From Candidatus Aphodenecus pullistercoris (GTDB lineage: Bacteria; Spirochaetota; Spirochaetia; Sphaerochaetales; Sphaerochaetaceae): a stretch of DNA of 35,293 bases. Made by a program: the position numbers and the translations under genes. The stretch spans positions 1-35,293 of the forward strand of contig JADIMU010000006.1 in the NCBI GenBank assembly GCA_017694495.1. Direction: 5' to 3'. Positions 1-35,293 of this stretch are shown in pieces (within the stretch, counting starts at the first letter, position 1; each line of letters begins with the position of its first letter). Under the pieces are notes generated by a model. The model was not told the origin of the DNA. It worked only from the letters and a program-made list of their open reading frames with translations, and ran no database searches.

Positions 1-959
1 GAAGCGGACCGGCCTCCATCGCCGCCGCCGCCGACCTGCGCCGCGCCGGCCATGAGGTCTGGATGTTCGAGGCCCTCCACAAGACGGGCGGCGTCCTCGT
101 CTACGGCATTCCCGAGTTCCGTCTTCCCAAGAAGCTCGTCGAGACCGAGATCGAGAAGCTTGCCGCCATGGGCGTACACATCGAGACGAACTACCTCGTC
201 GGCCGCACCCGGACGATCCACGAGCTGATGGAGGAGGACGGCTTCGACGCCATCTTCATCGGTACTGGAGCCGGCCTGCCCAAGTTCATGGGCATCCCGG
301 GAGAGAACCATGTGGGCGTCTTCAGCGCGAACGAGTACCTGACGCGCAGCAACCTGATGAAGGCCTACGATGAGGGACACGCGCGCACACCGCTGTACCA
401 TGCCCGCCGCGTCGCCGTCTTCGGTGGCGGCAACGTCGCCATGGACGCCGCCAGGACTGCCCTCCGCCTGGGTGCCGAGAAGGTGAGCATCATCTACCGC
501 CGCACCCGCGAGGAGATGCCTGCCAGGAAGGAGGAGGTCGAGCACGCCCATGAAGAGGGCGTCGAGTTCCTCATGCTGAGCCAGCCCGTCGAGATCACGG
601 CCGACGAGCATGGCCGCGTCAACGGCGTCGTGGTCAGGGACTGCGTCCTGGGCGAGAGCGACGAGAGCGGAAGGCGGAGGCCTGTCGAGATCGAGGGCAG
701 CGAACACCTCATTCCATACGACTGCGTCATCGTCGCCATCGGCAACGCATCAAACCCGCTGATCAAGATGACGACACCTGAGATCGAGGTCAACCGCAGG
801 GGCAACTTCATAGTCGACGAGGAGACGGGCCAGACAAGCATCAAGGGTGTCTACGCCGGAGGTGACATCGTCCTCGGCGCCGCCACAGTCATCCTGGCCA
901 TGGGGCAGGGCCGCAAGGCCGCAGCCGCCATGAACAGCTATCTGGAAGGTCTGAAGTGA
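1..959 (+). CDS. gltA: Glutamate synthase small-subunit-type NADPH flavoprotein (5' partial)
   Basis: Partial gene: the reading frame is open from the first base, and the beginning, including the N-terminal Fe-S domain usual in this family, lies outside the window. The visible 318 residues start within the first FAD-binding Rossmann motif (SGPAS, then a Glu-rich strand, WMFEALHKTGGVLVYGIPEFRLPK). A second dinucleotide-binding motif follows (VFGGGNVAMDAARTALRLGA, then YRRTREEMPAR), and a C-terminal FAD motif (GVYAGGDIVLGAATVILAMGQG). This is the arrangement of GltD/GltA-like and NfnB-like oxidoreductases, which pass electrons between NADPH, FAD and Fe-S centres. A true glutamate synthase small subunit and an NfnB-type transhydrogenase subunit cannot be separated without the upstream gene. 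Its TGA overlaps the GTG start of the next gene, so the two are translationally coupled. Confidence 0.85.
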   Translation, partial: SGPASIAAAADLRRAGHEVWMFEALHKTGGVLVYGIPEFRLPKKLVETEIEKLAAMGVHIETNYLVGRTRTIHELMEEDGFDAIFIGTGAGLPKFMGIPGENHVGVFSANEYLTRSNLMKAYDEGHARTPLYHARRVAVFGGGNVAMDAARTALRLGAEKVSIIYRRTREEMPARKEEVEHAHEEGVEFLMLSQPVEITADEHGRVNGVVVRDCVLGESDESGRRRPVEIEGSEHLIPYDCVIVAIGNASNPLIKMTTPEIEVNRRGNFIVDEETGQTSIKGVYAGGDIVLGAATVILAMGQGRKAAAAMNSYLEGLK

Positions 960-1423
960 TCGACAGGCGCGTATGCACCTTCCTGCCGGAGTCCATCGAC
1001 AAGTTCGCGGCATTCGGCGAGATTGTGCGCAACTGCTCAGTCTTCGATGACATCGCTGACCGCCACGGCTTCCTCGAGGCCGTCATCAGACGGGAGAAGA
1101 TCCAGTCCACGGGCATTGGCCACGGTGTGGCCATCGCCCATGGAAAGGTGGCCCATCTGGGCCATACCCACATCGCCCTCGGCCTGAGCCGGGACGGCAT
1201 CCGCTTCGATGACCTCTTCACCGATCCTGTGAGGCTTGTCTTCCTGATCGCGAGCTGCCCGACGCGGCAGAGCGAGTACGTCAAGGCACTTGCCAGCATA
1301 CTGAGCTGGGTCCATGACGACGACTTGAGGACCCACCTGATGGAAGGCGACTACTCCTTCCCGAAGGTTGAGGCCTTCCTGACCATGTTCTCCAGGCAGG
1401 ACTTCCAGCCCCTCAGCATATGA
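956..1423 (+). CDS. PTS EIIA type-2 (PtsN-like) domain protein
   Basis: 155 residues, a single PTS_EIIA_2 domain. The phosphorylation-site region reads STGIGHGVAIAHGKV, with the candidate phospho-His at about residue 62; the family usually has GIAIPHGK, so the Pro is replaced by Ala. The GTG start lies in the GTGA shared with the upstream stop codon. No EIIB or EIIC gene is nearby, so a regulatory (nitrogen-PTS-like) role is more likely than sugar transport. That would fit its coupling to a glutamate-synthase-type gene, but the link is inferred. The last 11 bases overlap the 3' end of the convergent fthC gene. Confidence 0.8.
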   Translation: MIDRRVCTFLPESIDKFAAFGEIVRNCSVFDDIADRHGFLEAVIRREKIQSTGIGHGVAIAHGKVAHLGHTHIALGLSRDGIRFDDLFTDPVRLVFLIASCPTRQSEYVKALASILSWVHDDDLRTHLMEGDYSFPKVEAFLTMFSRQDFQPLSI

Positions 1424-1910
1424 TGAGCCTGTCGACCCTCAGGTCGTGCTCCTCTCTTGGAAGCCGCTCGTAGAGCCTGTCCTGTGTGATGATTCCAATC
1501 GATCTGATCCTGTGTGCCGCCATGTAGCGGTCGTAGCATCCCAGGCCCCGGCCCAGGCGCACTCCCGTCCTGTCGTAGGCGATGGCGGGTATGACGATCA
1601 CAGTGCGCTCCGTGGTCTGGACAGCTTCCTTCTCCACGCACTCCATTATTCCGAAACGTCCTTCCGTGAGGGCCCCTCTGTAGATGCTGAAGTCCATGCT
1701 TCCGTCACTCAGCATGTAGGGGAGGGCCACGCATGGCAAGGCTTCATACAGCGGCCTGATGTCCGCCTCGTCGGCAAGCGGGTAGTAGAGGAGGACGCAG
1801 TCCGCCTCCCTCACCCATGGGTCGGCAAGGAGGAGGGCGCATGCCTTCCTTCCCGCCTCTTCGGACACTGCCCGTCCCTTCAGCAGCCGTCTCACACCAG
1901 CCTTGTCCAT
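1413..1910 (-). CDS. fthC: 5-formyltetrahydrofolate cyclo-ligase
   Basis: 165 residues starting at MDKAGVRRLLKGRA. The family converts 5-formyl-THF to 5,10-methenyl-THF using ATP. The diagnostic C-terminal motif is present as GRGLGCYDRYMA (residues about 120-131; usually GxGxGYYDR, here Cys replaces the first Tyr), preceded by the conserved VIVIPAIAYDRTGVRLG stretch. It is shorter than the usual 180-200 residues, mainly at the N terminus. The ATG lies inside the 3' end of ecfT (19-nt overlap), so it is the third gene of an overlapping ecfA-ecfT-fthC operon. The pairing suggests, without proving, that the ECF module has a link to folate or one-carbon metabolism. Confidence 0.82.
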   Translation of the reverse strand: MDKAGVRRLLKGRAVSEEAGRKACALLLADPWVREADCVLLYYPLADEADIRPLYEALPCVALPYMLSDGSMDFSIYRGALTEGRFGIMECVEKEAVQTTERTVIVIPAIAYDRTGVRLGRGLGCYDRYMAAHRIRSIGIITQDRLYERLPREEHDLRVDRLIIC

Positions 1911-2611
1911 AGCCAGAGTCCTACGAGGGCGAGCGAGGAGAGGACGAGCATGGCGTCCCTCCAGCTGAAGCTGACCGTCCCACGCACAGCGTAGGGCGTG
2001 TAGGAGCGGGCCGAGAGGGCGTCGCTCCAGGCCGAGACATTGTCCAGAAGGCTCATGACGAGCTGGGTCGCATAGCCTGTGACGCTTCGCACAGGATGGG
2101 CCAGGAAGCGCGCACCGCGGGCCTTCCTCGCCTCCCTGATCGTCTGGGCAGTGTCGAAGATCATTGGGATCATCGAGAGTGTGAGCTGGATGGCGCTGGA
2201 AAGCAGATATGCCTTCTTGCCCAGGATTGGAGCCAGCAGCCAGCTGAGGGATGTGGCAAGCTCGTCGGGACTCGTCGAGTCTATGAAGATGAGGGAGGCC
2301 AGGATGGAGGACAGAAAGCTCAGCGCAGAAGCTGCGGCGAGGATGAGGCTTCCTGTCGCCAGGCGCTCCGTGACGAGGATGAAGATGGCCAGGATGGCGA
2401 AGAGGAGGCCCTGGGAGAGCCAGCTGTCCAGTGGCAGGCGCTGGGCGATGGCGAAGACCAGCAGAATGGCTGAAAGCGCGTAGACGAGCTGCCAGGGGGC
2501 CACGGTCACGATGATGCACCAGGTGAGCAGCAGAAGAAGCTTGGAAAGGGGCGAGCAGCTGTTCAGAAAGGAGTCCCTCGCTCTGGTGTGGAAGATCATT
2601 CCTGCAGCCAT
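1892..2611 (-). CDS. ecfT: ECF transporter transmembrane protein EcfT/CbiQ family
   Basis: 239 residues with several hydrophobic segments in the N-terminal half (about residues 25-115) and near the C terminus. The cytoplasmic coupling region carries the family's first Ala-Arg-Gly signature (TIREARKARGARF) and a weaker second one (DALSARSYTP, with ARS instead of ARG). In this family these short motifs dock onto the ATPase. A GGAG lies 8 nt before the ATG, inside ecfA (16-nt overlap). The protein would link the EcfA ATPase to a vitamin- or metal-binding S component. No S component (BioY, FolT, ThiT-like) is encoded in the window, so the substrate is unknown. Confidence 0.85.
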   Translation of the reverse strand: MAAGMIFHTRARDSFLNSCSPLSKLLLLLTWCIIVTVAPWQLVYALSAILLVFAIAQRLPLDSWLSQGLLFAILAIFILVTERLATGSLILAAASALSFLSSILASLIFIDSTSPDELATSLSWLLAPILGKKAYLLSSAIQLTLSMIPMIFDTAQTIREARKARGARFLAHPVRSVTGYATQLVMSLLDNVSAWSDALSARSYTPYAVRGTVSFSWRDAMLVLSSLALVGLWLWTRLV

Positions 2612-3333
2612 GACATCTTCTCCAGCCCAATGGGCGGGACGTAGACCTGGGCCTCACGGAGGGCATCGAGCGAGTCTGCGGCGTTGCCCGAGTGGATGAG
2701 CTTTCCTGACGACATGATGAAGACCTGGTCGACATGGCTGAGGAACTTCTCGATCTCATGGGAGACGACGAGGATGCTGTGGCCCGCCGCATGCAGGTCG
2801 AGCAGGGCCTTGAGTACGGCCTTCGTCGAAGGGTAGTCGAGGGCTGCGAAGGGTTCGTCGAGGAGTATGACCTCGGGCTTCATCGCCAGGACGCCGGCGA
2901 TGGCCAGGCGCCGCTTCTCTCCTCCCGAGAGGGTGGCGGGGCGGCGTTTCCTGAGATCCTCGAGGCCCATCAGGGCGATCGCCTCGTCGACTGCCGCTGC
3001 GATCTCACGGCGCTTCCAGCCCAGGTTCTCCGGTCCGAAGGCGACATCCTTCTCTACCGTCTCCCCGACTGCCTGGAGGTCGGCGTTCTGGAAGACGAGG
3101 GCTATGCGTGCCAGCCTCTCAGAGGCCTTGAGGACCTGGCCCGAGAGGCTGACTGTGCCTGAAGTCTGGCGCACAAGACCCTTGAGCGTGCGCAGAAGCT
3201 GGCTCTTGCCAGCCCCGTTGCGGCCGCACAATACGGCCAAAGAACCCTTCCCCAAGGCCAGAGTGACGTCACTGTAGATTGTCTTTCCGTCGATCTCGAG
3301 CGACAGCGCGGAGCATTCAAGCAGTCTTTCCAT
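2596..3333 (-). CDS. ecfA: ECF transporter ATPase
   Basis: 245 residues, one ABC ATPase domain. Walker A is GRNGAGKS (residues about 37-44), the Q-loop reads FQNADLQ (81-87, an ECF-type FQNxDxQ), the signature is LSGGEKRR (135-142), Walker B is VILLDEP (155-161), and the switch His is in VVSHEIE. Only one ATPase gene is present; systems with paired EcfA1/EcfA2 have two, so this resembles BioM/CbiO-type single-ATPase modules or relies on another subunit elsewhere. It is the first gene of the operon and is read divergently from a permease gene only 47 bp away. A -10-like TATCAT ends 7 nt before the ATG and no Shine-Dalgarno is visible, so the mRNA may be leaderless. Confidence 0.87.
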   Translation of the reverse strand: MERLLECSALSLEIDGKTIYSDVTLALGKGSLAVLCGRNGAGKSQLLRTLKGLVRQTSGTVSLSGQVLKASERLARIALVFQNADLQAVGETVEKDVAFGPENLGWKRREIAAAVDEAIALMGLEDLRKRRPATLSGGEKRRLAIAGVLAMKPEVILLDEPFAALDYPSTKAVLKALLDLHAAGHSILVVSHEIEKFLSHVDQVFIMSSGKLIHSGNAADSLDALREAQVYVPPIGLEKMSWLQE

Positions 3334-3340
3334 CGGTCAG

Positions 3341-3346
3341 ATGATA
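3341..3346 (-). promoter_or_regulatory. -10 box for ecfA operon
   Basis: On the minus strand the hexamer is TATCAT (5 of 6 matches to TATAAT), separated by 7 nt from the ecfA ATG. That places the predicted transcription start at or within a base or two of the start codon. No good -35 hexamer was seen at the expected spacing. Confidence 0.5.
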
Positions 3347-3365
3347 GCCAAAAGGAATTGCCTGA

Positions 3366-3374
3366 TGCTAGTAT
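3366..3374 (+). promoter_or_regulatory. Extended -10 box for permease operon
   Basis: TGCTAGTAT (TGn plus TAGTAT) ends 6 nt before the ATG at 3381, so initiation is predicted at the start codon itself. It lies in the 47-bp divergent gap with ecfA, back to back with that gene's -10 box. No convincing -35 was found, which fits an extended -10 promoter. Confidence 0.5.
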
Positions 3375-3380
3375 GGGCCC

Positions 3381-4307
3381 ATGCTGAAGACTCTGGGCGC
3401 ACGGCTGCTTTCACTGGTCCTGACGCTCCTGATCATCTCTGTGGTCGTCTATGCCATCATGCTGGTCGTGCCTGGTGACAGGGCCCAGCTGATCATGGGG
3501 GATGCCGTCGCGCAGTCCTCCTATTCCATGCTCTCTGACCAGAGGCCCAGCTATCTGGAATGGCTGGGCTCTGTGCTCCGTCTGGACTTCGGACAGAGCG
3601 CATTCGCCTCCCAGAGCGTCGCCCAGCTCATCTCCTCGAGGATTGGAGTGAGCCTCTGCCTTGCCATCCTGTCGCTCGCCATGGCCCTCCTGATCGCCTT
3701 CGCCGTCGTCGCCCTCGCCCTGATGTGGCCCAACGCCTTCACACAGGCGCTCTACAAGACGCTCTCCACGCTCTCGCTCTCGCTTCCTTCCTTCGTTCTC
3801 TCCCTCGTCCTCGTCCTCGTCTTCCCGCTTGGTCTGGGAGTCCTCCCCTCAGGCGGCTATGTGGCCGCCCGGGAGGACTTCGGCCTCTGGCTGACCCACA
3901 TGGTCCTGCCAGTCCTCTCGCTCGGCTTCATGCACAGCGGACTTTTCATGCGGCTGGCCTTCTCCAGCCTGAGGCGGGAGGAGGGGAAGAGCTACATGAG
4001 GCTTGTGGCCGCCAAGGGCAGCGGAAGGGGCAGGGCCCTCTTCATCCATGGTGGGGGCAACATACTCGGCGAGCTGCTCACTCTGGCCAGCCAGAGCCTC
4101 GTCTCGCTCTTCACCTCGTCGGCCGCCGTCGAGTCCGTCTTCTCCATTCCGGGGCTGGGCAACCTGACGGTCAGCGCGATTGCCCGGCGCGACATGGCGA
4201 CACTCATGGCCCTCGTCATGCTCGGTGCCTTCTTCAGCGCCCTGGTCGGCGCACTGGCCGATACGGCCGCGGCGCTTCGTGACAGGAGGCGACGCCTTGA
4301 AGCTTAG
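3381..4307 (+). CDS. ABC transporter permease, DppB/OppB type
   Basis: 308 residues with an N-terminal membrane segment (about 8-30) and the BPD_transp_1 region with further segments. The ATPase-docking EAA loop is recognisable late in the protein (YMRLVAAKGSGRGRALFIHGG), followed by the family-typical AVESVFSIPGLGNL. Dipeptide/oligopeptide/nickel importers use such a permease with a DppC partner, which follows directly with an 11-nt overlap. The ATG has no Shine-Dalgarno and is predicted to be at the mRNA 5' end. No ATPase or solute-binding gene is adjacent, so these must be encoded elsewhere. The substrate is unproven; the downstream peptidase favours peptides. Confidence 0.85.
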   Translation: MLKTLGARLLSLVLTLLIISVVVYAIMLVVPGDRAQLIMGDAVAQSSYSMLSDQRPSYLEWLGSVLRLDFGQSAFASQSVAQLISSRIGVSLCLAILSLAMALLIAFAVVALALMWPNAFTQALYKTLSTLSLSLPSFVLSLVLVLVFPLGLGVLPSGGYVAAREDFGLWLTHMVLPVLSLGFMHSGLFMRLAFSSLRREEGKSYMRLVAAKGSGRGRALFIHGGGNILGELLTLASQSLVSLFTSSAAVESVFSIPGLGNLTVSAIARRDMATLMALVMLGAFFSALVGALADTAAALRDRRRRLEA

Positions 4308-5070
4308 GACCGGTGCCACCATCTTCATCATTCTTGCATTGTGCTGTCTGGCAGGACCGCTATTCATCAGCGGTGGGGATATCGCGCCGGAGAGGCGTCT
4401 GGAAGCCCCTTCGGCAAGCCATCCCATGGGGACCGACACCTTGGGCCGCGACGTCCTGCTGCGCTGCCTGCTCGGAGGCAGGACCTCCCTCTCGATTGGA
4501 ATGCTGACTGTCACCATCTCGACGGCCGCATCCATGCTCCTGGCCCTTGTGTGCATGACGGGACAGCTCGCCGATGCCGCCATGATGAGGATTGCGGACG
4601 CGCTGAAGGCCATGCCTTCCAGTCTGTTGGCAATCGTGCTCTCCATCGCCTTCGGCGGAGGAATGTGGAGCCTTGTCGCCGCCCTTTCCCTCGTGAACAT
4701 CCCACAGAGCACCAGACTCTTCAGAGGCCGGCTGCTCACGCTGCGTCCCATGGCCTTCATCGAAGCCGAGCGTGCCATAGGGCGGAGGAAGCGCGACATC
4801 ATCCTCACGACGATCATCCCACATCTTCTGCCGACGCTTGCGCTCCAGGCCGCCTTCGTCTTCTCCTCCTCGATCATGGCGGAGGCGGGACTGAGCTTCA
4901 TCGGGGCGGGCCTTGCGGAAGGGAGCGCCAGCTGGGGCGCCATGCTGAGCGAAGGGCGCAGCGTCATCCACCAGGGCTGGTGGCTCGTCCTCTTTCCTTC
5001 CATCATGATCTTCCTGTCGGTCCTCTCGCTGAACCTCATTGCCGACTCTTTGCGCACGGATGTACAATAG
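4297..5070 (+). CDS. ABC transporter permease, DppC/OppC type
   Basis: 257 residues from a TTG start (KLRTGATIFIILALCCLAGPLF) chosen because AGGAGG lies 7 nt upstream, inside the preceding permease gene. The family hallmark HPMGTDTLGRDVLLRCLLGGRTSL occurs at about residues 42-65. The coupling loop is EAERAIGRRKRDIILTTIIPHLLP and the conserved EAGLSFIGAGL follows. It would form the heterodimeric membrane channel with the upstream DppB-like protein. The stop codon lies inside the -10-like box of the peptidase gene 5 nt downstream. Confidence 0.85.
   Translation: MKLRTGATIFIILALCCLAGPLFISGGDIAPERRLEAPSASHPMGTDTLGRDVLLRCLLGGRTSLSIGMLTVTISTAASMLLALVCMTGQLADAAMMRIADALKAMPSSLLAIVLSIAFGGGMWSLVAALSLVNIPQSTRLFRGRLLTLRPMAFIEAERAIGRRKRDIILTTIIPHLLPTLALQAAFVFSSSIMAEAGLSFIGAGLAEGSASWGAMLSEGRSVIHQGWWLVLFPSIMIFLSVLSLNLIADSLRTDVQ
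5039..5068 (+). promoter_or_regulatory. Promoter for M20 peptidase gene inside permease 3' end
   Basis: TTGCCG (5039-5044), an 18-nt spacer and TACAAT (5063-5068). The -10 ends 7 nt before the ATG at 5076 and overlaps the permease stop codon. No Shine-Dalgarno precedes the ATG, so this internal promoter would give a leaderless peptidase mRNA. Confidence 0.5.
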
Positions 5071-5075
5071 GGGCC

Positions 5076-6215
5076 ATGCTTAAAGGCGAAGGACAGTTCT
5101 CACGAAAGTGCATCGACGAGGCGCTCGACCTCCTCAAGGCCGTGTGCCCCATACCGGCTCCCTCCCACAACGAGGACAGGAGGGTCGACTTCATCATGGA
5201 CTGGCTGAAGGACAAGGGCATCGAGGCCCATGTCGATAGGGCCAAGAATGTCATCATCCCGTACAACGACGATGGAGTGCGGCCTCTGGACGTCTTCGCC
5301 GCCCATACTGACGTCGTCTTCCCCGACACGACAGCGCTGCCGATGAGGCAGGAAGGCGACATCCTCCACTGTCCAGGCGTCGCGGACGACAGTGCCAACT
5401 TCGTCGCCGTCCTGATGTACGCCCTCGAATTCCACAGGCTGAGGCCAGAGACGGAGAATGGCGTCCTCTTCGTGTGCGACAGCTGCGAGGAGGGGCTTGG
5501 CAACCTCCATGGCATCAGGGCGCTGTGCGAAGACTACGGAGAGCGTATGGCAAGCTTCACCTCCTTCGATTCGATCCTCGGCAGGGGCATCGTCAGCACT
5601 GCCATAGGCAGCGAGCGCTACAGGATCACGGTCCGTACGGCAGGAGGACACTCATTCGCCGACTTCGGCTCGCCCAACGCCATCGCCCAGCTTGCCCAGA
5701 TCATCACGAAGCTGTACGGCCAGCGGACCGATTCGAGACTGACGACGTACAATGTGGGGACGGTGGAGGGTGGCACCAGCGTCAACACGATAGCCCAGGA
5801 GGCCTCATGCACCTATGAGTTCCGCTCCAGCAGCGAGGACTCGCTGGACCGTATGCGCGGCCTCTTCGAGTCCATCATCTCATCATTCAGGGCGCGCAAC
5901 ATGGACATCAGCGTGGAGTGCATAGGCACCAGGCCCTGCTCCTGTGGCGTCGACACGAAGGCCCTTGAGGATGTCGCCGAACGTCTGAGCGCCTCGTATG
6001 GACTGTCGACCAGACGTGGAGCCTCCTCGACGGATTGCAACATTCCGCTCTCGCTCGGCATCCCCTCGATCTGCTTCGGCCTGATCTATGGCGAAGGTAC
6101 GCACAAGAGGGAGGAGTGGGCCGACCTGTCCAGCTATCCCAAGGGACTGGACCTGGGCTGGGACTACATCCTCGCCGTCACAGGCGCCGATGCGCATGCA
6201 TGGCCAAGTCTTTGA
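5076..6215 (+). CDS. M20 family metallopeptidase
   Basis: 379 residues from MLKGEGQFSRKC. Di-zinc M20 motifs appear in order: AHTDVVF (metal His about 77, Asp 79), GVADDSANF (bridging Asp about 104/105), CEEGLGN (catalytic Glu about 138 and metal Glu 139), the dimerisation-domain GGHSF, then STDCN and GTHKREEW (C-terminal metal His). The whole family core is present. M20 enzymes hydrolyse amide bonds in dipeptides, tripeptides or acylated amino acids; the exact substrate cannot be read here. Its position behind two peptide-type permeases suggests cleavage of imported peptides in the cytoplasm. The start is fixed by the conserved N terminus and by the -10 box 7 nt upstream. Confidence 0.87.
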   Translation: MLKGEGQFSRKCIDEALDLLKAVCPIPAPSHNEDRRVDFIMDWLKDKGIEAHVDRAKNVIIPYNDDGVRPLDVFAAHTDVVFPDTTALPMRQEGDILHCPGVADDSANFVAVLMYALEFHRLRPETENGVLFVCDSCEEGLGNLHGIRALCEDYGERMASFTSFDSILGRGIVSTAIGSERYRITVRTAGGHSFADFGSPNAIAQLAQIITKLYGQRTDSRLTTYNVGTVEGGTSVNTIAQEASCTYEFRSSSEDSLDRMRGLFESIISSFRARNMDISVECIGTRPCSCGVDTKALEDVAERLSASYGLSTRRGASSTDCNIPLSLGIPSICFGLIYGEGTHKREEWADLSSYPKGLDLGWDYILAVTGADAHAWPSL

Positions 6216-6234
6216 CGAAAGTGCGCGAAACCGC

Positions 6235-6262
6235 TTGACTAAGGCCCTTCGTCTTTGATAAG
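6235..6262 (+). promoter_or_regulatory. Promoter of tRNA-Phe
   Basis: TTGACT (6235-6240), a 16-nt spacer and GATAAG (6257-6262), with start predicted near 6269, about 40 nt before the mature tRNA. The TTGACT is one of the best -35 matches in the window. Confidence 0.55.
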
Positions 6263-6310
6263 GTCACCATCGTGGCTGGAAGATGGCCCGAAAGGCCGGC
6301 CCTGTCGCAC

Positions 6311-6383
6311 GCTGACTTAGCTCAGTTGGTAGAGCAAAGGACTGAAAATCCTTGTGTCCCTGGTTCGATTCCTGGAGTCAGCA
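6311..6383 (+). tRNA. tRNA-Phe (GAA)
   Basis: A 73-nt cloverleaf: acceptor arms GCTGACT and AGTCAGC pair perfectly, the D-arm is GCTCAGTTGGTAGAGC, the anticodon loop is CTGAAAA with anticodon GAA inside stem AAGGA/TCCTT, and the T-loop is TTCGATT. The discriminator base is A. CCA is not encoded (the next bases are ATC), so it must be added by a CCA-adding enzyme. A rho-independent terminator follows 16 nt later. Confidence 0.97.
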
Positions 6384-6398
6384 ATCCAACTAAAATGG

Positions 6399-6435
6399 TA
6401 ACTCCTTGTAAGTCAAGGAGTTATTTCATTTTTAG
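6399..6435 (+). terminator. Rho-independent terminator of tRNA-Phe
   Basis: A 10-bp stem TAACTCCTTG / CAAGGAGTTA (6399-6408 and 6414-6423) with a 5-nt loop, followed by a T-rich tail (TTTCATTTTT). Confidence 0.85.
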
Positions 6436-6449
6436 GGCCTAAAAAAACC

Positions 6450-6462
6450 CTCATGTACCGCA
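6450..6462 (+). repeat. Left 13-bp direct repeat of the cls start region
   Basis: CTCATGTACCGCA, identical to 10170-10182 where it contains the ATG of the cardiolipin synthase gene. Both copies are preceded, 10 nt upstream, by GGC(C)TAAA, so part of the cls -10 region is duplicated as well. The left copy sits just after the tRNA-Phe terminator and has no matching gene behind it. The two copies bracket the AT-richer island, so this may be a target duplication, an attachment-site half or a displaced cls 5' end. Confidence 0.55.
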
Positions 6463-6490
6463 ATTCATGCTGTTTATTGGTAAGCGTAAT

Positions 6491-6497
6491 TTAAAAA
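6491..6497 (+). repeat. Left target-site duplication of the IS
   Basis: TTAAAAA directly outside the left terminal repeat; the same 7 bp recur at 8290-8296 outside the right one. The last two bases could equally be counted as part of the terminal repeats. Confidence 0.8.
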
Positions 6498-6525
6498 CCT
6501 GCATTCCCATTTCTAAACTAGGATT
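6498..6525 (+). repeat. Left terminal inverted repeat of the IS
   Basis: Starts CCTGCATTCCCATTTCTA and is the exact reverse complement of 8262-8289 over 28 bp. Confidence 0.93.
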
Positions 6526-6594
6526 GGATCTTAATAAAACCGTATCTCAGTAGTAATTTCTTATAGAATTTAGAAATAATAGCTCAATCAGTTG

Positions 6595-6630
6595 TTGTCA
6601 TTTCATTTTTAATAGTTTATACTATAAACT
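6595..6630 (+). promoter_or_regulatory. Transposase promoter with overlapping palindrome
   Basis: TTGTCA (6595-6600), a 17-nt spacer and TATACT (6618-6623) make a near-consensus sigma-70 promoter. The -10 ends 7 nt before the transposase ATG, predicting a leaderless mRNA. An inverted repeat AGTTTATA-C-TATAAACT (6614-6630) covers the -10 and the start-site region and could be an operator, for example for the transposase itself. Confidence 0.65.
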
Positions 6631-8274
6631 ATGAAGAAGAATGAGCCGAAGATCACGATCGTGACCAGGAAGAACGGCAGGAAATATGCATACAGGGCTG
6701 TCGAGCATAGATGGAATGCTGAGAAGAAGTCATGCGAGACGAAGCTTGAATACTACGGCACCGTTGATGATGAGGGGAATGTGCTCCCTAAGAGGATGAA
6801 GCTGGTGAAGGCGGCAGTAGTCGAGAGCGGAGATGATGATCTGCACCTGCTCTCGAGCAAGAGAATCGGTCTGACCAGAGCCATGTGGAGGATCGCCGAG
6901 GAGATCGGGCTTGCGGAATGCCTGAAGGCTGTATTCCCGCAGACGTGGAGGACCATACTCTCGCTGGCGATGTACCATGCCTCCACCGGGAGCAATGCTG
7001 CATATCTATTCCCTGAATGGCATGAGAGCCACGAGCTTCCGATCCACGATGATGATCTCTCCAGCCAGGATATCTCGCGCCTTTATTCAGGGATGGATGA
7101 GGCAAGGCGGAAGGAGTTCCTGCTTGGCTGGAGGAAGAAGGCGGCCACCGGCAACGCCTGCTTCCATGACATAACATCAATATCATCATATTCCAAAGAC
7201 AATGAGCTTATTGAGTATGGGTACAACAGGGATGGAGAGGATCTGCCGCAGGTGAACCTCGGGATGATAGTGGACAGCGGGAACAGGCTGCCGATCTATT
7301 ACAGGGTGCATGATGGCTCGATTCCCGACGTATCCACGCTGCAGTCGGTGCTAAGGGAGGGATACAGCTTCAACTACAGCAGGCTGACATTCGTGATGGA
7401 CAAAGGGTTCTTCTCGTCATCTAACGTCAGCGCCATGTATGGTCATGGCTACCATTTCATTATGGCGATGACGCTTGCATCGGCAAAGACAAGGGATGCT
7501 ATGGATGAGGTCAATGGAAGGATAAGGCATCCTAGGAACATAATAAGGACGGACAGCGGCCAGCTTCTGTATGCAATGGGGGTGAAGAGCCACTGGAATG
7601 CGGAGGGGATGCACAGGGAGTGCATGATACACGTTTACGCCCAGTCCGTAGCTGACATAAACCTCCGCACATCCAGCCTGGACATAAAGCTTGCTGAATG
7701 CTGTCAGGAGCTGAATGCAGAGAAGTTCCTCAATTCCCATGCGGCTCTTTATGCACGCTATTTCACAGAAGTGCAGGATCCGGATGGAAACAGGAGATAT
7801 GAATACAATGATGAGCACATAAAGGAGCAGCGGGAAACGAAGTATGCGGGCCTCTTCGCCATTGTCACAGACAGGATGGACCTTTCCAGCACGGATGTGA
7901 TGAACATATACAGGGACAAGGACGGAGTCGAGAAGATATTCAATGACATAAAGAATGTCCAGGACTGCAGGAGGCTCTCGGTGCATACCAGACAGGCGAT
8001 GGATGGGCGCGTGTTCGTCGTCTTCATCGCCTCGATACTGATGGCGGAGATAAGGCAGAGGCTGAGGGACTGCAAGGACAGGGATGAGATGACGATGGAT
8101 CTTGTGAGGAAGACCCTCGATAAGGTCTCGGTCTCATATGTGAAGAGAGATGGCAAGCGGAAGCATGTGCAGCTGTATTCCAATCTCACAGGTAAGCAGA
8201 CGCTTCTTCTATCCTCGTTGTTGAAGGTCAAGCCAGCAGAGGTGGAGAAGACTTTGAAGGAAATCCTAGTTTAG
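6631..8274 (+). CDS. DDE transposase, IS1634/IS4-like
   Basis: 547 residues. The N terminus is basic and DNA-binding-like (KNGRKYAYRAVEHRWN). The candidate catalytic triad is Asp180 in CFHDITSISSYS, Asp257 in FVMDKGFFSSSN and Glu434 in YRDKDGVEKIFNDIK; the last matches the Y-(2)-R-(3)-E-(6)-K pattern of IS4-type enzymes. The length and the D-D-large-insertion-E layout suit IS1634. It is the only gene of the element and appears intact. Codon use is more AT-rich than in the neighbouring chromosomal genes. The TAG stop is inside the right terminal repeat. Confidence 0.92.
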   Translation: MKKNEPKITIVTRKNGRKYAYRAVEHRWNAEKKSCETKLEYYGTVDDEGNVLPKRMKLVKAAVVESGDDDLHLLSSKRIGLTRAMWRIAEEIGLAECLKAVFPQTWRTILSLAMYHASTGSNAAYLFPEWHESHELPIHDDDLSSQDISRLYSGMDEARRKEFLLGWRKKAATGNACFHDITSISSYSKDNELIEYGYNRDGEDLPQVNLGMIVDSGNRLPIYYRVHDGSIPDVSTLQSVLREGYSFNYSRLTFVMDKGFFSSSNVSAMYGHGYHFIMAMTLASAKTRDAMDEVNGRIRHPRNIIRTDSGQLLYAMGVKSHWNAEGMHRECMIHVYAQSVADINLRTSSLDIKLAECCQELNAEKFLNSHAALYARYFTEVQDPDGNRRYEYNDEHIKEQRETKYAGLFAIVTDRMDLSSTDVMNIYRDKDGVEKIFNDIKNVQDCRRLSVHTRQAMDGRVFVVFIASILMAEIRQRLRDCKDRDEMTMDLVRKTLDKVSVSYVKRDGKRKHVQLYSNLTGKQTLLLSSLLKVKPAEVEKTLKEILV

Positions 8275-8289
8275 AAATGGGAATGCAGG
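8262..8289 (+). repeat. Right terminal inverted repeat of the IS
   Basis: Exact reverse complement of 6498-6525; it contains the transposase stop codon. Confidence 0.93.
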
Positions 8290-8296
8290 TTAAAAA
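8290..8296 (+). repeat. Right target-site duplication of the IS
   Basis: TTAAAAA, matching 6491-6497. Confidence 0.8.
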
Positions 8297-8593
8297 GACA
8301 GGTACCACTGAGATCATTTGTTGCTTTCAGCTTTGAGCCGCAATGCCAGCTGGAAATCGTTGCCTGAGAAGGCAGCGTCCACGCTCAAGGCCAAAGTTCC
8401 TGAGCTGTGGTACGGAGCACATTGCACACTGTCTACCTTAAGAGATCTCTATGCGGTGAAGGAAAAGCTTCCTGAACTGAGTCCAGATTGTTCGGTAAAA
8501 GCCATTCCCTGCCTCCTAAAGAGGCAACTGGGATTACCCAGCTAGAGGGAAGCTCCATCTATGACTGAATGCAGTTTAGATGGAGAGGCTTCA
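8297..8593. other. Stretch without a recognised gene between IS and ATPase gene
   Basis: About 300 bp with one short plus-strand reading frame (8318-8545, 75 codons, non-ATG start) whose product resembles nothing I recognise. One minus-strand frame through the same bases reads GTLALSVDAAFSGNDFQLAL, which looks like outer-membrane beta-strand sequence, but it lacks a start and is interrupted by stops. Either could be a gene remnant. An inverted repeat at 8553-8585 lies at the right end. Confidence 0.4.
8553..8585 (-). terminator. Hairpin downstream of the AAA ATPase gene (weak terminator)
   Basis: CTCCATCT (8553-8560) and AGATGGAG (8578-8585) form an 8-bp perfect inverted repeat with a 17-nt loop, just past the minus-strand stop at 8594. 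There is no T tract on either side, so intrinsic termination is doubtful. Confidence 0.3.
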
Positions 8594-9952
8594 CTACGAC
8601 CCGAGCAAAGATGTCATGTATAATGGCAGGAAAACTATTCCGTCCTCTTCTTTCATCATACCGGGGTGAAGGACATATGGGATGAATGTCTGTTCCCTGT
8701 ACTTTGACATGAACTTCTTCAGTGATGAGAGTGTATAGTTTTTCCCGGACTTGACCTCAATTGGCGAGATGTTGTGCCTGTTCGTAATTCGGCTCTTGGC
8801 AATCAGAAAATCTATCTCCATTCGAGATTCGGCATCCGTCCGTGAGCTTGAAGAAAAGAAGAACAGCTTGTGAGCTGATGCGACAAGCATTTGGGCTACA
8901 ATGTTCTCAACTATCATGCCGAGGTTCATTTCCAGCTTGTCGAAGAGTATCTTTTTGTAGAGTTCCTCAGAGATGATCCTCTCTTCATTGAATGCATGGC
9001 TTATGAGGAGACCTGTATCTGACATATAGCATTTGAACATGGATTTGTCCCTGTTGAGATTGAGTCCGATTGTCGGTTCTGTGGAAGCGAATGCGACATT
9101 TACGATCTTCGCATCCACAAGCCAGAAGAATGCATCCTCATAATCCCTTGAGCGTGCACCCTCATTGAGGGAAGAAATGCTGAATCGTCTTTCATGTCGT
9201 TGCAATTCTGGTGGAATCGCATCGAAAATGCTTGTCACTTTTGAGGCTGCCCTCCCTGCGTATTTTGTGATATCCCTCCGATACAGCGCTAGAATGTCCC
9301 TCTTGATCAGGTCGACTCTTGTGAAGTTTCTCGTCTCTACATATTCCTTCACAGCCTGAGGCATTCCTCCGATTGCCAAATACTGTCTGAAAAGGTCCAT
9401 GGCCTTTCTGTGCAAGGCGTCGGGTAGCGGCTTTCTGGATTCATATGAGGACTTGATGAGACCCATCATCGAGTTTTCCCCAAGTGCCCAGAGGAACTCC
9501 TCGAAATCCATAGGAAGAAGTTCGATGCTCCTCTCTTCGGATGGAATCAGAATGTCTTTTGTGTTTTCTTTGATTCCCATCAGGAATCCAGTCTCCACAT
9601 AGTGATAGCGACCGTCTGCTACGAGGTACTTTATCGCAGAGCGTGCTCTCGGAAAGAGCTGGACCTCATCGAAGATGATCAGCGATTCGCCAACATACAA
9701 TTCTGTATTGTAGTAGGTGGACAGGTAAAGAAATAGGGAATCCAGATCGTCAAGATAGTCGTTGAACAGGCCTTTCACTTCATCGGGCGCCTGCTGAAAA
9801 TCAATCAATATGTACGATTTGTACTCAGCTTTTGCGAATTCCTCTGCTGAATAGCTTTTCCCGACCCTTCGCATGCCTTCTATCAGCAGTGCTGTCCTTC
9901 CGGCCCATTCCTTTTTCCAGGCCAACATCTTGTCAAGGATCTTCCTTTTCAT
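8594..9952 (-). CDS. AAA_14/DUF4143 ATP-binding protein with nuclease-like C terminus
   Basis: 452 residues from MKRKILDKML; this ATG was preferred over one five codons upstream because GGAGGAGGT lies directly before it. Walker A is GMRRVGKS (26-33), the usual GxRRxGKS of the AAA_14 family, and Walker B is LIIFDE (91-96). The middle is the helical DUF4143-type region. The C-terminal part has a PD-(D/E)xK-like core: EIDFLI (Asp about 381) and PIEVKSGKN (Glu399, Lys401). Proteins of this architecture are common in bacterial accessory DNA; their biological role is poorly known, with stress-, defence- and mobile-element-related functions suggested. Codon use is AT-richer than the surroundings. 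Three 19-bp direct repeats lie directly upstream. Confidence 0.85.
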   Translation of the reverse strand: MKRKILDKMLAWKKEWAGRTALLIEGMRRVGKSYSAEEFAKAEYKSYILIDFQQAPDEVKGLFNDYLDDLDSLFLYLSTYYNTELYVGESLIIFDEVQLFPRARSAIKYLVADGRYHYVETGFLMGIKENTKDILIPSEERSIELLPMDFEEFLWALGENSMMGLIKSSYESRKPLPDALHRKAMDLFRQYLAIGGMPQAVKEYVETRNFTRVDLIKRDILALYRRDITKYAGRAASKVTSIFDAIPPELQRHERRFSISSLNEGARSRDYEDAFFWLVDAKIVNVAFASTEPTIGLNLNRDKSMFKCYMSDTGLLISHAFNEERIISEELYKKILFDKLEMNLGMIVENIVAQMLVASAHKLFFFSSSSRTDAESRMEIDFLIAKSRITNRHNISPIEVKSGKNYTLSSLKKFMSKYREQTFIPYVLHPGMMKEEDGIVFLPLYMTSLLGS

Positions 9953-9980
9953 ACCTCCTCCAAACATCCTATTGGAATTT

Positions 9981-10066
9981 TACACCAAAACATGATTTTG
10001 TATAGCAGGGAAACTACACCAAAACATGATTTTTAAAGTGGCGAAACTACACCAAAACATGATTTT
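9981..10066 (-). repeat. Three direct repeats upstream of the AAA ATPase gene
   Basis: Three exact copies of TACACCAAAACATGATTTT at 9981-9999, 10015-10033 and 10048-10066, with 34- and 33-bp periods (about three helical turns). The two distal copies are also preceded by AAAC. Read toward the gene, the proximal copy runs into TGTAAAAT, which could serve as the -10 of the ATPase gene and ends about 25 nt before its ATG. Equal phasing on one DNA face and overlap with a putative promoter suggest an operator or iteron array, possibly for autoregulation. With about 14-15 bp between units and three copies it is not a CRISPR. Confidence 0.85.
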
Positions 10067-10159
10067 CAGTTTTGTCACCAAACTTGTTTGTGCCAGAGTG
10101 CGTACTTTGTCCAGCCATCATCACACCTGACACATCTTTCCTTTCCTCTCTCCGTCGGC

Positions 10160-10165
10160 TAAACT
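10160..10165 (+). promoter_or_regulatory. -10 box of cls
   Basis: TAAACT ends 7 nt before the cls ATG at 10173, predicting transcription from the start codon; no Shine-Dalgarno is present. No strong -35 was seen. Confidence 0.45.
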
Positions 10166-10169
10166 CTCT

Positions 10170-10182
10170 CTCATGTACCGCA
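10170..10182 (+). repeat. Right 13-bp direct repeat, containing the cls start codon
   Basis: CTCATGTACCGCA, identical to 6450-6462; see the left copy. Confidence 0.55.
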
Positions 10183-11675
10183 TCATCCGCAGAGTGCTGA
10201 TCATCCTGCCTGCCATAGCCCTCGAGGCCCTGTGGATCTGGCTCATCCTCTCCCTGGCCCGACCTCTGAGCGGCGCGATAAATGCGCTCCTCCTGGTCTT
10301 CTCCGTCATCTTCGTCCTCTTCATCGTCATGAAGAGGGACGAGGACAGCTACAAGATCCTCTGGCTCATCGTCATCCTCTGCGCTCCGGTTCCCGGCGCA
10401 CTCCTGTATCTCCTCTTCGGCAACAGGAGGACGACGCGTCCACTGCGCCGCCGTCTGGACGCGAACCCTCTGGCTGTGGCTCAGCAATCGGACTGTGAGG
10501 CCCTCAGTCGGCTCCAGGAAGAGGAGCCCCGTCTTGCCCAGACGGTTTCGCTGCTGAGCCGCACGACAGGCTTTCCCGTCTACAGGAACGTCAGGACGAA
10601 GTACTACCGTCTTGGCGAGGAGGCCCTAGGCGACATGCTCAGCGCCCTCGAGGAGGCCAGGAGCTTCATCTTCATCGAGTACTTCATCATAGAGTCGGGC
10701 TTCATGTGGGACTCGATCGTCTCCATCCTTGAGCGCAAGGCGGAGGAGGGCGTCAAGGTGCGCGTGCTCTACGATGACCTGGGGAGCATCACGACCTTCT
10801 CCGTCGTCGAGGAGGCGAGCCGCCTCTGGGACAAGGGCATCGAGTGCGTGCCATTCAATCCGCTGGTCTTCGTCAAGGGGACCGTCAACTACCGCGACCA
10901 CCGCAAGATGCTCATCGTCGACAACCGTGTAGCCTTCTCTGGAGGGATCAACCTGGCCGACGAGTACATCAACCGCAAGGTGAAGTTTGGCCACTGGAAG
11001 GACATCGCCTTCCGCATCGAGGGGCCTGCCGTGGAGAGCTTCACGAGGATGTTCATGCAATTCTGGAACGCCTTCGCCCGCTCACGTCTGGACGAGTCCT
11101 GCCTCTCCTTCCACGCTGATGGCCCCAAGGGCGACGACGGCCTTGTCATCAGCTGGTACGACTCGCCGCTCTCACCCCACGCCTCGAGCAACGGGCTCTA
11201 CGTCGAGCTCCTCGGCCAGGCTGTGGAGAGGGCATGGTTCTACACCCCCTATCTCATGCCTGGCGAGAAGCTCCTCGACGCCTTCCAGCGTGCTGCAGAG
11301 CGCGGAGTGGACGTCAGGATCATCATGCCAGGCATTCCCGACAAGAAGATCATCTGGCGCATGAGCAAGAGCTTCTATGCCAGCCTCATCTCTTCCGGTG
11401 TGAGGATCTACGAGTACGGCCCCGGCTTCGTCCACGCCAAGGCCTCGATCATTGACGACAGGATATGTACGATCGGTACGGTCAACCTCGACTACCGCTC
11501 GCTCTTCCTCCACTTCGAGAACAACTCGCTCTTCTACCGTGCCTCGGTCATGGACGACCTTGTGAAGGACTACGAGGAGACTCTGAGCCAATGCACTGAA
11601 ATCGCGATGCCGCCACGCGGACTTCTGCGCTGGTTCATCGACGGCGTCCTCAGAATCGTCGCCCCCTTGTGCTAG
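10173..11675 (+). CDS. cls: Cardiolipin synthase (phospholipase D family)
   Basis: 500 residues. Two N-terminal transmembrane segments (about 8-28 and 36-53) and a third hydrophobic stretch (62-82) precede LYLLFGNRR, typical of bacterial Cls. Two HKD motifs follow: NYRDHRKMLIVDN (His243, Lys245, Asp250) and FVHAKASIIDDR (His421, Lys423, Asp428), each trailed by the usual GGINLADEY and GTVNLDYRS. The enzyme condenses two phosphatidylglycerols to cardiolipin at the inner membrane. Length and motif spacing are normal, so it looks intact. It is transcribed as a single gene out of the island boundary, and its stop codon abuts the stop of the convergent gene with no gap. Confidence 0.92.
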   Translation: MYRIIRRVLIILPAIALEALWIWLILSLARPLSGAINALLLVFSVIFVLFIVMKRDEDSYKILWLIVILCAPVPGALLYLLFGNRRTTRPLRRRLDANPLAVAQQSDCEALSRLQEEEPRLAQTVSLLSRTTGFPVYRNVRTKYYRLGEEALGDMLSALEEARSFIFIEYFIIESGFMWDSIVSILERKAEEGVKVRVLYDDLGSITTFSVVEEASRLWDKGIECVPFNPLVFVKGTVNYRDHRKMLIVDNRVAFSGGINLADEYINRKVKFGHWKDIAFRIEGPAVESFTRMFMQFWNAFARSRLDESCLSFHADGPKGDDGLVISWYDSPLSPHASSNGLYVELLGQAVERAWFYTPYLMPGEKLLDAFQRAAERGVDVRIIMPGIPDKKIIWRMSKSFYASLISSGVRIYEYGPGFVHAKASIIDDRICTIGTVNLDYRSLFLHFENNSLFYRASVMDDLVKDYEETLSQCTEIAMPPRGLLRWFIDGVLRIVAPLC

Positions 11676-13007
11676 CTAAGAGAGACTGTAGGAGAGCACT
11701 TCCGGCTTCACATCGAAGCCTTCGAGCAGGGCCTGGCCATCGACTTCAGCCTCGCCACGCTGGTTGTCAGTCGGATCCTTCGGGTAGGCCGTCTTTCCTG
11801 TAAGGATGGCTCCTGTGGTGCTGTTGACGATCATGCGCATGCAATCGAGCTGGCCGAAGTAGTGCCTCCTGCGCTCCTCATTGCCCTGGCGGAAGGCGCC
11901 GCCTCCGAAGGAACAGTCGACGGGGAACCACTGGCCCGAGATGTTGATCCTGGCCCAGTCGTGGCTGCCAGCCTCGCAGTCCGTCACATACCAGCCGGAC
12001 TCCCAGGCGGCAGGAACTCCGGTGATGCGGCACAGCGTGATGAAGAGCATGGCCTGGATGCCGCAGTCGCCCTTGAGCGAGCTTGCCGCGTACTCGCTGA
12101 TGCAGTCGATCGTCGAGTAGGGCCTGACGAAGGAGTAGAGGATGTGGCTCGTGATCCAGTCGTAGATGGCTTCGGCCTTGGCCCTCATGCCTGTGCATCC
12201 TGCCGTGATCTCATGGGCAAGCGACCTCAGGGCCGGTGTGAAGATGATGTGGGGCGCCTCCTCCTTCAGGTAGGCCTCCATCCCAGGTGCGACGTACTCC
12301 TCCTGGGGGAAGGGACGGCGGCACTCGGTCAGGCGGTAGTGTGCCGTCATCGTGAACTCGTCACCACCTGTGAGCCTCTTTTCGAAGAGGACGGTGCGCA
12401 TGGGCGCATCCTCGCCGTTGACTGAAAGCACAGCAGGGGAGAAGTCGAGCGAGACGACTTCCTGACGGCCCTCGACCGTCTTGGGGATGGGCAGGTTGAC
12501 TCTGGCAAGGCGGCCGGCAAGGCTGCTGTCCGTGATTGTGAAGGTCAGCCTCGTCGTGATGTCCGCAGTGAGCCTTCCCCTCTCCTTGAGGAGGGCGACG
12601 AAGTCGTCCCTCTTCCTGAGGTCCGGATCCTCTCCTTCCTCCTCCTTGAGGACGGGGCAGCGCTTGGCCGCGTTGTCGATGAGCCTCTCCTCGAGCCTCT
12701 GCTGTCCGTCCACATAGGCCCAGTCCAGAAGGCCCTGTGCGATGAAGCTGTCGAGCATGCCTTTGCGGTACTTCGCGAAGCGTGTGGCAAGCAGCGCCTC
12801 GGCCTCGTCATAGGAATAGATGTAATGGGACAAGCGTCTCTTCGCCAGCACCTTCTCCAGCTGGAGGCGCTCGCGAAGGAAGGCGGGAATGTCATCACGT
12901 TCCAGCCAGGCATCGATGAGGGTGAGTGCGAAAGTGGTGTATCCAGCGTCCAGCGCCTTCAAAATGGCCTCGGGAAGCGGGTAGGCCTGTGATGAGAGTC
13001 TTTCCAT
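11676..13007 (-). CDS. Transglutaminase-like (TGc) domain protein
   Basis: 443 residues from the ATG at 13007. The C-terminal half carries a transglutaminase-like cysteine-protease fold: GDCGIQAMLF (catalytic Cys about 315), EAGSHDWARI (His about 349) and WFPVDCSFG (Asp about 364). The N-terminal half is helical and charged, followed by a probable beta-rich domain (about 150-230) like those placed before TGc domains. No signal peptide is seen, so it is likely cytoplasmic. The substrate is unknown; such bacterial proteins are usually peptidases or amidases. A -10-like AATAAT ends 5 nt before the ATG. Confidence 0.8.
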   Translation of the reverse strand: MERLSSQAYPLPEAILKALDAGYTTFALTLIDAWLERDDIPAFLRERLQLEKVLAKRRLSHYIYSYDEAEALLATRFAKYRKGMLDSFIAQGLLDWAYVDGQQRLEERLIDNAAKRCPVLKEEEGEDPDLRKRDDFVALLKERGRLTADITTRLTFTITDSSLAGRLARVNLPIPKTVEGRQEVVSLDFSPAVLSVNGEDAPMRTVLFEKRLTGGDEFTMTAHYRLTECRRPFPQEEYVAPGMEAYLKEEAPHIIFTPALRSLAHEITAGCTGMRAKAEAIYDWITSHILYSFVRPYSTIDCISEYAASSLKGDCGIQAMLFITLCRITGVPAAWESGWYVTDCEAGSHDWARINISGQWFPVDCSFGGGAFRQGNEERRRHYFGQLDCMRMIVNSTTGAILTGKTAYPKDPTDNQRGEAEVDGQALLEGFDVKPEVLSYSLS

Positions 13008-13012
13008 AGGCA

Positions 13013-13043
13013 ATTATTGCGTCATGCCCACCCGATTGTGCAA
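13013..13043 (-). promoter_or_regulatory. Candidate promoter of the transglutaminase-like gene
   Basis: On the minus strand, TTGCAC (13038-13043) and AATAAT (13013-13018) are separated by 19 nt (18 nt if the -10 is read as CAATAA). The start codon follows 5 nt later, so the transcript would be leaderless or nearly so. Confidence 0.4.
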
Positions 13044-13051
13044 GAGCGCGA

Positions 13052-13080
13052 TTGAATCACAGCCTGTGAAGTGCTAGAAA
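13052..13080 (+). promoter_or_regulatory. Promoter of the cupin gene
   Basis: TTGAAT (13052-13057), a 17-nt spacer and TAGAAA (13075-13080) preceded by TGC, an extended -10. Unlike the leaderless cases, an AGGAGG (13088-13093) lies 9 nt before the ATG. Confidence 0.65.
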
Positions 13081-13102
13081 AGTCGTCAGGAGGAAAAAGA
13101 CA

Positions 13103-13426
13103 ATGTTCTTCTTCGACAGAGACATCAAGGCCAAGGTCCTCGACGACAAGTCCTCGAGGAAGGTCCTCGCCCACGACAAGGACCTCATGGCATGCCACCT
13201 CTTCTTCAAGAAGGGTGGAGTCGGCACCGTCCACCGCCATGCCCACACGCAGATCGCATACATAATCAAGGGACGCTTCGAATTCGACATGGATGGCGAC
13301 AAGGCCATCCTGGAGGCCGGCGACAGCGTCTACATCCCAGGTGATGCACCCCACGGCCTGCTGTGCCTGGAGGAGGGCGAGCTCATCGACATCTTCACGC
13401 CCCAGAGGGAGGACTTCCTGGGCTGA
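13103..13426 (+). CDS. Small cupin-domain protein
   Basis: 107 residues, one cupin_2 barrel. Motif 1 is GTVHRHAHTQIAYIIKGRFEF, giving ligands His44, His46 and Gln50 (Gln replaces the classical Glu, as in many small HxHxxxQ cupins). Motif 2 is PGDAPHGLLCLEEGE with His84. It should bind one divalent metal; the reaction or ligand is unknown. A good Shine-Dalgarno and its own promoter support the start. It lies upstream of the PutP-type symporter gene, which has a separate promoter. Confidence 0.82.
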   Translation: MFFFDRDIKAKVLDDKSSRKVLAHDKDLMACHLFFKKGGVGTVHRHAHTQIAYIIKGRFEFDMDGDKAILEAGDSVYIPGDAPHGLLCLEEGELIDIFTPQREDFLG

Positions 13427-13449
13427 GGCCACATTCCACCCCTATGCGA

Positions 13450-13478
13450 TTCACAAAGCCTTCACAAGGCTGTATTCT
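13450..13478 (+). promoter_or_regulatory. Promoter of the putP-like gene
   Basis: TTCACA (13450-13455), a 17-nt spacer and TATTCT (13473-13478). A second TTCACA occurs at 13461-13466. The leader is about 25 nt and has an AAAGGGGGA Shine-Dalgarno before the ATG at 13511. Confidence 0.55.
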
Positions 13479-13510
13479 GGAGCGCAGACCTTAATAAAGG
13501 GGGATGGAAA

Positions 13511-15070
13511 ATGAGCATGTCAAGCGCACAGATGCTGATCTCGATGCTTTTGTACATGAGCGTCGTGATCGGCATCGGCATCTACTTCGCCAAACGGGCG
13601 AACCAGAACAGCGAGAACTACTACCTGGGCGGAAGGAGCCTGGGACCCTGGGTCGCGGCCTTCTCCGCGGAGGCGAGCGACATGTCCGGCTGGCTCCTCA
13701 TGGGACTGCCTGGACTTGCATACTGGAGTGGACTGGCCGACGCCTTCTGGACGGCCCTCGGTCTGGCTGTGGGAACCTACCTCAACTGGCTCCTCGTCGC
13801 CAGGAGGCTGCGCCGCTACTCCCACGTCAACGGCTCGATCACGCTGCCAGACTTCTTCTCGAAGCGCTTCCATGAGGCCAAACCCCTCATCCTCTCGATC
13901 TCGTCGCTCTTCATCCTGATCTTCTTCTGCGTCTATGCGGCGAGCTGCTTCGTCACCTGCGGCAAGCTCTTCTCCTCCATCTTCGGAGCCGACTACCGCC
14001 TCATGATGCTCTGCGGCGTCTTCTTCGTCGTCCTCTACACCTTCCTCGGCGGCTTCCTCGCCGAGTCCGTCAGCGACTTCATGCAAGCCATCGTCATGAT
14101 CCTCGCCCTGGTCATCTCGCTCACTGCTGGAGTCATTGCGGCGGGAGGTCTCGGCCAGGTCATGGAGAACATAGGCTCGATTCCCGGCTTCCTGGAGTTC
14201 TTCCAGACTGCATCTCCCGCACTCGACGAGGCGGGCAACCAGATCGTCAACGGCGGCGTGCCCCTCTTCAACGAGGCCCAGGCTTATCCGCTGCTGAACG
14301 TCGTCTCCATGCTCGCCTGGGGCCTCGGCTACTTCGGCATGCCCCAGGTCCTGCTGCGCTTCATGGCGATCCGCAAGGCGGACGAACTCACCAAGAGCCG
14401 CCGCGTCGCCACAGTCTGGGTCGTCATCAGCCTCCTGGCCGCCGTCACGATCGGCCTGGTCGGTCGCGCCTACGCTCCGACAGCCTTCCCGACGGCCTCG
14501 GATGCGGAGAACATCTTCTCCTACATCGCAAGCACGCTGATGCATCCCCTTTTCGCCGGCCTCGTCATGGCAGGCATCCTCGCCGCCACGATATCGAGTT
14601 CCGACTCCTACCTCCTGATCGCCGCCAGCGCCTTCTCGAAGAACCTTTTCCAGGGCGTCTTCCACCGCAAGGCCAACGACAGCCAGGTCATGGTCGTCTC
14701 CCGCGTCACTCTGATCGTCATCGCCCTGATCGGTGCCGTGATAGCCCTGGACGAGGACAGCGTCATCTTCACGATCGTCTCCTTCGCCTGGGCAGGCTTC
14801 GGAGCGACCTTCGGTCCCCTGATGCTCTTCTCCCTCTTCTGGAAGCGGACGACGAGGGCAGGGGCTGTGGCAGGCATGCTCTCCGGAGGCATCATGGTCT
14901 TCGTCTGGAACTACCTGGTCAAACCCTTGGGAGGCATCTTCGGCATCTATGAGCTGCTGCCCGCCTTCCTCGTCTCATGCATCTTCATCGTCGTCGTCTC
15001 CCTTCTGACGAAGGAGCCTGACAAAGAGATTCTGGACGACTTCGAGACGGCACGCACTGTGGAGTGCTGA
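13511..15070 (+). CDS. putP: Sodium/proline-type solute symporter (SSS family)
   Basis: 519 residues, about 13 transmembrane helices. The N terminus is typical for PutP (YFAKRANQNSENYYLGGRSLGPWVAAFSAEASDMSGWLLMGLPG), including the Na+-binding SAEASDMSGW region. Later family hallmarks are ADYRLMMLCGVFFVVLYTFLGGF, GYFGMPQVLLRFMAI and AATISSSDSYLLIAASAFSKNL. These match PutP-type Na+/proline symporters better than PanF or NIS relatives, but the substrate is inferred from similarity only. It is a monocistronic unit ending at a GC-rich hairpin. Confidence 0.88.
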   Translation: MSMSSAQMLISMLLYMSVVIGIGIYFAKRANQNSENYYLGGRSLGPWVAAFSAEASDMSGWLLMGLPGLAYWSGLADAFWTALGLAVGTYLNWLLVARRLRRYSHVNGSITLPDFFSKRFHEAKPLILSISSLFILIFFCVYAASCFVTCGKLFSSIFGADYRLMMLCGVFFVVLYTFLGGFLAESVSDFMQAIVMILALVISLTAGVIAAGGLGQVMENIGSIPGFLEFFQTASPALDEAGNQIVNGGVPLFNEAQAYPLLNVVSMLAWGLGYFGMPQVLLRFMAIRKADELTKSRRVATVWVVISLLAAVTIGLVGRAYAPTAFPTASDAENIFSYIASTLMHPLFAGLVMAGILAATISSSDSYLLIAASAFSKNLFQGVFHRKANDSQVMVVSRVTLIVIALIGAVIALDEDSVIFTIVSFAWAGFGATFGPLMLFSLFWKRTTRAGAVAGMLSGGIMVFVWNYLVKPLGGIFGIYELLPAFLVSCIFIVVVSLLTKEPDKEILDDFETARTVEC

Positions 15071-15094
15071 CAGGAAAACGTCCAATGACATGAT

Positions 15095-15127
15095 TTCGAG
15101 GCCGCCTGATGGTGGCCTCGAATCGTT
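15095..15127 (+). terminator. Terminator of the putP-like gene
   Basis: A 9-bp stem TTCGAGGCC / GGCCTCGAA (15095-15103 and 15114-15122) with a 10-nt loop, followed by a short T tract (TCGTTT). Confidence 0.65.
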
Positions 15128-15374
15128 TCCACCGGATGCATCCAGGCTTTTATGACGAATGACTCGATGGCTCTGAGGAAGACATGACAGCGTAGCCTGG
15201 AATGGAACTGGAAGGGTAGGAAGGTCTGCTTTCAAAGCAGTTCATCACATTGCTTTGATGCTTGAGTGTACACGCTCATCGCGGCAAGTCGACCCAATGT
15301 GAAGCGTCTTTATCGTCTCTTTCCTCTGCTTTGCCTTTTGCATGAGGCGGGAAGATGGCTGTGGACAAAAGAAG
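15128..15374. other. Intergenic stretch without a recognised gene
   Basis: About 250 bp between two terminators of convergent units. Apart from a short palindrome CTGCTTTCAAAGCAG (15226-15240) I see no gene, RNA fold or repeat I can support. Confidence 0.5.
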
Positions 15375-15397
15375 AAGGCTGGCGTGGTGCCAGCCTT
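15365..15397 (-). terminator. Terminator of the TRAP operon
   Basis: Read on the minus strand: a 9-bp perfect stem AAGGCTGGC / GCCAGCCTT (arms 15375-15383 and 15389-15397) with a 5-nt loop, then TCTTCTTTTG. It lies 24 nt after the dctM stop. Confidence 0.85.
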
Positions 15398-15420
15398 TAG
15401 AGAGTTTACCTTGCTTTCAA

Positions 15421-16839
15421 TCAATAGCCGAAGAGTGCGGGCCTGAGGAAGAAGGGGATGTAGGTGACCAGCATGAGGCCGACGAGCATGACGGCGAAGA
15501 GGGGGAGCATCTTCTTGGATGCGGCCTCGATCGTCGTCTTTCCGACGGCACAGCCGACGAAGAGCGCCGAGCCGACAGGCGGGGTGCACAGGCCGATGGC
15601 CAGGTTGAAGATGAGGACGATTCCGAAGTGGACCGTGCTCATTCCCAGCTCCGTGACGACGGGCAGCAGGATCGGGGTCATGATCATGATCAGCGGGGCC
15701 ATGTCCATGAAGCATCCGAGGACGAGCAGGATCACGTTGATGATCAGCAGCAGGGCGACAGGGTTGTCGGTGACGCCGATCAGGCCGTTCGTGATGGCTG
15801 CGGGGATCCTCAGCCTGGTCATCATGTAGGCGAAGGCCTTCGCGGAGGCGATCAGGGTAAGGACGACGGCCAGAGTCTTCAGGGAGTTCCTGATGACCTT
15901 GCCGAAGTTCCTGATCTTGTCCGTCCTGAAGATGAAGTAGGTCAGGATGAAGGTGTAGAAGCAGGCGACAGCCGAGCTCTCGGTCGCAGTGAAGACACCG
16001 GCACCGGTTCCGACCAGGATGATGATCAGGGTGAACATCGGCAGGATGGCGACACAGAGGGTGCGCATGGCCTTGCCCATCTCGATGTCGAAGGCGGGAG
16101 TGCCGAGTACGAACCAGGACTCGGGGTTGCCCTTCGCGTAGAAGGCGGACTTGTTCTTGTCATGGCCGCGGAACCTGATCCAGCGGACCTTGTCGTTCTT
16201 GAACATCTTCTCGCCCTTGGGGAAGTTGTACTTCTTGCCAAGGAAGAAGCAGATGAGCATGAAGCCCAGGCCGAGGCCGATTCCGGGGACGAAGCCGGCG
16301 TAGAAGAGCTGTCCGATCGAGACACCACCACCAGCGGCGAGGGCGTAGATGACCATGTTGTGTGAAGGCGGAATCAGAACGCCCTGGCAGGCGGTCGTGA
16401 CCGTGAGGCCGACGGTGAACTCCCTGTCGTAGCCCTGCTTCTCCATCATCGGGATGACGACGGAACCGAGGGACGAGACGTCGGCGACGGCGGATCCGGA
16501 GATGCCTCCGAAGAACATGGAGTCGAGACAGTTGACGTAGGCAAGACCACCGCGGAAGCGTCCGACGGCCAGGTTGGCCAGGTCGACGATCTTGTCGGAG
16601 ATCTCACCGGCCGCCATGATCTCGCCCATGACGATGAAGAAGGGGATGGCGAGCATCGTGAAGTTGTTGACGCCATCGATCATCATCCTGACCATCGTGG
16701 TCGGGTTGGTTCCCGGGATGCACAGCATCGACAGGAAGGTCGAGATCAGCATCGCGAAGGTGACGGGCACCTTGAACATCATGAGGAGGAAGAATCCTCC
16801 GATCAGGATGATTCCTGCAAGTAGATTCATTGAGATCAT
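15421..16839 (-). CDS. dctM: TRAP transporter large permease DctM
   Basis: 472 residues with 11-13 predicted membrane helices. Family motifs include FKVPVTFAMLIST, AIPFFIVMGEIM, GGISGSAVADVSSLG, ACQGVLIPPSHNMVIYA, and near the end AIGLCTPPVGSALFVGCAVG. It is about 40 residues longer than most DctM proteins; the extra piece is a charged loop between helices (about residues 205-250, GEKMFKNDKVRWIRFRGHDKN...). The start ATG overlaps the dctQ stop by one base (TGATG), with GGAGG 9 nt upstream. It moves the solute delivered by DctP across the inner membrane using an ion gradient. The substrate is unknown. Confidence 0.93.
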   Translation of the reverse strand: MISMNLLAGIILIGGFFLLMMFKVPVTFAMLISTFLSMLCIPGTNPTTMVRMMIDGVNNFTMLAIPFFIVMGEIMAAGEISDKIVDLANLAVGRFRGGLAYVNCLDSMFFGGISGSAVADVSSLGSVVIPMMEKQGYDREFTVGLTVTTACQGVLIPPSHNMVIYALAAGGGVSIGQLFYAGFVPGIGLGLGFMLICFFLGKKYNFPKGEKMFKNDKVRWIRFRGHDKNKSAFYAKGNPESWFVLGTPAFDIEMGKAMRTLCVAILPMFTLIIILVGTGAGVFTATESSAVACFYTFILTYFIFRTDKIRNFGKVIRNSLKTLAVVLTLIASAKAFAYMMTRLRIPAAITNGLIGVTDNPVALLLIINVILLVLGCFMDMAPLIMIMTPILLPVVTELGMSTVHFGIVLIFNLAIGLCTPPVGSALFVGCAVGKTTIEAASKKMLPLFAVMLVGLMLVTYIPFFLRPALFGY

Positions 16840-17498
16840 CAGTTCTTTCCTCCTTGTGCGGCGAGCTCAGCCTGCTGCTGCTTCAGCAGCTCCTGGTAGT
16901 CGACCTCGGGCTCGGAGTAGAGCAGGTCGTTCGGATCCAGGATGCCGAAGAGGAAGAGGAGAGAGTCGAAGGTCATCAGGAAGCCTCCCAGCGGGGCCGG
17001 GATGTACTGTATCCAGGTGGGCCAGCCGGTCATGGGCAGGAAGCCGGGGCGCAGCGTGACGACGTATTTGATTCCATAGTACATCAGCAGAATGCCGCAA
17101 AAAAGGGTGGCGATGTCTGCCAGATAGTCCATGATCTTTCTTGCGATTCCGCCCTTCTTGAACCTGTTGTAGATGATCGTGACGGAAATGTGCATGTGGT
17201 CCCTGACGCCGATGGCGCAGGCCAGGAAGGTGAAGAGCGTGACCAGAAGCCTGGGCACCTCTTCCGCCCATGCGATGCCGGAGTTGAAGCAGAAGCGGAG
17301 CACGACGTTCATGAAGACGGTGCACAGCATGATGACTACGGCGATCTGGGCGATTGTAAGCATGATCTTATGGCACCAATGGTTCACCAGAATGATGTAT
17401 GCCTTGAAGGGCACCTTGCCATTCGGGTAGTCGGCCTTGTTGATCATGAGCTTGTTTTCGAGGAGGTATTGTCTCCCCTTTCCATTGCCAGAACTCAT
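16839..17498 (-). CDS. dctQ: TRAP transporter small permease DctQ
   Basis: 219 residues with four membrane helices, longer than typical DctQ (about 160-180). It has an N-terminal hydrophilic extension of some 35 residues and a Gln/Glu-rich C-terminal tail (QELLKQQQAELAAQ). The family signature is SGIAWAEEVPRLLVTLFTFLACAIGVRDHMHISV. The ATG is preceded by GGAGG with 7-nt spacing. It forms the membrane complex with DctM, encoded immediately downstream with one-base overlap, and is separated from dctP by 79 nt containing a hairpin. Confidence 0.9.
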   Translation of the reverse strand: MSSGNGKGRQYLLENKLMINKADYPNGKVPFKAYIILVNHWCHKIMLTIAQIAVVIMLCTVFMNVVLRFCFNSGIAWAEEVPRLLVTLFTFLACAIGVRDHMHISVTIIYNRFKKGGIARKIMDYLADIATLFCGILLMYYGIKYVVTLRPGFLPMTGWPTWIQYIPAPLGGFLMTFDSLLFLFGILDPNDLLYSEPEVDYQELLKQQQAELAAQGGKN

Positions 17499-17515
17499 AA
17501 TTTCTCCTCCATATC

Positions 17516-17550
17516 AAAAACCGATGAAGGGGAGAGTCGCCTCTCCCCTT
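17516..17550 (-). terminator. Intercistronic hairpin between dctP and dctQ
   Basis: A perfect 10-bp stem AAGGGGAGAG / CTCTCCCCTT with a GCGA tetraloop (17527-17550), followed on the minus strand by CATCGGTTTTT. This looks like a partial terminator or an RNA-stabilising hairpin that would keep dctP mRNA in excess over dctQM, as is common for binding-protein genes. Confidence 0.65.
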
Positions 17551-17577
17551 GAACATCATTGTCGCCTAGGGCAGATC

Positions 17578-18582
17578 TCAAAGACCAGTGTTGATGATCT
17601 CCTGGATCATGTCCTCGTAACCGGCACCGTACTCCTCGTAGATGGGAGCCATGCGGTCCTGGAACTCCTGGATCTCCTCGGCGGTGGGCTCGTAGACGGT
17701 GACGCCGGCGGCGACGACCTTCTCACGGGAAGACTCCTCGCGCAGTGCCCACTGCTCGATCTCGTAGTCCTGGGTCTCCTTGGCGCACTCCTTGATGATC
17801 TCCCAGTCCTCGGCGCTGACCTTGTTGATCACGTTCTCGCTGGCGAGCAGGATCTCGGGAACCCTGGTGTGGCCATCGAGGATGAAGTAGGGAGCAGCCT
17901 CGTAGTCGCCCATGGACTCGTAGGTCGGCCAGTTGTTCTCGGCACCGTCGATCGTGCCCTGGCTGATGGCGGAATAGACCTCGTTGGGTCCGATTCCGGT
18001 GACGCCGTTGCCACCGAGCAGCTCGACCATCTCGACCATCATGGCGTTGTTCTGAAGCCTGATCTTGAGGCCGGCCATGTCTGCGACGGACTGGACGGGC
18101 TTGGTGGTGTAGAAGTTCCTGGCGCCGGCGTCATAGTAGCACAGACCGACAAGGCCGGAACCGGAAGCCTGGATCTCGTCGAGCATCTGCTGTCCGATGG
18201 GGCCGTTGAGGACCTGCCACATGTGGTCGCCGTCCCTGTAGAGGTAGGGCAGCTGGATGACGTTCAGCGAAGGAACGTAGGATGCGACGGGAGAAGCGGA
18301 AACGCGGGCGAAGTCGAGGTCGCCAATCTGGAGAGCCTCGATGGAGCCGGTCTCCTCACCATAGAGCGTACCGCCGGAGTAGACGTCGATCGTGACCCTT
18401 CCCTCGGTCCTCTCGTTGACGAGCTCGGCGAACCTGTAGTCGGCGAGGGTCGTCGGGTAACCTTCAGCGTGGACCTCGGAGAGGACCAGCGTGACCGGTC
18501 CTGCGGACTCGGTTCCGCCCTGTGCGAAGACAGGTACGATGATGGCGGCTGCAATGAGAAGCAAAGCTACAACTTTCTTCAT
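17578..18582 (-). CDS. dctP: TRAP transporter solute-binding protein DctP
   Basis: 334 residues from the ATG at 18582, chosen over an upstream TTG because it begins a standard signal peptide (MKKVVALLLIAAAIIVPVFA, cleavage after Ala20) with GGCGGAAAG just before it. DctP-family features are SGGTLYGEETGSIEALQIGDLDF, LKIRLQNN (substrate carboxylate-binding Arg, about Arg175) and GTIDGAENNWPTYES (conserved Asn, about 217). The protein should capture an organic acid in the periplasm and deliver it to DctQM. The residue pattern suggests a C4-dicarboxylate or sugar-acid ligand, but no specific one. It is the first gene of the operon, with a strong promoter and a 52-nt leader. Confidence 0.92.
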   Translation of the reverse strand: MKKVVALLLIAAAIIVPVFAQGGTESAGPVTLVLSEVHAEGYPTTLADYRFAELVNERTEGRVTIDVYSGGTLYGEETGSIEALQIGDLDFARVSASPVASYVPSLNVIQLPYLYRDGDHMWQVLNGPIGQQMLDEIQASGSGLVGLCYYDAGARNFYTTKPVQSVADMAGLKIRLQNNAMMVEMVELLGGNGVTGIGPNEVYSAISQGTIDGAENNWPTYESMGDYEAAPYFILDGHTRVPEILLASENVINKVSAEDWEIIKECAKETQDYEIEQWALREESSREKVVAAGVTVYEPTAEEIQEFQDRMAPIYEEYGAGYEDMIQEIINTGL

Positions 18583-18615
18583 TCTTTCCGCCAATTTTGT
18601 GTTTTACAGTGTGTC

Positions 18616-18631
18616 CATCGCGTTTGCGATG
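18616..18631. promoter_or_regulatory. Palindromic operator candidate in dctP leader
   Basis: CATCGC-GTTT-GCGATG, a perfect 6-bp inverted repeat starting about 3 nt after the predicted dctP transcription start. The position suits a repressor operator or a 5' mRNA hairpin. No regulator gene is adjacent. Confidence 0.45.
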
Positions 18632-18640
18632 CTAAGGCTC

Positions 18641-18670
18641 ATTATAATCGTATGATTTTACCTAGCGCAA
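18641..18670 (-). promoter_or_regulatory. Promoter of the dctPQM operon
   Basis: On the minus strand, TTGCGC (18665-18670), an 18-nt spacer and a perfect TATAAT (18641-18646). A tandem 9-bp repeat, TTACTGACC twice (18695-18703, 18704-18712), lies about 25 bp upstream of the -35 and may bind an activator. Confidence 0.75.
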
Positions 18671-18763
18671 TTGTTTTTCTAATATTTTAGTACATTACTG
18701 ACCTTACTGACCACAAATGATGATGTTTCCGACTTTCCACCCCTCTGTTTTGCATTTTGGCGC

Positions 18764-18769
18764 TATGAT
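18764..18769 (+). promoter_or_regulatory. -10 box of the AmmeMemoRadiSam operon
   Basis: TATGAT ends 6 nt before the ATG at 18776; no Shine-Dalgarno is present, so the transcript is predicted to be leaderless. No clear -35 was seen. Confidence 0.45.
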
Positions 18770-18775
18770 TTAGTC

Positions 18776-19597
18776 ATGATGAGACGTGCAAGGCTTGCCG
18801 GAAGCTGGTATCCGGCCGATGAGGACCGGCTCCTGGAGCTGACAGGCAGCGGACGGGGTAGTGGAGATCTCGTCGCTGGCGTGCTCCCCCATGCGGGCCT
18901 CATGTTCAGCGCCCGCCTGACCAGGCTCTTCTTCGACAGCCTGGACGTGAGCGTCGAGCGCCTTCTCATCGTCAGCCCATCGCACTACTACGCTCTGGGG
19001 GAGGACATGGTCGTCACCTCATCATTCACGAGCGCACAGACGCCTTTGGGAGAGGTTGCCGTACGGCCGATGCACATCGCCTCGGCCATCGTCGACGACA
19101 GCGTCATCGCGAAGGAGCACGGCCTCGAGGTCTTCCTGCCCTTCGTCAAGGCGAGGGGAGGACTGGAAGTCTCCTTCCTCGTCCTTGGGCGCGCTTCATC
19201 CTATGACAGCCTGCTTGCTTTTGAGGATGTGCTCTGCGACCAGCTGGACGGCAGGACTGCCCTGGTCGCCTCGAGCGACTTCACACATTATGGAGCGCGC
19301 TTCGGCTACCAGCCCTACGGCCACAGGGGAGCGCTGGAGGAAGTCAGGAAGCATGACCTGTCCCTCGCTGTACAGCTTGCGCGCGGTGAGGTCGACTCCG
19401 TCTTTCCCCATCATGAGGAGACGACTGTGTGCGGCATCGTGGGCGCCATGGCCACGGCCCTCATTGCGAAGCAACGTGGCCTTGAGGGGAGGATCCTTGG
19501 AAGCGACGATTCGGCTTCCATACTCGGCGAGGGGGACGAGGACTTCGTCTCCTACGTTGCCATAGGCTGGGGAGGTAGTATTGGACACTTCATATGA
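18776..19597 (+). CDS. amrB: AmmeMemoRadiSam system protein B (MEMO family)
   Basis: 273 residues, MEMO/LigB-like fold. The N terminus is diagnostic (RARLAGSWYPADEDRLLELT). Candidate metal-site residues are His39 (LPHAGLMFSARL), His70 (VSPSHYYAL) and Cys219 (EETTVCGIVGAM), corresponding to the His/His/Cys site described in human MEMO1. EHGLEVFLPF and ASSDFTHYGARFGY are further family motifs. The biochemical role of bacterial MEMO proteins is not firmly established. It is the first of three overlapping genes (B, A, radical SAM), the standard composition of this conserved system. The start is fixed by the family N terminus. Confidence 0.88.
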   Translation: MMRRARLAGSWYPADEDRLLELTGSGRGSGDLVAGVLPHAGLMFSARLTRLFFDSLDVSVERLLIVSPSHYYALGEDMVVTSSFTSAQTPLGEVAVRPMHIASAIVDDSVIAKEHGLEVFLPFVKARGGLEVSFLVLGRASSYDSLLAFEDVLCDQLDGRTALVASSDFTHYGARFGYQPYGHRGALEEVRKHDLSLAVQLARGEVDSVFPHHEETTVCGIVGAMATALIAKQRGLEGRILGSDDSASILGEGDEDFVSYVAIGWGGSIGHFI

Positions 19598-20108
19598 TGG
19601 CCGGGAGCTTGTGGCCCTGGCCAGGGAAAGCCTCGAGGACCACTTCCTCGGCCGCAGCCGCCAGCTGCCTGACAAGGGTGGCATGCACGGCGCCTTCGTG
19701 ACGCTTGAGGAGGATGGCGCGCTTCGTGGATGCATTGGCTACATGCAAGGCGTCGAAAGCCTCTACCGCCAGGTCTACACGCTGGCCAGAGAGGCCGCCT
19801 TCAGCGACTGGCGCTTCCCACCGCTTGGGGAGGACGAGCTGGCCAAGGTCACTGTCAAAGTGTCGGTACTTTCCGCGATGGAGACGATCGGGAGTCTGGA
19901 CGACTTCGTCCTCGGCCGGGACGGCATCCTGATGACCCTAGGTTCACGACGGGCCGTCTTCCTTCCCGAGGTCGCGCTCGAGACCGGCTGGTCGAAGGAG
20001 GAGGAGCTTGCCGCCCTGAGCCGCAAGGCGGGCCTTCCTCCCGACGCCTGGAAGAGCCCTGATGCCCTCTTCCAGACATTTACGAGCGAGGTTTTCAGTG
20101 AAGTGTGA
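19581..20108 (+). CDS. amrA: AmmeMemoRadiSam system protein A (AMMECR1 domain)
   Basis: 175 residues from a TTG start with GGAGG 5 nt upstream, overlapping the MEMO gene by 17 nt. The AMMECR1 hallmark LRGCIGY is at residues 48-54. Other family parts are the REAAFSDWRFPPLGEDEL stretch and VLGRDGILMTLGSRRAVFLPEVA. AMMECR1-domain proteins occur in all domains of life; the conserved RGCIG pocket suggests an enzymatic or nucleotide/RNA-binding role that has not been settled. Its 3' end overlaps the radical SAM gene by 11 nt, so stoichiometric coupled translation is likely. Confidence 0.88.
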   Translation: MDTSYDGRELVALARESLEDHFLGRSRQLPDKGGMHGAFVTLEEDGALRGCIGYMQGVESLYRQVYTLAREAAFSDWRFPPLGEDELAKVTVKVSVLSAMETIGSLDDFVLGRDGILMTLGSRRAVFLPEVALETGWSKEEELAALSRKAGLPPDAWKSPDALFQTFTSEVFSEV

Positions 20109-21009
20109 CTTCTGCTTCCGGCAGTGCGAGATCCCGCCATCGGGGCGCGGCTGGTGCGCAGTCAGGGTGAACCGTGGCGGCGCCATAAGGTCCCTCCAGG
20201 GCCACAGGCTCGCCGCGCTCGCCATCGACCCTGTCGAGAAGAAGCCCCTCCACCATTTCCTGCCAGGAAGTCTGACGCTCTCACTGGCCCAGTGCGGCTG
20301 CTCCTTCGACTGCGACTTCTGTCAGAACGCCGACATCGCGAAGGCCCTCGTTGCGGGAGAGGAGGCCTCCCCGCCCTCCATCGTCACCCTCGCCCTGGAA
20401 AAGGATCTGCCTTCCATCAGCTTCACATACACAGAGCCCCTCGTCTGGCAGGACTACATGATCCCCGTCGCCGAGGCGGCCCATGAGGCTGGGCTGAGGA
20501 CTGTCATGGTCACGAACGGAGCCTTCAGCCAGGCTTCCCTGGAGCGCCTCTTGCCCCTCATCGACGCATACAACATCGACCTCAAGGGTGACGAGGATTT
20601 CTACAGGAATGTGTGCCATGCCTCGATGGCTCCAGTGCTGGACGCAATCGGAAGGATCGCCGCCCACGGCGCCCATCTGGAAGTGACGACGATGCTGATC
20701 GAAGGAATCCATGACGAAGCCATGGTCCGCCGCCTCAGTGGACTTCTGGAAGAGGCGGGTGTGAAAGTCTGGCACCTCACACGCTTCTTCCCCAGACGGC
20801 GCATGGCAAGATGCCAGGCGACGGGCGAGGAGTGCCTCGACAGGCTCTACGCAGTCGCTTCAGAGGGGAACATCCCGCACATATATAAGGGTAATACAAT
20901 GTACCCTGTGCCCATGCGCTGCCCCAGCTGTGGCAAGGTGCTTGAGCGGATGGCCTTCGATGGACGCTGCCCACATTGCGGCGCGTCCATCTATGGGCTC
21001 TGGTCCTAG
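20098..21009 (+). CDS. amrS: AmmeMemoRadiSam system radical SAM enzyme
   Basis: 303 residues from a GTG start (KCDFCFRQCEIP) with GAGG about 7 nt upstream. The N-terminal Cys set (Cys3, 6, 10, 20) is typical of this PflA-like subfamily. The radical SAM cluster motif is CSFDCDFCQN (Cys68, 72, 75), preceded by DPVEKKPLHHFLPGS. FTYTEPLVWQDY and YNIDLKGDEDFYRNV are further conserved parts. A C-terminal zinc ribbon (CPSCGKVLERMAFDGRCPHCG) ends the protein. It is the third gene of the operon and presumably generates a radical on a substrate handled with the MEMO and AMMECR1 proteins; the substrate is unknown. Its stop overlaps that of the convergent dipeptidase gene within CTAG. Confidence 0.9.
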   Translation: MKCDFCFRQCEIPPSGRGWCAVRVNRGGAIRSLQGHRLAALAIDPVEKKPLHHFLPGSLTLSLAQCGCSFDCDFCQNADIAKALVAGEEASPPSIVTLALEKDLPSISFTYTEPLVWQDYMIPVAEAAHEAGLRTVMVTNGAFSQASLERLLPLIDAYNIDLKGDEDFYRNVCHASMAPVLDAIGRIAAHGAHLEVTTMLIEGIHDEAMVRRLSGLLEEAGVKVWHLTRFFPRRRMARCQATGEECLDRLYAVASEGNIPHIYKGNTMYPVPMRCPSCGKVLERMAFDGRCPHCGASIYGLWS

Positions 21010-21938
21010 GCGAGGACGCGCAGCGCGTTGCCTTTTGCCAGCTTATCCACACTTGATGGCGGAAGTCCCGCCTTCTCCAGGGCTTCGAAGAGCTTGTGGA
21101 CCTCGTCGCTGTGCGCGATCTCGAGCTGGCCTCCGATTCCGTCGAAGTCGCTTCCCAGCGCGATGACTCCATCGCCTCCGACACGGCGGATGTGCATGAT
21201 GTGGCGGACCATGTCGTCGATTCTGCTGACTTCGTCCTCCATCCTCGTCCCCTCGCTCCAGGTGGTGAGGAAGGCCGGGCAGAAGTTAAGTCCGACGACA
21301 CCGCCACGCTCGGCTATGGCCCGGATCATGGCATCTGTGAGGTTCCTGGGGTGGGCGGTGACGGCCCTCGCATTGGAGTGGGTCGCGACGACCATGACCT
21401 CCTCGTGGTCCATTACCTCCCAGAAGCCGCCGTCGCTCAGGTGGGAGACGTCGAGGACCATCCTGTGCCCTCCCATGCGCTCGATGAGCTCATGGCCGGC
21501 CTTCTTCAGACCCTTTGCCATCAGCTGGGGGTCAGGTGAGTTGGGGCAGGCGAAGGCGTTCTCGTTGTTCCATACCAGCGAGATGATGCGCGGTGACCAG
21601 GAGAGGACTTCGTCGATCCTCTCCTCCTTGGCCTCCGTTGCGCCCATGTCCTCGATCGTCAGGATGGCCGAGAGTCTTCGGCTGGCTATGTCGGCCGCAT
21701 CATAGGCTTGGCTGATGCGCCCAGCATTCACTTCCATCTCGCGAACGAAGATGTCGTGCAAGGCGCGCATCGTCGCCCATCTGTCGCCTTCAGGAGGCGT
21801 GAATATGGCGAAGCACTGGGCCAGGGCGCCTGCCTTCTCGAGGCCGTCGAGGTCCACACTGTAGGGGTTTGAGGCGAGGCTGTTATGTCCACCATCCTCC
21901 CAGATTCTGAGCAGCGTATCGCAATGGAGGTCTATCAT
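21006..21938 (-). CDS. M19 membrane (renal) dipeptidase-type amidohydrolase
   Basis: 310 residues from MIDLHCDTL. M19 metal ligands in order: HCD (His5, Asp7), Glu in LTIEDMGA, His in VLDVSHLSD, and His in VATHSNARAV followed by HPRNLTD. The C terminus has GSDFDGIGG. These zinc enzymes hydrolyse dipeptides, in some bacteria D-amino-acid-containing ones. No signal peptide, so cytoplasmic. A -10-like TATCGT ends 6 nt before the ATG and no Shine-Dalgarno sits at proper distance (the nearest AAGGAG is 15 nt away), again suggesting a leaderless start. Divergent from uvrA2 with 69 bp between the start codons. Confidence 0.88.
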   Translation of the reverse strand: MIDLHCDTLLRIWEDGGHNSLASNPYSVDLDGLEKAGALAQCFAIFTPPEGDRWATMRALHDIFVREMEVNAGRISQAYDAADIASRRLSAILTIEDMGATEAKEERIDEVLSWSPRIISLVWNNENAFACPNSPDPQLMAKGLKKAGHELIERMGGHRMVLDVSHLSDGGFWEVMDHEEVMVVATHSNARAVTAHPRNLTDAMIRAIAERGGVVGLNFCPAFLTTWSEGTRMEDEVSRIDDMVRHIMHIRRVGGDGVIALGSDFDGIGGQLEIAHSDEVHKLFEALEKAGLPPSSVDKLAKGNALRVLA

Positions 21939-21944
21939 GCCATG

Positions 21945-21973
21945 ACGATAGCTCTCCTTCCTGTCCTCTTCAA
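21945..21973 (-). promoter_or_regulatory. Promoter of the M19 dipeptidase gene
   Basis: On the minus strand, TTGAAG (21968-21973), a 17-nt spacer and TATCGT (21945-21950), ending 6 nt before the ATG. The -35 occupies the position where the divergent uvrA2 promoter would also place its -35. Confidence 0.5.
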
Positions 21974-21991
21974 GAGCTGGCGGAAAATCGC

Positions 21992-21997
21992 TAGAAT
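21992..21997 (+). promoter_or_regulatory. -10 box of uvrA2
   Basis: TAGAAT ends 10 nt before the ATG at 22008, giving a leader of only a few bases and no Shine-Dalgarno. The expected -35 position (21968-21974, CTTCAAG) is a poor match and coincides with the divergent promoter's -35. Confidence 0.45.
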
Positions 21998-22007
21998 CCT
22001 TCATGCA

Positions 22008-24479
<2,472 letters not shown>

Positions 24480-24620
24480 GGTACTTGCAAAGGATGCAAA
24501 AGACGACCACCAATTTTGACGAGAAGTTCAAAATGGACGGACTTTTGTGATGTTTGTCTGTTTTTTCTTGTTTCTTTCCCTCAGGTTTGCTGTCGAAGTG
24601 TGTTTTCTTCACGATGCGGC

Positions 24621-24657
24621 TTGCTGAGCGGGGCCTGTGTGGACAATCTTCTCCACA
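24621..24657 (+). promoter_or_regulatory. Promoter and inverted repeat before the degenerate regulator
   Basis: TTGCTG (24621-24626) and GACAAT (24642-24647) with a short 15-nt spacer, 9 nt before the ATG. An inverted repeat TGTGGA-8 nt-TCCACA (24638-24643, 24652-24657) covers the -10 and the predicted start site, so it could be an autoregulatory operator. Confidence 0.45.
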
Positions 24658-25358
24658 TGAGCACGGTTTTAGTAAACAGCAAGCTCGATGACCCGGTGGC
24701 GACATCAATGTCGAGCTACCTCTCGCTGGCTGACATCAACATAATCCAATGCGACAACCAGAGCCGCCTGGTCACGGCCCTCCACCAGGAGCAGGTCGAC
24801 CTCATCATTCTCTGCCTCGCCGACGACATCGTCAAGGGTTTCTCCCTGCTGAAGACGCTGAGGGAGAAGACCCAGATTCCAATCATCATCCTGGCCTCCC
24901 GAGGGGATGAGAGCGACAGGATCATGGCCTTCGAGCTGGGCTGTGACGACTATCTGACCGCCCCATTCAGCTACAAGGTGATCTCGCTGCGCGTCCTGGC
25001 GTGCATCAAGCGCACCGGAATGGGCGAGCCGACGGCCTCGCGTGCCACCTTCGTAAACGGCAAGGGAACGCTGACCATCGATCGCCAGGCCCACAAGGTC
25101 ATTCTGGACGACCAGGACATTCCTCTGACCGTCTCGGAGTGGAAGATCTTCTCCCTGCTCGTCGACAACACGAACTCCGTGCTTTCACGCATCCAGATCA
25201 TGGAGAGCTGCTTCGGCTACCTCTCGGAGAGCTACGACAGGGTGGTGGACACCCACATCAAGAACATCAGGAGCAAGCTTGGCGCCGACGGCAAGGCCTG
25301 GATCGAGACCGTGCGCGGCTACGGCTACTGCTTCTCGGCAAAGCCCGTGAAAGACTGA
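24657..25358 (+). CDS. OmpR-type regulator with degenerate receiver domain
   Basis: 233 residues from MSTVLVNSKL. Residues about 1-118 fold as a receiver, but the phosphotransfer residues are gone: the acceptor Asp position is Cys53 (DLIILCLADD), the conserved Thr position is Ala80 (IIILASRGD), the conserved Lys is Ala102 (DYLTAPF), and the N-terminal acidic pair is absent (VLVNSKLDD). The C-terminal winged helix is intact (PLTVSEWKIFSLLVDN, SYDRVVDTHIKNIRSKLG, WIETVRGYGYCF). No histidine kinase gene is nearby. It is probably a phosphorylation-independent DNA-binding regulator. A longer reading frame reaches back to 24516, but the receiver alignment supports this ATG. It ends at a good terminator and may control the adjacent porin-like gene. 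Confidence 0.85.
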   Translation: MSTVLVNSKLDDPVATSMSSYLSLADINIIQCDNQSRLVTALHQEQVDLIILCLADDIVKGFSLLKTLREKTQIPIIILASRGDESDRIMAFELGCDDYLTAPFSYKVISLRVLACIKRTGMGEPTASRATFVNGKGTLTIDRQAHKVILDDQDIPLTVSEWKIFSLLVDNTNSVLSRIQIMESCFGYLSESYDRVVDTHIKNIRSKLGADGKAWIETVRGYGYCFSAKPVKD

Positions 25359-25381
25359 AGGCTTGTCCTTTTTCGTTCTCT

Positions 25382-25414
25382 GGGGCCAGGTGGAGACATC
25401 TGGTCCCTTTGTTT
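25382..25414 (+). terminator. Terminator of the regulator gene
   Basis: GGGGCCAG / CTGGTCCC (25382-25389 and 25400-25407) form an 8-bp stem with one G-U pair and a 10-nt loop, followed by TTTGTTT. Confidence 0.75.
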
Positions 25415-25568
25415 GCCTTGGCGAGGCGCTGAATATGGAGACAGGTACACATTCTTCACATTTCTCGACTGAACAAACACGCCAAGCCTCCTTGCCTTCC
25501 ATAAGCCATACAAGGGACAGGGGGACAATAAGGCCAAAATCTTTCAAAAGAATGGAGAAAAAAGGAAA

Positions 25569-26639
25569 ATGAAAAAACGGATCCTCTCTGTCCTGCTCAT
25601 TGCACTCCTGACCGCCGGTGTGGCCTTCGCAGACTTCACCTTCAGCGGCAACTTTGATGTAGGCTACACCTTCGGTTTCGATGGCACGACGGAACTGACG
25701 GCCGTCGATGGCGACAACAGCGCTCCTTATGCCGGCTTCTTCTACCTGAAGGGTGGAAACGAGTACATCAGCCTGGATGTCAGGAGCGAAGCGGATGTCG
25801 CTGGTGGTTCCATCGTCCGCGGTAGCGGTATCGCCATGACGGGTACGATCAACCTGTCCAACATCCTCAACACCATGTTCACCATGGAGATGCCTGTCGC
25901 CATCGAGCTCTATGCCGGTAACCAGAGCTTCAGCTCAGACGCCGACTACGCCTACGGTGACAGCCATGGAATCGACGACGAGATCGATCTCGGCGCCGCC
26001 AGAACCCAGTACCCCTTCGGTTCCAAGTTCGCCTATGGCGACCTTGTCCAGGTCTTCGCCTACGGTGCCCTTCCTGTCAACGGTGGTAGTGGAGCTGGCC
26101 TCCTCGAGCTGAGGACCCAGCCTGTCGAGGGTGTCAGGGCCAACATCGCCTACGGCATCAGCGTCGGTGAGAAGGCCCAGGACTTCCAAGTCAGCGCCAT
26201 CGCCGAGTTCGGAACGCTCTTCGACCTCGACTTCGACCTCGCCGTGTCCGCCAGCTACGTCGCCAACATCGACAACGCCGCCGACAACTCCCACTTCATG
26301 GCCGACCTGACCGGTGGCTATGGCCCTGTCGGTGCCTATGTCGAGTACGAGTACTACAACGATGTTGAGAACACCGATGAGGAGACTGGTCTTTTCATCG
26401 CCGACAACCAGCACAACCTCTACATCGGCGCTTCCTACGACCTTGCCGACATCGTCGTACCCCTCTCCTTCGGAGCTGAGGTCGCGCTGAACAACATGGC
26501 TGAGGCCTTCACCACCGGCGCCAGCGTCTCCGTCGACGCCGCCCTGCTTGACCTGCACCTCTATGCAAAGCTCGGCTTCGACGACTTCACCGATGCCGAG
26601 AGCGGCTATGTGACGGTCGGTACCTACTACTACTTCTAA
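25569..26639 (+). CDS. Outer-membrane beta-barrel (porin-like) protein
   Basis: 356 residues. Signal peptide MKKRILSVLLIALLTAGVAFA, cleaved before DFTFSGNFDVGYTFGFDG. The mature part alternates polar and hydrophobic residues as in amphipathic beta strands (GAYVEYEYYNDV, HNLYIGASYDL, LHLYAKLGFDDF), is rich in Asp, Gly, Ala and Tyr, lacks Cys, and ends in Phe (YVTVGTYYYF), the usual outer-membrane insertion signal. I recognise no specific family, but a strong codon bias, an AAAGGA site and a strong terminator suggest an abundant protein. The upstream 150 bp probably contains its promoter, which I could not place confidently. The OmpR-like gene next door is a plausible regulator. Confidence 0.75.
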   Translation: MKKRILSVLLIALLTAGVAFADFTFSGNFDVGYTFGFDGTTELTAVDGDNSAPYAGFFYLKGGNEYISLDVRSEADVAGGSIVRGSGIAMTGTINLSNILNTMFTMEMPVAIELYAGNQSFSSDADYAYGDSHGIDDEIDLGAARTQYPFGSKFAYGDLVQVFAYGALPVNGGSGAGLLELRTQPVEGVRANIAYGISVGEKAQDFQVSAIAEFGTLFDLDFDLAVSASYVANIDNAADNSHFMADLTGGYGPVGAYVEYEYYNDVENTDEETGLFIADNQHNLYIGASYDLADIVVPLSFGAEVALNNMAEAFTTGASVSVDAALLDLHLYAKLGFDDFTDAESGYVTVGTYYYF

Positions 26640-26664
26640 GCTTCCGGCTTGGAAAAAAAGAGAG

Positions 26665-26706
26665 ACACTGCGGTCGGCTTTCTCCTTCCGCAGTGTTTCT
26701 TATTGT
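26665..26706 (+). terminator. Terminator of the porin-like gene
   Basis: A 9-bp perfect stem ACACTGCGG / CCGCAGTGT (26665-26673 and 26688-26696) and a T-rich tail TTCTTATTGT. Confidence 0.88.
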
Positions 26707-26749
26707 TCAACCGTATGCATCATTTTGGAAAATTTATGCAAAAGGCCTG

Positions 26750-26777
26750 TTCATAATGCCGAATTTCTGTATATTAT
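26750..26777 (+). promoter_or_regulatory. Promoter of the argCJBD operon
   Basis: TTCATA (26750-26755), a 16-nt spacer and TATTAT (26772-26777), within an AT-rich stretch. TGCAT (26716-26720) and ATGCA (26736-26740) form a spaced inverted repeat just upstream. ArgR-type AT-rich operators could hide here, but no clear ARG box was identified. The leader is about 14 nt with AGAGG before the ATG. Confidence 0.5.
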
Positions 26778-26797
26778 TCCATCCACAGAGGTGAATC

Positions 26798-27835
26798 ATG
26801 ATAAAGGTCGCCATTTTGGGAGCCACAGGCTACGCCGGCAGCGAGCTCGTGAGGCTCCTGTCACGCCACAGTGGAGTGGCGCTCAGCCTTCTTGCATCAC
26901 ATTCATATGCAGGAAGGCCTTTCAGCGAGGTCTATCCCATGATGAGGGGAGTGTGTGACCTCACGCTCAGCGAGGACGACATCGAAAAGGCGGCCGATGT
27001 GGCCGACGTCGTCTTCCTCGCCCTGCCGCATGGCTTCGCAAGCGGCCTCGTGACGGACGAGATCCTCTCGAAGGCTGTCGTCATCGACCTGGGAGCCGAC
27101 TTCCGCCTCCACGACGTCGACACCTATGAAGCCTGGTACAAGGTCGAGCACAGGTCAAGAAGTCTGCTTGCCAAGGCCGTCTACGGGCTTTGCGAGCTGC
27201 ACCGCAGCCAGATAGCCTCATCGCGCCTCATTGCCAACCCCGGATGCTACACGACATGCTCCATCCTCACGCTCTACCCGCTGGTGAAGGCGGGACTCGT
27301 GAAGAAGGAAGGGATCATCATCGACGCCAAGAGCGGTACGAGCGGAGCGGGAAGGGGAGCCAAGACGGCTTCCCTCTACTGCGAGGTCAACGAGAGCGTC
27401 AAGGCCTACAGCATCGCATCGCACCGCCACACGCCCGAGATCGAGCAGGAACTCTCGCTCGCGGCAGGCTGTCCTGTGACGCTCCAGTTCACACCGCATC
27501 TCATCCCGATGGACCGTGGCATCCTGGCGACATGCTATGCCCACCTCGAGCCGGGCGTGGGTGAGGAGGAAGTGGAGGACGCATACAAGGAAGCCTATGG
27601 CGATGAGCGCTTCATCCGCCTGGTCGACACGCCGCCCGAGACCCGTTTCGTCGCGGGAAGCAACTATGTCGACATCGGCTGGAAGATCGACAAGCGTACA
27701 GGCAACATCGTCGCGATGGGCGCCCTGGACAACCTTGTGAAGGGTGCGGCCGGTCAGGCCGTGCAGAACATGAACATCGTCTTCGGCTTCGATGAGGCCG
27801 AAGGGCTCGGCCTCGTGCCGGGTGCGGTGGTATAG
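26798..27835 (+). CDS. argC: N-acetyl-gamma-glutamyl-phosphate reductase
   Basis: 345 residues. The Rossmann NADPH motif is ILGATGYAGSELVRLL (residues 6-21), the catalytic Cys150 is in ANPGCYTT, and the active-site His region is SIASHRHTPEIEQEL. GTSGAGRGAK and RFVAGSNYVDIGWKID are further conserved parts. It reduces N-acetylglutamyl phosphate to the semialdehyde, the third step of arginine synthesis. It is the first gene of argCJBD; the start has a Shine-Dalgarno (AGAGG, 7-nt spacing). The argJ ATG follows after 13 nt. Confidence 0.96.
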   Translation: MIKVAILGATGYAGSELVRLLSRHSGVALSLLASHSYAGRPFSEVYPMMRGVCDLTLSEDDIEKAADVADVVFLALPHGFASGLVTDEILSKAVVIDLGADFRLHDVDTYEAWYKVEHRSRSLLAKAVYGLCELHRSQIASSRLIANPGCYTTCSILTLYPLVKAGLVKKEGIIIDAKSGTSGAGRGAKTASLYCEVNESVKAYSIASHRHTPEIEQELSLAAGCPVTLQFTPHLIPMDRGILATCYAHLEPGVGEEEVEDAYKEAYGDERFIRLVDTPPETRFVAGSNYVDIGWKIDKRTGNIVAMGALDNLVKGAAGQAVQNMNIVFGFDEAEGLGLVPGAVV

Positions 27836-27848
27836 GAGATTATTCGAT

Positions 27849-29048
27849 ATGGAAGGACGCTTCCTGAACCCAGTGGGATACAGCTATGCCGGCATACACG
27901 CCGGTCTGAAGAAGAGGAAGAAGGACATGGCCCTGATCGTCAGCGACAGGATGGCCACAAGCGCCGCCGCATTCACGACCAACGTCGTCAAGGCGGCTCC
28001 CGTCATCTACGACATGGGAATCCTCAAGGGCGGCAAGGCCCAGGCCATCCTCGTCAACAGCGGGAACGCCAACGCATGCACCGGAACCAGGGGCCTCGAG
28101 GACGCTGGCCACAGCGCAGCCCTCATCGCCCATGAGCTGGACATCCCGGAAGACGCCGTCTTCGTCTCCTCGACTGGAGTCATCGGAGTGCCTCTGGACA
28201 TGGAGAGGATAGAGGGAGGCATCAAGGAGCTCGCCACAAGCCTTGGCGACGACCCGATTCCTGCGGCCGAGGCCATTCTGACGACGGATACGAAGACGAA
28301 GCTGGCCTCGGTCGAGGTCGAGATCGACGGAAAGTCCGTCACGATATCAGGGATGGCCAAGGGTTCAGGCATGATCCACCCCAACATGGCGACGATGCTG
28401 TGCTTCATCATCACGGACGCCACCATCGGCCACGAGGCCTTGCAGAAGCTCCTCGGCAAGGGAATCTGTGACAGCTTCAACATGATCTCGGTCGACGGCG
28501 ACACGTCGACCAACGATTCCGTCATCGTCCTTGCCAACGGCGCCAGCGGCTGTGGCGAGATCGAGGAGGGCAGCACGGCCTATGCGGCCTTCGCCGCCGC
28601 CTTCGACCAGGTCCTCGGCGAGCTGGCGCGCCAGATCGTCAAGGACGGTGAGGGAGCAAGCCGCTTCATCGAGATGCGCGTCACCGGAGCATCGAGCAAG
28701 GCCGACGCGAGGACGCTCGCCCGCGCTGTGATCTCGTCCTCCCTCGTCAAGGCTGCCTTCTTCGGAGCCGATGCCAACTGGGGACGCATCCTGTGCGCCA
28801 TGGGCTACAGCGGCGCCTCCTTCAATCCTGATCTTGTCGATCTGGACTTCATCTCCGCCAAGGGGAAGATCAGGGTGCTCGAGGGCGGCGTACCGCTTCC
28901 ATTCGACGAGGATGAGGCCAAGGCCATCCTACTGGAGAAGGAGGTCGCCGTCCTGGCCGACTGCCACCAGGGAGATGGAGAGGCTGTGGCCTGGGGATGC
29001 GACCTCACATACGACTACGTGAAGATCAACGGGGACTACAGGAGCTAG
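27849..29048 (+). CDS. argJ: Glutamate N-acetyltransferase / amino-acid acetyltransferase
   Basis: 399 residues from MEGRFLNPVGYSYAGIHAGLKK, with GGAG 10 nt upstream. The autoproteolysis site and nucleophile is Thr182 in HPNMATMLCFI; the oxyanion-hole pair is in VSSTGVIG. The family cleaves itself at Ala-Thr into two subunits and moves the acetyl group from acetylornithine back to glutamate. Whether it also uses acetyl-CoA (bifunctional form) cannot be told from sequence alone, but no argA is seen. The C terminus GDGEAVAWGCDLTYDYVKINGDYRS is typical. It abuts argB directly, the stop being followed by ATGATG. Confidence 0.95.
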   Translation: MEGRFLNPVGYSYAGIHAGLKKRKKDMALIVSDRMATSAAAFTTNVVKAAPVIYDMGILKGGKAQAILVNSGNANACTGTRGLEDAGHSAALIAHELDIPEDAVFVSSTGVIGVPLDMERIEGGIKELATSLGDDPIPAAEAILTTDTKTKLASVEVEIDGKSVTISGMAKGSGMIHPNMATMLCFIITDATIGHEALQKLLGKGICDSFNMISVDGDTSTNDSVIVLANGASGCGEIEEGSTAYAAFAAAFDQVLGELARQIVKDGEGASRFIEMRVTGASSKADARTLARAVISSSLVKAAFFGADANWGRILCAMGYSGASFNPDLVDLDFISAKGKIRVLEGGVPLPFDEDEAKAILLEKEVAVLADCHQGDGEAVAWGCDLTYDYVKINGDYRS

Positions 29049-29931
29049 ATGATGTACGAAAGCGCCATGGACAAGGCCAATGTCCTGATAGAGGCCATAC
29101 CATACATAAGGACCTTCACCGGTTCGACTGTCGTCGTCAAGTACGGCGGCTCCGCGATGGTGGACGAGAAGCTCAAGAAGTCCGTCATCAGGGACATCGC
29201 CTTGCTGAAGTACATAGGATTGCGTCCCGTCGTCGTCCATGGGGGAGGCAAGGAGATCAGTTCTCTACTGGAGAGGCTTGGCAAGAAGACGGAGTTCGTC
29301 GATGGACTGCGCGTCACGGACAGCGAGACCGCCTCGGTCGCCGAAATGGTCCTCTCCGGCTCGATAGGCAAGAGCCTTGTGGAGAACCTCGAGGCGGTAG
29401 GCATCCAGTCGTGCGGCATCAGCGGCAAGGACGGACATACGCTGGTCGTGCACAAGAAGCTCTTCGACAACGGCCGTGACATCGGCTTCGTCGGTGAGAT
29501 CGAGAAGGTCGACATCCACCTGCTGAGCACCCTGCTCGACTCGGGCTACGTGCCTGTCATCAGCCCGGTGGGCGTCGACGCCTACTCGCAGACCTACAAC
29601 ATCAACGCAGACTATGCGGCCAGCGCCATCGCAGGCGCCCTCGAGGCCCAGAAGCTCGTCTTCCTGACGGATGTCGAGGGCATCCTCCGCGACAAGGACG
29701 ACCCCTCGTCCATCATCCGGAGGATGAACGTCGCCGAGGCGATGGGGCTGATCGAGGACGGGACGATCAAGGGTGGCATGATTCCCAAGACGGAGTGCTG
29801 CATCGATGCGCTCGAGCGCGGTGTGAAGACGGTCCACGTCCTGGACGGGCGCCTGCCGCACTCGATGCTGCTCGAGATCTTCACGGCAAGTGGAGTCGGC
29901 ACCATGGTGGTGCCGGAAAGGAGGAGTGCGA

Positions 29932-29942
<11 letters not shown>
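29049..29942 (+). CDS. argB: Acetylglutamate kinase
   Basis: 297 residues. Core motifs: VVVKYGGSAM, PVVVHGGGKEIS, FVDGLRVTDSETASVAEMVLSG, NINADYAASAIAGAL, and IKGGMIPKTECC. The roughly 25-residue N-terminal helix before the first beta strand (AMDKANVLIEAIPYIRTFTG) is the feature seen in arginine-inhibited hexameric kinases that work with ArgJ cycling, so feedback inhibition by arginine is likely. Two ATGs in a row start the frame; GGAG at 29041-29044 fits the second (29052) slightly better, leaving a one-residue ambiguity. It overlaps argD by 11 nt. Confidence 0.95.
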
Positions 29943-31116
<1,174 letters not shown>

Positions 31117-31124
31117 GAAGGGCT

Positions 31125-31145
31125 GGGTCAGGCCTTTCCTGGCCC
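31125..31145 (+). terminator. Hairpin after argD (probable terminator)
   Basis: GGGTCAGG / CCTGGCCC (31125-31132 and 31138-31145), 8 pairs with one G-U, loop CCTTT. The tail (CGCTTCACG) is not T-rich, so termination may be partial. Confidence 0.5.
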
Positions 31146-31226
31146 CGCTTCACGTGAATTTGCAGTAAAATCCACAGCACGAATCCGCTTTTTCCTGAAC
31201 ATTTTTCCTCTTCAAGCCAATCACGC

Positions 31227-31256
31227 TTGCTTACGAAAAAGCCGGCACAATAGAAT
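31227..31256 (+). promoter_or_regulatory. Promoter of plsC-like/gltS operon
   Basis: TTGCTT (31227-31232), an 18-nt spacer and TAGAAT (31251-31256), ending 8 nt before the ATG at 31265. No Shine-Dalgarno precedes that ATG, so a leaderless mRNA is predicted. Confidence 0.55.
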
Positions 31257-31264
31257 TGCCCCTG

Positions 31265-32524
31265 ATGGGAAAGCATGCTCTTACACCTGCCTTCAGATTC
31301 CTGAAGGCGACCTACGGCCGTCATCTGACGCGCCGCTACAAGCTGTCGGCGAGCGGGATTGACGCCGTCCTGCCGATCGAGGGGCCAGCGCTTGTGCTGG
31401 CCAACCACACCCACACGCTCGATCCCTTCCTCATCAGTGCAGTCTATCCCTACACGATCCGCTGGGTCGCCGGAAGCTACCTCTTCAAAATGAAGGCGGT
31501 GGGCTTCCTGCTGCGCCGTCTCGTTGGCTCCATCGCCAAGGTCCAGGGACGAAGCGACCTGGGCACGATCCGCAGCATCGGAAATGCGCTGAAGAAGGGC
31601 GGCATCGTCGGCCTCTTCCCTGAGGGGACGCGCAGCTGGGATGGCGAGATGATGGACATCACGAAGGCGACGGCAAAGCTGCTGCGCGTCTTCAAGGTCC
31701 CTGTCGTCTTCGTCCACATCGAAGGCGGCTTCCTCAACAAGCCGCGCTGGAGCGATGTCGAGCGCAAGGGGCCGATCCACGTCAGCGTCGTGCGCGTTCT
31801 GGGTAGTGAGGAGATCTCATCGATGAGCCTGGGCGAGCTGTCACAGGTCACGAAGGACTGCCTCAGCTTCTCGACGGACGACTGGCAGGAGGGGGCGAAG
31901 ATTCCATACGAGGGTGCCCACATGGCAGAGGGAAGCGAAAGGCTCTTCTATCTTTGTCCCGAGTGCCATTCCTTCTCCACGATGCATGGCCGGGGAAGAA
32001 GGGTCAGCTGCTCACATTGCGGCTTTCATGCCGACTTCGACGACTACGGCTTCATCCATACGGATTGCCAGGTGGTCGACTGGCGCCATCTGCGCGACTG
32101 GCACCACTGGGAGACTGCGGAGCTGGGCCGCCGCCTGAACACGCAGGGGGGGGGTACCCCGCTATTTGCTGACCATGGAATACTTTTCCAGATTCCAGGC
32201 CGCAAGCGCCTGCTGACAGTCTCCAAGGATTTCGAGGTCAGTGTAGGCAGGGAAGGCTTCCACTTCCATTTCGCAAGGCCCTTCAAGTACGAGGGCTCGA
32301 GCGTCTCCTCATACACATTCCCCTTTTCATCGATTGAAAGCGTCATCGTCAACGCGAAACAGACGATAGAGTTCTTCGCCGATGGGCGGCAGTACCGTTT
32401 CCGCACGGCCCTGGACCGTTCGGCACTCAAATACCAGGAGGCCTACGCCGAAGCTGTGGAGCTGGGCCTGGCCTGCCGCGAGGGTTCACAAGGAGGGCCG
32501 GTCACACCCGCCGGCGCAGTCTAG
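31265..32524 (+). CDS. PlsC-type acyltransferase with zinc-ribbon and C-terminal extension
   Basis: 419 residues. Residues about 35-200 are a 1-acyl-glycerol-3-phosphate acyltransferase-type domain: ANHTHTLDPF (the HX4D catalytic pair, His48/Asp53), a membrane-associated stretch, and FPEGTRSW (118-125). A zinc ribbon follows (CPEC 231-234, CSHCG 249-253), then a roughly 150-residue C-terminal region I do not recognise, with beta-like repeats. Most PlsC proteins are 200-270 residues and lack these parts. A run of nine G (32146-32154) encodes Gly295-297 between zinc ribbon and tail; loss or gain of one G would end translation soon after. An upstream in-frame TTG (31256) is an alternative start, but it overlaps the -10. 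It is followed after 2 nt by gltS. Confidence 0.82.
   Translation: MGKHALTPAFRFLKATYGRHLTRRYKLSASGIDAVLPIEGPALVLANHTHTLDPFLISAVYPYTIRWVAGSYLFKMKAVGFLLRRLVGSIAKVQGRSDLGTIRSIGNALKKGGIVGLFPEGTRSWDGEMMDITKATAKLLRVFKVPVVFVHIEGGFLNKPRWSDVERKGPIHVSVVRVLGSEEISSMSLGELSQVTKDCLSFSTDDWQEGAKIPYEGAHMAEGSERLFYLCPECHSFSTMHGRGRRVSCSHCGFHADFDDYGFIHTDCQVVDWRHLRDWHHWETAELGRRLNTQGGGTPLFADHGILFQIPGRKRLLTVSKDFEVSVGREGFHFHFARPFKYEGSSVSSYTFPFSSIESVIVNAKQTIEFFADGRQYRFRTALDRSALKYQEAYAEAVELGLACREGSQGGPVTPAGAV
32146..32154 (+). repeat. G9 homopolymer inside the acyltransferase gene
   Basis: Nine consecutive G within codons CAG GGG GGG GGT. With eight G the frame closes about 24 codons later; with ten it reaches TGA after about nine codons. 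This is the only long homopolymer I found in a coding region of the window. Such tracts are classical slipped-strand phase-variation sites. Confidence 0.85.
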
Positions 32525-32526
32525 CC

Positions 32527-33945
32527 ATGGATTTCAATGCTGTAGTCAATCTGGGAGTGGTCAGTCTGGGACTTCTCGTCGGTGCCCTGCTCAGGGCCCG
32601 CGTGCATATCCTCCAGCGTTTCCTCATCCCTTCCGCGATCATAGGAGGCTTCTTCCTCCTGCTCTTCTACAACTTCGTGGCGCCCAGAATCGGACTCGAC
32701 GCCGACTTCCTCGGCGACCTCGTCTACCATCTGCTGAACATCTCGTTCATCGCGATGGCATTGCGCAATCCTGTGGGCACACGCTCGCGTGACCGCAGGG
32801 CAAGACGGACCCTCGCCGAGAACGTCATCGCGATCTTCGGCCAGTACGGCCTCCAGTGCTTCTTCGGCCTGCTTGCCACCCTCATGCTGATCATCACGGT
32901 CTATCCCGACCTCTTCCCGGCAATCGGGCTCACCTTGGCCCTGGGCTTCGAGCTTGGACCTGGACAGGCCTACTCGATGACCTTGCCCTGGGAGGCTCTG
33001 GGCTTCACTGGAGGAACCAGCGTGGGTCTGGCCATGGCCGCCGCCGGCTTCATCACTGGCAGCATCGGAGGCGTCGTCCTTATCAACCTGGCAGTCAGAC
33101 GGGGATGGATCGCTTCGGATGATGCCGAGAAGCTGAGGAAGCGCACACTCTTCAGCGGCTTTCTGCCCAAGGGCCAGACGAGGGAAGGAAGCAGGCTGAC
33201 GAGCGAGGGCGAGTCGATCGACACGCTCAGCTACCACGTCGCCCTCATCATGGTCGCCTACCTCGTGAGCTGGCTCATGCTCTCAGCCATCGAGCTGCTG
33301 CTCAATCTCCTGGGCCCCTTCGGCGCCGAGATCGCTTCCACTCTGTGGGGTGTCAACTTCATCTTCTCGATGTTCGCCGCCTCCCTTTTGAGGCTGGTGA
33401 TCCGCAGGACGGGCATCGACTACACGATCGACAACGGCACGCTGAACAGGATCAACGGTCTGTCGGTCGACCTGACCGTCACGGCATGCCTCGCAGGCAT
33501 CTCGCTGACGGCCCTGGCCGCCTACTATGTGCCAGTCATCATCCTGATCCTCGTAGGCATCGTGATCACATGCCTCATCCTGCCCTGGTACAGCTCCCGC
33601 ATCTACTCGGACCACGCCTTCTTCCGCATGCTCGTCCTCTTCGGCACGGCCACAGGTACGTTGCCGACCGGTCTGTCGCTGCTGCGTGTCGTCGATCCCG
33701 ACTTCGAGACGCCTGCGGCCCAGGACTACGCCTACGCTTCCGGCCTGGTCTTCGTCTTCGTCTTTCCCCTGATCCTCTTCGTGAACCTGCCTGCCTACAG
33801 CTACAGCCAGAACAATCCCGCGCTCTTCTACGCCATGCTTGCGATAACAGGCCTCTATGCCCTGGTCTTCATCATCGCCTACCGCATCGTCGCCGGTAAG
33901 CGTGCCTGGAGGAGCCCCAGGACCTTCTTCCTGAAGGAGGACTGA
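32527..33945 (+). CDS. gltS: Sodium/glutamate symporter (GltS family)
   Basis: 472 residues, about 12 membrane segments in two inverted halves. GltS-type features are the RFLIPSAIIGGFFLLL segment, the first re-entrant motif LALGFELGPGQAYSM...GFTGGTSVGLAMAAAGFITGSIGG, and the second-half counterpart VLFGTATGTLPTGLSLLRVVDPDFETP. The family takes up glutamate with Na+. At 472 residues it is longer than E. coli-type GltS (about 400), as in the larger subgroup with a longer central loop (SRLTSEGESIDTL). The ATG is 2 nt after the acyltransferase stop with no Shine-Dalgarno, so it probably depends on coupled translation and would respond to slippage at the upstream G9 tract. Confidence 0.85.
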   Translation: MDFNAVVNLGVVSLGLLVGALLRARVHILQRFLIPSAIIGGFFLLLFYNFVAPRIGLDADFLGDLVYHLLNISFIAMALRNPVGTRSRDRRARRTLAENVIAIFGQYGLQCFFGLLATLMLIITVYPDLFPAIGLTLALGFELGPGQAYSMTLPWEALGFTGGTSVGLAMAAAGFITGSIGGVVLINLAVRRGWIASDDAEKLRKRTLFSGFLPKGQTREGSRLTSEGESIDTLSYHVALIMVAYLVSWLMLSAIELLLNLLGPFGAEIASTLWGVNFIFSMFAASLLRLVIRRTGIDYTIDNGTLNRINGLSVDLTVTACLAGISLTALAAYYVPVIILILVGIVITCLILPWYSSRIYSDHAFFRMLVLFGTATGTLPTGLSLLRVVDPDFETPAAQDYAYASGLVFVFVFPLILFVNLPAYSYSQNNPALFYAMLAITGLYALVFIIAYRIVAGKRAWRSPRTFFLKED

Positions 33946-34049
33946 GGAAGGACAGGAAAGGATTCCATCCAATTCAGAATCAGCCCAGCAGTGGCTGCCG
34001 ACCACATTTGCACACTTCCTTTTGAACTTGTGGTTGTATCCGGATACAT

Positions 34050-34073
34050 GAGGCGTGGCTGCGGCCACGCCTC
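34050..34073 (+). terminator. GC-rich hairpin after gltS
   Basis: GAGGCGTGGC / GCCACGCCTC, a perfect 10-bp stem with a TGCG tetraloop. No T tract follows (TGCCGTC), so it may act as a weak or Rho-assisted terminator. Confidence 0.5.
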
Positions 34074-34138
34074 TGCCGTCTATGGAGAATATGTCATGAC
34101 ATGATGCTTTACCACTAGGCCTGAGGGCGGAAGTCATA

Positions 34139-34144
34139 TACAAT
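34139..34144 (+). promoter_or_regulatory. -10 box candidate of pit
   Basis: TACAAT within CATATACAATG; no convincing -35 at 16-18 nt. Start would be near 34151, giving a leader of about 45 nt with GAGG (34187-34190) before the GTG. Confidence 0.4.
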
Positions 34145-34195
34145 GTGTGATGTTGGAGTGAAATCCAAACGAAGAATTTGTAAAACGAGGACTCA

Positions 34196-35248
34196 GTGGA
34201 CGTATCTTTTGCCAATTTCATCTCTGAGGTCTTCAGCTCGCCGATGCTGTGCATCTCGGCGCTGCTGACACTCTCAGTCATCTTCGTCAACGGCTGGACA
34301 GACGCCCCCAACGCGATCGCGACCTGTGTGACGACCCGTTGCCTCTCGACAAGAAAGGCCATCATGATGAGCGCCGCCTTCAACTTCCTTGGAGTCTTCA
34401 TCATGACCCACATCAATGCTTCCGTCGCAAGCACCATCTCGAACATGGTCGACTTCGGCTCCGATACGAGCACGGCCCTCGTGGCCCTTTCTGCGGCGCT
34501 CTTCTCGATAGTCGTCTACTCCACGGGAGCCAGCTGGCTGGGAATTCCGACCAGCGAGAGCCACAGCCTGATCGCAGGCCTGACCGGAGCCGCAATCGCG
34601 ACGCAGAACGGTCTTGGAGGCGTCAACGGAGCGGAGTGGATCAAGGTCATCTATGGCCTCTTCGCCTCCCTGATCCTCGGCTTTTTCATGGGCTATGTGA
34701 TATGCAAGCTCGTGGCCTACCTCTTCAGAAGGATTGAGCGGCGCAAGGCCAACACATTCTTCACCTACGCCCAGATCGGCGGTGCCGCCGCGATGAGCTT
34801 CATGCATGGAGCCCAGGATGGACAGAAGTTCATCGGCGTCCTCTTCCTGGCGGTGGCCTTCTCGAACGGACAGACCTCCGTCGTAGGCATGCTGATCCCC
34901 GTCTGGCTGATGCTCCTGTGCTCCATCGTGATGGGAGTGGGAACCAGCGTCGGCGGTGAGAAGATCATCAAGAGCGTCGGAATGGACATGGTCAAGCTGG
35001 AGAAGTACCAGGGCACCAGCGCCGACATAGCGGCCTCGCTGTGCCTGCTGCTGTCCAGCCTCTTCGGCATCCCCGTCTCGACGACGCACACAAAGACCAG
35101 CGCCATCATGGGAGTAGGGGCCTCGCGCCGCCTCTCGGCGATAAACTTCTCGGTCGTAAAGGACATGGTCCTGACCTGGGTGTTCACCTTCCCGGGCTGC
35201 GGCCTCATCAGTTTCGTGATGGCGAAGATCTTCATGGCGATCCTATAA
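34196..35248 (+). CDS. pit: PiT-family inorganic phosphate permease
   Basis: 350 residues from a GTG start with GAGG 5 nt upstream. The PHO-4 signature appears twice: VNGWTDAPNAIATCVTTR in the N-terminal half and SFMHGAQDGQKFIGVL in the C-terminal half. TSESHSLIAGLTGAAIA and GIPVSTTHTKTSAIMGVGASRR are the matching repeat motifs. About ten membrane segments. The family imports phosphate, often as metal-phosphate with H+ or Na+. It is shorter than E. coli PitA (about 500), as in many bacterial homologues. No PhoU-like (DUF47) partner gene is visible before it; the downstream side is cut off by the window end. Confidence 0.92.
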   Translation: MDVSFANFISEVFSSPMLCISALLTLSVIFVNGWTDAPNAIATCVTTRCLSTRKAIMMSAAFNFLGVFIMTHINASVASTISNMVDFGSDTSTALVALSAALFSIVVYSTGASWLGIPTSESHSLIAGLTGAAIATQNGLGGVNGAEWIKVIYGLFASLILGFFMGYVICKLVAYLFRRIERRKANTFFTYAQIGGAAAMSFMHGAQDGQKFIGVLFLAVAFSNGQTSVVGMLIPVWLMLLCSIVMGVGTSVGGEKIIKSVGMDMVKLEKYQGTSADIAASLCLLLSSLFGIPVSTTHTKTSAIMGVGASRRLSAINFSVVKDMVLTWVFTFPGCGLISFVMAKIFMAIL

Positions 35249-35293
35249 AAACGGTTCCTCTGCAAAAAAAGATTTTTGTATATACATAAAGGG
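35249..35293. other. 3' flank of pit
   Basis: AT-rich tail with A7 and T5 runs (GCAAAAAAAGATTTTTG), which may form a weak hairpin terminator, and GTATATACATAAAGGG at the edge, which could be a promoter or ribosome site of a gene beyond the window. Confidence 0.3.

Follow-up and report, generated by a model that had tools for sequence, protein, structure and literature searches.

A PDC-S01-type ATPase gene with a phased upstream repeat array in a spirochete tRNA-Phe hot spot: a candidate single-gene defense system

Main finding

In the stretch of DNA analyzed here (35,293 nucleotides; hereafter, the window), a 3.7-kb interval between a tRNA-Phe gene and a cardiolipin synthase gene (cls) contains a gene for an ATPase of the PADLOC candidate class PDC-S01, preceded by three identical copies of a 19-bp word. 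Arrays of this kind, with a 33-bp period, words private to each gene and non-conserved linkers, lie upstream of most homologous genes across the family, and the similarity of the words is statistically linked to a predicted winged-helix region of the protein. It appears reasonably likely that the ATPase and its own phased operator constitute a single-gene candidate defense system, which would be the main functional unit of the interval.

In the sections of the two publications that deal with it, PDC-S01 is presented as a single-gene candidate in which an AAA ATPase is fused to a PD-(D/E)XK domain and as the fourth most common defense across prokaryotes (PMC12988326), as well as the individual locus encountered most often in a survey of the rumen (PMC13356809), its role in defense being that of a candidate not validated by experiment (PMC12988326, PMC13356809). 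These descriptions of PDC-S01 do not mention an upstream repeat array, which is the new part here. We found no earlier report of such arrays in the open-access literature; one may exist outside it.

The ATPase and its array

The gene and the array ahead of it (positions 9981-10066) comprise the following features:

8594-9952, minus strand: AAA_14-DUF4143 ATPase, 452 aa, PADLOC PDC-S01; start MKRKI set at 9952 (9967 according to the ORF finder)
9491-9895, minus strand: AAA_14 domain, residues 20-154, with P-loop GxRRVGKS
9023-9250, minus strand: predicted winged-helix region, about residues 235-310 (AlphaFold2 model and similarity scan)
8624-8923, minus strand: part resembling PD-(D/E)XK nucleases, in which D381, E399 and K401 are conserved (invariant columns and model)
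9981-9999, minus strand: repeat copy 1, nearest the gene, AAAATCATGTTTTGGTGTA in the coding sense
10015-10033, minus strand: repeat copy 2, 34 bp further out
10048-10066, minus strand: repeat copy 3, another 33 bp out

The PADLOC candidate PDC-S01 model, PDLC04786, matches the full-length protein (E 4.7e-113), and the fusion that characterizes this class is present, with an AAA_14 and a DUF4143 domain and with D381, E399 and K401 invariant in two alignments, as in PD-(D/E)XK nucleases. In the AlphaFold2 model (pLDDT 87.7), helices and a beta hairpin are located between the AAA_14 and nuclease parts, at about residues 235-310, and are predicted to form a winged helix. Structure predictions covered sequences from the window and from viral contigs. 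The best PDB matches of the ATPase model in a Foldseek search were Orc1/Cdc6 with DNA (2v1u, E 5e-6), followed by Avs3, at TM-scores of about 0.3; a viral fold search yielded generic AAA+ matches only.

Orc1/Cdc6 initiators bind repeated origin boxes and share with the ATPase an AAA+ domain plus a winged helix (predicted in the ATPase), but the low TM-score points to a likeness of domains, not of the whole chain, the ATPase has a nuclease-like domain, and there is no evidence of an origin function for it. Given that no PDB sequence matched below E 0.01 and that the TM-scores are about 0.3, the assignment of the ATPase as such an initiator was rejected. A related possibility is that the repeats are not an operator, but rather a site that is recognized during mobility, replication or cleavage, comparable to an origin or a homing site, as could be suggested by the Orc1/Cdc6-like fold matches and by the presence of many ATPase copies per genome, some of them broken. 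We consider this quite unlikely because arrays were found upstream of 53 of 63 genes but downstream of only 5 of the 63, and because AAAATCATGTTTTGGTGTA has no match with two or fewer mismatches elsewhere in the genome. In viral contigs, this word turns up twice, each time as a lone chance match within a coding sequence that is unrelated, and forms no arrays.

A 33-bp period across the family

We assembled 102 homologs from spirochetes, from plasmids of other phyla and from viral contigs (where a single-sequence DUF4143 search found none, and an alignment search did), and scanned their upstream DNA for the best repeat lag. This lag was 32-34 bp in 72 of the 102 homologs, and either 32-34 or 64-68 bp in 83, compared with 60 and 118 (6%), respectively, of 2040 shuffles; among control genes or ORFs, 5 of 179 had such a lag. 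The mean lag profile over the homologs peaks only at 33 and 66. About one in five homologs (about 19 of 102) have no clear array. After clustering at 70% protein identity, which only partly corrects for kinship among the sequences, an array was present in 41 of 51 clusters. The number of copies ranges from two to six, with three in 41 of 58 strong arrays, and the spacing is 33 bp in 95 of 136 intervals.

Plasmid-borne arrays were found in Bacteroidota, Bacillota, Actinomycetota, Pseudomonadota and Chlamydiota, and upstream of a haloarchaeal homolog, from Haloferax larsenii (L238, upstream of 405), which is located beside a Cas3'' gene, units of the form TACAAC...GTTGT follow each other at a spacing of exactly 33 bp. 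In two alphaproteobacterial homologs (L240, L241), TCCAAT/TCCCA words recur at a distance of about 22 bp, two turns rather than three. Among 15 more distant AAA/DUF4143 genes, there were no 33-bp arrays and a single weak 32-bp case. An array of a different type, with TCGACTATAATCGA repeated at 39 bp, lies upstream of the distant homologs L156 and L157.

Adjacent copies are 0.84-0.96 identical in the core and only about 0.32-0.54 identical, near background, in the linker, the conserved part of the unit comprising 13-19 of 33 nt. Because the core is conserved and the linker is near background, we interpret the array as a set of protein sites on one face of the DNA, not as a repeat that is transcribed as a whole. 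The alternative, that the repeats act as RNA, is brought to mind by ToxIN-like (type III) antitoxins, tandem repeats upstream of a toxin gene, given that here, too, two to six 33-nt repeats directly precede a potentially toxic gene. Type III antitoxin repeats are conserved along their length, whereas only the core is conserved in these arrays, and TATAAT-like boxes occur within the linkers or just past the last copy, so that the array often would not be transcribed whole; a role as an antitoxin RNA is, in our assessment, very unlikely.

The words themselves are private. Within one genome, the words of paralogs are alike in 1 of 91 pairs, and a word is conserved mainly above 70% protein identity; globally, word and protein identity show no significant correlation (Spearman 0.04; Mantel test, 171 of 999), and a signal emerges only at the local level. 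The genome from which the window comes (2.1 Mb) contains 11 matches to the ATPase, on contigs C3, C16, C28, C44, C55, C60 and C62, some of which are partial or split, so that the copies evidently turn over; the words of the intact copies with arrays differ. In an exploratory scan along the protein, in which local similarity was compared with word similarity while controlling for overall identity, and the range of pairs was varied, word similarity was best predicted by residues 296-310 and, more loosely, by residues 251-315, in the predicted winged helix. The scan maximum was reached in 1 of 200 label permutations. The effect is modest (partial correlation 0.19-0.29), and when the pairs are limited to those of more than 50% identity, the peak shifts to residues 231-245, which are still in or next to the winged-helix region.

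These observations also bear on the possibility that the repeats bind a different regulator, encoded by the host or by an element, for which there is a precedent in RptR, a repressor that acts on three direct repeats in a defense island of E. coli (R-M/DarTG; PMC12255303). In the case of RptR, a small, separate regulator acts through a single conserved site, TAGCTA (PMC12255303), whereas here each gene has its own word, which is likely to be bound by the ATPase itself. A separate regulator would be needed for each of the paralogs, given that their words differ, and the variation of the words tracks the predicted winged-helix region of the ATPase itself, so that we regard binding by another regulator as unlikely and favor an operator that is read by the ATPase.

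A composite interval in a tRNA-Phe defense hot spot

The 3.7-kb interval is best explained as composite accessory DNA within a tRNA-Phe defense hot spot, rather than as a single element of which one end was duplicated. In this interval, an IS1634-family element is followed by a stretch without homology, the ATPase gene on the minus strand and then cls on the plus strand:

6311-6383, plus strand: tRNA-Phe (GAA); in the genus, a hot spot adjoins its 3' side
6400-6423, plus strand: terminator-like hairpin 3' of tRNA-Phe, AACTCCTTG...CAAGGAGTT
6450-6462, plus strand: left-hand copy of the 13-mer CTCATGTACCGCA, which probably matches by chance
6498-8289, plus strand: IS1634-family insertion sequence with TTAAAAA flanks at 6491-6497 and 8290-8296
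6631-8274, plus strand: IS1634-family DDE transposase, 547 aa (NF033559, E 8.8e-73; PF01609)
8297-8593, no strand: stretch without a homolog among the loci examined
10170-10182, plus strand: right-hand copy of the 13-mer, with the cls ATG inside it
10173-11675, plus strand: cls, nearest match 60% identical (L031)

The insertion sequence ends in perfect 30-bp inverted repeats (6496-6525 and 8262-8291) and, because of these ends and the TTAAAAA on both sides, is recognized as a simple insertion of its own. The combination of an IS1634 transposase matching NF033559 with perfect terminal inverted repeats is that of other IS1634-family elements, among which this one, present in one copy in the assembly, is not unusual.

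The gene block upstream of the interval is conserved up to a peptidase gene in six relatives from the genus, and in four of these six, tRNA-Phe directly follows the peptidase gene, as it does in the window; similar hairpins also follow tRNA-Phe in relatives. The DNA 3' of tRNA-Phe is different in every genus relative compared. In one of these (G001), it encodes the BREX genes brxA, brxC and pglX; in another (G009), AbiEii plus the methylase and specificity genes of a type I system; and in the remaining relatives, other genes. PADLOC gave no match for the ORFs that follow tRNA-Phe in G012 and G014. Thus, the suggestion of the sequence-only reading that accessory DNA had accumulated beside a tRNA gene at an integration hot spot is borne out, and the site is a real defense hot spot in the genus. 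A tRNA-integrated genomic island, which would carry a second tRNA 3' end or att site and an integrase, was rejected for the window: the 3' end of the tRNA is not duplicated anywhere in the window, and no integrase gene was seen in the interval, the ORFs of which encode the transposase and the ATPase. The acceptor stem of this tRNA-Phe is GCTGACT/AGTCAGC, compared to GCCGCTT/AGGCGGC in most genus relatives, with a nearly identical body.

The same reading held that the ancestral order was tRNA-Phe, terminator and cls, and that one element had inserted at the cls start, leaving a 13-bp duplication. The features that led to this proposal are all present: CTCATGTACCGCA occurs at both edges, with the cls ATG inside the second copy; CTAAA lies 11 bp upstream of each copy (24 bp at 79% when the match is extended by this region); the interval is AT-richer, with a GC content of about 0.31-0.57 compared to about 0.61 in the flanks; and it contains the IS and the AAA/DUF4143 gene and adjoins tRNA-Phe. 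In addition, a 13-mer is shared by the two pre-chosen flanks (107 and 300 bp) in only 3 of 5000 shuffles, although these flanks were picked because they share it. The perfect IS ends with their TTAAAAA flanks and the three-copy repeat array had escaped this reading. That the match exceeds chance is not confirmed, given that the window contains 57 maximal exact direct repeats of at least 13 bp (mean of 14 in dinucleotide shuffles) and that a third copy of CTCATGTACCGCA is found elsewhere in the same genome, inside an unrelated coding sequence. Nor is one element that duplicated the cls start supported: the IS, flanked by direct repeats of its own, was inserted separately. When the tRNA-Phe/cls junction was compared among genus relatives, neither cls nor the 13-mer was found after tRNA-Phe, so that the proposed ancestral order found no support, and no true empty site was found among these relatives; in the next 527 bp after tRNA-Phe of 10 relatives, the best 13-mer match has 5-6 mismatches. 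To our knowledge, none of the common element families produces a 13-bp duplication, which also counts against this scenario. What had been taken for the scar of an insertion probably arose as a match by chance, and an insertion that duplicated the cls start is highly improbable.

Rather than marking an edge of the island, cls is itself probably accessory, as judged from the comparison of gene content and order: there is no full-length ortholog in the 15 other genomes of the genus, and the Tgl gene, which follows cls here, has different neighbors in relatives. The closest cls found, 60% identical, comes from a Spirochaetaceae MAG (L031); its start, MSRIIRRILVIIPA, compared to MYRIIRRVLIILPA in the window, backs the start codon. 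Within the genus, G009 has a 51% identical fragment about 31 kb from its tRNA-Phe, and the other best matches, at 38-42% identity, look like a second cls that is also present on another contig of this genome. An exact search of viral contigs for the cls start gave no match. A -10-like TAAACT (10160-10173) precedes the cls ATG by about 8 bp, and no ribosome site is clearly recognizable, so cls may be leaderless.

Proposed mode of action and implications

For the candidate system, we infer binding, repression and a trigger. The ATPase would most likely bind its own private 19-bp words via the predicted winged helix, and the bound ATPases, with the words about three helical turns apart at the promoter, would lie next to one another along a single face of the DNA. 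Binding would control the synthesis of the ATPase itself and perhaps keep the nuclease in an inactive assembly, a state that infection would disturb. Extended to PDC-S01 ATPases across Bacteria and Archaea, the proposal would portray them as self-addressed defense switches, in which a fast-changing winged helix reads a private promoter array, paralogs coexist without cross-talk, and release arms the nuclease; this generalization is tentative and may well not hold.

The arrays hint at the control of a common but unexplained defense gene. Because the DNA that each protein should bind stands before its gene, they would offer a direct handle on the mechanism of PDC-S01, and a means to find and sort its members. 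Furthermore, they supply naturally varying pairs of protein and DNA in which the evolution of binding specificity can be studied.
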